Shown here piece after piece: positions 1 to 64,000 of a DNA stretch of 64,000 nt. The translations under genes and the position numbers were made by a program. The stretch comes from Sphingorhabdus profundilacus (GTDB lineage: Bacteria > Pseudomonadota > Alphaproteobacteria > Sphingomonadales > Sphingomonadaceae). The notes below the pieces were generated by a model that saw only the letters and a program-made list of their open reading frames with translations, was not told where the DNA came from and searched no databases. Where the stretch lies: contig NZ_SDWJ01000002.1 of assembly GCF_009769755.1 (NCBI RefSeq), forward strand, positions 744,001 to 808,000. The letters are read 5' to 3'. Position 1 is the first letter of the stretch; every line of letters starts with the position of its first letter.

Positions 1-1
1 G

Positions 2-364
2 TCAGGACTCGCCGGCAATGTCGATGCGCTTGACCTGATTGGCCCCGATGACGGTTATTCCCTTGACACCGACGATGCCGGTCAAGGGAACCGACCTTTC
101 GAATATAAGATCTCCGCTATTCTGCGCGTCATGGTTGGTGGCACCGGGCGCGTGAACGATCGCCACTTCGATACCCCAATAATCCGGTCGTTCTTGATAA
201 ATGCGGGGGGCCAGTCTGGCTTCGAAACCGATACCCGGGAGTTTCCCCCTTACCCAGAGATACAGGCTGTCTTGAAAAGGCAATTTACGCAGTTCAGCGA
301 TGTCGAAGTCAACAATCCGCCCATTTGGCACACTCGAAAGCGAGCCAGTGGTGGAGAAACTCAT
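2..364 (-). CDS. Hypothetical protein, 120 aa
   Basis: The reading frame is complete: ATG at 364, TGA at 2-4. The product is not recognised. It has no signal peptide, no membrane segment and no cysteine. The composition is that of a soluble folded domain, with alternating hydrophobic and polar stretches near the C-terminus (GITVIGANQVKRIDI). A TATAAT box at 385-390 (minus strand) precedes the start, with only a weak -35, and a GGAT lies just before the ATG. No neighbour on its left is visible, so context gives no function. The start-proximal promoter-like signal and the intact length argue for a real gene. Confidence 0.6.
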   Translation of the reverse strand: MSFSTTGSLSSVPNGRIVDFDIAELRKLPFQDSLYLWVRGKLPGIGFEARLAPRIYQERPDYWGIEVAIVHAPGATNHDAQNSGDLIFERSVPLTGIVGVKGITVIGANQVKRIDIAGES

Positions 365-752
365 TTTTAATCCAATCGAGCGATATTATATGTCAATATT
401 TTGAATGAATAGTATAAATTTATGAAACTATATTATGCAGCATATAGCAATTTACCTGCACGTAAAGTGAACGATGAAGGTATTCAACGCGCAGCGCCCT
501 ATGGCGCTGAAAGCATTTTCAAATAATTTTCGACGATGAACTTGATGATCAGGAAAATCGCCGAAACGGGCCATGCCAATACAATAGGGCGCGAATCATG
601 CATTTTTGTTTGAAATTTCCCGGGATATGATGGCCATTGCGTGGCGGTCGGGACACAATATGCGACAATTCTGCACAGATGCTGCCTAAGCCCTTTATTT
701 GCGCGGCAAATGGCTGTACTGACGCCCTCTTATAACATCAGGAGTATCGACT
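365..752. other. Intergenic region between hypothetical gene and infC
   Basis: This is 388 bp without a convincing gene. The left 80 bp is AT-rich and carries the minus-strand TATAAT box at 385-390 for the hypothetical gene. A small hairpin AGCGCC-CTAT-GGCGCT lies near 495-510. The right end holds the infC leader, with TATAAC around 732 and the GGAG ribosome-binding site at 741-744. A 21-codon ATG frame near 473 has no ribosome-binding site and was not called. I see no tRNA-like or riboswitch fold by eye. Confidence 0.5.
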
Positions 753-1298
753 ATCGCAACCCCGCCTACCCGGCGCGCTATGACCCCACCTGTTAAAAGT
801 GGACCGCGCTACAACAATTTGATCACCGCCGAAAAAGTCCGGGTCATCGATGATGACGGTGAAAATCTGGGGGTGCTCTACACCCGCGAAGCGATAGCAC
901 AAGCGGCCGAAGTGGGCCTTGATCTGGTCGAAGTATCTCCGAACGCTGATCCACCCGTTTGCAAATTTCTCGACATCGGCAAATTCAAATATGAGGCCCA
1001 GAAAAAGGCCAACCTGGCCCGTAAAAGCCAGAAGACGCAGGAGATCAAAGAGATCAAGATGCGTCCGAACATCGATGACCATGACTATATGGTAAAGATG
1101 AAAAAGGTGGCCGAGTTCATTGAAGAGGGTGACAAGGTCAAGATCACGCTGCGTTTCCGCGGTCGCGAATTGGCACACCAGCAGCTGGGAATGCAGTTGT
1201 TGCAGCGCGTTCAGGCCGATACCGCCGATACGGCCAAAATTGAGGCCCATCCCCGGATGGAAGGGCGCCAGATGCTGATGGTGCTTTCACCGAAATAG
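753..1298 (+). CDS. infC: Translation initiation factor IF-3
   Basis: IF-3 binds the 30S subunit, keeps it from joining 50S and proofreads the initiator tRNA and start codon. The N-domain signature [18 protein letters not shown] and the basic linker leading to the C-domain ([18 protein letters not shown]) are present, ending at QMLMVLSPK. The start is inferred as ATC at 753, eight bases after GGAG at 741-744, giving 181 residues. The first in-frame ATG (780) has no ribosome-binding site and would remove a nine-residue leader, [11 protein letters not shown]-3 genes in other bacteria start at AUU, AUC or AUA for autoregulation, so this fits the family. The gene ends in a strong terminator and stands alone: rpmI-rplT lie 56 kb away. 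Confidence 0.93.
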
Positions 1299-1324
1299 TT
1301 CGTTTGGCAGGTACCAAGACCACC

Positions 1325-1355
1325 ATGGCCGGGTTTATGTCCCGGCCATTTTTTT
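1325..1355 (+). terminator. Rho-independent terminator of infC
   Basis: A 9-bp perfect stem, ATGGCCGGG (1325-1333) with CCCGGCCAT (1341-1349), has a seven-base loop and is followed by a run of T to 1355. It lies 27 bases after the infC stop. It overlaps the last codons and stop of the convergent SURF1 gene, so those codons are embedded in the hairpin. Confidence 0.9.
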
Positions 1356-1964
1356 GCGTAGCGCGAGCCCGTAAATAATCGCAGCAGCAGCAGCGAACAG
1401 GAACCACTGAACAGCGTAAGAACCATTATTTGCGATCTTGCTACGAATTTTGCTTAAGGATGGCGGTTCGGGCGTTCGAAGCCCACCCAGGCCTGTCTTT
1501 GATACCAGCATGGGCCGCAAGATGACTTTTGAACCGAATAGCTTTGCAATCATCGATTGTCGGTCGGGTTCGGTCGTAATCACCCCCTCGACCAATCCAC
1601 CATTCCAATCCACTTTTTCATTTGGACGATTCGATATGCCAGCGACAATTAAAGCGCCCGGCCCTTCGGCACCGGTGGCACATTCTGCAAGATAACGGGT
1701 ACCAGTGTTGCCCATATTATCGCTGCCCGAGTCTTCGACCCAGCGCACCACGCGCAAACAGGTGACCAACGATTTGCGGTGCAATGAACTTGCGTCCACC
1801 GGACCCAATTGGGGGTAGGCAATAGCGGGCTTGGAGATATTCGCGGACACTTGCCGCAATAAAATCTCGTTCATGCCCTTGCGCTGCAATTGCCAGATGC
1901 CAAGTCCGACCATCGTTGCAACGGCAAGGCTGACCAATATCGTTGGGATTAATGGCCATTTCAT
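1335..1964 (-). CDS. SURF1 family cytochrome oxidase assembly protein
   Basis: SURF1 proteins help insert heme a into subunit I of aa3 oxidases. This copy is 209 aa. It has an N-terminal membrane segment followed by the family motif GIWQLQRK (about residues 22-29) and a C-terminal membrane segment introduced by YAVQWFLF, the two hallmarks of the family. The middle periplasmic part is divergent. It is the last gene of the oxidase operon and overlaps the DUF983 gene by 4 bp (ATGA). Its 3' end doubles as the opposite-strand infC terminator. The role as an oxidase assembly factor follows from family and context. Confidence 0.85.
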   Translation of the reverse strand: MKWPLIPTILVSLAVATMVGLGIWQLQRKGMNEILLRQVSANISKPAIAYPQLGPVDASSLHRKSLVTCLRVVRWVEDSGSDNMGNTGTRYLAECATGAEGPGALIVAGISNRPNEKVDWNGGLVEGVITTEPDRQSMIAKLFGSKVILRPMLVSKTGLGGLRTPEPPSLSKIRSKIANNGSYAVQWFLFAAAAAIIYGLALRKKMAGT

Positions 1965-2350
1965 GTGACGTCATCCCGCCCGGCTTCCTTAGCGCGGTTG
2001 TAATGTTCCGCCGCCAGCAGAGCGCCCTTAGACACCCGTAACGCATATACCGTCATTGCCGCAGTGACGGGTACCCAAATAATGACATGCACCCAAAATG
2101 GCGGACGGACAGCGGTATCGAGCATCAGCGCCATAATGATAATCAGCGCACCGATGCCCAAGGTCAGCAACGCAGCTGGCCCATCGCCGACATTGAACCC
2201 GGCATAGTCCAGCCCGCAATTACCACAGCGATCGGAAAAGCGCGCTGGCCCTGCAAACAATGTTTTAGCCCCGCATTGCGGACAGAGACCAAAAAGGGCA
2301 GCCTTGGCGATGCCTGGCTGCCCTTTTGGTTTTTGGATGTCTGGCACCAA
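1961..2350 (-). CDS. DUF983 family membrane protein
   Basis: This is a 129-aa protein with an N-terminal zinc-ribbon-like pair of CxxC motifs (LCPQCG and DRCGNCG, about residues 22-45) followed by two hydrophobic segments (LLTLGIGALIIIMALML and VHVIIWVPVTAAMTVYAL). This matches the DUF983 family, which commonly sits between ctaE and SURF1 in alphaproteobacterial oxidase operons. It starts 6 bp after the ctaE stop and overlaps SURF1 by 4 bp. The biochemical role is unknown; an assembly or metal-handling role is inferred only from context. Confidence 0.85.
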   Translation of the reverse strand: MVPDIQKPKGQPGIAKAALFGLCPQCGAKTLFAGPARFSDRCGNCGLDYAGFNVGDGPAALLTLGIGALIIIMALMLDTAVRPPFWVHVIIWVPVTAAMTVYALRVSKGALLAAEHYNRAKEAGRDDVT

Positions 2351-2356
2351 TATGCC

Positions 2357-3244
2357 TTATGCGTGGACGGGTGCGCCCCATCCTCCCCAGATGTAGATGG
2401 CGATGAAAAGGAACAGCCATACAACGTCCACAAAATGCCAATACCAAGCGGCAGCTTCAAAACCGAAATGCTGCTGCGGCGTGAAATGCCCCTTATAGGT
2501 TCGCACGAGACAAACGATCAGGAAGATAGTGCCGACGATGACGTGAAAACCATGGAAACCAGTCGCCATGTAAAAGGCGGTTCCGTAGTTCAAACCGCCG
2601 AATGGAAATGGTGCCACCGAATATTCATAGGCCTGAATGGAGCTGAACAGCAGTCCCAGGATGATGGTCAACCACAATCCTTTTTTAAGCCCTTCACGAT
2701 CACCATGGATCAACGAATGGTGGGCCCATGTGACTGTCGTGCCCGAGCAAAGTAGAATAAGCGTGTTCAGCAATGGCAATTTCATGGCATCGAGTACTTC
2801 AAGACCTTTTGGCGGCCATTGAAGCAGAGCGGCTGCGCCTTCCTGCCCGATCAAATTCGTTACGGTAAAGGCGTGGGTTTCTGCGTCTTTCACAAGCTCA
2901 AGCGGCACCGGGAAAAGCGCGTAATCAAACCAGGCCCAAAACCAAGCGACAAAGAACATCACTTCTGAAGCGATGAACATGATCATGCCATAACGCAAAT
3001 GCAGCTGCACCACCGGTGTATGATCGCCAGCATGCGCTTCATTGATCACATCCGACCACCAGGTGAAAAAGGTGTATAAAACACCAAGGAAACCGAGCCC
3101 AAATACCAAACTGCCATACCCAAACTGTTCAGGATGCAGCCACATCACCAAGCCGAAAAACATAGTGAGTGCAGAAAACGAGCCGAGGATCGGCGTGATG
3201 CTCGGCGGTAAAATGTGATAGTCGTGATTCTTGGCACCGGCCAT
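2357..3244 (-). CDS. ctaE: Cytochrome c oxidase subunit III
   Basis: Subunit III of the aa3-type oxidase is a seven-helix membrane protein that stabilises subunit I and its proton uptake. The 295-aa product contains family landmarks: FGYGSLVFGLGFLGVLYTFFTWW early, WFWAWFDYALFP in the middle, GFHGFHVIVGTIFL, and a C-terminal WYWHFVDVVWLFLFIAIYIWG. The start is the ATG at 3244, with AGGGAA upstream; the longer frame would add a basic, unrelated N-terminus. It lies 37 bp after ctaG, in the same operon. Confidence 0.96.
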   Translation of the reverse strand: MAGAKNHDYHILPPSITPILGSFSALTMFFGLVMWLHPEQFGYGSLVFGLGFLGVLYTFFTWWSDVINEAHAGDHTPVVQLHLRYGMIMFIASEVMFFVAWFWAWFDYALFPVPLELVKDAETHAFTVTNLIGQEGAAALLQWPPKGLEVLDAMKLPLLNTLILLCSGTTVTWAHHSLIHGDREGLKKGLWLTIILGLLFSSIQAYEYSVAPFPFGGLNYGTAFYMATGFHGFHVIVGTIFLIVCLVRTYKGHFTPQQHFGFEAAAWYWHFVDVVWLFLFIAIYIWGGWGAPVHA

Positions 3245-3281
3245 GGTCAATTCCCTGTAGTCTAACGCGTTGCGATTGGTC

Positions 3282-3848
3282 TTAGCTTCCCTCACCCGCC
3301 GGGTCCACCGTCTTCGGGTCCTCAACGGGGTAGAAAGTGTAGCTAAGCGTAATTTCTTCGATATCTTTTGTTTCCGGATCGGTCATGATCTTTGGGTCCA
3401 CATAATAAAGGACCGGCATGCGAACCTGTTGACCTGCCTGAAGAGTCTGCTCTGTAAAGCAGAAACACTGGATCTTATTGAAATATTTCCCAGCAAGTTC
3501 CGGAGTTACGTTAAAAGTTGCTGTTCCGGTGACAGGAGCGTCCGATAGATTTTTAGCAATAAATATCGACATGTCTTTGGCACCGATCGAGACCGTATCT
3601 GTCGGGTGTTCCGGCTTGAATTCCCACGGGAGTCCGTTACGCTGATTTGCATCGAAGCGGATAATCATTGTTTTGTCGGTTGCAACAACCGTCGCGGCCT
3701 GCGCCGCATCGACGCGCATCGTCGTTCCACCAAAGCCTGTGACCTGACAAAAGATCCGGTACAAAGGTACAGCGGCAAATCCTACACCAACCATGGATAT
3801 AGCTAATGTACCGGCCATCATGGCGACGCGCAGGTTTGATTGAGCCAT
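3282..3848 (-). CDS. ctaG: Cytochrome c oxidase assembly protein CtaG/Cox11
   Basis: Cox11-type copper chaperones deliver Cu(I) to the CuB site of subunit I. The 188-aa product has one N-terminal membrane anchor (VAMMAGTLAISMVGVGFAAVPLY), then YRIFCQVTGFGGT and the copper-binding IQCFCFTEQTL motif (CFC, about residue 124). The start at 3848 overlaps the preceding small gene's stop as TGATG, with GGGG just upstream, which argues for translational coupling. An upstream in-frame ATG at 3857 is possible but would lie inside that gene. It is followed by ctaE. Confidence 0.94.
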   Translation of the reverse strand: MAQSNLRVAMMAGTLAISMVGVGFAAVPLYRIFCQVTGFGGTTMRVDAAQAATVVATDKTMIIRFDANQRNGLPWEFKPEHPTDTVSIGAKDMSIFIAKNLSDAPVTGTATFNVTPELAGKYFNKIQCFCFTEQTLQAGQQVRMPVLYYVDPKIMTDPETKDIEEITLSYTFYPVEDPKTVDPAGEGS

Positions 3849-4003
3849 CAGCCCCATATCCCGATTTTGGCAACGGTGATGAGGAAAAACAGCACGCAAA
3901 GCGCAACAAGAATGACACCCATTATTCGCGAGCGCGCAGCCTGCCGTTGACGAATTATACGCGTTTCTTCGACAGAAAATCCGAATTCTTCAGGCTGCGT
4001 CAT
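3848..4003 (-). CDS. Small CoxF-like membrane protein, 51 aa
   Basis: A short gene lies exactly between ctaB and ctaG. It starts at ATG 4003, overlapping the ctaB stop by 4 bp (ATGA), and ends in TGA at 3848-3850, overlapping the ctaG ATG. The product begins [20 protein letters not shown] and ends with one membrane helix ([23 protein letters not shown]). This size, charge pattern and position match the short CoxF-type proteins found between ctaB and ctaG in alphaproteobacteria. The tight overlap on both sides is strong evidence that it is translated. Its function is unknown; oxidase assembly is inferred from context. Confidence 0.85.
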
Positions 4004-4905
4004 GCAAACATCATCCGATCAAAAGCGAAAACAGCGAACAGGAGGAAAAGATACAGAATCGAAAATGCAAATAACCGTTTTTCGGGTTTCATTCCCGAAG
4101 CTTCATTGGCTTCGTTTCGCCACACAAGAAAGGCAAGCCCCAGAAAAATGACGTTCAAGACCATCGACGCAATGCCATAAAGCCATCCACTTTCGCCCAG
4201 AATGAAAGGCGTGACGGCCGTGATCGCCATCGGAAAACTATATGCAAAAATCTGATTCCGGGTAACCCGCTGACCTGAAACATTAGGCAGCATCGGAATG
4301 CCGGCTGCACCGTAATCCGTTTTCATGAACAGTGCCAAAGCCCAGAAATGTGGCGGCGTCCAAAGAAAGATGATAGAAAATAGCAGCACGGGCAGCAAGG
4401 TGACATCGCCCGTTACCGCGGCCCAGCCAATCACCGGAGGAAAGGCACCGGCCGCACCGCCGATTACAATATTTTGTGGCGTGTTCGGTTTGAGCCAAAT
4501 CGTATAGACTACCGCGTAGAAAAATATGGAAAAAGCAAGCAATGCTGCCGAAATCCAGTTCACCGCGACACCCATGATGCCGACTGAAAACGCCGCAAGA
4601 GCTATGCCGAAATGCAAAGCTGCCTCTCGGTCCATGCGACCGGCGGGCAAAGGACGTTTGGACGTCCGCGCCATTTTTGCATCGACCTCGACTTCATACC
4701 ACTGATTTAGCGCCCCACATGCGCCGGCGCCCAAGGCAATACATAATATCGCGGTAAAACCAATGACGGGATGGATGTGCCCGGGCGCAGCCAAAAGCCC
4801 GCAAAGAGCGGTGAAAACAACGAGCGACATCACCCGGGGCTTGGTCAATGCCCAGAAATCGCGCCATTCCGCTGGCAAGGAAATATTATGCGTAGCCGTT
4901 GTCAT
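4000..4905 (-). CDS. ctaB: Protoheme IX farnesyltransferase (heme O synthase)
   Basis: It transfers a farnesyl group to heme b, giving heme O, the first step to the heme A of the aa3 oxidase. It is an integral membrane UbiA-family protein of 301 aa. The prenyl-diphosphate/Mg motif is seen at [19 protein letters not shown] (about residues 67-85), and the second conserved region as [10 protein letters not shown] followed by [12 protein letters not shown]. About nine hydrophobic helices are visible. It sits between ctaD and the CoxF-like gene. ctaA (heme A synthase) is not in the window. Confidence 0.96.
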
Positions 4906-4918
4906 AATCTAATTCCTG

Positions 4919-4950
4919 TCCTGCCCCGTTTATATTCAAACAGGGCAGGA
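4919..4950 (-). promoter_or_regulatory. Intercistronic hairpin between ctaD and ctaB
   Basis: The 63-bp gap between ctaD and ctaB contains an inverted repeat: TCCTGCCC-C-GTTT, loop atattc, AAAC-A-GGGCAGGA. It is perfect apart from one C/A mismatch and has no T-run on either strand. It is therefore more likely an RNA stability or processing element than a terminator. It could allow more subunit mRNA (ctaC-ctaD) than downstream assembly-factor mRNA. Confidence 0.7.
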
Positions 4951-4968
4951 GTGGAGGATGTATTCCGG

Positions 4969-6636
4969 TTACTTGATGACCGGAAGTGTTTCGAACTGGT
5001 GATAGGGTGGAGGGCTCGAAAGCGTCCATTCAAGCGTAGTTGCACCTTCACCCCAATAATTTCCTTCTGCACGACGTCCTGCAGCCAAAGACCAGAAGAC
5101 GTTGATGAAGAAGATCAACACGCCAACGGCCATGATGGCATAGCCGGTCGACGCCACACCATTCCAATAGGCAAACGCTTCCGGGTAATCAGGGTAACGA
5201 CGCGGCATGCCCGAATTTCCGAGGAAATGCATCGGGAAGAACAGAACATTCACGCCAATGAAGAAAACCCAGAAGTGCAGATGCCCCAGAAATTCATTGA
5301 GTTGGCGGCCAAACATCTTGCCAAACCAGTAATAGAAACCGGCAAATAGCGAAAACACTGCGCCGAGCGATAGCACATAGTGGAAGTGGGCGACGACATA
5401 ATATGTGTCGTGCAGGTTATCGTCCAAGCCACCATTTGCGAGCACAACGCCAGTTACGCCGCCGACAGTGAACATGAAGATGAAGCCCATGGCCCAGACC
5501 ATCGGCGTCTTGAAGCTAACCGAGCCGCCCCACATGGTAGCAATCCAGCTAAAGATCTTGATCCCGGTCGGGACCGCGATCACCATCGTCGCGGCGGTAA
5601 AGTACATCTTCATATCAACGCTCATGCCCGTGGTGAACATGTGGTGCGCCCATACCACAAAGCCAACAACGCCGATGGCGACCATAGCATAGGCCATTCC
5701 GAGGTAACCAAAGACTGGCTTGCGGCTGAAGGTTGCTACGATCTGGCTGATAATGCCGAAGCCAGGCAAGATCATGATATACACTTCGGGGTGGCCGAAG
5801 AACCAGAACAGATGCTGATACAGAACCGGATCGCCACCGGCCGCTGCATCGAAGAATGCACCGCCAAAGTTACGGTCGACGAGCAACATGGTGATCGCCG
5901 CAGCCAATACCGGCAATGCCAGAAGAAGCAGGAACGCGGTGACAAGCACCGACCATACGAACAGCGGCATTTTGTGCAACGTCATGCCCGGCGCGCGCAT
6001 GTTGAAAATGGTGGTGATGAAGTTGATTGCGCCCAAAATCGACGCTGCGCCCGCAAGGTGGAGCGAGAAAATCGCCATGTCGACAGCCGGACCGACCGAC
6101 CCCGATGTCGAGAGCGGCGCGTAAACGGTCCAACCCGTTCCGGCACCCAGACCCGTACCGCCGGGCACGAAACTTGATCCCAAAAGCATGATGAACGCAA
6201 CGACCGTAAGCCAGAAGCTGATGTTGTTCATGCGCGGGAACGCCATGTCAGGCGCACCGATCATCAACGGTACAAACCAGTTGCCGAAACCGCCGATGAT
6301 CGCGGGCATAACCATGAAGAACACCATGATGAGTCCGTGCGCGGTTATCAGGACGTTCCACATATGATAAGCCTCATCCATCGAGGCGTCTTTGCCGGCC
6401 ATCATAGAAGCCCAGCTTTGCAGATATTGAATACCGGGCTCAGCAAGTTCCAGACGCATCAAGCCTGAAATCGCGCCCCCTATGATCCCTGCGAAAATCG
6501 CGAAGATCAGATAAAGCGTCCCGATATCTTTGTGATTGGTTGACATAAACCAACGGGCGAAAAAGCCCGGCTTATGATCCGCATCATGATGGTCATGTGC
6601 GTGAAGGTCGGCGCCCGTAGCAGCAATGCTTGTCAT
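4969..6636 (-). CDS. ctaD: Cytochrome c oxidase subunit I (aa3 type)
   Basis: This is the catalytic subunit, carrying heme a and the heme a3-CuB centre; it reduces oxygen to water and pumps protons across the inner membrane. The protein is 555 aa with twelve hydrophobic helices. The CuB/cross-linked His-Tyr motif [14 protein letters not shown] is at H282-Y286, followed by WAHHMFTTG (CuB histidines) and [10 protein letters not shown] near heme a3. [15 protein letters not shown] carries an axial heme a histidine. A His-rich N-terminus ([10 protein letters not shown]) precedes [18 protein letters not shown]. The gene starts 12 bp after ctaC. Confidence 0.98.
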
Positions 6637-6648
6637 CAGTCTGGCCTT

Positions 6649-7722
6649 TTACTTGGTTACGGTTACGGCTGCGGCAGGCGCAGCGCTGGAAGGAGTTGTG
6701 GCAGCAGCAGGTGCAGGAGCGGCAGCAGCCGCGGCTTCACCGGGCATTTGCCCGCCTTGTGCCTTTACCCATGCTGCGAATTTTTCAGGCGGTAGAGCCT
6801 CGACGGCGATCGGCATGAAACCATGACGCGCACCGCAAAGTTCCGAACATTGGCCGAAATAGACGCCCGGCTTCGTAATCGTCAGAGATTTTTCATTCAG
6901 GCGACCGGGAACCGCATCGAGTTTGAACCAAAGCGAAGGCACGGCAAAAGCGTGGATTACGTCGGCAGCCGTCGTTTGAATGCGGAGCGGAACGCCTGCA
7001 GGCACCACCATGCGATTATCAACCGCAAGCTGCTTTGGACCATCATTATCGGTACGGAAACGTTCTCCCGTGGCGACATCACCTTTGTCCTTGAGCATAT
7101 TGGACACCACTTCAAATCCGCCATGGTCAGGGTAGCTATATCCCCAATACCACTGATATCCCGTTACTTTAACGGTTACCGCATCGGCTGGCGCAGGTTT
7201 GAACTGTTTGGCCAACAGGTCAAGCGAAGGATAGGCAATTCCCAGCAAGATGAGCACTGGAACAAGTGTCCAGACAATCTCGATGAACGTGTTGTGGGTC
7301 GTTTTCGACGGCACCGGATTGGCCCGGCGGTTAAATCTTACAATAACCCAAAGCAGCAGTCCGAGAACGAAAAGCGAGATGATTGTAATGATGGGCAACA
7401 AAATGGCGTTGTTGATCCATTTGGCATATTGGCCATTGTCGCTGAATTGTTCCTGAAAATCGATTTCCTTTGGTTTCGGCATTCCGATCCCTTCGGTCGG
7501 CTTCATCGGGGTGTATCCCGGCAACGAACCGTCCATCGATTTGGGAGCAGTCGCCTCGGCTGGAGCAGCCGCTACAGCACCCGCAGCAGCCGGTGTGGCC
7601 ACAACAGGTGCGGCAATTTCTTTAGTGACCGGCGCAGGTGCGGGATTCGCCGTCTGCGCCATTGCCAATGACGGCACCGTCATTACAGCAAGGACAATCA
7701 GGATTTTCTTCAACATATTCAT
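6649..7722 (-). CDS. ctaC: Cytochrome c oxidase subunit II
   Basis: Subunit II receives electrons from cytochrome c at a binuclear CuA site and passes them to subunit I. From the ATG at 7722 (GGGG eight bases upstream) the protein is 357 aa. It has a signal peptide ending in AMAQ, an Ala/Pro-rich linker, two membrane helices and a cupredoxin domain. CuA ligands are visible in GQCSELCGARHGFMP (C292, C296, H300, M303) and in VIHAFAVPSL. A further Ala/Pro-rich tail follows the cupredoxin domain. It has no C-terminal cytochrome c domain (no CxxCH), so it is the caa-less type. First gene of the oxidase operon, divergent from pyrE. Confidence 0.97.
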   Translation of the reverse strand: MNMLKKILIVLAVMTVPSLAMAQTANPAPAPVTKEIAAPVVATPAAAGAVAAAPAEATAPKSMDGSLPGYTPMKPTEGIGMPKPKEIDFQEQFSDNGQYAKWINNAILLPIITIISLFVLGLLLWVIVRFNRRANPVPSKTTHNTFIEIVWTLVPVLILLGIAYPSLDLLAKQFKPAPADAVTVKVTGYQWYWGYSYPDHGGFEVVSNMLKDKGDVATGERFRTDNDGPKQLAVDNRMVVPAGVPLRIQTTAADVIHAFAVPSLWFKLDAVPGRLNEKSLTITKPGVYFGQCSELCGARHGFMPIAVEALPPEKFAAWVKAQGGQMPGEAAAAAAPAPAAATTPSSAAPAAAVTVTK

Positions 7723-7950
7723 CAACTTGGCCCCGTATTCTTGGTGCGGCGCAGGAACATTGCGCGGATCCGACATAGCCATGGGCTGCCGGACTCGCGC
7801 GACCTATAGGCGCGCTTGTCAGAAGCCTCAAGCGGTCGATTAAAGATTTTTAGCATTTATTTGCCGCGCTTTTCCACCTATTTGCGTTGCAAACCACAAA
7901 GCAGAACATGCAATTTACAACATCCGCCCGCGAGGAAAATTTTGACTGTC

Positions 7951-8535
7951 ATGACCGAAGATGAAATCCTGTCTGAATTCCGTAGCGTCGACGCTTTGCT
8001 CGAAGGGCATTTTCTGCTGTCATCAGGTCGCCATAGCGCCCATTATCTGCAATGCGCCAGGCTGTTGATGAACCCCGACAGGGCGGCGCGCATTGCGCTG
8101 TCCATCACGCAAAAAATCCCGCGTGAGATTCGCGGCGAAATAGAGGCGGTCATTTCTCCCGCTATGGGCGGCATCATCATCGGACATGAAATGGGCCGCG
8201 CTCTGGGAGTCGATGCCATGTTTGTCGAGCGTCCCGAAGGCGTCTTTGGCCTGCGCCGGGGCTTTTCCGTCAACAAAGGCGCCAAAATTTTGATGATGGA
8301 GGATGTCGTTACAACCGGCCTGTCATCTCGCGAAGCGATCAAAGCGATTGAAGATGCTGGTGGCTCTGTCATTGCCGCAGGCGCGGTGGTGGATCGCTCG
8401 GCAGGAACTGCCGATCTGGGCGTACCCTTTTTCCCGCTGATCGAATTGAACTTTCCGACCTATGCGGCGGCGGACCTGCCCGACGAACTGGCCAAAATTC
8501 CGGCGGTGAAGCCCGGCAGCAGGGCTGACTCATGA
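7951..8535 (+). CDS. pyrE: Orotate phosphoribosyltransferase
   Basis: It converts orotate and PRPP to OMP in pyrimidine synthesis. The 194-aa product shows FLLSSGRHSAHYLQC near the N-terminus, the PRPP loop ILMMEDVVTTGLSS and conserved FVERPEGVFGLRRGF. The start is uncertain by three codons: ATG at 7951 is 15 bases from GAGG (7932-7935), while a TTG at 7942 in the same frame sits at an ideal six bases. It overlaps pdxJ by 4 bp and heads a plus-strand run that diverges from ctaC. Confidence 0.95.
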   Translation: MTEDEILSEFRSVDALLEGHFLLSSGRHSAHYLQCARLLMNPDRAARIALSITQKIPREIRGEIEAVISPAMGGIIIGHEMGRALGVDAMFVERPEGVFGLRRGFSVNKGAKILMMEDVVTTGLSSREAIKAIEDAGGSVIAAGAVVDRSAGTADLGVPFFPLIELNFPTYAAADLPDELAKIPAVKPGSRADS

Positions 8536-9272
8536 CAGCACCCTTGCGCCTCGGGGTAAATATTGACCATGTTGCCACCATACGCAATGCGCGCGGCGGC
8601 GATCATCCCGACCCTGTCCGCGCCGCCGAAATCATCGCCCATGTCGGCGGTGATGGCATTACCGCCCATCTGCGCGAAGACAGGCGGCACATTCGCGATG
8701 CAGATATAGAGCGGATCATGGCGGCCACCAACCTGCCCCTGAATCTGGAAATGGCCGCCACCGAAGAAATGCTATCCATCGCCCTGCGCCACCGACCTCA
8801 TGCGGCCTGTATTGTTCCTGAAAAGCGGGAAGAGCGAACGACCGAAGGGGGTCTGGACGCTGCCGGCTTGCATAACCAGCTGGCCCCCATAGTCACGCAA
8901 TTACGCGAAGCTGATATCCGGGTCAGTCTGTTTATCGAACCTGACGCCCGCCAGATCGAAGCGGCAATCCGCCTCAAATCCCCTGTGGTAGAATTCCATA
9001 CAGGAAAATATGCCCATCTGTTGCTGGATAATGATCACAACGGTGCCGAAGCCGAGCTTCGAAAAATCGCCGATGCTGCGGCGCTTGCATCCAAAAATGG
9101 GATCGAATCACACGCCGGGCACGGGCTGACCTTCGACAATGTCCAACCTATTGCCGCTATCCCGCAAATCGCCGAGTTGAACATCGGCCATTATCTGATT
9201 GGCGAGGCGATATTCATTGGTCTGGAAGAGAGCGTCCGGAAAATGCGGATGCTGATGGACATGGCGCGTTGA
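8532..9272 (+). CDS. pdxJ: Pyridoxine 5'-phosphate synthase
   Basis: PdxJ condenses 1-deoxyxylulose 5-phosphate with 3-amino-2-oxopropyl phosphate to form pyridoxine 5'-phosphate, the ring-closing step of vitamin B6 synthesis. The 246-aa TIM-barrel protein opens with [17 protein letters not shown], then [14 protein letters not shown], and ends with [28 protein letters not shown] is the conserved phosphate-binding region. Its length is typical. The ATGA overlap with pyrE and the TTGA overlap with acpS imply coupled translation. Confidence 0.97.
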
Positions 9273-9679
9273 TCGTCGGCCTGGGATCTGATCTGTGCAA
9301 TATCGAGCGTATTGCCCATTCGCTCGACAGGTTCGGCGAACGATTCGAAAGGCGGGTCTTTACCGAAATCGAACGCGCCAAGGCCGCCAGGCGCCCATTT
9401 ACCCGGGCCGGCACCTATGCCAAACGCTTCGCCGCCAAAGAAGCTTTTTCGAAAGCCGTTGGGACCGGATTCAAGCGGGGCGTTTTCATGAAGGACATCG
9501 GAGTCGTCAACGCGGCATCAGGTGCGCCGACATTGGCATTGACGGGCGGCGCAAAAGCGCGGCTCGACGCGATGATTCCAAACGGCTATGAGGCGCATAT
9601 TCATCTGACGCTCACCGATGACCATCCATGGGCGCAGGCATTTGTAATCATAGAGGCGCTTCCAGCACAAAAGGTATGA
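9269..9679 (+). CDS. acpS: Holo-[acyl-carrier-protein] synthase
   Basis: AcpS transfers 4'-phosphopantetheine from CoA to acyl carrier protein. The 136-aa product has the two family metal/CoA motifs: [12 protein letters not shown] at the N-terminus (Asp at residue 8) and [18 protein letters not shown] (Glu in the KE pair). The start is TTG at 9269, overlapping the pdxJ TGA; no nearby ATG keeps the N-terminal motif. The pdxJ-acpS-lepB order is common in alphaproteobacteria. Confidence 0.96.
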
Positions 9680-10632
9680 GCAGTTTGACCACCGAAAATA
9701 GCACTCCCGCCACCCCGCCCGCATCGACACCTGAAAAGCGAGGTTGGGCCGCATCTTTATGGTCTGAAATCAAGGGGATGTTCTGGCTGCTTATTGCCGT
9801 TCTGGCTTTTCACAGCTTCATCGCCAAGCCTTTTTACATTCCCTCGATCTCGATGATGCCGACATTGCTCGTGGGCGACAGGCTGTTCGTATCGAAATAC
9901 CCTTATGGATGGAGCCATGTTTCACCGACGATCCCAAACCCGGTAGCCATTTTTCGTTGGCTGGTCTTGCGCGAAGAGGTCGAGGCACTCGCCGTCCCAC
10001 TGCCCGAAAGCCAGACAAGAGTCTGGGGCAAGATGCCCGAGCGCGGCGACATCGTCATCCTGACACCCAAGGGTAAATATCAGGACTGGATCAAGCGTGT
10101 GATCGGTCTTCCGGGCGACACAATTGCATTGCGGGAAGGACAGATCTTCTTGAACGGCAAACCGGTCAAGCAGGAAACGCAGCCTAATTTGATACTTCCG
10201 GTCGATGCCAATAGTCCTTGCAATGACTATGATTTTCCCGGTGCACTGAATCGCGATGCCACGGGGAAAATGACATGTCACTTGCCGATCATCCGCGAAA
10301 CCCTGCCCAATGGGGTGCAATATGACACGATCGACGCACGCCGCCGTGAAACGGACGATATGGACCCGGTCAAAGTTCCGGCAGGCCATGTGTTTCTGAT
10401 GGGCGACAATCGGGACAATAGCTCGGACAGTCGGGTCGCTTCCGAACTGGGCGGGTTGGGTGGTCCGGTATCATGGGACAGGTTGGGCGGCAGGGCAGAG
10501 ATTATTACCTTCTCGGTCGATGGTAGCACTGGATTAAACCCTGCAACATGGTTCAGTTCGCTACGCGGTGATCGCGCCGGATCAAGCCTTCGGCCCAAAA
10601 AGATAAAAGTACCAAAAGGTAAGGCCGAATGA
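9676..10632 (+). CDS. lepB: Signal peptidase I
   Basis: It cleaves signal peptides from secreted proteins at the outer face of the inner membrane. The start is ATG 9676, overlapping the acpS stop (ATGA), giving 318 aa. One membrane helix (about 34-50) precedes [11 protein letters not shown] with nucleophile Ser59. The Lys general base is K140 in [12 protein letters not shown], and the C-terminal [12 protein letters not shown] box is intact. A charged insertion (about residues 82-118) separates the two catalytic boxes. It overlaps the next gene by 4 bp. Confidence 0.96.
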
Positions 10633-11753
10633 ATGATGCCGCAACCGCGAGGCCCCGTAAAGCGCGTGTTCCAAGGAAACAGGCCGAGCCAGTAGCGGAT
10701 GTATTCCGCGAAGAGGTAGGGCCAACCGAGTTTTACGATCCCCTCGTTCGCAGCGAACTGAAAAAAGCGGCGGTCTGGATTGGTATGGCAACATTTGTGG
10801 TCGCACTGATCTGGCTGGCGCAGCCGATTTTGCTGATTATCGGGGGACTTGTACTGGCCGCCATGTTCGACGGCGGTGCCCGCCTTTTGGGAAGAATACT
10901 CCCCATTCCACGTGGCTTTCGGTTGACGATTGTCGTGCTGGCAGTGTTTGGCTTCATTTACTGGACATTTGTCTTCACAGGGTCGGAGCTCGCCGCACAG
11001 GCCGCCAGTTTGCAGGCGATTATCGAAGCACAGGTTGAAACACTCGGCAACCGGATCGCAGCGTCTGGTTTCAACATTTCTGCCGATGATGTCAAAGGAT
11101 TCGGCACACAAATCCTGAATTCGGTCGGGCGTGTGACTGCGGCGGTTTCTTCGGTGGTGGGCACGGTGACCAATATGGCAATGATGCTCGTTCTGGCCAT
11201 TTTCATCGCGGCCGAACCACGCATGTACGAACGCGGCGTTGCGTGGATGTTACCCTTGGCCGAACGCGAGCATTTCTATGGCACAGCGGAGAAAATCGGC
11301 CGTGTGTTGCGCCGCCTGATGGCGGGGCGCCTGCTGGGCATGGCGGTAGAAGGCTTTGGCACATGGATCCTTCTTAGCCTTGGCGGCGTGCCAATGGCGG
11401 CGCTGCTCGGCATTCTTACCGGCTTACTCGCATTCCTGCCCAATATCGGCGCGATTGTTTCAGGGGCACTCATCATCCTTGTCGGCTTTTCGGCCGGGGT
11501 CGATGTCGGGCTTTATGCCGTCTTCGTTTATTTTGTCGTACAGATGGTCGACGGTTACCTCATTGTTCCCATGGTTGCCAAACGGGCCGTCGACCTGGCC
11601 CCGGCGCTGGTATTGGGCGCGCAGATATTGTTCGGGGCGCTATTTGGTATTCTCGGCCTCGCGCTTGCCGACCCCATCATTGCGATGATCAAGGTCGCGC
11701 TGGAACGGCAGTCGGAACGGAACGAAGCGCGCGCGGTCCATCAAGGACCGTGA
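10629..11753 (+). CDS. AI-2E/PerM family transporter-like protein
   Basis: This is a 374-aa integral membrane protein. A charged cytoplasmic N-terminus is followed by paired hydrophobic segments (IGMATFVVALIWLAQPILLIIGGL; LTIVVLAVFGFIYW), a long central helical region, and a C-terminal block including YFVVQMVDGYLIVPMV and ALFGILGLALADPI, which match the AI-2E transporter (PerM/UPF0118) family. Substrates differ among members, so autoinducer export should not be assumed. Translationally coupled to lepB by an ATGA overlap. Confidence 0.88.
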   Translation: MNDAATARPRKARVPRKQAEPVADVFREEVGPTEFYDPLVRSELKKAAVWIGMATFVVALIWLAQPILLIIGGLVLAAMFDGGARLLGRILPIPRGFRLTIVVLAVFGFIYWTFVFTGSELAAQAASLQAIIEAQVETLGNRIAASGFNISADDVKGFGTQILNSVGRVTAAVSSVVGTVTNMAMMLVLAIFIAAEPRMYERGVAWMLPLAEREHFYGTAEKIGRVLRRLMAGRLLGMAVEGFGTWILLSLGGVPMAALLGILTGLLAFLPNIGAIVSGALIILVGFSAGVDVGLYAVFVYFVVQMVDGYLIVPMVAKRAVDLAPALVLGAQILFGALFGILGLALADPIIAMIKVALERQSERNEARAVHQGP

Positions 11754-11763
11754 TGCGGCACCC

Positions 11764-12033
11764 ATGTTGCTGATATTCGCCTTTCTTATGGGTGTCGCGA
11801 ATTTCGCGATGCACAAAGCCGTGGTGGAATGCGGGCATCCTTTTGTCGAAGATACCAAGCGTTATTTCGGCACATATTTGGGTCCTTATGGGAGCTATGC
11901 CATTGAACTGGCACTGTTGATCGGCGCGCTGTGGCTGGCAAATGAAGGTTCGGTTTTGGTTGGTCTCTTTTATCTCGCCTATACGGGCATGAATGCTGTC
12001 GCCACCTGGATGTTGCTGACGGGCAAAACTTAG
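11764..12033 (+). CDS. Small hypothetical membrane protein, 89 aa
   Basis: This is an unrecognised protein with three predicted hydrophobic segments (LLIFAFLMGVANFAMH, SYAIELALLIGALWLA, VGLFYLAYTGMNAVATWMLL). It starts 10 bp after the preceding permease gene in the same direction. Its TAG stop at 12031-12033 lies inside the left arm of the inverted-repeat element starting at 12029. The last codon and stop are therefore supplied by that element, and the original C-terminus may have been longer or different. Confidence 0.65.
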   Translation: MLLIFAFLMGVANFAMHKAVVECGHPFVEDTKRYFGTYLGPYGSYAIELALLIGALWLANEGSVLVGLFYLAYTGMNAVATWMLLTGKT

Positions 12034-12299
12034 GATGGGGACCACTTAAATACACTTGCGAGGTTTGAGGCCATTTTGCACAGGGCAAGGAAGGAAGCCG
12101 CAGGGATATAAATATATCTCAAGTCTTTCTGACGCAGCCCTGGGAAAAATGGGTCAAATCCTTCGTACGTCAAAATGGCTTTGATATCGAACCAAAATAC
12201 GCTTGCAGGCAGAATAACTGCCTGACGGCGCGCATTTTGCTCCGATATCTTCGCCATTTTGACGCCTCGCAAGTGCATTTAAGTGATCCCCATCCTAAG
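12029..12299. repeat. 271-bp MITE-like inverted-repeat element
   Basis: Terminal arms of 35 bp (12029-12063 and 12265-12299) are inverted copies with two mismatches, beginning CTTAGGATGGGGA. A second, inner inverted pair of 22 bp (12168-12189 and 12243-12264, 19/22 matches, CGTCAAAATGGC...GATATCG) abuts the right arm. There is no transposase. The right end is followed by GATGGGGACC again, making CCCCATC-CTAA-GATGGGG, so part of a second arm or a target feature may be present. A minus-strand frame (MAKISEQNARRQAVILPASV..., start at 12257) reads through almost the whole element. It is probably a non-autonomous mobile element; the family is not recognised. Confidence 0.75.
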
Positions 12300-12343
12300 A
12301 TGGGGACCTAATCACCCTTTGTTATTAAGCGCCACCTGCCTAT

Positions 12344-14164
12344 ATGGCGCGGGTGCCGCCGTTAGAAACCCCAGCCGATAGCAAGCCTGATTTCGCCGTC
12401 ATGCGGCGCTTTTTACCTTATCTGTGGCCAAAGGACGAACTTGGCCTTCGCGTTCGCATCGTCTGCGCGCTGCTGCTCGTCATTCTGTCAAAGTTGATCC
12501 AGCTCAGCATGGCGTGGCTCTATGGACAAGCGGTGGACCGGATGGTTCCAGGCATGGAAGACGGCGTCGTAATCGCCATTGCACTGGTCGCCGCTTATGC
12601 CGGTGCGCGTTTTGGCGGGGTGTTGTTCGACAATTTGCGTAATGTCGTGTTCGAACGGGTGGGGCAGGATGCCACGCGCCGTCTTGCGGAAAATGTCTTT
12701 GGCCATCTGCACAATCTGTCCATGCGGTTCCATATGAACAGGCGTACCGGTGCTGTGACCAAAGTCATTGAGCGTGGCACCAAGAGCATTGATATCATGC
12801 TCTATTTCCTGCTATTCAACATCGCACCGACGCTCCTCGAACTGGTGCTGGTTTCGGCCTATTTTCAGATCGAATTCGGCTGGGGCATTGTGATCGCAAC
12901 TTGGATCATGGTCGTTGCCTATATCGGATTTACCACCATCATCACCAATTGGCGCAACAAATTGCGCGAGGAGATGAACGAACTGGATACCCAAACGGTA
13001 GCCAAGTCGGTCGACAGCCTGCTCAATTATGAAACGGTCAAATATTTCAACGCCGAAAAGCGCGAAGCCGCCCGTTACAACCAAGTCGTCAGCCAATGGT
13101 CCGACGCAGCTGTTAAATCTGAAAATTCACTGGCGATTCTCAATGTCGGGCAATCGTTGATTACCAACCTCATGATGGCAGGTGCCATGGGCTATGTCGT
13201 CTGGGGATGGTCGCAGGGACAATTTACAACCGGTCATGTCGTGACCGTCAATACCTTGTTAGCGCAGCTGTTCCGCCCGCTCGACATGCTCGGCATGGTC
13301 TATCGCACGATCCGCCAGGGCCTGACCGATATGGCGGCGATGTTCGACTTGATCGACACCGCTCCTGAAATTGTTGATGTGCCCGGTGCGCCGTCGCTTA
13401 TCATCAAGGGCGGCGCACTTTCCTTTGAAAATGTGCAATTCGGCTATGAATCAAACCGCCCGATCCTGAAGGGCGTCAGCTTCGAAATTCCGCCAGGCGG
13501 AAGGCTCGCGGTTGTGGGGCCATCAGGCGCAGGAAAATCAACAATCGCGCGGCTGATTTATCGCTTTTACGATGTCACCGGCGGGCGCATCACGATTGAT
13601 GGACAGGACATAAGGCAAATCGCGCAAAGCTCGTTGCGATCTCAAATCGGAATCGTGCCACAGGACACCGTGCTGTTCAACGACACCATCGGCTATAATA
13701 TCGGCTATGGCCGCGAAGGTGCCGATCAGATCGCAATCGAGGAAGCCGCCCGCGGCGCCGCGATCCACAACTTCATCACCTCCCTGCCCGAAGGTTATGA
13801 CGCCAAGGTTGGCGAGCGCGGGCTGAAACTATCAGGCGGCGAAAAGCAACGGGTGGCCATTGCCCGAACGCTGCTGAAAAATCCGCCGATCCTGATCCTA
13901 GACGAAGCAACCAGTGCCTTGGACAGCCGGACCGAAGCTGAAATACAGTCGACGCTCGACCGCATATCGGTACGCCGCACAACCATCATCATTGCCCACA
14001 GGCTTTCGACCATCGTGGATGCAGACCGTATTCTGGTACTGGAGGCGGGTCAGGTCGCCGAACAGGGCACCCATGCCGAGCTATTGGCCAAAGATGGACT
14101 CTATGCCGAGATGTGGGCACGGCAGCAAAATGAGGGCGAAGAAGAGGTTGTGGCGGTGGAGTAA
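12344..14164 (+). CDS. ABC exporter, Atm1/heavy-metal-transporter type
   Basis: This is a 606-aa half-transporter with an N-terminal membrane domain of about six helices fused to an ATPase domain. The Walker A GPSGAGKS is at 392-399, the signature LSGGEKQR at 496-503, Walker B/D-loop LDEATSALD at 519-527, and the H-loop in IIIAHRLSTI. The membrane domain (MRFHMNRRTGAVTKVIERGTK; YETVKYFNAEKREA) matches Atm1/HMT1 exporters, which move glutathione-linked compounds and help iron-sulfur or metal homeostasis. It probably works as a homodimer in the inner membrane. No ribosome-binding site is obvious. The repeat element lies immediately upstream. Confidence 0.92.
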   Translation: MARVPPLETPADSKPDFAVMRRFLPYLWPKDELGLRVRIVCALLLVILSKLIQLSMAWLYGQAVDRMVPGMEDGVVIAIALVAAYAGARFGGVLFDNLRNVVFERVGQDATRRLAENVFGHLHNLSMRFHMNRRTGAVTKVIERGTKSIDIMLYFLLFNIAPTLLELVLVSAYFQIEFGWGIVIATWIMVVAYIGFTTIITNWRNKLREEMNELDTQTVAKSVDSLLNYETVKYFNAEKREAARYNQVVSQWSDAAVKSENSLAILNVGQSLITNLMMAGAMGYVVWGWSQGQFTTGHVVTVNTLLAQLFRPLDMLGMVYRTIRQGLTDMAAMFDLIDTAPEIVDVPGAPSLIIKGGALSFENVQFGYESNRPILKGVSFEIPPGGRLAVVGPSGAGKSTIARLIYRFYDVTGGRITIDGQDIRQIAQSSLRSQIGIVPQDTVLFNDTIGYNIGYGREGADQIAIEEAARGAAIHNFITSLPEGYDAKVGERGLKLSGGEKQRVAIARTLLKNPPILILDEATSALDSRTEAEIQSTLDRISVRRTTIIIAHRLSTIVDADRILVLEAGQVAEQGTHAELLAKDGLYAEMWARQQNEGEEEVVAVE

Positions 14165-14262
14165 ACGGGCGGCAACTCCAGCCTTTTTTGTTCCCTTTAC
14201 AGCCAGATACATGTTCTATAAATGTTCTCTCCGCGACCTAACTATCCACAGCGGAGTCGCGC

Positions 14263-16095
14263 ATGGTTGAAGCACGGTCTATCCTGGACGAGATATCGGG
14301 GTTAGAGCCTGGCGCAATGGCCACTGCCCCTGAACCAATCAAAGCTGCTGATATATTGCACCGTGTATTCGGCTTCCCTGCATTTCGCGGGGTGCAGGAA
14401 GATGTCGTCAATCGGGTACTTGCCGGTCGGAACAGTCTGGCCGTGATGCCGACGGGCGCGGGAAAGTCGCTTTGCTACCAGTTGCCTGCTGTGATGATGA
14501 ACGGCACGACGGTTGTCATTTCGCCTCTTATCGCCTTGATGCATGACCAGATGCGGGCAGCGGACGCAGTTGGTATAAGGGCAGCGACGCTGACGTCGGT
14601 CGATGACAACCGTGCCGAGACAATGGAGCGCTTTCGAAATGGTCAGTTAGACCTGCTCTATGTCGCACCGGAACGGGCGAACAGCTTCGAATTCCGTGGT
14701 CTGCTCCGTGAAAGCAAAATCGCGCTTTTCGCCATTGATGAGGCGCATTGCGTGTCCGAATGGGGGCATGATTTCCGTCCCGACTATCGGTTGTTGCGGC
14801 CCTTGATGGATGACTTTCCCCACGTTCCGCGACTTGCCCTGACCGCGACAGCCGATGCCCATACGCGCGCGGACATTGCCGAACAGCTGGGCATTGCGCC
14901 GGACGGGATCATCATTTCCGGCTTTGACCGACCCAATATTCGCTATGCCATGAACGGCGGCGGCAAGGGCGGAGTCGCGTCGCTGGTGCGTTCGCTGCAC
15001 GGTGCGGGCATTGTCTACGCGCAGACGCGGGACCGTACTGAAAAGATCGCGGCACAGATCGCCGCGACCGGACGAACCGCGCGTTTCTACCATGCGGGAA
15101 TGGAGCCGCGGGTGCGGGCCAAGGCGCAGGCTGATTTCGTGGCTTCCGAAGATATGGTCATGGTCGCCACGGTCGCATTTGGCATGGGCATCGACAAGCC
15201 TGACGTGCGCTTTGTCGTTCATGCCGGGCTACCGAAATCGATCGAATCCTATTATCAGGAAAGCGGACGTGCCGGGCGGGATGGCGACCCGGCGGTTGCA
15301 CATATGCTATGGTCGGCGGGCGATTTTACCCGCGCGCGCGAACGCTTGGCCGAGCTACCCGAAGAGCGGCGCGATGCCGAGCGGGTGCGTATCGATACAC
15401 TATCGCGCCTCGTCGAAACCCATGGCTGTCGACGCGCGATCTTGCTGCGGCATTTTGGCGAAGATCCGCCGGAAACTTGCGGCAATTGCGACAATTGTCT
15501 TGAGGCTCCCGCTGTTAAAGATGCAACCGAGCTGGCGCAAAAGCTGCTTTCTGCTGTCTTTCGCACAGGGCAATTGTTCGGCGTTGGCCATCTGGAAAAG
15601 GTGCTGACCGGCAAAAGCGATGAGCGGGTGCTGAAATTCAGGCATGACCATTTGTCCGTATTCGGCATTGTCGATGACCAGGAAGCAGCATCGCTCAAGC
15701 CGCTGGCACGGGCGTTGCAGGCGCGAGGCAGCCTTGTTGCCAATGAACATGGCGGACTCAAACTGGCGGGTGATGCGCGCCAGATCATGCGCGGCGAGAA
15801 AAAGATTGAGATTGCGCTGGTGCCAACGGGTCGCAAGCGGCGCGAACGTGGCGGCGGCAACCCGCTCGGCGATCCGCTGTTCGACGCCCTGCGCGCAAAG
15901 CGGCGTGAACTGGCTGAGGAGGCGGGTGTGCCGCCCTATGTCATATTCCACGATAGCACATTACGCGACATGGCGATGCTGAAACCGCGAAACCGGTCGG
16001 ATATGGCGCTGGTCAACGGGGTCGGCGCGCGCAAGCTGGATGCCTATGGCGACGCGTTTCTGGACGTGGTGCGCCAGTTCCAGACGATCGCATGA
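14263..16095 (+). CDS. recQ: ATP-dependent DNA helicase RecQ
   Basis: This is a 3'-5' DNA helicase of recombination and replication-fork repair. The 610-aa product contains Walker A MPTGAGKSLCYQLP, the DEAH box IDEAHCVSEWGHDFRPDY, GRAGRDGDPA of motif VI, a zinc-binding cluster (CRRAILLRHFGE...CGNCDNC) and a C-terminal HRDC domain (about 520-600, DALRAKRRELAEEAGVPPYV). The length is that of full bacterial RecQ. It heads a plus-strand group with the sulfurtransferase-like gene 34 bp downstream. Start at 14263; an internal ATG at 14317 is possible. Confidence 0.97.
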   Translation: MVEARSILDEISGLEPGAMATAPEPIKAADILHRVFGFPAFRGVQEDVVNRVLAGRNSLAVMPTGAGKSLCYQLPAVMMNGTTVVISPLIALMHDQMRAADAVGIRAATLTSVDDNRAETMERFRNGQLDLLYVAPERANSFEFRGLLRESKIALFAIDEAHCVSEWGHDFRPDYRLLRPLMDDFPHVPRLALTATADAHTRADIAEQLGIAPDGIIISGFDRPNIRYAMNGGGKGGVASLVRSLHGAGIVYAQTRDRTEKIAAQIAATGRTARFYHAGMEPRVRAKAQADFVASEDMVMVATVAFGMGIDKPDVRFVVHAGLPKSIESYYQESGRAGRDGDPAVAHMLWSAGDFTRARERLAELPEERRDAERVRIDTLSRLVETHGCRRAILLRHFGEDPPETCGNCDNCLEAPAVKDATELAQKLLSAVFRTGQLFGVGHLEKVLTGKSDERVLKFRHDHLSVFGIVDDQEAASLKPLARALQARGSLVANEHGGLKLAGDARQIMRGEKKIEIALVPTGRKRRERGGGNPLGDPLFDALRAKRRELAEEAGVPPYVIFHDSTLRDMAMLKPRNRSDMALVNGVGARKLDAYGDAFLDVVRQFQTIA

Positions 16096-16129
16096 TGCAG
16101 GCCGCTTGTGCTAAATGCGCGATTAAAAT

Positions 16130-16573
16130 ATGGATCGAACCATGTTCAGAAAATTGAGCGATAAAATCTATGTTGCCCCGCAAATCGGTGTCGCCGACGT
16201 TGGCGATGCGGCGGCGTTGGGCGTCACCCTTATCATCAACAACCGGCCGGAGGATGAGTCTGCGGACCAGACACCCGGCGGCGACGTCGAAGCGGCTGCC
16301 AAAGCGGCGGGGCTTGCCTATGTGGCGATCCCGGTGACACATGCCGGTTTTGCCGAGTGGCAGGTGACCGCCATGGCCGATGCGCTGGACAAGGCCGAAG
16401 GCAAGGTGCTTGCCTATTGCCGGTCGGGCACGCGTTCGACTTTGCTGTGGGCCCTCGCCCGGGCGTCCCGCGGCGACCATCCTGCGGTCTTGAGCGAGCA
16501 GGCGGCGGATGCGGGATATGATCTGTCGCCGGTGACGGCGATGATGGATATGGTCCGCGGTCGCGCGTCATGA
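16130..16573 (+). CDS. TIGR01244 family phosphatase-like/sulfurtransferase protein
   Basis: This is a 147-aa protein with a dual-specificity-phosphatase-like fold. The P-loop YCRSGTRSTLLW has its nucleophilic Cys at residue 97, and LIINNRPEDESADQ is the conserved upstream strand. The family (TIGR01244; homologous to the N-terminal domain of Blh proteins) is annotated variously as phosphatase or sulfur transferase, and the true substrate is not known. It overlaps the next gene by 4 bp. A second ATG at 16142 gives a slightly shorter product. Confidence 0.88.
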   Translation: MDRTMFRKLSDKIYVAPQIGVADVGDAAALGVTLIINNRPEDESADQTPGGDVEAAAKAAGLAYVAIPVTHAGFAEWQVTAMADALDKAEGKVLAYCRSGTRSTLLWALARASRGDHPAVLSEQAADAGYDLSPVTAMMDMVRGRAS

Positions 16574-16980
16574 CACCGGCGATTGTCGAGATATTGAAAT
16601 TGGCAGGGTCGGTCGCAGCCATCCTGTTTCTGGCGTGGTTCGCGCGAAAATTGGGACTCGGCGGCGATGTCCGCATAAGCAGCGAAGAGCAGGCCCGCGC
16701 CATCGCCGATGAAATCATTTGCGGATTTGATCCGGTCGATATCGCCATCGACAGGGCAGGAATCGGCGCATTGATGCGCGATGCCCAAGGCCGCCATTTG
16801 CTGGTCCGTCGCCATGGTGCACATTTTGCAGGACGCCTGCTCGACAACCATAGCGAGACACGGCTGGACCAGAATTTTCTGACCGTCGGCACCGGCGAAC
16901 CGACATTTGGCCGGGTCACGCTCAACCTTGGCAAAGAAGCGCAATATTGGGCCTCGGGCCTCAGGCACTTACGCACATGA
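16570..16980 (+). CDS. Hypothetical protein with N-terminal membrane anchor
   Basis: The 136-aa product has one membrane segment (residues about 8-25, ILKLAGSVAAILFLAWF) and a soluble domain of about 105 residues. The soluble part has strand-like segments (IGALMRDAQGRHLLVRRHG, FGRVTLNLGKEAQYWASGL). No family is recognised with confidence. It is held between the TIGR01244 gene and the hydroxylase gene by ATGA overlaps on both sides, so co-translation is likely and a link to the membrane hydroxylase is plausible. Confidence 0.75.
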   Translation: MTPAIVEILKLAGSVAAILFLAWFARKLGLGGDVRISSEEQARAIADEIICGFDPVDIAIDRAGIGALMRDAQGRHLLVRRHGAHFAGRLLDNHSETRLDQNFLTVGTGEPTFGRVTLNLGKEAQYWASGLRHLRT

Positions 16981-17879
16981 CCGAAAAACTGTTCAGCCCC
17001 GTCGATTATGCCGTTCCGTTCTTCATCCTGCTCGTCATTCTGGAAATGCTGTGGGTTCGCAGGAATGCGCCTGAGAAATATGAGCCGCGCGACACGCTGA
17101 CATCGCTGGCGCTGGGGACCGGAAGCACGGTTGCAGGCGCGCTGTTCGGCGGGACGATGTTTGCCATTGCCATGTGGGGCTATGACTATCGGATCACGAC
17201 CATCCCCTGGACCTGGTGGGCATGGATTGCCTGCTTTGTCCTGGATGACTTTTTCTATTATGTCTTCCACAGGTCCGCGCATCGCGTCCGCTGGTTCTGG
17301 GCAGCCCATGTCAACCATCATAGCAGCCAGCATTATAATCTGTCGACCGCGCTGAGGCAGACATGGACCGGCTTTTTCGCCTTCACATTCCTGTTTCGCC
17401 TGCCCCTGGTCTTTATTGGATTCGATCCGGCGATGATCCTGTTTGTCGGGGCGATCAACCTGATCTACCAATTCTGGATTCACACCGAAGCCATCACCAA
17501 ATTTCCGCGCTGGTTCGAATTCATCATGAACACGCCGAGCCACCACCGCGTGCACCACGCCACCAATCCGCGCTATCTCGACCGCAACTATGCCGGGGTT
17601 TTCATCATCTGGGACCGGATGTTTGGCACCTTCACCGAAGAGGTCGAGGGCGAGAAAATACGCTACGGCATCGTCAAGCAGCTCGGCACATTCAACCTGC
17701 TGTGGTCGGTATTCCATGAATGGGTGGGCATCGCCCGCGACATCTGGTCTGCACCGTGGAAACATAAATTATCCTATGCATGGCGGCCACCGGGTTGGAG
17801 CCACGACAACAGCCGCGACACGTCGGACACGATCCGCCAACGCTGGCTGGACCGGCAAACAGAGCAGCCTGCGGAATAA
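16977..17879 (+). CDS. Sterol desaturase / fatty acid hydroxylase family protein
   Basis: This is an integral membrane di-iron hydroxylase of 300 aa. The histidine boxes are present: HRSAHR (H98, H102), HVNHHSSQHYN shortly after, and HHRVHH (H189-H194). Hydrophobic segments flank them (VPFFILLVILEMLWV; TWTGFFAFTFLFRLPLVFIGF). The family hydroxylates or desaturates lipids, carotenoids or sterol-like compounds; the substrate here cannot be told. The start at 16977 overlaps the upstream stop (ATGA). The gene ends 64 bp before the GMC oxidoreductase. Confidence 0.92.
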   Translation: MTEKLFSPVDYAVPFFILLVILEMLWVRRNAPEKYEPRDTLTSLALGTGSTVAGALFGGTMFAIAMWGYDYRITTIPWTWWAWIACFVLDDFFYYVFHRSAHRVRWFWAAHVNHHSSQHYNLSTALRQTWTGFFAFTFLFRLPLVFIGFDPAMILFVGAINLIYQFWIHTEAITKFPRWFEFIMNTPSHHRVHHATNPRYLDRNYAGVFIIWDRMFGTFTEEVEGEKIRYGIVKQLGTFNLLWSVFHEWVGIARDIWSAPWKHKLSYAWRPPGWSHDNSRDTSDTIRQRWLDRQTEQPAE

Positions 17880-17893
17880 CGTTATTTACACTC

Positions 17894-17921
17894 TTGCCAG
17901 TAGTTAATCGTCCGATTAAAC
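17894..17921 (+). promoter_or_regulatory. Promoter with palindromic operator upstream of GMC gene
   Basis: A candidate promoter has -35 TTGCCA (17894-17899), a 16-bp spacer, and -10 TTAAAC (17916-17921). A perfect inverted repeat, TTAATCG-TC-CGATTAA (17904-17919), fills the spacer and overlaps the -10, a position suited to repression. The core TTAATC-N4-GATTAA is identical in layout to the palindrome at 46182-46197. The ribosome-binding site AGAGGAG follows near 17932. Confidence 0.6.
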
Positions 17922-17943
17922 TCGTTTTCGAAGAGGAGATGGC

Positions 17944-19530
17944 ATGGACGAATTTGACATCATCGTGGTTGGCGGTGGCTCGGCTGGCAGCGCGGTGGCC
18001 GGACGTCTGTCCGAAGGCGGCCGCTATTCCGTCTGCCTGATCGAAGCCGGCGGGACCAACAACAATATGCTGGTCAAAACGCCTGGCTTCATGCCCTTCA
18101 TACGCGGTGCGTCCAACTGGAAATATGAAACCGTCCCGCAAAAGGGGTTGAACGGACGCACAGGTTACCAACCGCGTGGCCGGGGCCTTGGCGGGTCCAG
18201 CGCCATCAACGCGATGGTCTATATTCGCGGACATAAGTGGGATTACGACAATTGGGCCGAACTGGGTTGCGACGGTTGGTCCTATGATGATGTTCTGCCG
18301 GTCTTCAAAAGGTGCGAAGACAATGCCCGTGGCGCCAACCCCTATCATGGCGCAGGCGGACCCCTCTCCGTTATGGACCAGCATTGGCCACAGGCGGGAA
18401 GCCTTGCCTTTGTAGAGGCGGCGGCAGAGTTACAGCTGCCGCGCAATGCCGACTTCAATGGGGCGAGCCAGGACGGCTTCGGCCTGTATCAGGTGACGCA
18501 GAAAGGTGGCGAGCGCTGGACCGCAGCCCGCGCATATGTCGAACCGGCGCGCGACCGGATGGAAATCATCACCGGCGCCCTTACCGAGAAGATCTTGGTC
18601 GAAAATGGTCGCGCCACCGGCGTGGTCATCGCGCAAGGCTGGGGCCGGAAACGCACGGTCCGTGCGCGCGGTGCCGTGGTTCTTTCGGCGGGTGCCTTTG
18701 GCAGTCCGCAGATATTGCAGCTTTCGGGCATCGGCCCGGCGGCGCATCTGCAAAGCGTCGGCATTGATGTTGTCCATGACAAGGCAGCGGTCGGTGCCGA
18801 TTTGCAGGACCATATCGATTATGTATCCAGTTTCGAAACTGGATCGAAAGAGGATTTCTTCGGCGATTCCGTAAGCGGCACCATCCGCATGGCGAAGGCC
18901 TTTTTCGAACACCGGCGCAAACGGACCGGCATCCTGACCACCTGTTTTGCCGAAGCTGGAGGTTTCTGGCGTTCCACGCCCGAAGCGCCTGCACCCGACA
19001 TTCAATATCATTTTGTACCCGCCATGCTCGAAGACCATGGCCGCACCAAGGTAAAGGGGCATGGCTTTAGCTGCCACGCCTGTGTCCTTCGCCCCGAAAG
19101 CCGTGGAACTGTTCGTCTTGCCTCGCCCGATGCCCGCAAAGCACCGCTGATCGACCCGGCGTTCCTGACCGACGCGCGCGATATGACCACCTTGCGCCGC
19201 GGCGTGCGCGAGATGCACCGCATTTTCAGTGCTCCGTCGCTTGCAGTCTATGGCGGAAAAGACAGGCACCCTGTGAACATCGATAATGATGCCGAGCTGG
19301 ATGCCCTGATCCGCAGCCGCGCCGATACCGTTTACCACCCCGTCGGCACCTGCCGCATGGGTCCCGATGCCGATGCCGTGGTTGATCCCCGGCTGAAATA
19401 TCGGGGACTCGATGGTCTCTATGTTGCCGACGCCAGCATCATGCCGCGGCTGGTGTCGGGCAATACCAATGCCCCAAGTATCATGATCGGCGAACGCGCC
19501 GCCGAATTTATCCGGGCCGATTTGCAATAA
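17944..19530 (+). CDS. GMC family FAD-dependent oxidoreductase (choline dehydrogenase-like)
   Basis: This is a 528-aa flavoenzyme. The N-terminal FAD-binding motif [18 protein letters not shown] is followed by the GMC signature [18 protein letters not shown] and the second signature ([15 protein letters not shown]). The C-terminal catalytic region is HPVGTCRMG, then [15 protein letters not shown]. Members oxidise alcohols such as choline, alkanols or polyethylene glycols. The substrate is not certain; shared regulation with acyl-CoA and GST genes suggests alcohol or xenobiotic catabolism. Strong AGAGGAG ribosome-binding site; own promoter with operator. Confidence 0.93.
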
Positions 19531-19571
19531 TCTTGCGGAAAGCCGCCTACACCGCTAACGGCGGGCGCGTT

Positions 19572-20978
19572 ATGGGCAACAACAGCACAGAATATTTCAG
19601 CACACGCGGAAATGCGGACATCCTGGATTTCGCAGGCGTCACTCTCACCGGACTTGCAGGTGACGGCGGGCTCTATGTGCCAACGCACTGGCCGCGTTTC
19701 ACGCCGGAGCAGATTAAAGCCATGCGCGGGCTGGATTATGTGGCGCTGGCCGCGCGTGTCATGGCGCCGTTCACCCAAGGCGTTCTGAGCGAAGATGAAC
19801 TGCAGGATCTGTGTAAAGCCGCTTATGGCAGTTTCGCCCATAGCGCGATTGTCCCGCTGAAGCAGCTTGATAGCCAGCATTTCCTGCTCGAACTTTTTCA
19901 CGGCCCCACATTGGCGTTCAAAGATGTCGCGCTGCAATTACTTGGGCAATTATTTGCGCGGTTCCTGTCTGGAAACGACAAGAAGCTGACAATTGTTGGT
20001 GCGACGTCGGGCGATACCGGTTCCGCAGCCATTGATGCCGTTGCCGGACGCGACCAGATCGAGATTTTCATGTTGCACCCGCACGACAGGGTATCGGATG
20101 TGCAGCGGCGACAGATGACGACGATCCTTGCCCCCAATGTGCATAATATCGCCATTGAAGGCAGCTTTGACGATGCACAGGCCATGGTGAAACGCATGTT
20201 CGGTGACCGCGACGTCAACGGACCACTGACGCTGTCAGCGGTCAATTCGATAAACTGGGCGCGATTGATGGCGCAAGTGGTCTATTATTTCGCCGCCGCC
20301 CTGCGCCTCGGTTCGCCAGATCGGACGGTTGCCTTTTCAGTCCCGACCGGAAATTTCGGCGACGTGTTCGCAGGCTATGTCGCCGCACAAATGGGGCTGC
20401 CTATTGAGCGCCTGATCGTTGCCACCAATGTGAACGACATATTGCACCGCGCCTTGGCCAATGGCGATTATTCGGTTTCGGGCGTCACGCCGACCGCCGC
20501 TCCTTCCATGGACATTCAGGTGTCGAGCAATTTCGAACGTCTGCTGTTCGATCTCGAAGGCCGCGATGGTGCGGCCACATTGGCGCGGATGAAGGCGTTT
20601 GAAGCCAGCGGCCATATGCAGATCGGCCCCGAAATGCGGGCCAAGGCGGATATTTTCGTCAGCGCACGGGCCGATGCAGATGATATGGCGCTGGCCATGC
20701 GCTGGGCCTATGAACATTGTGGGGAAGTGCTCGATCCGCACACCGGTATCGCATTATATGCGGCGCGTGCCGAGATGATCGCGCCGCACATTCCCGTGGT
20801 GACTTTGGCCACCGCGCATCCTGCAAAGTTCCGCAATGCGGTCGAACGGGCCACCGGGATCCGCCCCACCCTACCCCAGCGCCTAGCCAATCTGTTTGAG
20901 CGTGAAGAACGGTTTGACATTTTGCCGGGTGATTATGACGCGGTGCGGGACTATGTCCTTGCAAAGGCCGTGCGATGA
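19572..20978 (+). CDS. thrC: Threonine synthase
   Basis: It converts O-phosphohomoserine to threonine using PLP. From ATG 19572 the protein is 468 aa. FSTRGNADILDFAGVTLTGL and DGGLYVP form the typical N-terminus, the PLP lysine is K117 in FHGPTLAFKDVALQ, and the phosphate-binding loop is GATSGDTGSAAID. PTGNFGDVFAGYVA is the second conserved block. An upstream TTG at 19533 is in frame but adds residues that do not resemble the family. The length and motifs match the longer (class with about 460 residues) proteobacterial enzyme. Confidence 0.96.
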   Translation: MGNNSTEYFSTRGNADILDFAGVTLTGLAGDGGLYVPTHWPRFTPEQIKAMRGLDYVALAARVMAPFTQGVLSEDELQDLCKAAYGSFAHSAIVPLKQLDSQHFLLELFHGPTLAFKDVALQLLGQLFARFLSGNDKKLTIVGATSGDTGSAAIDAVAGRDQIEIFMLHPHDRVSDVQRRQMTTILAPNVHNIAIEGSFDDAQAMVKRMFGDRDVNGPLTLSAVNSINWARLMAQVVYYFAAALRLGSPDRTVAFSVPTGNFGDVFAGYVAAQMGLPIERLIVATNVNDILHRALANGDYSVSGVTPTAAPSMDIQVSSNFERLLFDLEGRDGAATLARMKAFEASGHMQIGPEMRAKADIFVSARADADDMALAMRWAYEHCGEVLDPHTGIALYAARAEMIAPHIPVVTLATAHPAKFRNAVERATGIRPTLPQRLANLFEREERFDILPGDYDAVRDYVLAKAVR

Positions 20979-21009
20979 CCTGTGGTCTGAACGCACTTTA
21001 GCGCCGATT

Positions 21010-21888
21010 ATGGAGCCTCATTTCGTCACCCTGACCAGCCAACCGCGTCCGGATTATACCCTGATCGACAGCGGCAACGGCCGGAAATATGAAAGCTATG
21101 GCGACCGCCGCTTCATCCGTCCCGAACCACAGGCCATGTGGGCCCCGGCGATGGAGGACTGGGATGCGGACGCCGAATTTGTACCCGGCTCAGACGAAGA
21201 TGGCGGCGGGCGGTGGTATAATAACCGTCCCGTTCCGATGGACGGCTGGCCGCTCGTCTGGAATGACGAAGTCACCTTCACCGCGCAATGCACGCCCTTT
21301 CGGCACCTTGGGTTCTTCCCCGATATGGACCCTGTGTGGCGCTGGATGCGGGGCGAGATTGCGGGCGTTGCGGATCCTTTGGCGATGAACCTGTTCGGCT
21401 ATACCGGCGTCGGAACCTTGGCGTTATCCGCCGCCGGTGCCCAAATGGTGCATGTCGATGCATCGAAGAAGTCCGTCGCCCAGGCCCGCGCCAATGCGGA
21501 AATGTCGGGCATGCGTGATCGTCCGATCCGCTGGATCGTCGATGACGCGGCAAAATTTGTGGCGCGCGAGGTCCGACGGGAAAAGCGTTATGATGGCATA
21601 TTGCTGGACCCGCCCAAATATGGACGTGGGCCTGAAGGAGAAGTCTGGCGGCTTGAGGAAGATTTGCCCAGCCTGATCGCCGATTGCCGCAAATTGCTCG
21701 ACCGGGATTCGCGGTTCCTGTTCCTGACAGTCTACGCGGTACGCATGTCGGCACTGGCACTGGGCGGTTTGTTGAATTCCCATTTCGCGGATTTGGGCGG
21801 CAAGGTCGAATTCGGGGAACTCGCCGTCCGGGAACAGGCACGCGGCCTGTTGCTGCCCACTGCAATATTCGCGCGCTGGTCGCAATAA
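21010..21888 (+). CDS. Class I SAM-dependent rRNA-type methyltransferase
   Basis: This is a 292-aa methyltransferase. The SAM motif I is MNLFGYTGVGTLALSAAGA, with VHVDASKKSVAQARAN as the acidic strand. The catalytic-region motif ILLDPPKYGRGPEGEVW resembles RlmI/RlmK-type m5C/m2G rRNA methyltransferases, but the protein lacks an evident PUA domain and has its own N-terminal region rich in Trp and Asp. The start at 21010 is chosen because it lies after the thrC stop; no strong ribosome-binding site is visible. It is followed after 8 bp by folB. Confidence 0.85.
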   Translation: MEPHFVTLTSQPRPDYTLIDSGNGRKYESYGDRRFIRPEPQAMWAPAMEDWDADAEFVPGSDEDGGGRWYNNRPVPMDGWPLVWNDEVTFTAQCTPFRHLGFFPDMDPVWRWMRGEIAGVADPLAMNLFGYTGVGTLALSAAGAQMVHVDASKKSVAQARANAEMSGMRDRPIRWIVDDAAKFVAREVRREKRYDGILLDPPKYGRGPEGEVWRLEEDLPSLIADCRKLLDRDSRFLFLTVYAVRMSALALGGLLNSHFADLGGKVEFGELAVREQARGLLLPTAIFARWSQ

Positions 21889-21896
21889 GGAGCATT

Positions 21897-22265
21897 ATGG
21901 CCGACTCCCTCATACTTGAAGTGCATGATCTTGTCGTCAATGTCCTGACGGGCATTTACAGTCAGGAAACGCATCTGCCGCAGCCGCTGAAAATCTCGAT
22001 CAGCGCGACGTTGGATATTGCCGATCGCTACACAGCGGATACACCACTTGATGCGTCCAAAAACTATATGACGTTAAAAGAGGCGGCAACCCACCTTCCT
22101 GAGGGGGTGCATTTCACTTTGATCGAGGCCGTGGCCGATCACATCATCGAAAAGCTGTTCGTCGACGACGTCCGCATCAGCCATATCAGCGTCAAGATCG
22201 TGAAGCTGGCGATCGCCGAAGACGGTGAGGCCATCGGGATCACCATGGCGCGGAGCCGCAAGTGA
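21897..22265 (+). CDS. folB: Dihydroneopterin aldolase
   Basis: FolB cleaves 7,8-dihydroneopterin to 6-hydroxymethyl-dihydropterin and glycolaldehyde in folate synthesis. The 122-aa product has the family length and layout: VHDLVVNVLTGIYSQETHLPQ at the N-terminus, NYMTLKEAATHL, and FTLIEAVADHIIEKLF followed by VKIVKLAIAEDGEAIGI. The ATG at 21897 is preceded by AAGGAG. The start, ribosome-binding site and length agree, although bacterial FolB sequences are divergent. It overlaps the following pteridine-reductase-like SDR by a GTGA. Confidence 0.88.
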   Translation: MADSLILEVHDLVVNVLTGIYSQETHLPQPLKISISATLDIADRYTADTPLDASKNYMTLKEAATHLPEGVHFTLIEAVADHIIEKLFVDDVRISHISVKIVKLAIAEDGEAIGITMARSRK

Positions 22266-23023
22266 CACCGCAGGCGCCGCTTGCACTGGTCACGGGCGGC
22301 AAGCGCCGCTTGGGCGCGGAAATTGCAAAAACATTGGCGAAGGCAGGCTATGCCCTTGCGCTTGTCAGCCATGTCGACAAGGCACCCGATGCCGACCTGC
22401 TCCAGATAATGGCCGAGCAGAACAGTGATTGGCATGCGTTCACGTGCGACCTTGGAAACCCTGAAAATGCGGGAAAGCTCATTTCCGAAGTGACGGCACA
22501 TTTCGGCCGACCCGTGGATTTGCTGGTCAACAACGCTGCCATGTTCGGGCAGGATGACTGGCACGGCATGGACGTCGATACGCTGGAAGCGCATTTCCGG
22601 CTGAACCTGTTCACGCCGCTGCTTTTGGCAAAGGAAGTTGTGCGGGCTACACAGGACCACCAGCGACCGGCCATTGTCCACATTCTCGACCAGCGCATCA
22701 CCAATCCGCACGGCGACCAGCTCAGCTACACATTATCCAAACAGGCACTCGCCGCTTCGGTCAGGTCCATGGCCGCGTCCTTCGGGTCTGCGGCACGGGT
22801 GAATGGCGTTGCCCCCGGTCTTGTCATTTCAACGGATGAATATGACGAAGCTCTTGAGGATCGCCTCGCCCACAGGATGCCCTTAGGGGCCCTGCCTTCG
22901 CCCCAGGCGGTGGCCGAAGCCGTGCTGTATCTTGCACGGGCAGTGGATGTCACCGGGCAGACTATTTTTGTCGACGGCGGTGCCCATCTGAAAAGCTTTG
23001 ATCGCGATTTCATGCACCTTTGA
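22262..23023 (+). CDS. SDR family oxidoreductase, pteridine reductase/FolM-like
   Basis: This is a 253-aa short-chain dehydrogenase. The NADP-binding motif is TGGKRRLGAEIAKTLAKAGY, where the basic RR pair is typical of pteridine reductases (PTR1/FolM) rather than the usual GxxxGxG. The catalytic Tyr-Lys is YTLSKQALA, and the C-terminus reads VTGQTIFVDGG. The usual catalytic Ser is replaced by Asp in HILDQR, as in pteridine reductases. Starts with GTG at 22262, coupled to folB. A dihydromonapterin/dihydrofolate reductase role is inferred from motif plus the folB neighbour. Confidence 0.85.
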   Translation: MTPQAPLALVTGGKRRLGAEIAKTLAKAGYALALVSHVDKAPDADLLQIMAEQNSDWHAFTCDLGNPENAGKLISEVTAHFGRPVDLLVNNAAMFGQDDWHGMDVDTLEAHFRLNLFTPLLLAKEVVRATQDHQRPAIVHILDQRITNPHGDQLSYTLSKQALAASVRSMAASFGSAARVNGVAPGLVISTDEYDEALEDRLAHRMPLGALPSPQAVAEAVLYLARAVDVTGQTIFVDGGAHLKSFDRDFMHL

Positions 23024-23034
23024 AAGGCGCAAGG

Positions 23035-24810
23035 TCAGCGAACGCGCCAGACCTTGATACCTTTACCCCGCGACCCAAGCGGCTCGAGCCATTGCGGAAT
23101 TTTACCCTTGGCCAATTGCGCCCATAATCCGCCCGGATCTTTGCGGGCATAAATGGCCAGCTCGGTTTCCGCAGGGCAAAGGGCAAGATAATCGATACCG
23201 CGGGCTTTCAGCAATTGATGGGAAGTATCGGGGGATGACCGGAATATCTGGATATGGTCGTGCATCGCCTGCTCATTACGATGATGGCTGCTGGCAAGGA
23301 CGCTATGCGGTGTTTGCGCCAAAATGGTCGGACCCATGTCGAAGGTCGAAAGAAAATTCCCTTTGGGAAGCGAGCCAAGCGCCCGGATGGAGAGCGCCGA
23401 CTGGCATAGCGCATCAGCAGCCTTGTTTTTGGCCTCGGCTGTGCTGTCATTCGCGCCATCCGGCAGGATACGGATCAGCGAGGAGATGGCGGCTCCCGGA
23501 ACCAGCAGGACAAGGATCGCGGCGATCAGGCCAATTCTGCGGGCCGGAACTTTGGCTTGGCGGTATTGGCGGAACAGCAAGGCGATGAAGCTCGCGGTTA
23601 CCGGAATGGCAAAGGCAGTGGCAACCGAAATGGTGCGGACAACAAGCAAGGATAACAGCACGCCGAAGAAGACGAAAAAGCCCATGGTCGCAAGCTGACG
23701 CCGGGGTTCCCCCCGTAAACGGGCGCTCAAAAGGAACCAGCTGATTGTACCCGCCACCAGACCTGCCGACAGGTTCAGCGCAACACGCCATGGCTGGTGC
23801 CAGATGGGCAAGCCTTCGGTTACGTTGCTATACCAATAGGTGCGAACCAGCGGATCCATCCCCCCGAACGCACCGCCGACACATTGCGGCGCCATCGACA
23901 GTAACAGGACAAGCGCCAAACCCCCGGCCAAAGCCGCCGCCGCCAGCCGTATTTCCCAACGGTCTGGCTGTAGATAGGTGGCAGGGATCATGATGAACGC
24001 GGCACTGGCTATGCCAAACATATGCGGTGGCGAAATCGTGTCGCAATAGGTGTCGGCGTAAAGTCCCTGTGCCTGCGTGCCAAAGAAGAGCAGCACGGTG
24101 CAGACGGTAAAGCTGGTGATCGTCCAGAAAAGCCGCCCCTGCACTGCGGATCCCCGCACCCAGCCGAAGCCGAGAAACAGGAAGAAGGCCGCCGTCATTG
24201 GCGCACCCTCAAGCGAGATATGCAACCACACCGCCATAGCGAGACCCAGCACGATGCCCGCCTTTCGCACGTCGGCACGGAACAGCGTCGAAAGCGCCAG
24301 AACGGCCATGGCAATCTGCCAGCCATGATGGTCAATCCGCATCGGCCGCAGCTGCAAAAGCAGCGCACCCGACGACAGAGTAATCAGCGCCGCCGCCACA
24401 CCGGCTTCGCGCGACGAAATCTGCGTGGCGATGCGCGCGAGCATGTAGCTGATCCAGCCGAGCAGCAGCAAAGGAACCGCAATTCCGGCGGCAATCTCTG
24501 CCCACATTTGCCCCATCAGCGGGCGAAGGAGCAGGATGAGTAAGGCGAGCGGAACTTCGACCAGCCGCGACCAATGAATCGGCGCCCCGTTAGGACGGTT
24601 CATGCGATATTGGGTAGTGTCAAACCAGCTTTGCCCGTTCAGAAAATCCCGCAATTGCACCAGCCGCAATTCATCATCGGGATCCCATCCGGCCAAAGTG
24701 CCGACCTGAGGCCAGCTTGACCAGATCAAAGCGGCGCTTACCAAAAGCCATAACATCGCCAGCAGCCGCACCGGCAACCTTTCGCGACCTATTTGCGTCC
24801 CAAAGTTCAT
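23035..24810 (-). CDS. GT-C-like polytopic membrane protein, probable glycosyltransferase
   Basis: This is a 591-aa protein with about 11-13 hydrophobic helices and a soluble C-terminal domain of about 140 residues. The first periplasmic loop carries an acidic motif GWDPDDELRLVQL (D43, D45, D46), reminiscent of the catalytic acidic motif of GT-C polyprenyl-phosphate-sugar transferases and oligosaccharyltransferases. Later MRIDHHGWQIAM is a possible second site. Its family is not identified firmly. It is the last gene of a minus-strand cluster with a GtrA flippase and a sulfatase-fold transferase, so transfer of a lipid-linked sugar to an envelope acceptor is inferred. Confidence 0.65.
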   Translation of the reverse strand: MNFGTQIGRERLPVRLLAMLWLLVSAALIWSSWPQVGTLAGWDPDDELRLVQLRDFLNGQSWFDTTQYRMNRPNGAPIHWSRLVEVPLALLILLLRPLMGQMWAEIAAGIAVPLLLLGWISYMLARIATQISSREAGVAAALITLSSGALLLQLRPMRIDHHGWQIAMAVLALSTLFRADVRKAGIVLGLAMAVWLHISLEGAPMTAAFFLFLGFGWVRGSAVQGRLFWTITSFTVCTVLLFFGTQAQGLYADTYCDTISPPHMFGIASAAFIMIPATYLQPDRWEIRLAAAALAGGLALVLLLSMAPQCVGGAFGGMDPLVRTYWYSNVTEGLPIWHQPWRVALNLSAGLVAGTISWFLLSARLRGEPRRQLATMGFFVFFGVLLSLLVVRTISVATAFAIPVTASFIALLFRQYRQAKVPARRIGLIAAILVLLVPGAAISSLIRILPDGANDSTAEAKNKAADALCQSALSIRALGSLPKGNFLSTFDMGPTILAQTPHSVLASSHHRNEQAMHDHIQIFRSSPDTSHQLLKARGIDYLALCPAETELAIYARKDPGGLWAQLAKGKIPQWLEPLGSRGKGIKVWRVR

Positions 24811-24830
24811 CGAATTCCCCCGCCGTCGGT

Positions 24831-26213
24831 CTAACGCATCGCAGCGCCTTTGTCTGCTTCATCTTTTCGGCGAAGATAGAGCCATGGCACATGGCCGGGA
24901 TCGAATTGGGTGCGGTGATGCCGATCAAAATAAGGGGGCATATGGTCACCCACGAGCAAAATGTCCGCATCGGGAAAATCAGTCGCGGTTATTTCATCCG
25001 CCAATGCGGTTTGAATGTCATGATATATGGCAAACTGGCGACAAATCTGTGGGAATTCTGCCTTCAGAAAGGCCGATACACGCTCACAATTGTCGACGTT
25101 CAGATTGAGTCCCGAAGGCACCGGCAAATGTGAATTCAACGTCAGCCAGTACAGAAATGTCGGTTTTTGTGCTGCCTTCAGCTTGGCCGCGATTTGCTTC
25201 GGTATCTGCCGGTCACAGGCGCCCGGAAAGACACCACCACATTTTTCGGCGCCTGCTTTCATCATGTCCATGCCGAATTCGCGCTTGGCAAAGCCGATGT
25301 TGGGATACCATTGCTCGCGCTTGAAAAAGGAACCGGTAAAGCTGTGCATGGCCAAAGTGTCATAGCCTTTCTTCGCCAGGACATTGGGCAGACATCCCGA
25401 ATCCTTCCGGTCGAGAAGGTCATAATAATCGCCCCACCGGCCACATAGTTCCCGGATTTCACCAGCTGTGGTGCTGTTGTAATAAGGCGCGGTTCCTCGC
25501 TTGAAATCGTAGCGGGCTTGAACCGCTGCATTGTCCACCAGCGGAGCGAACAGCAGCTTGGCCATTTCGGGATTGTCTTTGGGAAGACCCATGGCCTCCA
25601 CCACGATCAAGACCAGATGACGCTTTCCATCCGCCCGCGCGGCAAAGCCGCTGTCTCCAGTCGCGGAACCAAAGAGCGCGCCTTCGGGTGCCGCGCGGAA
25701 ATAATGACCCCGCATGTCTCTCCCCATCCAGAGATCAACCCCTGCAAGTGAGACAAAGGCTCCGGCTGCTGCGATAATCAGCCACGGGCGCGCAAAATCA
25801 GTATCGCGACGTAAAAGCTTGAATGCCAGAATCATCACACCGAAAATTGTCACTGCACCCGCAATATAGTCGAACGAATTTGACGGCTTGATCTCGGCAA
25901 AAAACTGCAGCGAGTAAAAAAGCGACGACATGTCGAGGTTAAACAGCCCGCCGACAAATTTCAGGGTCGAAAAGGTAAGGATGCCCACAAAGGCGAGATA
26001 GCGGATCGCAAAAGGCATTCGTTTGACGACCAGCCCGGCCAGCCCTGCATAGACTATTTCCATGTGCCGTGGGGGTGCGCCGGAAAACCACATCGCGGCA
26101 AAGCCGATATTGGCCAGCACGACCCACACTAATATCCAGTTTCCGAATTTCCGGACTTCGTCGTCGACCTGCCATAGGGCAGGTCTTTCCATCTCGGCTG
26201 TCAGTGCGGTCAC
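24831..26213 (-). CDS. Sulfatase-fold transferase/hydrolase with membrane anchor
   Basis: The protein is 460 aa from a GTG at 26213, which overlaps the GtrA stop (GTGA) and has GGGGGG seven bases upstream. Four to five N-terminal membrane helices precede an alkaline-phosphatase-superfamily domain. LVLIVVEAMG carries the metal ligand Glu206, YYNSTTAGE the probable nucleophilic Thr (about 248-249), and LLVGDHMPPY the metal ligands D423-H424. Several Cys (CGRWG, CLPN, CGGVFPGACD) suggest disulfides. The layout resembles phosphoethanolamine or phosphoglycerol transferases that modify envelope lipids or glycans; true sulfatase activity is less likely. Confidence 0.8.
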   Translation of the reverse strand: MTALTAEMERPALWQVDDEVRKFGNWILVWVVLANIGFAAMWFSGAPPRHMEIVYAGLAGLVVKRMPFAIRYLAFVGILTFSTLKFVGGLFNLDMSSLFYSLQFFAEIKPSNSFDYIAGAVTIFGVMILAFKLLRRDTDFARPWLIIAAAGAFVSLAGVDLWMGRDMRGHYFRAAPEGALFGSATGDSGFAARADGKRHLVLIVVEAMGLPKDNPEMAKLLFAPLVDNAAVQARYDFKRGTAPYYNSTTAGEIRELCGRWGDYYDLLDRKDSGCLPNVLAKKGYDTLAMHSFTGSFFKREQWYPNIGFAKREFGMDMMKAGAEKCGGVFPGACDRQIPKQIAAKLKAAQKPTFLYWLTLNSHLPVPSGLNLNVDNCERVSAFLKAEFPQICRQFAIYHDIQTALADEITATDFPDADILLVGDHMPPYFDRHHRTQFDPGHVPWLYLRRKDEADKGAAMR

Positions 26214-26620
26214 CGGAATACCCCCCATTTACGCATGGCATAGACGGCGACAAAGCTGATGCCGATCGCCACTGCTTTCGATGCAATAGGCTCAATACCG
26301 AAACGACTGAGTAGTTCGACCGTAGTTACGGTGATCCCTAAGCCCACCAATGCAGACCCCGCAAACAGCGCCCGTTGCACGTGAAGCGACGCTCCGTCGC
26401 GGGTCTTGCCGGTGAACACGATATTGGCGCTCACCAGCCAGTGGATGATAATGCCCACGCAATAGCCCGCCGCCGATGCAATGGTCGGATCGACCGCCAC
26501 GGCCACAAGGCCGGAGAACAGCGCAACGTCAAACAGCAGCGCAATGATGCTGGCGGCCAGATAGCGCGTGATCGTAAACCGGTGCCAGAGCACCAGTGCC
26601 GAGGCGAAAGCCCGATCCAT
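26210..26620 (-). CDS. GtrA family membrane protein
   Basis: A 136-aa protein with four hydrophobic helices (YLAASIIALLFDVALFSGL; SAAGYCVGIIIHWLVSANIVF; LFAGSALVGLGITVTTVELL; AVAIGISFVAVYAMRKWGVFR) matching the GtrA/DPMS flippase-like family. The C-terminal MRKWGVFR resembles the usual xRxxVF ending. Members are thought to flip undecaprenyl-phosphate-linked sugars across the inner membrane. It starts 5 bp after the FAD oxidoreductase gene. The GT2 partner (GtrB-like) that normally charges the lipid is absent from this cluster. Confidence 0.88.
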   Translation of the reverse strand: MDRAFASALVLWHRFTITRYLAASIIALLFDVALFSGLVAVAVDPTIASAAGYCVGIIIHWLVSANIVFTGKTRDGASLHVQRALFAGSALVGLGITVTTVELLSRFGIEPIASKAVAIGISFVAVYAMRKWGVFR

Positions 26621-26625
26621 GTCGT

Positions 26626-28218
26626 TTAAGCGGCCTGGCCGATCTTGCGACCTTGGCCATCATCGTCCGTGTCCTTGACGATACGGCGCGGAACTTCCCG
26701 TTCGGACTCGAGCGCGGCGGCTTGATCCTCGGTCACTTTCGCAACGATGACCTGCTGGTCACCTTCGTCGCCGGCTTCGTGATATTCGGCGTCTTCGTTA
26801 ACGTTCCAGATATTGTAGACGCGCGACCCTGCGACGATGTTTTCGACCGTCAGCATGGCCGTCATCATGGCATGATCCTGGTTATTATACCGGTGCATCC
26901 CATTGCGGCCTACCATGTGCAGTGTCGGGTAGAGCGTTTCGAGTTCCGCACGCATGACTTCGACATTATCGGCATAATCATCGTCATATACCGGATAGGC
27001 TTTTTCCTGACGGACAACGGCACCGCCCACAACATCCTCGGCCTTGCACAGCCCGAGAATCGCCATTTCCTTTTTGGCCAGCTCGATCAGGTCCGCATCG
27101 CTCGACGACCAGAGGCCATCATTTTCAAAGCAGAAATATTCAAGGCCAACGCACGCAATCGACGGATCGGGCACCATCTCGGGCGACCAGCTGCGGAAAT
27201 TCTGCACGCGGCCAACCTGTACCTTGCTGTCGTGGATATAGATCCAGTTGTCGGGGAACAGATCGTCCGACCTTATCATCAATGCGACAGTCAGAAAATC
27301 GCGGTAACGCAAATTCATGGCGGGCATAGATGATTGCGGAAGAGGATGGATACGCGCCGACAACTCGCGCATCGGTGCGCTGCTGATGACATGCTTTGCG
27401 GAGATTACTGTTTCGTTGCCGTCCGACGCCGTGGCGGACAGACGCCAATTGCCAGCGCTGTCCTGTGCCAATTGTTTGAAACGATGGCCCATCAAGACAT
27501 GATTGCCATTGGCGACAACATAATCGCGCGCGGCATCCCACATCATGCCCGGTCCAAGCCGCGGATAGCGGAATGTTTCGAGCAGAGTTTTGGTTTCCAT
27601 GCCGTCATTCGGCTTTTTATTTAAGCCGAATGAGCGTTTCAGCCCGTCAACCACCGCTGCGCCTAGACTCAACCCTTTGATCCGCTGCGCTGCCCAATCT
27701 GCAGACATTTCGTCGCAGGGCATTCCCCATACTTTTTCGGTGTAGGTTTTGAAAAAGATCGAGAACAGCTTTTCACCAAATTGGTTTATCGTCCAATCCT
27801 GAAAACTGCGTACATTGGTGATCGGCTGAAATTTTGCCTTTGCATAGCTGATCATACATTGGGTGGACCGGATGATCCCCAGATTGAACAAAGCCTCAAA
27901 GGCGCGTAAGGGATAGCTATAGAATTTACCCTCATAGTAAATTCGGCTCATCCTGGGGCGCTGGATGAAATCATTGGGAAGTATTTCATTCCACAGATCG
28001 ACTACCTCTTTAGATTTTGAAAAGAAACGATGGCCGCCAATATCGAACCTATAGCCATCAACCTCCACCGTTCGGCTGATGCCACCAACATAGCGTTCGT
28101 CCTTTTCTATGACCGTGACGCTAAATCCCTTCTGGGTAAGCAGATAGGCAGCGGTTAGACCTGCTGGACCGGCGCCGATAATTGCAACGTCAACTGAGTT
28201 TTGGCCCTGAGCAATCAC
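26626..28218 (-). CDS. NAD(P)/FAD-dependent oxidoreductase (UDP-galactopyranose mutase-like)
   Basis: This is a 530-aa flavoprotein starting at GTG 28218, with GGGGG seven bases upstream. The N-terminal dinucleotide fold is VAIIGAGPAGLTAAYLL, then GGISRTVEVDGYRFDIGGHRFF (the FAD substrate-side motif shared with UGM/protoporphyrinogen-oxidase-like enzymes), YTEKVWGMPCDEMSADWAAQ, and FRYPRLGPGMMWD. Such enzymes occur in polysaccharide gene clusters beside GtrA and glycosyltransferases. The reaction is not established; ring contraction or oxidation of a lipid-linked or nucleotide sugar is inferred. First confident gene of the glycan cluster. Confidence 0.88.
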   Translation of the reverse strand: MIAQGQNSVDVAIIGAGPAGLTAAYLLTQKGFSVTVIEKDERYVGGISRTVEVDGYRFDIGGHRFFSKSKEVVDLWNEILPNDFIQRPRMSRIYYEGKFYSYPLRAFEALFNLGIIRSTQCMISYAKAKFQPITNVRSFQDWTINQFGEKLFSIFFKTYTEKVWGMPCDEMSADWAAQRIKGLSLGAAVVDGLKRSFGLNKKPNDGMETKTLLETFRYPRLGPGMMWDAARDYVVANGNHVLMGHRFKQLAQDSAGNWRLSATASDGNETVISAKHVISSAPMRELSARIHPLPQSSMPAMNLRYRDFLTVALMIRSDDLFPDNWIYIHDSKVQVGRVQNFRSWSPEMVPDPSIACVGLEYFCFENDGLWSSSDADLIELAKKEMAILGLCKAEDVVGGAVVRQEKAYPVYDDDYADNVEVMRAELETLYPTLHMVGRNGMHRYNNQDHAMMTAMLTVENIVAGSRVYNIWNVNEDAEYHEAGDEGDQQVIVAKVTEDQAAALESEREVPRRIVKDTDDDGQGRKIGQAA

Positions 28219-28606
28219 TTGTATACCCCCATAGAAATCTATCTCTGAAATCTGTGAAGGAAATGCCCTAATAGATAGTTAACGAGAGGTTATTTCCGAC
28301 GCATCGATTTTCGAAAATTGCGGCCGCACAATATTATCTTGCTTCTTTTCGCTTAAACGCGCATATGCGGCGTCGAACGCATGAGGCAAGCGGACAATCC
28401 CGCCGCAGTATTGGCAGCGTGAGGGCCCGGATGAACTGGCTCCGCCAATCGAACAAGATGCGTAAAGCTTAGAGGCTTCCCATTTCACGCAGGGTTGTTT
28501 CCAACGGGTCGGCACAAGCTGTTCCCGAACACCTGCTGTTGCGCCTGCATTCCCCTGTCTTAAGGGTGCGTGCTTTGGGCGGCAACGACCAATTGAAAGT
28601 AATTTT
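28219..28606. other. Intergenic region between glycan cluster and helicase
   Basis: 388 bp between divergent genes. It holds the promoter side of the FAD oxidoreductase (minus) and of the DEAD-box helicase (plus), plus the weak minus-strand frame at 28279-28515. The helicase ATG has only a weak ribosome-binding site (GAAAG near 28594). Cold-shock-type long leaders are common for such helicases, but no specific fold is evident by eye. Confidence 0.4.
28279..28515 (-). CDS. Possible small Cys-containing protein, 78 aa
   Basis: An open frame from GTG 28515, with GGGAA six bases upstream, to TAA at 28279. The product contains a CQYCGG motif and an isolated upstream Cys pair, suggesting a small metal-binding or zinc-ribbon half, and ends in a charged tail. 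No family is recognised. It points the same way as the FAD oxidoreductase, 60 bp upstream of it. The same frame stays open into the antisense of the helicase gene, so it may be chance. Kept as a weak call. Confidence 0.28.
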   Translation of the reverse strand: MPTRWKQPCVKWEASKLYASCSIGGASSSGPSRCQYCGGIVRLPHAFDAAYARLSEKKQDNIVRPQFSKIDASEITSR

Positions 28607-30148
28607 ATGTCTTTTTTCCAAGACCTGGGCCTTGCCCAACCTATCCTGAAAGCGCTCGAAGCGGCGGGATATGACACCCCCACTCCAATCCAGCAGCAAT
28701 CGATCCCGCCTTTGCTTCAAGGCCGCGATTTGTGCGGTATAGCGCAGACCGGGACCGGTAAGACGGCGGCATTTGCACTGCCTTCGCTCCACCATTTTGC
28801 AACCAAGCCCAAGGCGCGCCAGCAATATAGCTGCCGCATGCTTGTGCTTTCGCCGACACGCGAATTGGCCGCGCAAATCGCGGAAAGCTTCCGCACCTAT
28901 GGCAAATTCCTGGGCCTCAAGATCGATTGTGTCTTTGGCGGAATGCCGATTTTCAGCCAGAAAAAGCGTCTTGCGGGCGGCGTCGATATCCTCGTTGCTA
29001 CGCCGGGTCGTTTGATCGATCTGATCGAACAACGCGCGATCACTCTGAAAGATGTCGAAATCTTTGTTCTCGACGAAGCCGACCAGATGATGGACCTTGG
29101 CTTTATCCATGCCTTGAAGCGTATCGATCAACTGTTGCCAAAACAGCGCCAGACGCTGTTTTTCTCGGCCACAATGCCCAAGGCTATTGCCGAACTTGGC
29201 AACCGTTTCCTGAACAACCCTGTCCGTGTGTCGGTTGCCCCAGCGGCTACCACGGCGGAACGCGTTGAACAATTTGTGACCTTTGTCGAACAACGCGAAA
29301 AGCAGACTCTGCTGACGCTCAAGCTGCAAAGCGAAGAAATTGACCGCGCGCTGGTCTTTACGCGTACCAAACATGGGGCCGACCGTGTGGTCCGCGGCCT
29401 TGCCGGTGCTGGCATTCAGGCGGCTGCCATTCATGGCAACAAGAGCCAGGGCCAACGTACCGCAGCGCTTCAGGCGTTTCGTGACGGCAAGATCAAGATT
29501 CTGGTTGCCACCGACATCGCCGCACGCGGTATCGATGTTCCCGGTGTCAGCCATGTGTTCAACTTCGAACTGCCTAATGTGCCGGAACAATATGTCCACC
29601 GCATCGGCCGGACCGCACGTGCGGGTCGTGAAGGCGTCGCGATGAGCTTCGTTGCCGGCGATGAGCGCGGCTATATGAAGGATATTGAACGTCTGACCGG
29701 AGTACGTGCCATGACCTTGGGCCTGCCCGAGGGCTTCCGCGCTGCGGTTGCGGCATTGCCGCCGCCCGTCGCCGACAAGAAACCACAGCAGTCACGTGGT
29801 GGCCGTGGTGGCGGACAACCCGGTGGTGGTCGCACCAACTATGCCGGCAAAAAGCTGGGTGGAAATAATGGCGGCATCGGACGCAATGGCGAAACCCGTC
29901 AGCGCACACATGCCCCGCAAGGCGGCTGGCAACCCGCCATCGGTCCCAAGGACGGCAGTCGCGAAGGCAGTGCAGATGCCCGTCCGCGCAACGAAAATGC
30001 CGGATCGGGTGACCGCCGTCCAACCGCCGACCGCGCATTTGCTGCCCGCAAGGAAAGCCGTCGCGATCCCGGTGCACCGGCACGCAACTATGGCCCGAAA
30101 AAATCCGGTCCAAGTAAATTCCGCGGTGCGGTAAAGCGCGCCGGATAA
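28607..30148 (+). CDS. DEAD-box ATP-dependent RNA helicase (RhlE-like)
   Basis: The 513-aa product shows the Q motif TPIQQQSIPPLL, Walker A AQTGTGKTAAF, the DEAD box VLDEADQMMDLGF, SAT in FFSATMPKAI, and motif VI HRIGRTARAGREG, all in the first 370 residues. The remaining 140 residues form a disordered Gly/Arg/Asn-rich tail (RGGRGGGQPGGGR; RRPTADRAFAARK) of the RGG type that binds RNA. These helicases unwind structured RNA in ribosome assembly and mRNA decay. It converges on purH. Confidence 0.95.
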   Translation: MSFFQDLGLAQPILKALEAAGYDTPTPIQQQSIPPLLQGRDLCGIAQTGTGKTAAFALPSLHHFATKPKARQQYSCRMLVLSPTRELAAQIAESFRTYGKFLGLKIDCVFGGMPIFSQKKRLAGGVDILVATPGRLIDLIEQRAITLKDVEIFVLDEADQMMDLGFIHALKRIDQLLPKQRQTLFFSATMPKAIAELGNRFLNNPVRVSVAPAATTAERVEQFVTFVEQREKQTLLTLKLQSEEIDRALVFTRTKHGADRVVRGLAGAGIQAAAIHGNKSQGQRTAALQAFRDGKIKILVATDIAARGIDVPGVSHVFNFELPNVPEQYVHRIGRTARAGREGVAMSFVAGDERGYMKDIERLTGVRAMTLGLPEGFRAAVAALPPPVADKKPQQSRGGRGGGQPGGGRTNYAGKKLGGNNGGIGRNGETRQRTHAPQGGWQPAIGPKDGSREGSADARPRNENAGSGDRRPTADRAFAARKESRRDPGAPARNYGPKKSGPSKFRGAVKRAG

Positions 30149-30160
30149 TCTTCTGTTACC

Positions 30161-30191
30161 CCGCCGTCCCGAACCGGTTTCGGGACGGCGG
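30161..30191. terminator. Hairpin between convergent helicase and purH genes
   Basis: A perfect 13-bp stem, CCGCCGTCCCGAA (30161-30173) with TTCGGGACGGCGG (30179-30191), and a five-base loop, lies between two convergent genes. There is no T-run on either side, so it is not a textbook intrinsic terminator. It may act as a 3' stabilising structure or a Rho-associated end for both transcripts. Confidence 0.6.
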
Positions 30192-30223
30192 AGAACATCT
30201 GTCCAGAGATTGGCGCCGCCTGT

Positions 30224-31813
30224 TTAGTGGCGGAAGTGGCGCATGCCCGTAAAGACCATCGCCAGGCCAGCTTCGTCTGCGGCCGCAATCACTTCATCGT
30301 CGCGCATCGAACCGCCCGGCTGGATCACGGCTGTGGCCCCTGCTTCAGCAGCGGCAAGCAAGCCGTCTGCAAAGGGGAAAAAGGCGTCCGACGCAACGGC
30401 AGAACCAACGGTCCGCGGGCTTTCCCACCCATAGGTTTCGGCGGCTTCACGCGCCTTTATGGCCGCAATCCGCGCACTGTCGCGCCGGTTCATCTGGCCT
30501 GCGCCAATGCCCGCGGTCGCACCATCCTTGGCATAGACAATCGCATTGGATTTGACATGCTTGGCAACGGTCCAGGCAAAGCGGCAATCGGCCAATTCCT
30601 GCGCCGTCGGGGTGCGTTTGGTCACCACCTTGAATTCGCCATCCGCGACATGGCCATTGTCCCGCGACTGGACCAGCAACCCACCGGTTATCGGCTTGAT
30701 CGCAAGGCCCCCACGCTTGGGATCGGGCAAATCACCTGTCAGCAGAAGGCGCAGGTTCTTTTTCTTCGCAAACACCGCCTTGGCCGCATCGTCGGCAGAC
30801 GGGGCGGCAACCACTTCGGTGAAAATCTCGGTTATAGCCTCGGCTGTCGCGCCGTCCAGCGCACGGTTGACCGCCACAATCCCGCCAAAGGCCGAAACGC
30901 TGTCGCATTCCAGTGCGGCACGATAGGCGTCGATCAAGCTGTCGCCGCTGGCGACACCGCAGGGGTTGGCATGCTTGACGATTACCACCGTCGGCGGACC
31001 ATCGCGAAATTCGCTGACAAGTTCGAGCGCGGCATCGGCATCGTTGTAATTATTATAGGACAGTTCTTTACCCTGCACCTGCTCGGCCTGCGCAATGCCG
31101 GAACCATGCGGGCCGACCGGCACATAAAGCGCGGCACGTTGATGCGGATTTTCGCCATAGCGCAATTCTTCGATGCGGTTCCCGTTAACCGCCAGCATAT
31201 CGGGAAACAGCTGTTGCTGGTCGGCAAAGGCGAACCACTGGCTGATCATGCTGTCATAGGCAGCAGTCGCCGAATAGGCCTTGGCCGCGCATTTCCGTCG
31301 GAATTCATAGCTGGTCTTGCCGCCACTTTCTTCCATCTCGGCCACCAGATTGTCATAGTCAGCCGGGTCAGTAACGATCGTTACAAAAGCGTGGTTCTTG
31401 GCTGCGCTGCGGACCATTGATGGGCCGCCAATATCTATATTTTCGATAATTTCATCGCGCGTTGCGCCTTTTGCGACGGTTTGGGCAAAGGGGTATAGAT
31501 TGACCACCACCAGATCTATTGCACCAATATCATGCACTTTCATCGCCGCGACATGTTCCGCATTGTCTCGCACCGCGAGGAGACCACCATGTACCTTGGG
31601 GTGCAACGTCTTGACCCGCCCGTCCATCATTTCGGGAAAGCCGGTCAATTCGCTGATATCCTTCACCGCCAGACCAGCGTCGCGCAGGGTCTTTGCCGTC
31701 CCGCCTGTCGACACCAATTCGACATGCCGCGCCGCCAGGGCATGGCCCAATTCGACAAGGCCGGTTTTATCCGAAACCGACAAAAGGGCCCGTTTGATTA
31801 CGACGTCTTCCAT
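30224..31813 (-). CDS. purH: Bifunctional AICAR transformylase / IMP cyclohydrolase
   Basis: It catalyses the last two steps to IMP. The N-terminal cyclohydrolase domain (about 1-200) shows [32 protein letters not shown] and [18 protein letters not shown]. The C-terminal formyltransferase domain carries [23 protein letters not shown] and [11 protein letters not shown]. 529 aa is full length. It is the last gene of a minus-strand run and begins 4 bp after the heparinase-family gene. Confidence 0.98.
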
Positions 31814-31817
31814 GTAC

Positions 31818-33536
31818 TTATCCTAAATGGCGCAATTGCCAGCTGAAGGTGAGGCCGCCTTTACCAGTCGCCGCCTCGATTACCAATTGGTGGGTGGGAT
31901 GTGGACGACCTTCCTCATCAACCCATAAGCTATCATCAACCGATAATGTGCCCCCAGCCGCAGCAAAAGCCCAGCTGCTTCCATCTGCCATGCGGAGTAA
32001 TGCGGTTTGGGCATTGTCAGTCGGCACGATCTCGATATCGGGACCAAGATGAAAACGAACATGAACCGGCGTACCGTCTTTTGGTTTTCCTTTAGGCAAC
32101 AGAGTATCTTCGCCCCGCAGTTCAAGCCCGTCCGAACGCAGGATCAGCAGGCGTGAATGAACATAGCCAAAGCCACGCACATAGCCATCATGACTTGCTT
32201 CAATCCGCGTAGCCTGATCGGCATCCCGCCGTTCGAGGCCGACTTCAGCTACGCCCTTGCCCAATTGACCGCCTTGCAGAATTGCGGTTGAATTGGTGTC
32301 GTTGATACACAGGGTCGAATGTGCAGCGGTTGTCCGTAAGCCCCGCGCCAATGTCACGGGAATGGTCGAACCAACCAACGCCGCACCGCCACAATTTACA
32401 AACAACCGCTGACTGCCGTGGGACAATTCAACCGCCAATGTTGACGCGCAACCAGATGCGGATTGCCGAGCCAAAGGCGGCGGTCCTGCATCCAGCAGCA
32501 ACACCGTTTTACCAGCAGAAACCCTTTGATAACCCCAATCAAGCGCCTGACGATGCGGTCGGGCACGGACCTCACTTGCCAAAACAAGAGCCTCGATGCT
32601 TTCTGCGCTCATATGAGCCGAACCCTGCCAGGCCCCCAGACCACCGTCCGAGTGGGTAAGGCCCAATAAGGCCGGCACGGCACGGCCAATTGCATCAGAC
32701 AAAAATGCTGGCACCATTTCGTTACGCGCATTGTAGCACTGCTTAAGCAAGCTGAGCAGTCCGATCAATTCGATCAGTTGCACTGGCGACCGGGACACTA
32801 CACCGCCGTCGGGAAAAATCGCGGCCTGTAGTGCGGCGGCCAGGCCATCTTCACCAACCGCGCGCCTTGCCTTTCCCTCAGGCAACAGCAAGGATGCAGC
32901 AACAACTCCTGCCCAGCCAAGACTTTTGGCGAAATGGCTTTGCGCGCGCGGTGCAGACTGGTCGAGATGGCGGGCGACCCGGGCGAAGTGGTTGATGACG
33001 CGTGAACGGTAAACGGGGTCTGCGCTGCTCAAAAGCAAAGGCGAGCCCGCCGCCATGTTGAGTAATCGCCATGCACAATTGTCGACCCGCCAAGCGGGTT
33101 CGCGTGTTTTCATACCATTGGCGATCAACCAGTCATCGGCAATCGATGCCGCAATCGGCGCGCCTTCGCCCCTGTTCGTCGCCGCCGCAAGATCGCGCAA
33201 CCATCCAAATCGATGGATATAATCGGTCATTGTCGGAGGTAGCGTTAGCTTTTGATAATCAACTCCGCGAAATGGTTGTTCTGCGCCCTGATAATAGAAT
33301 TTGCCCATCCGCAGGGCTTGTCCACGACCGACATCACCTTTTAGCACATCTTGAGGAATGGTGATCAGGCGCAAGGGCACCTTGCCCCTCAACCGTCCGC
33401 TATGCAGCGGCGTTCTCCATGTCAATTTATAGAATTGTAGGGACAGACGTTCGAAAATATTCTGGCCCACACCCGTCGGCCGGACGATCAATGCCGCCTG
33501 CCTACCCCCTTCACCGCGTGCCTCATGGTCCGTCAT
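31818..33536 (-). CDS. Heparinase II/III family protein
   Basis: The 572-aa protein has an alpha/alpha-toroid-like N-terminal half and a C-terminal beta-rich heparinase II/III domain. Recognisable parts are [34 protein letters not shown] (the FPDGG/SP motif of the family), [11 protein letters not shown] and [13 protein letters not shown]. There is no signal peptide, so a cytoplasmic location is likely, unlike secreted lyases. It sits between purH and rpe; the rsmB-rpe-heparinase-purH order is common in alphaproteobacteria, but its substrate is unknown. The ATG overlaps the rpe stop. Confidence 0.88.
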
Positions 33537-34195
33537 CCACCCCTCAATGCATGGATGTTGGCGGCATATTGGTCGGGGCCGCCCTTGAAAGTGGCCGTCC
33601 CGGCGACGAGCGTGTCGGCCCCGGCTGCAATCGCCAGCGGCGCAGTCTCGATGGTTATCCCCCCATCAACCTCCAGCCGGATATCGCGGCCTGTTTTGTC
33701 GATCATTTTGCGGATCGCCTCAATCTTACGCAATTGGCTGGAGATGAAGCTTTGCCCGCCAAAGCCGGGATTGACGCTCATCACAAGCACAAGGTCGACT
33801 TCGTCGATCAGATAGTCGAGCATCTTGGCCGGTGTTGCCGGGTTCAACACGACCCCGGCCTGCCTGCCGAGGGACTTGATCAGCTGCACCGTCCGGTGCG
33901 GATGCGGGCCGGCTTCGGGGTGGAAAGAAATAATGTCCGCGCCTGCGTCGGCAAAATCTTTCACATATTGATCGACCGGCGAAATCATCAGATGCACATC
34001 AAAAGGCTTGCTGCTGTGCGGCCGAAGCGCCTTGACCACGGCGGGGCCTATGGTGATGTTCGGCACGAAATGACCATCCATCACGTCGACATGGATCCAG
34101 TCGCAGCCTGCTTCATCGATCGCACGCACTTCGTCACCCAGCCGAGCGAAATCGGCGGAGAGGATGGAAGGCGCAATGCGGATGGCGCGGGTCAT
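33533..34195 (-). CDS. rpe: Ribulose-phosphate 3-epimerase
   Basis: It interconverts ribulose 5-phosphate and xylulose 5-phosphate in the pentose phosphate pathway. The 220-aa TIM-barrel product contains [37 protein letters not shown] (metal ligands), [16 protein letters not shown] and [12 protein letters not shown] with [12 protein letters not shown]. The length is standard. It overlaps the heparinase-family gene by 4 bp and follows the GNAT gene by 60 bp. Confidence 0.97.
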
Positions 34196-34255
34196 GAATG
34201 GCGCTTAGCGGCCTGAGCCGCCAGCGGCAAGGCGAGCCGTTGCGTTATGCACAGC

Positions 34256-34789
34256 TTATCGTAACACCGGACTCGGTTCGCGGCGGTAAATGAACAGGTC
34301 ACCGATGACATCGTGCGATTCCGCAATTTTCTTAAAGCCCAATTTGGCCGCCACATTGTGCGACGCGGTGTTGCCCCGATCAATGATGCACCGGATTTCG
34401 CCCAATCGCGCCTCTTCATCCGCCCATTGCAATATGGCCGTGAGCGCTTCGGTCGCATATCCCTTTCCCCAGGCGTCGGGTACAAATGCCCATCCCGCTT
34501 CGGGGAAGTCCGCCAGCTCGGGCAGGCCACGTTCAAACCGCGCCAAACCGCCATTACCCACAAGGACACCGGTCTCGCTTTCGACAAAAGACCAAAAGCC
34601 ATAGCCCAGAAGGGACCATAGCCCGATCCCGCCCAAAAATTTCCCCCAACTGGTGTTGCGGCTTCGCGGCTCGCCGCCGATAAATTCTGTCATGCGCGGA
34701 TCAGCCCATGCGGCGGCATATGCCTCCCAATGCGACAGCGTCATGGGTTCGATCCGGAGCCGTTCGGTTGTCAGCGTTGGTGCAATCAT
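34256..34789 (-). CDS. GNAT family N-acetyltransferase (RimJ/RimL type)
   Basis: The 177-aa product opens with TLTTERLRIEPMTLSHWEAYAAAWADP, the usual start of RimJ/RimL-like acetyltransferases. It has the acetyl-CoA motif WGKGYATEALTAILQWA and ends with NTASHNVAAKLGFKKIAE, typical of the family. The acceptor (amine of a small molecule or protein N-terminus) cannot be told. It starts 5 bp after the rsmB-like stop, so it belongs to that transcript. Confidence 0.92.
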   Translation of the reverse strand: MIAPTLTTERLRIEPMTLSHWEAYAAAWADPRMTEFIGGEPRSRNTSWGKFLGGIGLWSLLGYGFWSFVESETGVLVGNGGLARFERGLPELADFPEAGWAFVPDAWGKGYATEALTAILQWADEEARLGEIRCIIDRGNTASHNVAAKLGFKKIAESHDVIGDLFIYRREPSPVLR

Positions 34790-34794
34790 AAATT

Positions 34795-36072
34795 TCAGGC
34801 ACCCTTCCGAATAAACCGTGCGATGAAAAATCCGTCCATGCCGCCCTTGTCCGCCAGATTGTGTGGCATAGTGCGGACATCACCCTGCGCGTTAGCCGTC
34901 ACCCCTTGGGGCAATTCACCTTCGGTCGCGGGCAAGGGCGAAAAATCGGGATGTTTGGATAAAAACAACTCCGCCTGAGCCTCGCCTTCCTGCGGTTCCA
35001 GTGAGCAGGTGGCATAGACCAGCAAGCCGCCAGGCTTCACCCAGGCCGCTGCACGGTCCAGCATAGCGCATTGGAGCGCGGCCAGATTGTTGATCTGCTT
35101 GATATCGATACGCTGCAACACGTCGGGATGCCGCCGCATGGTGCCGGTCGCGCTGCACGGCGCGTCGAGCAGAATAGCATCATACAGGCCCGAAGGCTCC
35201 CACTCCATCACGTCGGCCGTGACCCGATCGGCATTGAGCTGTGTCCGTTCCAAATTGGCCATCAACCGGTCCATACGACGCGCGCTGTTGTCCAGCGCGG
35301 TGACCGTGTATCCGGCGGCCGAAAGCTGCATCGTCTTGCCACCCGGTGCGGCACACAGATCAAGCGCCCGCTTGTCCAAACCATCGCCCAGAAGCCGTCC
35401 AGGTAAGCTGGCGGCCAGATCCTGCACCCACCACGCGCCTTCATCATAACCCTGTAATTCTTCGACCGCCGTGCCACGCGGCAGACGGATATGGCCCGGC
35501 ATCAGGCTTTCCCCGCCCAATATCTCGGCCCAATGCGCGGTCGAAGCGGGATCGCGCAACGCGAGATCCAGCGGTGGTGGTTCCGATAGAGCGGCTTGCG
35601 CGCCTGCAACCATGTCGTCGCCCCATGCCGGATGCCACCGCATCATGACGGCTTCGGGCAAGGACGGCAGTTCGGGAAGGGCCGCATTGGCCCGCAACAA
35701 GGAACCCAGAACACCGTGCACCAAACGGCGCGGGCCTTTGTCTACCAGTGGCAGGGCCGTTGCAATCACCGCATGGGGCGGTGTGCCTAGCCGCAAAATC
35801 TGTGCCAGCGCCAGCCGTAACACCATCCGCGCCTTGCTATCATCGGGCAGCGCCTGCTTCGTCTTGCTGTCGATCAGGACATCAAGGTCGACCGACCAAC
35901 GCAGGCTTTCCTGTGCAATGGCAATCGCAAGGGCGCGGTCTGGCGGCGACAGGCCCTTGGTCGCATTCGCCGTCGCCTGATCCATGGGCGTGCCCATGCG
36001 CATGACCGCATCAAGCAGGCGCAAGGCAGCGCGGCGGGTGGGGAGGCCGGAAACTTCTTCTTCATTGGACAT
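34795..36072 (-). CDS. rsmB: RsmB/NOP family 16S rRNA m5C methyltransferase
   Basis: The protein is 425 aa. An N-terminal NusB-like RNA-binding domain (about 10-140) precedes the methyltransferase domain. SAM motif ALDLCAAPGGKTMQL, the catalytic DAPCSATGTMRRHPD and the release Cys motif VYATCSLEPQEGE are intact. RsmB methylates C967 of 16S rRNA; that specificity is inferred from the NusB-like domain and length. First gene of the minus-strand run ending in purH. Confidence 0.93.
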   Translation of the reverse strand: MSNEEEVSGLPTRRAALRLLDAVMRMGTPMDQATANATKGLSPPDRALAIAIAQESLRWSVDLDVLIDSKTKQALPDDSKARMVLRLALAQILRLGTPPHAVIATALPLVDKGPRRLVHGVLGSLLRANAALPELPSLPEAVMMRWHPAWGDDMVAGAQAALSEPPPLDLALRDPASTAHWAEILGGESLMPGHIRLPRGTAVEELQGYDEGAWWVQDLAASLPGRLLGDGLDKRALDLCAAPGGKTMQLSAAGYTVTALDNSARRMDRLMANLERTQLNADRVTADVMEWEPSGLYDAILLDAPCSATGTMRRHPDVLQRIDIKQINNLAALQCAMLDRAAAWVKPGGLLVYATCSLEPQEGEAQAELFLSKHPDFSPLPATEGELPQGVTANAQGDVRTMPHNLADKGGMDGFFIARFIRKGA

Positions 36073-36176
36073 CGCTAGATCGCTTAAGCAAATCCGTGAA
36101 CAAAGTCACCCATCTTGCAAATGCGCCCTACACCTCCGATATAAGGTAAGCTATTTTTATTTGAGGAGCATCCACC

Positions 36177-36341
36177 ATGGGCCAGCGCCCACCCCATGTG
36201 AAAGCGCCCGCTTATCTGTCGAAAAGCCCGCCGGTGCCCGAACCCAAAGCCGTCGCACGCGAACCGGAGCCGGATTCGGAACGGCCGGACCCTGTGCGCT
36301 ACGGCGATTGGGAACTTAAAGGCGTCGCCATCGACTTCTGA
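36177..36341 (+). CDS. DUF1674 / SdhAF4-like small protein, 54 aa
   Basis: A short gene with ATG at 36177, TGA at 36339-36341 and a good GAGGAG ribosome-binding site 9 bp upstream. The Pro-rich N-terminus is followed by the family's C-terminal signature PDPVRYGDWELKGVAIDF. DUF1674 proteins are homologous to the mitochondrial succinate dehydrogenase assembly factor SdhAF4, which binds flavinylated SdhA. No sdh genes are in the window. It diverges from rsmB, an arrangement common in alphaproteobacteria. Confidence 0.88.
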   Translation: MGQRPPHVKAPAYLSKSPPVPEPKAVAREPEPDSERPDPVRYGDWELKGVAIDF

Positions 36342-36429
36342 AGCCGGCCATTAGGTCGGAAACTGCCCAAAATTTGTGCATGTGCGAAGTTACTTGTTCT
36401 CTGCATTATTTTTGTGCAGACATTAGATA

Positions 36430-37860
36430 ATGGTATCTAGACCGCCCTGCTTTGATGAAATGCTAAATGAGGACGGCACGCCGCGCGCGGCTTATGCAGC
36501 CTATCACAAATGGTTCGCCGAGCAGGACAGCACCCATTTGAAACAAAAGGCCCGAGATGCGGAGGAGTTTTTCCGTCGCACCGGCATCACCTTTGCAGTC
36601 TATGGGGATGACGAGGCCGAAGAACGGTTGATCCCGTTCGACATCATCCCCCGCATCGTGGCGGCTCGGCAATGGACCAAATTATCTCGCGGAATCGAAC
36701 AGCGTGTCCGCGCCATCAATGCCTTTTTGCAGGATATCTACCACCGGCAGGAAATCGTCCGCGCCGGTCGCTTGCCGATTGACTTGCTGGTCAAGAACGA
36801 AGCCTTTGTGTCGCAGATGATTGGCTTTACTCCGCCGGGCGGGGTATACACCCATATCGTCGGCATCGACCTAGTACGCACCGGACCTGATGAATTCATG
36901 GTGCTGGAAGATAACGCACGCACCCCGTCGGGCGTGTCCTACATGCTCGAAAACCGCGAAACGATGATGAACATGTTTCCCGAACTGTTCAGCACCATCC
37001 GCGTCCGTAACGTCAGCGATTACCCCAAAAACCTGCGTGCGTCGCTTAGCCGCGTCGCGCCGCCTGCCTGCACAGGCGACCCTGTTGTCGCCGTTCTGAC
37101 ACCGGGAATACATAACAGCGCCTATTTCGAACATGCCTTTCTGGCCGACCAGATGGGCGCTGAGCTGGTCGAAGGCCATGACATCCGTATCGTCAATGGC
37201 CGGGTCGCCATGCGGACGACCCGGGGTTACCAGCCGATTGATGTGCTCTATCGGCGGCTCGATGATGATTATCTCGATCCGCTAATTTTCAAACCGGATT
37301 CGGTGCTCGGCATTCCGGGCGTTTTCGACCTTTATCGGGCCGGCAAGATAACCATCGCCAATGCTCCGGGCACAGGGATTGCCGATGACAAGGCTATTTA
37401 CAGCTACATGCCCGACATCGTCGAATTTTATACCGGCGAAAAACCCATTTTGAAAAATGTCGATACCTGGCGGTGTTCGGAACCCGATTCCCTTGCCTAT
37501 GTGCTCGACCATCTTTCCGAACTGGTCGTAAAAGAAGTGCATGGATCGGGTGGCTACGGCATGCTGATCGGGCCTGCGGCCAGCAAGAAGGAGCTGGCTG
37601 CCTTTACGGCAAAACTGAAAGCCAAACCGGCCAACTATATCGCGCAACCGACGCTTGCCCTTTCAACCATCCCCATTTTCGCCAATAGCGGCCTTGCCCC
37701 ACGCCATGTCGACCTGCGGCCTTTCGTGCTGGTGTCGCCAGACAAGATCGACATCACGCCCGGCGGTCTGACCCGTGTGGCCTTGCGCAAGGGATCGCTG
37801 GTGGTCAATTCAAGCCAGGGCGGCGGCACCAAGGATAGCTGGGTGATCGAGGATGATTGA
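36430..37860 (+). CDS. Circularly permuted type 2 ATP-grasp protein
   Basis: The 476-aa product matches the circularly permuted ATP-grasp family (former DUF404/DUF407). Family stretches include FDIIPRIVAARQWTKLSRG, FLQDIYHRQEIVRAGRLP, FMVLEDNARTPSGVSYMLEN, DVLYRRLDDDYLDPLIF, VKEVHGSGGYGMLIGP and SQGGGTKDSWVI. ATP-grasp enzymes ligate carboxylates to amines through acyl phosphates; here a peptide ligase role is proposed from studies of this operon type. It heads a four-gene unit (ATP-grasp, alpha-E, transglutaminase, Anbu peptidase) with spacings of 3 bp, -1 bp and 37 bp. Confidence 0.93.
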   Translation: MVSRPPCFDEMLNEDGTPRAAYAAYHKWFAEQDSTHLKQKARDAEEFFRRTGITFAVYGDDEAEERLIPFDIIPRIVAARQWTKLSRGIEQRVRAINAFLQDIYHRQEIVRAGRLPIDLLVKNEAFVSQMIGFTPPGGVYTHIVGIDLVRTGPDEFMVLEDNARTPSGVSYMLENRETMMNMFPELFSTIRVRNVSDYPKNLRASLSRVAPPACTGDPVVAVLTPGIHNSAYFEHAFLADQMGAELVEGHDIRIVNGRVAMRTTRGYQPIDVLYRRLDDDYLDPLIFKPDSVLGIPGVFDLYRAGKITIANAPGTGIADDKAIYSYMPDIVEFYTGEKPILKNVDTWRCSEPDSLAYVLDHLSELVVKEVHGSGGYGMLIGPAASKKELAAFTAKLKAKPANYIAQPTLALSTIPIFANSGLAPRHVDLRPFVLVSPDKIDITPGGLTRVALRKGSLVVNSSQGGGTKDSWVIEDD

Positions 37861-37863
37861 GCC

Positions 37864-38805
37864 ATGCTAGGCAAGACCGCTTCCGGTATATTCTGGATGT
37901 TCCGTTATCTGGAGCGGGCGGAGAATATTGCACGGCTGATCGAGACCGGGCACCGTTTCACCCTGACCCGCAACCGTGGGCGGCAGGACGAATGGCGCTC
38001 CATCCTCTCAGCACTGGGCATGGATGCCACCTATCGCGCCAATCATGAGGAGTATAACGCGGCGCAAGTCGTCGACTATCTGCTACGCGACAAGGCCAAC
38101 CCCGGCAATTTGCGCAACCTGATCGACAGCGCGCGGCAGAATGCGCGGACCACCCGCACCGCGATAACCCGTGAATTGTGGGAAGCCGTCAACGAATGCT
38201 GGATCTGCGTCAATGATGCCCTGAAACGGCAAGTGCGTGAGGCCGAACTGCCCGCGACCATCGACCTGATCGAACGGCAGACGGCGCAGGTGCGCGGTGC
38301 GCTGGAAAATACGATGCTGCGCAACGACGGGTATAATTTCAGCCGCGTCGGCAACTTTATCGAGCGTGCGGACAGCATGGCGCGGCTGCTTGACGTCAAA
38401 TATTATGTTCTTTTGCCGTCGGTATCCTTTGTCGGTTCCTCACTCGACAATATCCAGTGGGAAACGATCCTGCGGTCGACGTCGGCCTATAGCGCCTATC
38501 GTTGGCTCTATCCCGGCCGGGCCAGTGCACTCGGCATTGCCGACTTTCTCATTCTCGACCGCCGTTTCCCGCGCAGTCTTGCCTTTTGCTATGGAAAGCT
38601 GACGGACAATCTGCGCCACCTTGCCATGTCCTATGGTGTCCAGTCGGACAGCCTGACCGAAGCAGAACGCATCTACGCCGGGTTCGCGTCGATGACGGCG
38701 GCATCGATACTGGAAGACGGGTTGCACGAATTTCTGGTCGATTTTCTGACGCAGAACCGAAGGCTGGCGGCGATGGTGGAGCAGGAATATAGGTTCAACT
38801 CCTGA
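37864..38805 (+). CDS. Alpha-E domain-containing protein
   Basis: A 313-aa, almost all-helical protein of the alpha-E (DUF403) family. It opens LGKTASGIFWMFRYLERAENIARLIE, the family's typical start, and contains FSRVGNFIERADSMARLLDVKYYVLLP and RFPRSLAFCYGKL. Its biochemical role is unknown; it is found almost only beside circularly permuted ATP-grasp and transglutaminase-like genes, so it probably supports the ligase. Its stop overlaps the next ATG (TGATG). Confidence 0.93.
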   Translation: MLGKTASGIFWMFRYLERAENIARLIETGHRFTLTRNRGRQDEWRSILSALGMDATYRANHEEYNAAQVVDYLLRDKANPGNLRNLIDSARQNARTTRTAITRELWEAVNECWICVNDALKRQVREAELPATIDLIERQTAQVRGALENTMLRNDGYNFSRVGNFIERADSMARLLDVKYYVLLPSVSFVGSSLDNIQWETILRSTSAYSAYRWLYPGRASALGIADFLILDRRFPRSLAFCYGKLTDNLRHLAMSYGVQSDSLTEAERIYAGFASMTAASILEDGLHEFLVDFLTQNRRLAAMVEQEYRFNS

Positions 38806-39605
38806 TGCTTTTGTCCATCCACCACCTTACCGAATATCAGTTCGACCAGCCGGTCCATTACGCGCTGCAACGGCTGAAGCTGCGTCCCAAAGACGGGGCG
38901 GGGCAGCAGATCATCGACTGGACCCTGACCGTCGACGGCGGCAAGGTCGAGGCCGAGCATGACGATCCGCACAACAATCATGTGACGCTGATTTCGGTGG
39001 AAGAAGGCCGCACCTCCATCACCATCAGCTGCCATGGTCAGGTCGAGACCACCGACAACCACGGCATATTGGGCCGCCACCGAAGCCATGTGCCGCTTTG
39101 GGCCTATTGCCGGCCCACAAGATTGACGACTGCGGGGCGGGGCGTGCAAAAGCTGGTTACAGGTGTCGATCGCGAACAGTCCGACAAGCTCGCTTTGCTG
39201 CATCAACTATCCGCGCATATTCTGGGCTCGGTCGCCTACCAGAGCGGTGCGACCGGTGTGGACAGCAGCGCGGAGAACACCATCGCTGCAGGCGCCGGCG
39301 TGTGCCAGGACCATGCCCATATCTTCATCGCCGCCTGCCGGTCCATGGGCATTCCTGCCCGTTATGTGTCGGGATATCTAATGATGGATGGCAAAGTGGA
39401 GCAGTCCGCAAGCCATGCTTGGGCCGAAGCGCATGTCGATGCGATTGGCTGGGTCGGGTTCGATATTTCGAACGGCATCAGCCCCGATGGCCGCTATGTC
39501 CGCGTCGCCACCGGCTTCGACTATCGCGACGCCGCGCCCATTTCGGGCATGTCCTTTGGCGCGCGAGATAAAAGCATGGTTGTCAGCTTGCGGGTGGAAC
39601 AGTAA
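38805..39605 (+). CDS. Transglutaminase-like cysteine protease family protein
   Basis: A 266-aa protein with a transglutaminase N-terminal beta domain (LLSIHHLTEYQFDQPVHYAL) and a papain-like core. The catalytic triad is visible: C167 in GVCQDHAHIF, H204 in SHAWAEAHV, D220 in VGFDISNG. Bacterial members are mostly peptidases rather than cross-linkers. It is translationally coupled to the alpha-E gene and lies 37 bp before the Anbu gene, suggesting action on the same peptide product. Confidence 0.93.
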   Translation: MLLSIHHLTEYQFDQPVHYALQRLKLRPKDGAGQQIIDWTLTVDGGKVEAEHDDPHNNHVTLISVEEGRTSITISCHGQVETTDNHGILGRHRSHVPLWAYCRPTRLTTAGRGVQKLVTGVDREQSDKLALLHQLSAHILGSVAYQSGATGVDSSAENTIAAGAGVCQDHAHIFIAACRSMGIPARYVSGYLMMDGKVEQSASHAWAEAHVDAIGWVGFDISNGISPDGRYVRVATGFDYRDAAPISGMSFGARDKSMVVSLRVEQ

Positions 39606-39642
39606 GCGAAACAGGATCAAGGGTCGGGGGACTTTTCAAGTC

Positions 39643-40389
39643 ATGACATATTGCGTGGGAATGTTGCTGGAAAAGGGCATGGCGTTCATGTCCGACACGC
39701 GCACCAATTCGGGCGTCGACAACATTTCGACCTTCCGCAAGATGTTCAGCTGGTCCGTGCCCGGTGAGCGTTTCATCACCATGATGACCGCGGGCAACCT
39801 CGCCACCACACAGGCATTGATTAGCCAGTTGGAAGAGCGCAGCAAAGCACCTTGCGAACGCAAGCCGTCGATATTGGAAGCACCGACCATGTTTCAGGTG
39901 GCCAATATCATCGGCACCACCTTACGCGACACGATAGCGGCACGGGCGCTTACAGGGCCGGTTGCGGCCAGCCCCGCCCCCAATTTCAATGCAAGCGTCA
40001 TATTGGGTGGTCAGATTAAAGGCATGGAACCAAGGCTTTATCTGATTTATCCTGAAGGCAATTTCATCGAGGCAAGCCCCGAAACACCTTTTTTCCAGAT
40101 CGGTGAAACCAAATATGGGCGGCCCATATTGGTGCGCGGTTTTGAATCGCACATGTCCTTTGCCGATATTACCAAGCTGTTGATGGTCTCATTCGATTCC
40201 ACTTTGAAGGCGAACCTATCAGTGGGTTTGCCGCTGGATCTGATGCTTTACCGCAACGACGATTTCACGCCTTTCCACGAACGGCGCATCACCGCCGACG
40301 ATCCCTATTTTAAAAAGATCTCAGACAGCTGGAGCGAAGCGTTGCGGAACGCCTTTCATTCACTGCCGGACTATCCGCTTAACTTATAA
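39643..40389 (+). CDS. Anbu-type proteasome-like peptidase
   Basis: The 248-aa product is an ancestral beta-subunit (Anbu) peptidase of the Ntn-hydrolase superfamily. The start at 39643 gives M-T-Y-C-V-G-M-L-L, so removal of Met exposes the Thr nucleophile without a propeptide, as in Anbu. MAFMSDTRTNSGVDNIST is the conserved second strand with Asp, and KMFSWSVPGERFITMMTAGNLATTQ carries the conserved Lys and Gly residues. Anbu forms ring or helical assemblies; its natural substrates are unknown. Longer in-frame starts upstream lie inside the transglutaminase gene and are rejected. A terminator follows directly. Confidence 0.94.
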   Translation: MTYCVGMLLEKGMAFMSDTRTNSGVDNISTFRKMFSWSVPGERFITMMTAGNLATTQALISQLEERSKAPCERKPSILEAPTMFQVANIIGTTLRDTIAARALTGPVAASPAPNFNASVILGGQIKGMEPRLYLIYPEGNFIEASPETPFFQIGETKYGRPILVRGFESHMSFADITKLLMVSFDSTLKANLSVGLPLDLMLYRNDDFTPFHERRITADDPYFKKISDSWSEALRNAFHSLPDYPLNL

Positions 40390-40390
40390 A

Positions 40391-40428
40391 AAAGGCGCGC
40401 TCAAGCAAAAGCAAGCGCGCGCCTTTCT
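40391..40428. terminator. Bidirectional intrinsic terminator after Anbu gene
   Basis: A 10-bp stem, AAAGGCGCGC (40391-40400) with GCGCGCCTTT (40417-40426), is flanked by A's on the left and TTTCTT on the right. It can serve both the plus-strand Anbu operon and the minus-strand Cys-rich peptide gene, whose stop lies at 40443. Confidence 0.8.
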
Positions 40429-40442
40429 TCACTCATGTCTTG

Positions 40443-40583
40443 TTAAGGGCAGCAGTCCATGCCCATGCCACAGCACGCACCGACAGCGCAGCACGCGGCT
40501 GCAAACGTAGCGGGAGCGGCAGCGTAAGCGGATGTTGCAGTAAAAGTCAGGCCTAAAAGGGCCATTTTTGCAAAACGAATCAT
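40443..40583 (-). CDS. Small exported Cys-rich peptide, 46 aa
   Basis: A short gene with ATG 40583 preceded at six bases by GGAG, ending in TAA at 40443. The product has a signal peptide (MIRFAKMALLGLTFTATSAYAA) and a mature tail of about 25 residues with three CC pairs and Met residues, CCAVGACCGMGMDCCP. This Cys/Met pattern suggests copper or other soft-metal binding in the periplasm. It lies 56 bp downstream of another small Cys-rich exported protein on the same strand and just before a terminator. No family is recognised. Confidence 0.72.
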   Translation of the reverse strand: MIRFAKMALLGLTFTATSAYAAAPATFAAACCAVGACCGMGMDCCP

Positions 40584-40639
40584 ATTATAACTCCATGTAA
40601 TTATTTAATTAAATTATTGGTTTTTTGTGGAATTCGCAT

Positions 40640-40954
40640 TTAATTTCTTGGCGGTGGCGGATCGATGCTCGAAACAATCGGATACAGAATCTCTGGCGCA
40701 ATCACTTCATGGATTTGAACATCGTTTCGCTCCAGCGAGCGACTTGGCCCACTGATATACCCAGCACAGGGTGCACAACTGGTGCAATCATGCAGTCCAA
40801 TTGCATCACAGCAGCCATCGGCGACTACACTGCAATTTTTCATCATGTCCATGTGCGCGAAAGAAGCAGATGTTCCGTTCACAATTCCTAAATGGGCAAG
40901 GAAAAATGCCATTATCAAAGTTAATCTCAACCGACGTGCCATACCGCTCTGCAT
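40640..40954 (-). CDS. Small exported Cys/His/Met protein, copper-handling-like
   Basis: A 104-aa protein with a signal peptide (ARRLRLTLIMAFFLAHLGIVNG), then a Met/His/Cys-rich mature part: HMDMMKNCSVVADGCC, DCTSCAPCAG, and a C-terminal DPPPPR. Small periplasmic proteins with this pattern (CopL/DUF2946-like) are often found with copper-resistance genes; none is adjacent here. Start uncertain: ATG 40954 or ATG 40942, neither with a strong ribosome-binding site. Probably co-transcribed with the 46-residue peptide. Copper link is inferred from composition only. Confidence 0.62.
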   Translation of the reverse strand: MQSGMARRLRLTLIMAFFLAHLGIVNGTSASFAHMDMMKNCSVVADGCCDAIGLHDCTSCAPCAGYISGPSRSLERNDVQIHEVIAPEILYPIVSSIDPPPPRN

Positions 40955-41007
40955 GTTATTTTGTTTAATTCAAAAGATATTCGAACAATTGCCGGGATTA
41001 GTTACGG

Positions 41008-41400
41008 CTAAGTCAGAAACGGTCCGGAAATTTCCGGCCGCACGCGCGCCAACCTTCCGCTTTCCCTGTCGATCATCGCCCAAGTGGTATTCGCCCGCAC
41101 GATAACCTTTCCCGCCGCATCGACAAAATCGACCCGCCGGTCAAATTGTGCCCCCTTGGGTACACTCTCGATCCATGTCCGCCCCGTCACGCTTTCCCCC
41201 GCGGCAATGTTACCGCGATAGTCAATCTCATGCCGTGTCACGACCCAAATATAGGCGGCGATATGCTCGGGCGCGGCGACCGCCTGCCAGTGTGATGTCG
41301 CCATATCCTGTATCCATCGCACCCACACCGCATTGTTGACATGACCAAGTTCGTCGATGTCGGCGGGCGAAGCAGTAAAGCTTTGGGTGAAGGGTGTCAT
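41008..41400 (-). CDS. Acyl-CoA thioesterase, hotdog fold
   Basis: The 130-aa product has the 4-hydroxybenzoyl-CoA thioesterase layout: DIDELGHVNNAVWVRWIQD (Asp nucleophile region), a central IDYRGNIAAGESVTGRTW strand pair and VIVRANTTWAMIDRESGRLAR. It hydrolyses acyl-CoA thioesters, acyl range unknown. The ATG at 41400 overlaps the S9 peptidase stop (ATGA), which fixes the start against a longer frame. Confidence 0.88.
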   Translation of the reverse strand: MTPFTQSFTASPADIDELGHVNNAVWVRWIQDMATSHWQAVAAPEHIAAYIWVVTRHEIDYRGNIAAGESVTGRTWIESVPKGAQFDRRVDFVDAAGKVIVRANTTWAMIDRESGRLARVRPEISGPFLT

Positions 41401-43589
41401 GATCCGCTTTTGACCATCCCCATCTGCCACAGGAGGAACGCCGCTTCCTCGGCATTTTCACGCAGTCGTTCGAAGCGGCCCGACTTGCCGCCATGGCCTG
41501 CGCCCATATTGGTCTTGAGCAAAAGGACATTGTCGTCGGTCTTCATTGCGCGCAGTTTGGCGACCATTTTGGCAGGTTCCCAATAGGTCACACGCGGGTC
41601 ATTCAGGCCTGCGGTCCACAACATGGGCGGGTAGGCCTTGGCCGCGACATTGTCGTAAGGCGAATAGCTGCGGATATAATCGAACGCTGCATTGTCAGTT
41701 ATGGGATTGCCCCATTCGGGCCATTCGCCGGGTGTCAGCGGCAGGTCTTTGTCGAGCATGGTGTTGAGTACATCGACAAAGGCCACATGGCTGACCACTG
41801 CGCCGAACAGTTCGGGTGCCTGATTGACCACCGCGCCCATCAATTCGCCGCCCGCTGAGCCACCGCTTGCGGTCACCTTGCCCTTGCCGGTGAATCCCAA
41901 CTGGATGAGGCCGCGTGCCACGTCGACAAAATCGTTAAAGGTGTTGGTCCGCTTGGTCAGCTTTCCGTCGAGATACCATTGGTATCCCAGATCATCGCCG
42001 CCACGAATATGCGCGATGGCATAAGCAAAGCCGCGATCAAGATAGCTAAGCCGTGTGGAAGAAAAGCCCGGTGGCATGGCATAGCCATAGGCCCCATAGG
42101 CATAGAGATGGAGTGGTTGGCTGCCATCTTTCTTGAAGCCTTTTTTGTAGACGATGGACACCGGCACTTTCGCCCCATCGCGTGCCGTGATCATAACGCG
42201 CTCGGTTTGATATTGGCTGGCATCATAACCGCTCGGGATTTCAGCGACCTTGAGAGTTTCGAACTTGCCGGTGCCGACCGTATAATCAAACACCGTGTCT
42301 GGCGTGACCATGCTTTCATAATCCAGCCGCAGCTTTGTTACATCATATTCGGGATTGTCGCCCAAACCTGCGCTATAGCTTGCTTCTGGAAAGCTGATTG
42401 GGGTCGTGCGTTCGGAGTCGTCATAATAGTGGATATCAACCTGATCCAGACCCTGTTCGCGGGCTTCGACCACAAAGAAGTTTTTGAAAAGGCTTACGCC
42501 CGTGATGTAATAGTCATCTGCACCGCCAATCATTGTTTTCCATTCGCCCGGCGCCTTCAAGCTGGCGGTCGCAACGCGGAAATTGACATGGTCATCGTTG
42601 GTCAGAATGTAGAGCATCCCGTCGCGAACATCGACCGAATATTCCCGTCCGGTCTTGCGCGGCGAAACCAGGATCGGGTCGGCGGACGGATTATCGGCGG
42701 GCACCAGCCGCACTTCGCTGGTGACATTGTCGCCAGTGGCGATGACAATCCAGTCGTCCTGTGCTGTCAAACCAATGCCCACGGTAAAGCCGTCATCTTT
42801 TTCATGGAACAGCAATATGTCTTCGCTTTGCGGCGTACCGAGCCTATGAATCATGATCTTGTCCGTCCGCCAGTTTTCATTGACCTGGCCGTAGAGCAGG
42901 CTTTTCCCGTCGGTCGTGAAGACGATGTTGCCTAACGTGCCCTCTATGGCATCGTCTCCCCAAGGCGCGCGTGCGTTACATATCTGGTCATCCAGATCCG
43001 TTCCGGTGGCGAGGCATTTGAACTTTATGCGATACCGTTCCGAACCGTTATCGTCGTAGGAATAGGCAAGGATACCGCCATCTCTGCTGACCTCGGCCGC
43101 ACCGAGGCGGAAATAATCCTTGCCCTTGGCCAGCTCGTTTTCGTCCAGAATCAGCTGGCTGGGTCCACCCGCCACAGGCTTGCGGTAATGCTTGCGATAT
43201 TGCGCGCCTTTTTCAAATTCGGACCAGTAGATATAGTCGCCATCCTTCTGAGGTACGGAACTGTCATCTTCTTTGACGCGGCCCTTCATTTCCTGAAAAA
43301 TGGTTTCAGTGAGCGCGGCCTGAGGGGCCATCTGCGCTTCGAAATAGGCGTTTTCGGCCTTTAGATGCTCCAATATTTCCGCGTCATCGATCGTCGGATA
43401 GCTTTGATCCTTGAGCCAATGATAATCGTCGGTCAGCGTCACGCCATGATAGGTCGCGCTATGCGGGCGCTTGGCCGCGACGGGCGGCTTGATTTCAACG
43501 GCGGATTTTTCGGTCATATTTTCTTTCTGGGCAAATAGTGGCGACGAGAGTGTACCAATCATGACAAACAGGGGCAGCAACGCTTTCAT
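41397..43589 (-). CDS. S9 family peptidase, oligopeptidase B-like
   Basis: A 730-aa serine peptidase. An N-terminal signal peptide (MKALLPLFVMIGTLSSPLFAQ) indicates periplasmic export. A beta-propeller (about 60-450) precedes the alpha/beta-hydrolase domain. Ser578 in SGGSAGGEL is the nucleophile, NDPRVTYWEPAK carries the Asp and MGAGHGGKSGRF the His. Oligopeptidase B cleaves short peptides after basic residues; that specificity is inferred. It diverges from the M24 aminopeptidase gene. Confidence 0.94.
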   Translation of the reverse strand: MKALLPLFVMIGTLSSPLFAQKENMTEKSAVEIKPPVAAKRPHSATYHGVTLTDDYHWLKDQSYPTIDDAEILEHLKAENAYFEAQMAPQAALTETIFQEMKGRVKEDDSSVPQKDGDYIYWSEFEKGAQYRKHYRKPVAGGPSQLILDENELAKGKDYFRLGAAEVSRDGGILAYSYDDNGSERYRIKFKCLATGTDLDDQICNARAPWGDDAIEGTLGNIVFTTDGKSLLYGQVNENWRTDKIMIHRLGTPQSEDILLFHEKDDGFTVGIGLTAQDDWIVIATGDNVTSEVRLVPADNPSADPILVSPRKTGREYSVDVRDGMLYILTNDDHVNFRVATASLKAPGEWKTMIGGADDYYITGVSLFKNFFVVEAREQGLDQVDIHYYDDSERTTPISFPEASYSAGLGDNPEYDVTKLRLDYESMVTPDTVFDYTVGTGKFETLKVAEIPSGYDASQYQTERVMITARDGAKVPVSIVYKKGFKKDGSQPLHLYAYGAYGYAMPPGFSSTRLSYLDRGFAYAIAHIRGGDDLGYQWYLDGKLTKRTNTFNDFVDVARGLIQLGFTGKGKVTASGGSAGGELMGAVVNQAPELFGAVVSHVAFVDVLNTMLDKDLPLTPGEWPEWGNPITDNAAFDYIRSYSPYDNVAAKAYPPMLWTAGLNDPRVTYWEPAKMVAKLRAMKTDDNVLLLKTNMGAGHGGKSGRFERLRENAEEAAFLLWQMGMVKSGS

Positions 43590-43643
43590 GAGAAGGCTTC
43601 CTCGCTTATAGGGGTGGTGTAACCATATGAACGGAAGTCCGAT

Positions 43644-45452
43644 ATGTCCACCTATGAAGCCCGCCTAGGCGCCCTGCGCGCGCAATTGAAGCAAGACCAG
43701 CTCGACGGCTTTGTTGTGCCGATCTGCGATGAACATATGTCCGAATATGTCGGTGACTATGCACAGCGTCTGGGCTGGTTGACGGGCTTTGGCGGGTCGG
43801 CAGGGTCCGCAGTTGTGCTGAGCGAGGAAGCAGCCATCTTCACCGACGGTCGGTATACGTTGCAGGTGCGCGAACAGGTCGACGGACAAAATTGGCAATA
43901 TGTCGGGGTGCCGCAAACCAGCATCGCCGACTGGCTGAAGGAATATGCACCTGCGGGCGCTCGTATTGGCTATGATCCGTGGGTCCATACCAAAGGCTGG
44001 GTCGAAAGCGCCAGCAGTGCACTTAAGGCCAAGGGAGCCGAACTGGTTGCCGTCAAAAGCAATCCTATTGATGCGGTATGGGCCGACCAACCGGAAAAAA
44101 GCGACGCCAAGCTGATGGTGCATGAGGACCGCTATGCCGGCCAAAACAGCGCCGAAAAACGCGCGGCGGTGGCGGAGTGGCTGGCCGACAATGGCGTGGA
44201 CAGCACGGTGATCTCGGCGCTGGATTCGGTCGCATGGCTGCTGAACGTGCGCGGGTCAGACGTGTCGAACACACCTGTCGCGCTGAGCTTTGTGCTCGCG
44301 CATGCCGACGGCACAGCGGACCTGTTTGTCGCGCCGGAAAAAGTGGACGAGGCTGTGCAGGCCCATCTGGGCAACGCGGTCCGGTTGCGGACACCGGAGG
44401 AATTTGTTCCCGCACTCAAGGCCATGAGCGGCAAGCGTATTGCCGTCGATCCCGATCGCGCCGTCGCCGCCATCTTCGGCGCACTGACAGATGGCGGCGC
44501 CACGATCGTGGAGGCGCGTGATCCCACCATCTTGCCCAAGGCCATCAAAAACCCTGTCGAGCAGGATGGCCATCGTGCAGCACAAGCACGCGATGGCGCG
44601 GCATTGAGCCGTTATCTGCACTGGCTTGCCCAAGAGGCACATAAGGGCGAACTGACAGAATTGTCGGCTGCGGCCCAGCTCCGAGCCTTCCGCGAGGCGA
44701 CCGGCTTGTTGAAGGACCTGAGCTTCGATACCATCTCGGCCGCCGGGCCCAATGGGGCCAGCCCGCATTATAAAGTCGATGAGAAATCGAACCGTCGCAT
44801 TGACCCCAACAGCATTTATCTGGTCGACAGCGGCGGCCAGTATCTGGACGGGACCACCGACGTCACCCGCACCATCTGGGTCGGCCCCGGCGAGCCGACA
44901 GCAGAAATGAAGGACCGCTACACCCGCGTTCTCAAGGGCCACATCGCACTCGCGCTCGCGGTCTTTCCCGAAGGTACCCGCGGGGCACAGCTCGACACAT
45001 TGGCGCGCGCCGCGCTCTGGCAGGCAGGCGTTGATTACGCGCATGGCACCGGTCATGGTGTAGGCAGCTTTCTTGCCGTGCACGAAGGGCCGCAACGTAT
45101 CGGCAAATTCTCCGGCGGACAGGCCGGAACGGACGAACCGTTGCAGGCGGGCATGATTTTGTCGAATGAACCCGGTTATTATAAGCAAGGCGAATATGGC
45201 ATCCGCATCGAAAATCTAATTCTGGTGGAAGAACGCAAATTCGGCGGCGCTGAAGGGCGCTATTTCGGTTTCGAAACCCTCACCTTCGCACCAATCGACA
45301 AGGCCTTGGTCGACACCAGCCTGCTGACCCGCGACGAATTGCGGTGGTGGGATGATTATCACGCCAAGGTGCTGGACATCGTCGCGCCACAGTTGGATGG
45401 CGATGCGCTTGCATGGGTGACGGATGCTTGTGCGCCGATTGAGCGAATCTGA
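43644..45452 (+). CDS. M24 family aminopeptidase P
   Basis: A 602-aa Xaa-Pro aminopeptidase with two creatinase-N-like domains (about 1-310) and a C-terminal pita-bread domain. Dimetal ligands are seen in IYLVDSGGQYLDGTTDVTR (two Asp), HGTGHGVGSF (His), LSNEPGYY (Glu) and GIRIENLIL (Glu). It removes N-terminal residues before proline. No signal peptide, so cytoplasmic, while the divergent S9 enzyme is exported; together they may complete peptide degradation. Ribosome-binding site GGAAG before ATG. Confidence 0.95.
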   Translation: MSTYEARLGALRAQLKQDQLDGFVVPICDEHMSEYVGDYAQRLGWLTGFGGSAGSAVVLSEEAAIFTDGRYTLQVREQVDGQNWQYVGVPQTSIADWLKEYAPAGARIGYDPWVHTKGWVESASSALKAKGAELVAVKSNPIDAVWADQPEKSDAKLMVHEDRYAGQNSAEKRAAVAEWLADNGVDSTVISALDSVAWLLNVRGSDVSNTPVALSFVLAHADGTADLFVAPEKVDEAVQAHLGNAVRLRTPEEFVPALKAMSGKRIAVDPDRAVAAIFGALTDGGATIVEARDPTILPKAIKNPVEQDGHRAAQARDGAALSRYLHWLAQEAHKGELTELSAAAQLRAFREATGLLKDLSFDTISAAGPNGASPHYKVDEKSNRRIDPNSIYLVDSGGQYLDGTTDVTRTIWVGPGEPTAEMKDRYTRVLKGHIALALAVFPEGTRGAQLDTLARAALWQAGVDYAHGTGHGVGSFLAVHEGPQRIGKFSGGQAGTDEPLQAGMILSNEPGYYKQGEYGIRIENLILVEERKFGGAEGRYFGFETLTFAPIDKALVDTSLLTRDELRWWDDYHAKVLDIVAPQLDGDALAWVTDACAPIERI

Positions 45453-45481
45453 GCTTTCGAACCCTTCTAGCGGAATATACC

Positions 45482-46162
45482 TTACAACTTATGATGAGCA
45501 CCTATGCTCGACCTGATCCGGTCAAGTGTAGCTTTTCGGATCGCCTTCTTGTTCCATGAATAGGCTTTACCGGGGAGTTGCGCCAACTGTTCTGCAACTA
45601 CCAGTGCCTTTGCCTCCACCCTGTCCGGATCGGCAAGAGTATCGAGATAGCCGGCCTCAACTGCGCCTTCGGGATTATATATAAAGCCCTGCATCAACGC
45701 GCGAGTCAGGTGCCGCGAGCTTAGCCGGTCGCGGGATATCTCCATCGCGAAGATCGGCAACTGCATGCCCGTAATCGCCTCATTTGCACCGATCTTATAG
45801 TCCCCCGCCGCACCGATGCGCGTGTCGCATGCGTTCAGGATGAACACCCCCATTGCAATTGCGTGGCCGGTGCACGCCGCGACAACAGGAAGAGGGCCGC
45901 CATAAAGCCGCAGCAACAATTCCGCACCCGCATCGAGTAACTTATAGACGCCATCCGCCCCCAAGTTTGCAAAGGCGTTCAAATCAAACCCGCCTGAAAA
46001 CCGACCTTCACGTCCTGCAAGCACAATCGCCATCGCTTCGGCCTCGGCTGTGTCGAGCGCGGCGTTCAGTGCAGCAATCATCTCGAAGTTGATGGCATTG
46101 GCTTTTCCATCGTCCATACGGATCAGGGCAATATCGTTTGTGATTTCAACGGTGGCGGCCAT
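45482..46162 (-). CDS. Crotonase/enoyl-CoA hydratase family protein
   Basis: The 226-aa product has the crotonase oxyanion-hole layout: REGRFSGGFDLNAF and VAACTGHAIAMGVFIL. The Glu usual for hydratases is not evident in the second motif, so isomerase, hydrolase or other crotonase activity is possible. The ATG at 46162 has a strong AGGGAG ribosome-binding site, preferred over the longer frame at 46189. It is transcribed from a TTGACG-N17-TTTAAT promoter overlapped by a large palindrome shared with the divergent GST gene. Confidence 0.9.
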   Translation of the reverse strand: MAATVEITNDIALIRMDDGKANAINFEMIAALNAALDTAEAEAMAIVLAGREGRFSGGFDLNAFANLGADGVYKLLDAGAELLLRLYGGPLPVVAACTGHAIAMGVFILNACDTRIGAAGDYKIGANEAITGMQLPIFAMEISRDRLSSRHLTRALMQGFIYNPEGAVEAGYLDTLADPDRVEAKALVVAEQLAQLPGKAYSWNKKAIRKATLDRIRSSIGAHHKL

Positions 46163-46178
46163 CTTGGTTCTCCCTAAA

Positions 46179-46221
46179 GCTTTAATCATATGATTAAAGC
46201 GGCGCTTTACGTAAACGTCAA
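46179..46221. promoter_or_regulatory. Divergent promoter/operator between crotonase and GST genes
   Basis: A perfect 22-bp palindrome at 46179-46200 (core TTAATC-ATAT-GATTAA, 46182-46197) overlaps the minus-strand -10 TTTAAT (complement of 46093+100, i.e. 46193-46198) of the crotonase promoter, whose -35 TTGACG is the complement of 46216-46221 (17-bp spacer). A second palindrome TTTACGTAAA (46206-46215) fills the spacer. The first looks like a TetR-type repressor site; the second resembles acyl-CoA/branched-chain operators of MerR-type regulators, from memory and unverified. Confidence 0.7.
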
Positions 46222-46288
46222 CTCCTATTTCGGGTGGCTAAGCCGACGCGCGCTTCTATGCTGGATAGCAACACAGAATCAGGAGAGC

Positions 46289-47170
46289 ATGATGAGCCAG
46301 ACATTTTCGGACTATACACCGACCAAAATCTGGGAATGGAATAAGGAAAATGGGGGCCAATTCGCTAGCATTAACAGGCCTATAGCCGGTGCAACGCATG
46401 ATAAAGACCGCCCGATCGGGAAACACCCACTTCAACTTTACTCGCTCGCCACACCCAATGGCGTGAAAGTAACCGTCATGCTCGAAGAATTGCTCGCACT
46501 GGGCCATGAAGGCGCCGAATATGATGCGTGGCTGGTGAACATTCGCGACGGCAATCAGTTTTCAAGCGGATTCGTCGACGCCAATCCCAATTCGAAAATT
46601 CCAGCGCTGTTTGACCAAACTACGCCTGAACCTACCCGCGTGTTCGAATCGGGATCAATCCTGCTCTATCTGGCGGAGAAGTTCGGGGCCTTTCTACCGA
46701 CCGAACACCATAAACGCACCGAAACCATAAACTGGCTGATGTGGCAAATGGGCAGCGCGCCCTATCTGGGCGGTGGGTTCGGCCATTTTTACGCCTATGC
46801 ACCTTTCAAGTTCGAATATGCCATCGACCGTTTTGCAATGGAGGTGAAGCGGCAGCTTGATGTTCTCGACCGGAACTTAGCGGATCGCGAATATATGGCC
46901 GGCGACGAATATAGCATTGCGGATATCGCAATCTGGCCATGGTATGGCGCACTGGTCAAAGGTCTTATTTATGAAGCAGGCGAGTTTCTCTCGGTCCATG
47001 AATACACAAATGTGATTCGCTGGACCAACCAGATCGCCGAACGACAGGCGGTAAAACGTGGGCGGATGGTCAATCGTGTCATGGGCGATCCGGCGAGCCA
47101 ATTGCACGAACGGCATGATTCCAGCGATTTTGACATGAAAACGCAGGATAGAATAGCGCCCGCCACCTGA
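46289..47170 (+). CDS. yghU: Glutathione S-transferase, YghU-type disulfide reductase
   Basis: A 293-aa protein. The start is one of two adjacent ATGs (46289/46292) after AGGAG. The N-terminal extension YTPTKIWEWNKENGGQFASINRP is typical of the YghU/Nu-class GSTs, followed by a thioredoxin-like domain (LQLYSLATPNGVKVTVMLEE), SSGFVDANPNSKIPAL and FESGSILLYLAEKFGAF, then the helical C-domain (GDEYSIADIAIWPWYGAL). YghU binds two glutathiones and reduces disulfides. It diverges from the crotonase across a shared palindrome. Confidence 0.93.
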   Translation: MMSQTFSDYTPTKIWEWNKENGGQFASINRPIAGATHDKDRPIGKHPLQLYSLATPNGVKVTVMLEELLALGHEGAEYDAWLVNIRDGNQFSSGFVDANPNSKIPALFDQTTPEPTRVFESGSILLYLAEKFGAFLPTEHHKRTETINWLMWQMGSAPYLGGGFGHFYAYAPFKFEYAIDRFAMEVKRQLDVLDRNLADREYMAGDEYSIADIAIWPWYGALVKGLIYEAGEFLSVHEYTNVIRWTNQIAERQAVKRGRMVNRVMGDPASQLHERHDSSDFDMKTQDRIAPAT

Positions 47171-47221
47171 TTGACACAGCCATTTTGTTCTTGTATTGTT
47201 CTGTCACTTATGAGGAGAGAA

Positions 47222-47593
47222 ATGATGATCGGATATGTAACATTAGGCACCAATGACCTGGCGCGTGCGGCGATATTTTACGACGCCATTGCTGCGGAAC
47301 TTGACACCCCGCGGATGATGGAATTTGATGGTTTTATTGCCTGGGGCAAGCCGGGCGATGCCGCTGGTATTGGACTTACCAAGCCGTTTGATGGAAATGC
47401 GGCTAGCGTTGGCAACGGTGTAATGGTTGCGCTGGCGGCCAAGGACAAGGATCAGGTGCAGCGTCTCTATGATATCGCGCTGGCCAATGGCGGAACGTGC
47501 GAGGGGCCTCCTGGACCACGCGGTGATTCCTTTTTTGCAGGCTATTTCCGTGACCCCGACGGCAACAAACTCAACGCCTTTATCATGACATAA
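47222..47593 (+). CDS. VOC family (glyoxalase-like) protein
   Basis: A 123-aa protein with two beta-alpha-beta-beta-beta modules of the vicinal-oxygen-chelate fold: MMIGYVTLGTNDLARAAIFYDAI at the start and GYFRDPDGNKLNAFIMT at the end, the usual family endings. The ATG at 47222 follows a strong GAGGAGAG site; the longer upstream frame is out of character. It probably shares the GST transcript (51 bp gap), which fits a detoxification role. Substrate unknown. Confidence 0.92.
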   Translation: MMIGYVTLGTNDLARAAIFYDAIAAELDTPRMMEFDGFIAWGKPGDAAGIGLTKPFDGNAASVGNGVMVALAAKDKDQVQRLYDIALANGGTCEGPPGPRGDSFFAGYFRDPDGNKLNAFIMT

Positions 47594-47626
47594 GCAGGAT
47601 ATGAATCTGTTCCTTGGGCGAAGGTA

Positions 47627-47650
47627 ACGGGCACGGGCACGGGCACGGGC
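47627..47650. repeat. Hexanucleotide tandem repeat (ACGGGC)x4
   Basis: Four perfect copies of ACGGGC lie between the VOC gene and the truncated cupin frame, ending four bases before its GTG. A change in copy number moves promoter or ribosome-binding spacing by six bases but keeps codon phase. Such repeats can vary by slippage. Confidence 0.85.
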
Positions 47651-47653
47651 AAT

Positions 47654-47923
47654 GTGGTGCGAGATCTGGAGATGTATCCATTACATCTGGGATTGGGCGC
47701 AAAGGCAATCCCGTTACCGCCCATTACAGGACTGCAATGGTATGACGAATATTCGGCCCACCATAGCAATGATGGTCCTGAAGGGCGGCTAGTTTCACTG
47801 TTCCGCTTTATCGAAAGCTGGGACAGCTGGGAAATGCACCCTTTGGGCGATGAAGTTATTTCGGGCGAAACGGATTATTTTGCGGCCGGGGAATCACGCA
47901 ATAATGGGTATGTTATTGCGTGA
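47654..47923 (+). pseudogene. Truncated cupin-like protein
   Basis: An 89-codon frame from GTG 47654. The product resembles the N-terminal half of small cupins: HLGLGAKAIPLPPITGLQWYDEYSAHH, then GRLVSLFRFIESWDSWEMHPLGDEV, where the barrel motif with metal ligands should begin. It then ends within 22 residues. The +1 frame over the same region reads LRPGNHAIMGMLLRDDFQG, which looks more like continuing protein, so an internal deletion or frameshift is likely. No ribosome-binding site precedes the GTG; the hexamer repeat does. It could still make a short protein. Confidence 0.5.
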
Positions 47924-47929
47924 TGATTT

Positions 47930-49213
47930 TCAGGGAGTGCGTGTTATCGCCACTGATCGCAGGACAAATTCGGCACCCAATTGCCCGCTGCCGCCGGCAA
48001 TTTGCAACTGCAACAGCTGATGGGGGCAATCTGCGTTCAGGGAAAATTTCTGCGAGTCACCGCTGCGTCCCGATTTGACGGCGGCGTTCGTGAACCATTT
48101 GCTGACCGGACCCTTGCCGGACAGGCATGACAATTCCCATCTGATGTCGGAATCAGAAGCAGTTTCCTGTGCCTCATATTGTGCAGTGAAGCGATAATTG
48201 CCCGGTTTTAGAAAAAGATATTTGCGGATCAATTCTCCGCGTTCACCTGATCCGGCAAATGCGGACAGCGTGTAATTGCCCGCCTTGTCCGGTTCAGAAA
48301 AGGCACCACCAATTGCCGGATTTTCTGAAATCTGCCAGCCTACCGCGGGATAGCGCAAGTTGACTGTGTCTTTAGTCAGCGCTGCCGTCTGCAAAGCCTT
48401 CAGTCGTGCGGACGGAAGGCTCGTATAATAGCGTTCAAAGGCGGAAAACTCTCCCTTGGCAGCCAAAGTAGATAGGAGATAATTGGACTGGTCGCGATAT
48501 TCCTTACGATCTGGCAATGGTCCCGCCTGCAATAGCACATCCACCAAATAGGAAGGATCTTCCATCGATCCAATCGCGTAAGGCAAAAACGACAGCAGCC
48601 AATCCGGCGCGGCCTTAACAAAAGGGGTCAAGCCCGCCCGTACTTCGGGATCGTCAAGCGCTCCAGTCAATGTAGGAAAAAGAACCGGAAAGCTGCTCGG
48701 CGTAGTTCGCATCGCGATATCATAATGATAGAGCGCCTGTTTCTTGTCATTGCGCGCCACCGCATCTTCGATCAACCATAGTTGCGTGCCAAAATCACGT
48801 CGCGACACCTTTTGCGACAGAAGCATCAATTCACGCGCCCTTTTCCGATCGCCACGAACATCTGCAACATAGCCAAGCAAGCGGATGGCCACAGGGTTTA
48901 ATGCGCCACCGCGGAGAGACTGTTTCGCCATCGCTTCGACCTTGGCCAAAGTCGCCGGATCCTGCTTTTCTGCAAATAATTCATCGGCTTTGCGCGAAAG
49001 CGCGAGCGGATGATCGGGTACAAACCGCAGCGCCATGTCCGGATTCTGCTGCCATGTTATATTCGCAACGGCATGAATGAACGACAGCCAGGCGATATAA
49101 CCCGTAACCGATATGAAACCGACAATTTTTACCCAAAAGAGAGGCGGCTTTGCCTTGAGGGCAGTAAAACGCGGCAAGGCTTTTCTTTTTCTGGACATAG
49201 CTTTCGCGCGCAT
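47930..49213 (-). CDS. Hypothetical TPR-like membrane-anchored protein, 427 aa
   Basis: Not recognised as a named family. A basic cytoplasmic N-terminus is followed by one membrane helix (FWVKIVGFISVTGYIAWLSF), a helical repeat region of TPR character (residues about 60-180: LFAEKQDPATLAKVEAMAKQ; RGDRKRARELMLLSQKVSRR), and a C-terminal beta-rich domain with YLFLKPGNYRFTAQYEA and a Cys pair. The final domain looks like a carbohydrate-binding jelly roll. Start taken at ATG 49213; TTG 49225 and ATG 49198 are alternatives. It lies 24 bp downstream of tRNA-Ser, possibly on the same transcript. Confidence 0.75.
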   Translation of the reverse strand: MRAKAMSRKRKALPRFTALKAKPPLFWVKIVGFISVTGYIAWLSFIHAVANITWQQNPDMALRFVPDHPLALSRKADELFAEKQDPATLAKVEAMAKQSLRGGALNPVAIRLLGYVADVRGDRKRARELMLLSQKVSRRDFGTQLWLIEDAVARNDKKQALYHYDIAMRTTPSSFPVLFPTLTGALDDPEVRAGLTPFVKAAPDWLLSFLPYAIGSMEDPSYLVDVLLQAGPLPDRKEYRDQSNYLLSTLAAKGEFSAFERYYTSLPSARLKALQTAALTKDTVNLRYPAVGWQISENPAIGGAFSEPDKAGNYTLSAFAGSGERGELIRKYLFLKPGNYRFTAQYEAQETASDSDIRWELSCLSGKGPVSKWFTNAAVKSGRSGDSQKFSLNADCPHQLLQLQIAGGSGQLGAEFVLRSVAITRTP

Positions 49214-49237
49214 TGACCCTATCAAGATGCCACAAAC

Positions 49238-49330
49238 TGGCGGAGACGGAGGGATTCGAACCCTCGGTACCGGATTTACCAGTACGACGGTTTAGCAAAC
49301 CGTTGGTTTCAGCCACTCACCCACGTCTCC
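49238..49330 (-). tRNA. tRNA-Ser (anticodon GCU)
   Basis: On the minus strand the acceptor GGAGACG (49330-49324) pairs with CGTCTCC (49248-49242), discriminator G, and CCA is encoded (49240-49238). The anticodon loop reads TTGCTAA within the stem ACGGTT/AACCGT, giving anticodon GCT. A long variable arm (about 20 nt) precedes GGTTCGAATCC, as expected for serine tRNAs. The mature length without CCA is 90 nt. Confidence 0.97.
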
Positions 49331-49526
49331 TGCGCGCTTGGCATCGGGGGCCTATAGCGTTGCAACCCAGGGCCTGCAATGGTTATTGATGCCTGTGCTG
49401 TCTACCACTAAAATTAGATGCTTTAGATTCACTCTGGCGCAAATAGGACTCGGATGGTCGCCCGTTCATTGTGCGCTCATCCACATGATTCATATGATTG
49501 AGCCAGAATGACAGGAGGCGTGCGGA

Positions 49527-50276
49527 ATGCACCAAGTAGCGAACAAGCAGGGTTTCGGATCGATGGTGAAACATGCGATGCTGATGGTGGCTTTAACCGC
49601 CGCTATCGCCGCACCGACGAGCGCGCAAATCACGACTGTAGATCCCAATGTCGCGATTGATGCGGATCTTGGTACACCGCCTGCGCCCGCCCCATCTGAA
49701 GAAAATGTGACTGTGCAGGACGGAATTCCGACCGAAGGCGCATTACCCGCACAAGCCGGTTCACCTAGCACAAATGTTGCCCCGTCGGATCAAAATACGT
49801 TTCAAGAAGATGATCTGATCGGGGCGGCTGAGGGCGTTTTTGGCAAGGGCGCGAAGGGCCTTGGCAAATTGATCGAAGATATTCTGAAAAAGCAAGGTCG
49901 GCCCAATGGCTATATTGTTGGCCGGGAAGGCGGCGGGGCATTTGTCGTCGGGCTGCGTTACGGATCCGGTACCTTGAATCACAAGGTTGAGGGTCAGATG
50001 CCCGTTTATTGGACAGGTCCATCAATCGGTTTCGATGCTGGCGCTAATGCAGGCAGCACTTTTGTACTTGTTTACAATCTCTATGACACCGAAGATATTT
50101 ATCGGCGGTATCCGTCCGGTGAAGGCGTTGCCTATCTGGTAGGCGGTTTCAACGCCAGCTACCTGCGTCGCGGGAATGTGGTCCTGATCCCGATTCGTGT
50201 AGGTGCCGGTCTTCGGCTGGGTGCCAATGTCGGTTATATGAAATTTTCGAAAAAGCAGCGTTGGTTGCCGTTTTAG
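49527..50276 (+). CDS. DUF1134 family envelope protein (EipA-like)
   Basis: A 249-aa exported protein. A signal peptide (KHAMLMVALTAAIAAPTSAQ) leads to an acidic, Pro-rich region (about 45-100) and a DUF1134 domain with GYIVGREGGGAFVVGLRYGSG, VYWTGPSIGFDAG, FVLVYNLY and GGFNASYL. The Brucella homologue EipA is a periplasmic envelope-integrity protein. The ATG at 49527 has AGGAGG eight bases upstream, which fixes a start ahead of the signal peptide by a few residues. Confidence 0.9.
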   Translation: MHQVANKQGFGSMVKHAMLMVALTAAIAAPTSAQITTVDPNVAIDADLGTPPAPAPSEENVTVQDGIPTEGALPAQAGSPSTNVAPSDQNTFQEDDLIGAAEGVFGKGAKGLGKLIEDILKKQGRPNGYIVGREGGGAFVVGLRYGSGTLNHKVEGQMPVYWTGPSIGFDAGANAGSTFVLVYNLYDTEDIYRRYPSGEGVAYLVGGFNASYLRRGNVVLIPIRVGAGLRLGANVGYMKFSKKQRWLPF

Positions 50277-50285
50277 ACAGGGGCA

Positions 50286-50897
50286 TTAAGCGGCGGCGCG
50301 TAGATCTTCCATCCGTTTGAGATAGCGGGCAAGGACATCGATTTCGAGGTTCACCTGACGCCCGACGGCAAGGGTATCAAGCGTCGTCATCTGCGCCGTA
50401 TGCGGAATGATGTTCAGCGTGAACCGCACCAAGCCGTTGGATTGATCGGCAATTTCATTGACGGTCAACGAGATGCCATCAACAGTTATCGATCCTTTGG
50501 CCGCAATATAGGGCGCCAGTGAAGCAGGGGCCTGAACCGTAACTTTCCAGCTATCGCCGACCGGATCGCTTCCAACAATCTCGCCGACGCCATCAACATG
50601 GCCGGTGACGATATGCCCCCCCAGCTCGTCGCCAACTTTCAATGCCCGTTCCAAATTGAGTCGCGACCCTGCTTGCCATAATCCCTGTGCGGTGCGCGAT
50701 ATGGTTTCGGCTGACGCATCAACGGCAAAACAGCCATTACCCTTCTCCACCACTGTGAGGCATACGCCCGAGCACGCGATGGATGACCCGATGGCAATTT
50801 CGTCCATGGTATAATGGCACCCAATGACGAGGCGAAGATCCCCGCGTTGGTCAACAGAAGAGATCGTGCCGATATCGGTAATAATGCCGGTAAACAT
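50286..50897 (-). CDS. ribE: Riboflavin synthase, alpha chain
   Basis: It dismutates two 6,7-dimethyl-8-ribityllumazines into riboflavin. The 203-aa product has the duplicated lumazine-binding barrels: MFTGIITDIGTISSVDQRGD and GSSIACSGVCLTVVE in the first, GGHIVTGHVDGVGEI and GSITVDGISLTVNEI in the second. It ends with VNLEIDVLARYLKRM, typical of the family. Follows ribD by 18 bp. No FMN riboswitch is evident upstream. Confidence 0.97.
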   Translation of the reverse strand: MFTGIITDIGTISSVDQRGDLRLVIGCHYTMDEIAIGSSIACSGVCLTVVEKGNGCFAVDASAETISRTAQGLWQAGSRLNLERALKVGDELGGHIVTGHVDGVGEIVGSDPVGDSWKVTVQAPASLAPYIAAKGSITVDGISLTVNEIADQSNGLVRFTLNIIPHTAQMTTLDTLAVGRQVNLEIDVLARYLKRMEDLRAAA

Positions 50898-50915
50898 AAG
50901 TGAGAAGCCTTTGGT

Positions 50916-51887
50916 CTATAGCGCTCTATCGTAGACTTCGACGTGATCATTGCCAAGACGGCGTGCAAGAGAATTATGCCACCGCCCATGCGCGTCTTTT
51001 AAATCTTCCAAACCGATATCGCCCAAACACGCCGTTCCGGCGCCGATCAATATAGGTGCTCGGTATAAAAGCAGGCGATCAACCAAGCCGGCACGTAAAA
51101 ACGCAGATGCAGTCTTTGCGCCGCCTTCCACCAGCAACATGTTGCAGTCCAGTGATGAAATTTCGTCAACCGACCTCAAAACATCCCAACCGTCAGGTGC
51201 GGTACCACTGCCCAACATGACCTTGCGCGGACTTCGATTTTCCAGTCCGGGCAAACGGACATCAAGTGCCGGGACGTCGATCCTGACCGTTGCAGCGCCG
51301 ACCAAAATGGCATCGCTCCGTGCCCGCTCGACATGGGCGTGGGCCCGGGCGGATCCACCTGTAATCCATCGGCTTTCACCATTGGCCAACGCAATTTTCC
51401 CATCAAGCGAAGTGGCGAGTTTTAACGTCACAAACGGTCGCTGTCGTTCCAATCGGCTGAAAAAGCCTGCTAACTGTCTCCTCGCAACTGACGCCATGAC
51501 GCCGGTTTCGACCGTGATTCCAGCCTCTTTCAGTTGGTTAAAACCTTTTGTACTGGTGCGTGGATCGGGGTCGACAATCGCACCAACCACCCGTGCCGGA
51601 CGCGCTTCGATTAAAAGCTGTGTGCAGGCAGGGCCGCGCTCAGACACATGCGCGCAGGGTTCCAAGGTAACATAGATGGTTGCGCCTGTCGCGCTGCTGC
51701 CTGCCTGGGAAAGCGCCATGGCTTCTGCATGCGGCCTTCCGCCCTGCCCCGTCCATCCCCTGCCCAACACGATATGATCTTTGACAATGATGCAGCCGAC
51801 AGACGGGCTGTTAAGCGTGCAGCCAACACCACGTTCCGCCAGCGCCAGCGCGGCAGCCATATAATGTTCGTCAGCGTGAGAGGTTAT
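50916..51887 (-). CDS. ribD: Bifunctional riboflavin deaminase/reductase RibD
   Basis: RibD performs pyrimidine deamination then side-chain reduction early in riboflavin synthesis. The deaminase zinc motif is RPHAEAMAL with PCAHVSERGPAC; the reductase domain has FVTLKLATSLDGKIALANGESRWITG and NMLLVEGGA. Only ATG 51860 is a standard start, but the ten codons before it encode ADEHY leading into MAAALALAERG, matching the conserved RibD N-terminus (DEYYMxxAL). The only plausible start for these is ATA at 51887, seven bases after AAGGGAG and overlapping the upstream stop (ATAA). That gives 323 aa. If not, the start is 51860. Confidence 0.93.
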   Translation of the reverse strand: MTSHADEHYMAAALALAERGVGCTLNSPSVGCIIVKDHIVLGRGWTGQGGRPHAEAMALSQAGSSATGATIYVTLEPCAHVSERGPACTQLLIEARPARVVGAIVDPDPRTSTKGFNQLKEAGITVETGVMASVARRQLAGFFSRLERQRPFVTLKLATSLDGKIALANGESRWITGGSARAHAHVERARSDAILVGAATVRIDVPALDVRLPGLENRSPRKVMLGSGTAPDGWDVLRSVDEISSLDCNMLLVEGGAKTASAFLRAGLVDRLLLYRAPILIGAGTACLGDIGLEDLKDAHGRWHNSLARRLGNDHVEVYDRAL

Positions 51888-52267
51888 TTCTCAGCTCCCT
51901 TTGCTGCGGCTTGTTCGGCCCGTGCTTCTCGCTCTATCCGGTCAACATCCATGCCGACGGCCCTGCCGAAGGCTTTATAGGCCTCTTTCTCACGCGCTAT
52001 CATCTTGTCCTTCATCTTCTGACGCTCGGCAATCGCAGCCCTGGATTCTTCAATTGTGCGCGTGGCCGGCCAGCTTTCGACATAGATGATTTCACGCGGC
52101 GGCGGTTTTGATTTCTCCAATATGTCGAGATAAAATGTATATATGATGATCGCTGTCGGCACACATGCGGCCAGAAACAGCAACGGACTGTGATGACCCG
52201 AAGTGCGGAAAAACCCGATCAGGTCGGAACCTCCGCTTTTAAGTGATACGTCTTTGAAGAAGGACAT
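51884..52267 (-). CDS. Hypothetical membrane protein, 127 aa
   Basis: An unrecognised protein with one membrane helix (LLFLAACVPTAIIIYTFYLDI, about 29-49) and a long charged, probably coiled-coil C-terminus (ESRAAIAERQKMKDKMIARE; RIEREARAEQAAAKGAEK). It precedes ribD, with its TAA overlapping the proposed ribD start. The size and layout resemble conserved sphingomonad inner-membrane proteins of unknown role. Confidence 0.75.
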   Translation of the reverse strand: MSFFKDVSLKSGGSDLIGFFRTSGHHSPLLFLAACVPTAIIIYTFYLDILEKSKPPPREIIYVESWPATRTIEESRAAIAERQKMKDKMIAREKEAYKAFGRAVGMDVDRIEREARAEQAAAKGAEK

Positions 52268-52366
52268 ATTTCGTCAATAGGCGGGGTATAGCGCGATTTC
52301 CAGTGCTGGAATCACTCTGGGTCGAAAGCTCATAACTATTGTCGTCGATAGCTATGAGCTCGCGGC

Positions 52367-53026
52367 CTAATTTATGTCGAATCGAACGGTGAGTGTTTGC
52401 CAGTCTTCGACCGCGATGCCGTCGCGCGTTGCGGGTTTGAATCGCCATGCCGAGAGCGCCTGCTTTTCGGTTACCCGCGCAAAGCTGCTGTCGGTTGCGC
52501 TAATTGTCTGAACCTGCCTAACCCGGCCATCGATACCGACCAAAATGCGGACAGTGACACTGCCTTCAATTTCCTGACGCAGCATGGCGACGGGGTAGTC
52601 GGGTTGGAAATTGCGTATGTAGCGCGGATCGCGTGTCGCAGATTTGAAAATTGGTGTCGGTGTTTTCGGAATTATCGAAGTGAAATCGGCAAAATCGTCG
52701 CCGCTGCCAGCACCGGCTGTTATAAGGCCGGTCGCCGTTTCTGGGCCCGTCGTTATGACTCCAGTTTCTACAGGTGCATTGGTCTTGATTACTGGATCTG
52801 ACCTGACGACTGTCTTCACCGCCTTGTTTTTTGGTTGTACCTTTTGTTCGGTTTTGGGCGGCGGTGTCCATGCGGGAATATTATGCCCGAAAAATGTTTT
52901 CGGCCCCGGTTCAAATTTAGCGATGATTGGCGACAGTGCCACGGCCAATATAATCGACCCATTTACCATGATTGCCGCGCCCATACTGACCTTATTGGCG
53001 TGGCTGTTTTCTTGTGCATAACTCAT
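52367..53026 (-). CDS. TonB family energy transducer
   Basis: A 219-aa protein with a short cytoplasmic N-terminus, one membrane anchor (about 17-36), a Pro/Lys/Thr-rich periplasmic linker (AWTPPPKTEQKVQPKNK) and a C-terminal TonB domain: YPVAMLRQEIEGSVTVRILV, GIDGRVRQVQTI and SAWRFKPATRDG. It transmits proton-motive force to outer-membrane receptors. GAGAGG precedes the ATG. exbB/exbD are not adjacent, so it may be an accessory TonB; a TonB-dependent receptor lies 9 kb away. Confidence 0.88.
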   Translation of the reverse strand: MSYAQENSHANKVSMGAAIMVNGSIILAVALSPIIAKFEPGPKTFFGHNIPAWTPPPKTEQKVQPKNKAVKTVVRSDPVIKTNAPVETGVITTGPETATGLITAGAGSGDDFADFTSIIPKTPTPIFKSATRDPRYIRNFQPDYPVAMLRQEIEGSVTVRILVGIDGRVRQVQTISATDSSFARVTEKQALSAWRFKPATRDGIAVEDWQTLTVRFDIN

Positions 53027-53192
53027 ATCGGGTTTCCTCTCTCCCAGTTACGACGAGAAGGCCGGAGCAACACGAACAGGCGAATCACCCCGAATCCGAC
53101 TCGCTTTAGTTATGATATATTGTATCTTAAACAAATCAACACCAATTTACAGCTACGACGAACGGCTACCTTTTCAATATTGAACAGGTGCT

Positions 53193-54848
53193 TCAGCCGC
53201 TGCGGAAGGCATTAGTAATCGGATAGCGGCGGTCACGGCCAAAATTTCGTGCGCCAAGTTTAACACCCGGCGGGGCCTGACGGCGCTTATATTCCGCTAT
53301 ATAAAGTAGCCGTTCAATCCGCGTGACGACATCGCGATCAAAACCCAGTGCAACAACCTCGTCGACCGACAGTTCTTCCTCGACCAACGCGTGCAGCATT
53401 TTGTCGAGCACCGGATATTCGGGCAGGGAATCGCTGTCTTTCTGATCAGGCCGCAGCTCCGCACTGGGGGGCTTGGTGATGATCGACTCTGGCATGACGG
53501 GTCCATCGGGACCTAGCCCGATGCGCGGCTTATGGCTGTTGCGCCATTTGGAAATGGCAAAGACCGTCATTTTATAGGCGTCTTTAATCGGATTATAGCC
53601 ACCGGCCATATCGCCATAAATGGTGGCGTAGCCGACGCTCATCTCGCTCTTGTTCCCGGTGGTCATCAGCATGTGGCCAAATTTGTTGGACAGGGCCATC
53701 AACGTCACGCCTCGGATGCGCGATTGCACATTCTCTTCGGTGATATCGACCTGGGCATCGGCAAAACTGTCTGAAAGCATGACGTCAAAGGCATCGACAG
53801 CGGGTGAAATAGCGATGGTATCCAGCCTGCAGCCGATCATGCGCGCGCATTGTTCAGCATCATCAAGACTCGACTGGCTGGTGTACCGGCTTGGCAGCAT
53901 CACGCACCAGACCCGGTCGGGCCCCAATGCATCGGCCGCAATAGCCGCGCAAATGGCGCTATCGATGCCGCCCGACAGGCCCAATACCACCCCGGGGAAA
54001 CGGTTGGTGTCGACATAATCGCGCAGGCCCGTCACCATCGCGCTGTAAATGTCGGCAGGATGGTCTTCCCAAACCGCCAACTCACCTGCTTCACATACCC
54101 AGCCTGCGCCCTTACGGGTCCAGTGGGTCACGCGCAGCGCTTCCGTCCAGTCGGGCAAACGGTGCGCGGCGATTCCATCGGCGTTGAGGATGAATGAGCT
54201 GCCGTCGAAGACGAGTTCATCCTGCCCGCCGACACGGTTCAGAAACAATAGTGGTAAACCGGTCTCGGCGACGCGCGCTGCAAATACCTGTTCCAGCCGG
54301 CGATCATCCTTGTCGATTTCATAAGGGCTGCCATTTACCGAAATCAGAATTTCAGCACCCCTTTTGGCGAGATACGTCGATACCGGTTGCAACCAACCAT
54401 CTTCGCATATCGGCAATCCGAGCCTGATGCCCTTGAACTCCACAGGTTCAGGTAACGGACCCGGGGTAAAAATACGCTTTTCATCAAAGGTGCCATAATT
54501 TGGCAATTCATGCTTGTAACGCACAGCCACAATCCGACCGCCGTCGAGCAACGCGATTCCATTGTAGAGCGCCCCGTCCTCGGAAAAAATCGATCCGACA
54601 AGCATCGCGGGTCCGCCATCGGCCGTTGCTCTGGCGAGTTCGGCCAGTTGTGCAGCGGCTTTGGCTGCAAAGACAGGTTTTAAAACAAGGTCTTCTGCCG
54701 GATAACCGATGAGTTGCTGTTCAGGAAATACAATCAAATCGGCCCCCGGCACTTTGGCACGCCATTCCAGCATTGCCGCTGCATTACCTGCCAGGTCTCC
54801 GACTCGCTGGGTGATTTGCGCCATCGCGATTGTAAGCTGATCTGTCAT
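53193..54848 (-). CDS. nadE: NAD+ synthase, glutamine-dependent
   Basis: It amidates nicotinate adenine dinucleotide to NAD. The 551-aa product has an N-terminal nitrilase-type glutaminase domain (VFPEQQLIGYPAEDLV with Glu; LPNYGTFDEKRIF with Lys; GLPICEDGWL with Cys) and a C-terminal synthetase domain with the PP-loop LGLSGGIDSAICAAI and TTGNKSEMSVGYATIYGD. Both catalytic parts are intact, so glutamine can be the nitrogen source. Divergent from prs. Confidence 0.97.
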   Translation of the reverse strand: MTDQLTIAMAQITQRVGDLAGNAAAMLEWRAKVPGADLIVFPEQQLIGYPAEDLVLKPVFAAKAAAQLAELARATADGGPAMLVGSIFSEDGALYNGIALLDGGRIVAVRYKHELPNYGTFDEKRIFTPGPLPEPVEFKGIRLGLPICEDGWLQPVSTYLAKRGAEILISVNGSPYEIDKDDRRLEQVFAARVAETGLPLLFLNRVGGQDELVFDGSSFILNADGIAAHRLPDWTEALRVTHWTRKGAGWVCEAGELAVWEDHPADIYSAMVTGLRDYVDTNRFPGVVLGLSGGIDSAICAAIAADALGPDRVWCVMLPSRYTSQSSLDDAEQCARMIGCRLDTIAISPAVDAFDVMLSDSFADAQVDITEENVQSRIRGVTLMALSNKFGHMLMTTGNKSEMSVGYATIYGDMAGGYNPIKDAYKMTVFAISKWRNSHKPRIGLGPDGPVMPESIITKPPSAELRPDQKDSDSLPEYPVLDKMLHALVEEELSVDEVVALGFDRDVVTRIERLLYIAEYKRRQAPPGVKLGARNFGRDRRYPITNAFRSG

Positions 54849-54959
54849 CCCCCCTGCTTATTGTCCACAATGTAAGGGAGCAAGCCGATTGTCAGAATGA
54901 GTCTCTCTCGCTAGAGCGACCACCGAACCTGCTGGGTTGTTTTTTCGGGGAACGCGCGC

Positions 54960-55895
54960 ATGAAATTGATGACAGGTAACAGCAACCTGCCCTTGGCCAA
55001 GGGTATTGCCGAATATATGGGCTTGCCCCTTACCGATGCCAGCGTCCGCCGTTTTGCCGACAATGAAATCTTTGTGGAAATCCATGAAAATGTGCGCGGC
55101 GAAGATATGTTCGTGATCCAGTCCACAAGCCATCCCGCCAACGACAATCTGATGGAATTGCTGATCATGATCGATGCGCTGCGGCGCGCCTCGGCCAAGC
55201 GGATCACCGCTGTGTTACCTTATTTCGGCTACGCCCGGCAGGACCGCAAACCCGGCCCGCGCACGCCAATTTCTGCCAAACTGGTCGCCAATCTGATTAC
55301 CGAGGCAGGCGCTGATCGCGTGCTCACCGTTGACCTTCATGCCGGGCAGATCCAAGGCTTTTTCGATATTCCGACAGACAATCTCTATGGTGCGCCGGTC
55401 ATGAGCGCGGACATTTTGTCGCGCCATGCCGACAAGAATATCACCGTCGTTTCGCCCGACGTGGGCGGTGTGGTCCGTGCCCGCGCGTTGGCCAAGCGGT
55501 TGGAAGACGCACCACTTGCCATCGTCGACAAGCGCCGGGAAAAAGCCGGTGTGTCCGAAGTGATGAACATCATCGGCGACGTAAAGGACCGGTTCTGCAT
55601 CCTGATCGACGATATTGCCGACAGCGCTGGAACATTATGCAATGCCGCCGATGCCTTAAAGGCCGCCGGTGCATCCGATGTCGTGGCTTACATCACCCAT
55701 GGGGTTCTGTCGGGCGAAGCAGTCAACCGCGTAAATGCATCTTCCTTACGCAAACTGGTCATTACCGATTCGATCATTGCGTCCGACGCAGCGCAAAACA
55801 GTGAAAAAATCCGTCAGCTTCCTATCGCCCCGCTTTTGGGCGAGGCGATCAAACGGATCGCCGACGAAAGCTCGGTCAGCTCGCTGTTCGATTGA
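54960..55895 (+). CDS. prs: Ribose-phosphate pyrophosphokinase
   Basis: It makes PRPP from ribose 5-phosphate and ATP for nucleotide, His and NAD synthesis. The 311-aa product contains [37 protein letters not shown] (catalytic loop), [32 protein letters not shown] and the PRPP-binding [15 protein letters not shown]. The length is standard. Its TGA overlaps the next ATG (TGATG). Confidence 0.98.
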
Positions 55896-56674
55896 TGACG
55901 TCGGCGGATATCTTGCTGGCAAACCGGTTGGCGGATGCGGCGGGCGCCGCAATCCGGCCATTTTTTCGATCCGGATTCGTATCCGAAGCAAAGCAGGATG
56001 CGTCTCCGGTGACCGAAGCCGACCGCGCCGCAGAGGCCGCGATCAGGCGGATACTGGATGCAGAATGCCCCCGTGACGGCATCATCGGCGAAGAATATGG
56101 CATAAAACAAGGCAGTTCAGGTCGAACATGGGTCATCGACCCGATCGATGGCACCGTCAGCTTCATGGCGGGCCGCCCGATTTTCGGCACATTGATAGCT
56201 TTGCTGGAAGAAGACTGGCCCGTGCTGGGCGTGATTGACCAATGTATCAATCAGGAACGCTGGATCGGGGCGACCGGCTACCCGACTATGCTGAACGATA
56301 AGGTAGCAACCAGCCGTAATTGTGCCTCACTTGCAAAAGCCACGCTGGCGACCAGCGGTCCCCAATATTTCACGCAGCATGACGGCGATCATTTCATGGC
56401 GCTTGCGGCCAAGACGGCACACAAGCACATGCTATTTGGCGGCGATTGCTATAATTACGCGCTTCTGGCCAGCGGGCATATCGACATCATTGTCGAAGCT
56501 GGCTTGAAGCTTCATGATTTTGCTGCTCTAGTACCTGTAATAATAGGATCGGGTGGCATGATAAGCGATTGGACAGGGGAGCCGCTGCACGCGGCCTCGG
56601 ATGGACATATCATCGCGGTGGGCGATCCTGCACGGCTGGAAGACGTGCTGGGGGCCCTCCAATGCGATCATTAA
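55895..56674 (+). CDS. hisN: Inositol monophosphatase family protein, HisN-like
   Basis: A 259-aa Mg-dependent phosphatase. Metal sites are visible as GEEYG (Glu), WVIDPIDGTVSFMAG (DPxDGT) and the C-terminal KLHDFAALVPVI (Asp). HisN-type members dephosphorylate histidinol phosphate in alphaproteobacteria; coupling to prs, which supplies PRPP for histidine synthesis, fits, but other sugar phosphates are possible. The ATG at 55895 is used; TTG 55892 would add one residue. Confidence 0.87.
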   Translation: MTSADILLANRLADAAGAAIRPFFRSGFVSEAKQDASPVTEADRAAEAAIRRILDAECPRDGIIGEEYGIKQGSSGRTWVIDPIDGTVSFMAGRPIFGTLIALLEEDWPVLGVIDQCINQERWIGATGYPTMLNDKVATSRNCASLAKATLATSGPQYFTQHDGDHFMALAAKTAHKHMLFGGDCYNYALLASGHIDIIVEAGLKLHDFAALVPVIIGSGGMISDWTGEPLHAASDGHIIAVGDPARLEDVLGALQCDH

Positions 56675-57549
56675 AGCGCATCAATCCCGTCCATTTCATC
56701 CTGCCTGCATTAGCCCTGCGCCGTTATGTGTCGACCTATTATTTCTTCGATTTTACGAGCGAGTCCGGCGAACTAGAAGATTTGCTGCACCCCGAATGGG
56801 CGAGCGCGCATTATACGCTGTCTGGGGCATCACGCGGCAGCATTGTCGGTGATCCACCGTTGCCGACGCCCGATGTGAACATGACAGGGCCGACCGGAAA
56901 AGCCGCCCGCATCTTTTTTGAACAGTTGAAACTGGTCGGAATCGGCCTGTTACCGCTGGGCTGGTACCGTCTTGTCGGCTGCCCGGCTGAGCGCTGGGCC
57001 AACAAGGTCAGCGAAATCGAAGGTGTTGCGGAATTTCGGTTATTCGAAAAAATCTGGCGGGAAATGCAAGGTGTGGAAGATCCCAACGACATGGCTCAGA
57101 TGTTTGACCGGATATTGACACAAGCCATCATGATTGCCGATCCGCTGGAAATCGAGATTGAAAATATTCATGAAGCACTGGCCAATCCAGATATCAGCAG
57201 CGTAGCGGACTTGGCCGATCTTACGGGTATCGGGCAACAACGCCTGGAGCGCCTGTCACGCCGGATTTTCGGATTTCCGCCAAAGCGGCTCCTGCGTCGA
57301 CAACGATTTTTACGCACATTGGGCAGCGTCATGATGGACCCTGAATTGAAATGGTCGGTGGCGTTGGACGATCAATATTTCGACCAAGCCCATTTTAACC
57401 GCGATTTTCAGGAATTTATGGGCATGGCCCCGGGCCAGTATCTGGCCATGCCGCGCCCGATCAGTATCGCTGCAACGCTCGCGCGTGCAAAACATGTCGG
57501 CCACCCCCTCCAAGCGCTGCAAGGCCCGGGATTGTCCGACAAGCAATAG
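56662..57549 (+). CDS. AraC family transcriptional regulator
   Basis: The 295-aa product has an N-terminal sensing domain (ALRRYVSTYYFFDFTSESG) and a C-terminal double helix-turn-helix (about 170-260): SSVADLADLTGIGQQRLERLSRRIFGFPPKRLLRRQRFLRTL and YFDQAHFNRDFQEFMGMAPGQYL. The ATG at 56662 overlaps the HisN-type gene by 13 bp, so it may be co-transcribed. Target genes are unknown. Confidence 0.9.
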   Translation: MRSLKRINPVHFILPALALRRYVSTYYFFDFTSESGELEDLLHPEWASAHYTLSGASRGSIVGDPPLPTPDVNMTGPTGKAARIFFEQLKLVGIGLLPLGWYRLVGCPAERWANKVSEIEGVAEFRLFEKIWREMQGVEDPNDMAQMFDRILTQAIMIADPLEIEIENIHEALANPDISSVADLADLTGIGQQRLERLSRRIFGFPPKRLLRRQRFLRTLGSVMMDPELKWSVALDDQYFDQAHFNRDFQEFMGMAPGQYLAMPRPISIAATLARAKHVGHPLQALQGPGLSDKQ

Positions 57550-57658
57550 CTTGTTGCATTCGCGCCCGAATCCCGCTAGGCGCGCGCCTTCCGAATAAGC
57601 AGGCTGGCCAATAGGGCTGCCATGTCGGCTTGATACGGACTCAACAAAGGAGACCAAA

Positions 57659-57859
57659 ATGCCCAAGCTCAAGACCAAGAGCGGTGTGAAGAAACGCTTC
57701 AAACTCACCGCAACAGGCAAGATCAAACATGGCGTCGTTGGAAAGCGGCACCGTTTGAGCAGCCATAATGCGAAATATATCCGCCAAAACCGCGGCACCA
57801 GCGTGATCTCCGATCCCGATGCCAAGACAATCAAGAAATGGGCGCCCTACGGTCTCTAA
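57659..57859 (+). CDS. rpmI: Ribosomal protein bL35
   Basis: A 66-aa, strongly basic protein with the bL35 pattern: [32 protein letters not shown]-like [19 protein letters not shown] and a C-terminal [15 protein letters not shown] precedes the ATG. It is followed by rplT (34 bp gap). infC, the usual first gene of this operon, is elsewhere. Confidence 0.97.
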
Positions 57860-57893
57860 GACCGGCGATCATTTGCACGAAAGGATATAGATT

Positions 57894-58259
57894 ATGGCAC
57901 GCGTCAAACGTGGTGTGACCACCAAAGCCAAACATAAGAGAATTTTGGAACAGGCGAAGGGCTATTATGGCCGTCGCAAAAATACCATCCGCGTCGCGCG
58001 GCAGGCCGTCGAAAAGGCTGGCCAATACGCATATCGCGACCGCAAGGTAAACAAGCGCAATTTCCGCGCACTCTGGATTCAGCGCATCAACGCTGCTGTC
58101 CGCGCCGAAGGTATGACTTATGGCGTGTTCATGCATGGCGTAAAGCTGGCCGGTATCGAACTAGACCGCAAAGTAATGGCCGACCTCGCGATGAATGAAG
58201 CTGCCATGTTTAGCACCATCATCGCGCAATCAAAGGCGGCGTTGGCGAAAGCAGCTTAA
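57894..58259 (+). CDS. rplT: Ribosomal protein bL20
   Basis: A 121-aa basic protein with the bL20 start [41 protein letters not shown]-type pattern ([20 protein letters not shown] is residues 1-20), [22 protein letters not shown] and a C-terminal [12 protein letters not shown]. It binds 23S rRNA early in 50S assembly. It is separated from pheS by a hairpin. Confidence 0.98.
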
Positions 58260-58277
58260 ACCAGCTTTGAATAATGC

Positions 58278-58319
58278 GCGAAAGGGCGTGGGCGGCACTT
58301 GCCGTTCGCGCCCTTTTGC
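58278..58319 (+). terminator. Hairpin between rplT and pheS (partial terminator/attenuator)
   Basis: A 13-bp stem with two G-U pairs, GCGAAAGGGCGTG (58278-58290) with CGCGCCCTTTTGC (58307-58319), has a 16-base loop. The T's lie inside the stem, and no long T-run follows. It probably reduces readthrough from rpmI-rplT into pheST rather than ending transcription fully. Confidence 0.5.
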
Positions 58320-58337
58320 TTATGCAGGCGAACCGAG

Positions 58338-59414
58338 ATGACAGACATAGCAAATTTACAAGACGAACTGCTCGCCGCAATCGGTGCTGCTGACACAACC
58401 GAAGCTTTGGAAGCGGTCCGCATATCCGCGCTTGGCAAACAGGGTAGTGTTTCAGCGCTGCTTAAAACAATGGGCGCGATGTCGCCCGACGAACGGCAGA
58501 TTCAAGGCCCCGTCATCAACGGTCTTCGCGAAACAGTATCCAATGCCTTGGCCGCCAAAAAATCCGAGCTTGAAAATGACGCCCTGAATGCGCGCCTTGC
58601 AACCGAACAGCTGGACATGACGTTGCCCCCGACAGCCGCGCTTAATGGGTCGGTGCACCCGGTCAGCCAGGTCATGGATGAACTGGCTGAAATTTTCGCC
58701 GATATGGGATTCGCGGTCGCCGAAGGACCGGAAATTGAGGACCAGTGGCATAATTTTACCGCTCTCAACATGCCCGAAACCCATCCGGCACGGGCGATGC
58801 ATGATACATTCTATATGCAGGCGGCTGGCGAAGAGGAGGCGAGGCTTTTACGCACGCATACGTCGCCGGTTCAAATCCGCACGATGACATCGCAGGAACC
58901 GCCGATCCGCATTATCGCGCCAGGCCGGGTCTATCGCAGCGACAGCGATGCAACGCACACACCGATGTTCCACCAGATCGAAGGGCTGGTCATCGACAGG
59001 GGCATCCATTTGGGTCATCTCAAATGGACGCTTGAAACCTTTCTCAAGGCCTTTTTCGAACGCGATGAACTGACGATCCGTTTGCGGCCGAGCTATTTTC
59101 CCTTCACCGAACCTTCGGCCGAGGTCGATGTCAGCTTTTCGATGGAAAATGGCAAACGCATTTTAGGAGGGACCGGAGGATGGATGGAGCTTCTGGGTTC
59201 CGGCATGGTCCACCCCAAAGTGATCTCGGCCTGTGGGCTCGACCCTGATGTCTATCAGGGATTTGCTTTTGGTGTCGGCGTCGACCGGCTGGCGATGCTG
59301 AAATATGGCATGGATGACCTGCGCGCCTTTTTCGATGGTGATTTACGCTGGCTGAAACATTATGGATTTGGTGCGCTTGATGTCCCAACGTTGAGCGGAG
59401 GAGTATCGGCATGA
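58338..59414 (+). CDS. pheS: Phenylalanine-tRNA ligase, alpha subunit
   Basis: The 358-aa product is the catalytic class II subunit. It has an N-terminal coiled coil ([20 protein letters not shown]), motif 1 [19 protein letters not shown], motif 2 ASPVQIRTM-region [20 protein letters not shown] and motif 3 [20 protein letters not shown]. Start ATG 58338, taken over an upstream TTG that adds a Phe/Cys-containing tail. Overlaps pheT by ATGA. Confidence 0.97.
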
Positions 59415-61795
59415 AATTCCCGCTGAGCTGGCTCAAGGCGCATCTGCACACTGATGCTGACGCCGACACCGTTGCAGACAAGTTGAACCGCATAGGATTG
59501 GAAGTCGAAGAAATCGACAATCCGGCAGAAAAACTATCTGCATTCCGCATCGCAAAGATCCTGACCGCGGCGCCGCATCCGCAAGCAGACAAGCTGCAAA
59601 TACTAACGGTCGATGCCGGGGGCGAGCTATTGCAAGTGGTCTGTGGCGCGCCCAATGCACGGGCAGCGATGCTCGGTGTCTTTGGCCCGGCAGGCGCGGT
59701 TGTACCTGCCAATGGCATGGTACTGAAAGTCGCAGCCATTCGCGGTGTCGAATCCAATGGCATGATGTGTTCGGTTGCAGAACTGGAACTGGGCGACGAC
59801 CATGATGGAATTATCGAACTGCCCGACGACGCGCCGGTAGGTGAAGTCTATGCCCAATGGGCAGGGCTGGACGACCCGGTGATCGATGTCAGCATTACCC
59901 CCAATCGTCAGGATTGCATGGGCGTGCGCGGTATTGCCCGCGATCTTGCTGCCGCTGGACTAGGCACGCTGCGACCGCTTCACGAAGTGTACCATATGGA
60001 CACGCTCCAGCCAATTGCAGGCGACGGACCTGCCCCTGTGGTTGCAACGCACGATCCAGATGGTTGCCCGGCCTTCTTCGCCCAAGCTGTATCGGGCGTT
60101 GTCAACGGAGCATCCCCGCCATGGATGCGTGACCGACTACGCGCCATTGGCCAAAAACCGATTTCGGCGCTGGTCGACATTACCAATTTCATCTCGATTG
60201 ATCTGGGCCGCCCGTTGCACGTATATGACCGTGCGAAACTGTCCGGCCCACTTGTCGCACGCAAAGCGACGCAGGGTGAGAATGTGTTGGCATTGAATGG
60301 TAAGACCTACACGCTCGACAACAGCATGACGGTCATTGCCGACGATATAATGGTTCACGACATCGGCGGCATCATGGGTGGCGAGCATTCGGGCGTGTCC
60401 GAAAGCACCAAAGATGTTCTGATCGAGTGCGCCTATTTCACGCCCGAACATATCGCCCGTACCGGGCAGAAGCTCACCCTGACCAGCGATGCCCGTCAGC
60501 GGTTTGAACGTGGGGTCGATCCGGCATTTTTGGATGATGGCCTTGCTATTGCGACCAAATTGGTGCTCGACATATGTGGCGGGCAGGCGAGCGCAATTGC
60601 CCGCGCCGGATCGCCCCCAGTTGCGCCGCGCAACATCTCTTACGATCCTGATCATTGTCAACGGCTCGGCGGCATTGCCGTTTCTGCCGAAGATCAACGA
60701 AACATATTGGAAAGACTGGGGTTTTCAGTGACGTCAGACTGGCGAGTGACGCCACCTAGCTGGCGGCGTGACGTCGAAGGCAGCGCTGATCTGGTCGAAG
60801 AAGTGGTCCGCATGGTCGGGCTGGACAATATTCCGTCAACTCCGTTGCCCCGCACCGATGGCGTAGCCAAACCCACCGCAACGGCAATGCAGAAAATCGA
60901 GCGAAAGGTCCGCAGAACTGCTGCTGCGCGCGGCTTGAATGAAGCGATCAACTGGTCGTTCCTCCCCGAGAAAGAGGCAGCGGCCTTTGGTGGTGGCCAT
61001 TGGTCGCTGGCCAATCCGATCAGCGAAGATATGAAAGTCATGCGACCGTCCTTGCTGCCGGGTCTGTTGTCGGCGGCGCAACGCAATATGAATCGTGGTG
61101 CATCATCGGTCCGTCTATTCGAAATCGGTCGGCGGTATCTGCCGGATAGCGAAAAACTGACCGCCGCTTTCGTTTTATCAGGTGACAAGGCTACGCGCGA
61201 CTGGGCCAATGGCAGGGCGACAAAGTTTAACGCCTTTGATGCCAAGGCCGAAATTGAGGCGCTGTTGTCGGCGACGGGTGTCGCTGTTGAAACACTAATG
61301 GTCATGGGTGAAGCAGGGGCGCATTATCACCCCGGCCAGTCGGCAACATTGCGTATGGGGCCGAAAAATATTCTGGCCGCTTTTGGTGCATTGCATCCTG
61401 TAACGGCCAAGGCCTTTGATCTGGACGGACCGGTGATGGCAGCGGAAATTTTTCTTGATGCGATACCGGTCAGAAAATCGACCGGGTTCATGCGCGCCGC
61501 CTTCACACCACCGGCATTGCAAGCGGTAACACGCGACTTTGCATTTTTGGTGGCGGCGGATGTTGCAAGCGGAGATCTGGTTCGCGCCATCAAAGGATGT
61601 GACAAGGTCAATATCGTTGCCGTCCGGCTATTCGATCTATTCGCAGGGCAGGGTGTTGCAGAGGGCCAGAAATCACTGGCCGTAGAAGTGACCTTGCAGC
61701 CGTTAGACAAAAGCTATGGTGATGAAGAGCTGAAAGCCATATCGGACCGTGTCATTACCGCTGCCGCCAAGCTGGGCGGGGTTTTACGCGGATAA
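59411..61795 (+). CDS. pheT: Phenylalanine-tRNA ligase, beta subunit
   Basis: The 794-aa product carries the EMAP/tRNA-binding domain (about 40-150), the B3/B4 editing domain ([19 protein letters not shown]), the B5 domain and a C-terminal anticodon-binding fold ([19 protein letters not shown]). [20 protein letters not shown] is the usual start. The beta subunit positions tRNA and hydrolyses Tyr-tRNA(Phe). A terminator follows at once. Confidence 0.97.
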
Positions 61796-61830
61796 AGAGG
61801 GCCGGAGCATGACGCCCGGCCCTCTTTTTT
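61796..61830. terminator. Intrinsic terminator after pheT
   Basis: A 10-bp perfect stem, AGAGGGCCGG (61796-61805) with CCGGCCCTCT (61816-61825), is followed by T's to 61830. The stem abuts the pheT stop codon. The convergent TonB-dependent receptor gene ends 17 bp away, so it may serve both. Confidence 0.92.
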
Positions 61831-61846
61831 ATTCCCAAATTCGGGG

Positions 61847-64000
61847 TCAGAACTTGAAGCCTGCGGTGATAAACACTTGGCGTGGATTCCCGTAAAATGC
61901 GGTTACAATGCCCTCACGCCCCAGCGATGGAATGACATTTCCCGTGGTCGCATTACGCAATGGCGTACCGTCCGGTGCCACTTGCAGGAACTGGTAGCCC
62001 GAGGTGATATATTCCTTGTCCAAAATATTCTTGCCATGCAAGCCGACGCTGAAACGGTCGTCGTCGCTCGACCAGGTCAGGCTTGCGTCCAGCAAGCCAT
62101 AGCTTTTCTGGTCAAGAAACGGGCTGGGTACTTCAAACTGGTTGGTCTTGCTGCGATAGCTGTAGGTGGTCGACGCGTTGAATGCCCCCAGCTCTACACC
62201 CAGAGTCCCCGAAATTGTCCACTTCGGGGTGTTTTGAATTCGCCGCAAGTTCGACACATCGACATTGTTCACAATGAAGCGGTCATATTGGCCGTCAATA
62301 TAGCCAATTGTACCTGCAAAAGTGATAGCGGATCCGTCGCCTGCGAAACCCTCGCCAAAGCGTGAGAAGGATTCAAATTCGACACCCTTGAATGTCGCCT
62401 TTGCCGCATTGGTGGTTACCCCGGCAAAGCTTTCGAATATCCCGTCGCCATTGGCATCTACACCGACCGATCCCGGGATTTGTACATTTTTATAGTCGCC
62501 ATAAAAACCGGTAATGGCAATGCGGGCGCCATCAAAGCTTCCCTTCCAACCCAATTCATAGCTGTCGACGGTTTCAGGATCGAACAGAAAGAAATCATAG
62601 ATTTCCTGATAGCTCCGCACACCGTTGCGGTCCGTATCTGGCGCAATGCGGGAGTCGCCGCGGGGGTCAAAACCACCGCCCTTGAACCCTTGCGCGTAGC
62701 TGGCGTAGAATAGATGGTCGCTATTCGGTTTAAAGCTGAGTGAGGCGCGTGGATTGAAATCGGTGAACTTTGCCGAACCACTGAAATTAGTTACGGTTGC
62801 GATCGGAACAGCTGTTCCGCCAAAGATCGGGGAACTGCCGCCAATCTTTGTCTGGCGCAATATGCGCGAACGCCGTTCGTCGCTGGTGTACCGCCCGCCC
62901 AGCGAAACTGCGAACTGGTCGCTAAAATCAAATGTGAAGTCACCGAAGACCGACCATGTTTTGGTTTTCACTTCACCTTCAGTAAAGGCATTGAGGCCGG
63001 GCAGGCCCAAAAGCGGACCGGTCGTTCCAAGGATTACGTCAAACTGGGTCGAGCTGTCTGCATCCAGATAGTAAAAGCCTACCAGACCATTGAGTCTGTC
63101 GCCTTCATAGAGGAGCTGGAATTCCTGGCTTACCTGTTCGTTGCGATAAACCGCAGGTACGTCGACGTCGACCGATGGCAAAGAGTCAAAATCAATAGGT
63201 GTAAAACTGCGGTCCTTACGCCATGCGCTGATCGACTTGAGCGTCAGATTTTCTGCAAGATTAACTTCCGCATTTATTGCCAGGCCATAGGCCTTCACGT
63301 CCTGTTTCGGCGTATTCAACCCCGAGCGGGTGTCAAAAACATCATTCAATACAGGCGCAGCGGATAACAGACTGGTAATGAGGCGGTGGCCATTGCGCGC
63401 ATCCGATTTGTCGCGGGTATAGTCACCCGAGATGCGGATGAATACGGGTTCGCCATAGCCCCCCAGTTCTGCGCTGCCTCGCGCAGCCCAGACGTCCTTG
63501 TTGTAATTTTCAACGCCGGCAAGGTTAAGATTATCGCCAAAACCACCCCGTGACAGACGCGCAACAGAACCACCAACACGAACAAGGTCGCTGATCGGCG
63601 TCGAAGCAGTCAGTACGCCATCAGCCTGATCGAATGTGCCATATGTCGCACGTGCCTTGAGCGCAAAATCCTGCGAAAGACGCCGCGTTACATATTTCAC
63701 CGCGCCGCCGATGGTGTTGCGCCCATAAAGCGTCCCCTGTGGCCCACGCAGCACCTCGATACGCTCAACATCATAAATATCCAGCACGGCGCCCTGCGGC
63801 CGATTGAGATAAACATCATCAAGATAGATGCCCACACCGGCTTCAAAACCCGATACCGGGTCTTGCTGTCCAACACCACGGATGAAGGCAGTCAGAGTTG
63901 AGTTGGTTCCCCGCGAATTTTCAAGCGTGACGTTCGGTGTCGTGTCGCTGATATCAGTGATATCCAGCGCACCGGCCGCTTCCAGCTGCGCGCCAGAATA
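61847..64000 (-). CDS. TonB-dependent receptor (5' end outside window)
   Basis: An outer-membrane receptor open to the right edge; 717 residues are visible and the signal peptide, TonB box and start of the plug lie outside. The visible plug part has TAFIRGVGQQDPVSGFEAGVG, IYLDDVYLNRPQGAVLD, then DVERIEVLRGPQGTLYGRNT, typical of sphingomonad receptors. A long beta-barrel follows, ending ...ITAGFKF with the C-terminal Phe needed for outer-membrane insertion. The ligand is unknown; the family in this order imports glycans, aromatics or siderophores. Confidence 0.95.
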   Translation of the reverse strand, partial: YSGAQLEAAGALDITDISDTTPNVTLENSRGTNSTLTAFIRGVGQQDPVSGFEAGVGIYLDDVYLNRPQGAVLDIYDVERIEVLRGPQGTLYGRNTIGGAVKYVTRRLSQDFALKARATYGTFDQADGVLTASTPISDLVRVGGSVARLSRGGFGDNLNLAGVENYNKDVWAARGSAELGGYGEPVFIRISGDYTRDKSDARNGHRLITSLLSAAPVLNDVFDTRSGLNTPKQDVKAYGLAINAEVNLAENLTLKSISAWRKDRSFTPIDFDSLPSVDVDVPAVYRNEQVSQEFQLLYEGDRLNGLVGFYYLDADSSTQFDVILGTTGPLLGLPGLNAFTEGEVKTKTWSVFGDFTFDFSDQFAVSLGGRYTSDERRSRILRQTKIGGSSPIFGGTAVPIATVTNFSGSAKFTDFNPRASLSFKPNSDHLFYASYAQGFKGGGFDPRGDSRIAPDTDRNGVRSYQEIYDFFLFDPETVDSYELGWKGSFDGARIAITGFYGDYKNVQIPGSVGVDANGDGIFESFAGVTTNAAKATFKGVEFESFSRFGEGFAGDGSAITFAGTIGYIDGQYDRFIVNNVDVSNLRRIQNTPKWTISGTLGVELGAFNASTTYSYRSKTNQFEVPSPFLDQKSYGLLDASLTWSSDDDRFSVGLHGKNILDKEYITSGYQFLQVAPDGTPLRNATTGNVIPSLGREGIVTAFYGNPRQVFITAGFKF

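Follow-up and report, generated by a model that had tools for sequence, protein, structure and literature searches.

The ribD gene of the window (by which we mean the whole 64,000-nucleotide stretch of DNA that was analysed) appears to begin at an AUA codon and to be translated at a reduced level as a consequence; we assign this reading a probability of roughly 80%. Its two halves stand on different ground. The place of the start, its conservation, and the absence of the usual start codons (ATG, GTG and TTG) are supported by comparison of related genomes, and on that basis we regard initiation at AUA as very likely. The reduced output is an inference, made without protein or ribosome data.

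The ribD locus and its start region

The gene lies on the minus strand (50916–51887; 323 codons counted from the ATA, plus the stop codon) of a 2.9-Mb genome whose genus is coded g1 here. Its frame matches TIGR00326 with a score of 268.5 bits (cut-off, 156.35), and both PF00383 and PF01872 are found in the product above their cut-offs. The protein (P0001) carries PHAEAM and EPCAHVSERGPAC, and it thus has both HAE and PC..C, which we take to be the zinc-site motifs of the RibD deaminase. The named relatives of this RibD at the top of the match list belong mostly to the Sphingomonadales. A search of the genome for a second ribD found none; the sole other match was TadA-like, at 34%.

Read along the minus strand, the start region consists of TGA (51893–51891), GAA, ATA (51887–51885), the codons ACC TCT CAC GCT GAC GAA CAT TAT, and the ATG at 51860 (51858–51860). 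This ATG encodes a conserved methionine, whose position we call the Met site, and no usual start codon comes earlier in the ribD frame: neither ATG, GTG nor TTG occurs between it and the in-frame TGA. The ATA, two codons 3′ of that TGA, is accordingly the only candidate start before ATG 51860. A Shine-Dalgarno match, AAGGGAG (51895–51901), is located seven bases 5′ of the ATA; the computed pairing with the anti-Shine-Dalgarno sequence is −6.9 kcal/mol before the ATA, as opposed to +0.1 kcal/mol before ATG 51860. The ATA also shares two bases with the TAA stop codon (51884–51886) of the upstream gene, forming the overlap ATAA. A preliminary description of this DNA had reported the in-frame stop, the AAGGGAG, the overlap with the TAA, and the want of a ribosome-binding site for ATG 51860, and each of these was found as described.

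The upstream gene (51884–52267, minus strand) encodes 127 amino acids and has no Pfam or NCBIfam match. Nevertheless, it is conserved: homologues precede ribD in all 66 overlapping loci of a second genus, g38 (introduced below), and in 39 of 51 loci of other genera. The ATA therefore shares bases with the stop codon of a conserved gene, as a stop-start overlap would require, and the start of ribD is probably coupled to termination of that gene, an inference for which there are no expression data. The next gene downstream of ribD is ribE (riboflavin synthase; 50286–50897, minus strand; NF006767, 240.2 bits). It starts at ATG and was used as a control.

The in-frame ATA in two genera and beyond

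Of 45 genomes of the same genus, 43 have ribD, and all 43 start regions were read. Every one of them has an in-frame ATA inside ATAA or ATAG at the end of the upstream gene, such that the upstream stop codon at the junction is always TAA or TAG. This retention in 43 of 43 loci exceeds chance. Relatives lacking the upstream codons had been named in the preliminary description as an observation that would refute an AUA start; the outcome, given below for 35 of the 43, favors that description instead. In these 35 loci, hereafter termed ATA-only, ATG, GTG and TTG are absent from the whole open frame 5′ of the Met site. In the ATA-only loci of this genus, every upstream walk reached a stop codon and none reached the edge of the sequence. 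The ATA and the Met site are separated by 8, 9, 10 or 14 codons, and the frame is preserved in every case. The Shine-Dalgarno energy before the ATA is −5 or lower in all 35 (median, −6.6), a value that is attained before the Met site in none of them and in 24.9% of 770 background windows from upstream genes. The ATA is consequently the sole Shine-Dalgarno-matched candidate in 35 of 43 same-genus loci, and seven of these have lost the fallback methionine as well, in agreement with the start first proposed for the window.

In the other eight loci, a usual codon follows shortly after the ATA: TTG in L112, and ATG in L115, L117–L121 and L123. A motif scan detected no Shine-Dalgarno match before the ATA of L117–L121 and L123. 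For this reason, these six loci, to judge from their sequences, probably start at ATG. In L112 and L115, the ATA and the usual codon cannot be told apart as starts by the same means.

The same ATAG was seen in two named metagenome-assembled genomes, L049 (Porphyrobacter) and L050 (Erythrobacter), and the L050 protein, used as a query, pointed to the genus coded g38. Among its 114 genomes, 106 had a match and 77 were read. Here, “ATA-only” denotes loci in which the 20 codons preceding the Met site include no usual start, a definition met by 59 of the 77; five others have ATAR with a usual codon after it, two have GTAG with a usual codon, and 11 are otherwise arranged with a usual start. A usual codon does occur 114–255 codons upstream in 12 of the 59, and in four ATA-only loci the upstream walk hit the sequence edge. 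The Shine-Dalgarno energy before the ATA is at background in this genus (−5 or lower in 13 of 59 loci vs. 33.1% of 1298 windows), and the Met site is still Met in 55 of 59. The case for g38 is thus one of codon evidence. Together, the two genera furnish 94 ATA-only genomes, 35 of which have the full set of evidence.

One script classified the starts in 215 distinct genomes from the window's genus, g38 and others. The others comprise 95 genomes of 67 genera, of which 51 have a frame-0 junction and 44 do not; start assignment in these 95 was crude, most of all where the frame-0 overlap was lacking, and it does not form part of our main evidence. Outside the two genera, the ATA-only state was counted in a single genome, L328 (g59), where GGAGGAG precedes the ATA. 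Another, L160 (g85), was ATA-only according to the script and was not counted: five codons separate its ATA from the Met site, which is itself preceded, one codon earlier, by an ATG. On a fast protein tree (213 of the 215 proteins), at least 12 changes between ATA-only and the remaining states are needed, with five unassigned rows excluded from this count. It follows that the ATA-only state came or went repeatedly.

The junctions of the other genera include 46 TGA overlaps: GTGA in 15, TTGA in 13, CTGA in 11 and ATGA in seven. Eleven of the 46, including seven of the CTGA junctions, have another usual codon within 20 codons upstream. In four other Sphingomonadales (L034, L055, L045 and L170), ribD overlaps the upstream stop as CTGA, and the 20 codons that lead up to the Met site contain, with some exceptions, no ATG, GTG or TTG. 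CTG starts of ribD are possible in these four.

Brake, neutral start, or another start

We propose that ribosomes that terminate on the upstream gene would come to rest close enough to use the AUA. The strong Shine-Dalgarno match of the window's genus would help to position them there, and the normal initiator tRNA (anticodon CAU) would decode the AUA despite mispairing at its third position. Since AUA initiates poorly, the output of RibD would be held low, below the level that AUG would give, and selection would maintain this brake. That so many related species retain a weak start suggests a brake and not a mistake. Selection for weakness is inferred, and we favor it by a limited measure. The AUA start of ribD would then be regulatory, as such starts usually are; this, too, is surmised in the absence of expression data.

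The competitor that survives best accepts the AUA start and makes it neutral: the upstream gene delivers the ribosomes, the identity of the codon matters little, and the single change from ATAG to ATG would cost the upstream stop. We consider this account improbable but worth serious consideration. The ATAG form is indeed the common one (74 of the 94 ATA-only loci), and the first base at the TGA overlaps of other genera, as enumerated above, is mixed. In favor of selection, no frame-0 ATGA junction was found in 120 genomes of the two genera, as compared to seven of 51 such junctions elsewhere. This lack is weaker evidence for selection than it looks, since ribD's own stop codon is also seldom TGA (2 of 41 in the window's genus and 12 of 77 in g38); the absence of TGA at the junction is partly a habit of the genomes of these two genera. 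However, the remaining 20 of the 94 loci have ATAA, which is one change from ATGA, a sequence that would keep the stop and provide an AUG. TAA and TAG were exchanged at the junction at least seven times on a genus tree, which was a quick one (15 of its 46 inner branches are starred).

Also opposed to neutrality is the A before the stop, which is retained whatever the last residue of the upstream gene. In g38, the last codon is CAA (33 loci), CCA (18), TCA (4), CGA (3) or GGA (1); all end in A across Gln, Pro, Ser, Arg and Gly. The shares of these codons among their synonyms in the preceding 60 codons are 24/90 for CAA, 10/81 for CCA, 5/110 for TCA, 13/390 for CGA and 31/263 for GGA. The product of the synonymous usages is 5.9e-6 in g38; in the window's genus (Gln, Lys and Pro), it is only 0.012. 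Each residue was drawn once in this calculation, which is not a full phylogenetic test. Finally, ribE starts at ATG in 40 of 41 genomes of the window's genus (the motif was not found in one), in 74 of 77 of g38, and in 92 of 95 others. Weak starts are therefore not general in the riboflavin operon.

Far less credible is initiation at ATG 51860, in which case the ATA would merely combine the final base of the upstream coding sequence with the stop that follows, and RibD translation would not include the codons ahead of the methionine. The methionine is well kept, in 28 of the 35 ATA-only loci of the window's genus and, as stated, in 55 of the 59 of g38. Further, a ribosome that terminates at the TAA could start again about 25 bases downstream. 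But the site is Leu in seven of the 35 loci (L012, L014, L017, L018, L030, L114 and L122), and the next usual start there is beyond the catalytic HAE. The Leu codon is CTT in three of these loci and CTG in four, so for the latter four the codon by itself leaves a CTG start possible. The Shine-Dalgarno match is missing before the Met site throughout the 35, and the ATA stays in frame over several distances. Protein matches bear on the question in both directions. The TIGR00326 match begins only at residue 10, which is the methionine itself, and this counts against the upstream residues; the Pfam deaminase match and the NF008052 match both begin at residue 5, and the alignments to seven of eight matched PDB sequences start at residue 4 or 5, the remaining sequence being a C-terminal domain.

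A −1 frameshift that would make RibD a product of the upstream gene has very little to recommend it. The two frames do overlap at the junction, and a Shine-Dalgarno-like sequence precedes it, but the spacing of that sequence is that of a start. Also, the codon before the stop is identical to its −1 partner (AAA/AAA) in only three of the 35 loci, and the commonest pairs (CAA/GCA in the window's genus and CAA/ACA in g38) mispair. With no general slippery site, fusion with the upstream gene was rejected. An isolated G-to-A mutation, or an error in sequencing, that made ATGA into ATAA in the window genome, for which a single change suffices, is refuted by the relatives, as most of the 43 same-genus loci and 59 of 77 in g38 share the state.

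The tRNA complement was inspected as well. A special tRNA for AUA was rejected: none of the 42 tRNA genes (found by Rfam and typed with ARAGORN) has the anticodon UAU. Three have CAU and, by sequence reading, are the elongator Met tRNA (L201), a probable Ile2 tRNA (L208) and the initiator (L212). In the initiator (L212 1501–1577; G000:C2:1122401–1122474), A29:U41 takes the place of the third of the three anticodon-stem G-C pairs, which are described as conserved (PMC11497404). The same stem, matched as an exact pattern, is present in 90 of 149 family genomes and 59 of 82 genera. It does not, therefore, single out the genera with AUA, and the odd initiator was rejected as the cause of the AUA start.

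Riboflavin control and comparison with known systems

An FMN riboswitch would likewise limit the expression of riboflavin genes. No match to this riboswitch (RF00050) was detected in the window or its genome, nor in any of 119 family genomes (89 genera, the window genome included); matches were obtained in seven of 14 control genomes. The larger scan used stricter filters. The lack of an FMN riboswitch in the family sample leaves room for another control of riboflavin synthesis, and the AUA start suggests, where the riboswitch was not found, a means of controlling vitamin B2 synthesis that can be tested. A bolder version holds that an IF3- and growth-dependent ribD start, at a weak codon (AUA or some other) joined to the stop of the upstream gene, replaces riboswitch control in the Sphingomonadaceae. 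We hold this version to be doubtful, given that ribD's own stops are also seldom TGA, and any control by IF3 is conjecture.

The start has consequences for annotation also: a gene finder restricted to ATG, GTG and TTG would misplace the RibD start and drop conserved residues, and in seven species it would drop the catalytic motif. Further, the 94 ATA-only genomes, which concern a biosynthetic gene present only once in the window genome, constitute a natural series for studying the purpose of a bad start codon. To our knowledge, AUA starts have been shown for only a few bacterial genes. An AUA start of ribD was not found in the open-access literature without preprints; that restriction makes the absence weak evidence. 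Attenuation by a non-canonical start is itself already known. What look new are ribD as its bearer, the fusion of the AUA to a TAA or TAG stop, and its wide occurrence (94 of the genomes read, drawn from two genera).

Measured against attenuation by a non-canonical start, ribD has no usual start at the right place (the window locus and 35 of 43) and is conserved in this respect (35 of 43 and 59 of 77). A strong Shine-Dalgarno match accompanies the start in 35 of 35 loci of the window's genus and in 13 of 59 in g38, which is below background. The four-base overlap with the upstream gene resembles the ATGA-type overlaps of translational coupling, of which a simple ORF scan finds seven in the window; the ribD junction differs in having an AUA start and a TAA or TAG stop.

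A near-cognate start is also what ribD has in common with infC. The difference is the self-control of IF3; we know of no role for RibD in initiation. That infC encodes IF3 and controls itself is stated for E. coli (PMC13009471). The window has its own infC (753–1298, plus strand), with an apparent ATC start at 753–755 after AGGAG at 740–744. The gene is present in 43 of 45 genomes of the genus, and ATC follows GGAG in all 30 of the loci read; in four of these 30, a TTG is present as well, two codons 5′ of the ATC.

The same source describes a conserved AUA start in ccpN of Staphylococcus aureus and treats infC and citZ there as well (PMC13009471). In poor medium, the non-canonical starts of cvfC1, ccpN and citZ yielded about 10% of AUG output; in rich medium, the AUA of ccpN yielded up to 30% (PMC13009471). 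In vitro, IF3 favored strong third-base pairs, according to a second report (PMC10158994). From these reporter and in vitro data, a low and perhaps growth-dependent output of RibD would be expected. The ccpN start was demonstrated by ribosome profiling and reporters, and that of ribD is deduced by comparison only. The ribD gene is unlike ccpN in that its AUA is fused to the upstream stop, its product is an enzyme of vitamin synthesis, and g38 has no Shine-Dalgarno enrichment. The two genes are alike in an AUA that is kept across species, in a strong Shine-Dalgarno match (for ribD, in the window's genus), and in serving metabolism or its control.
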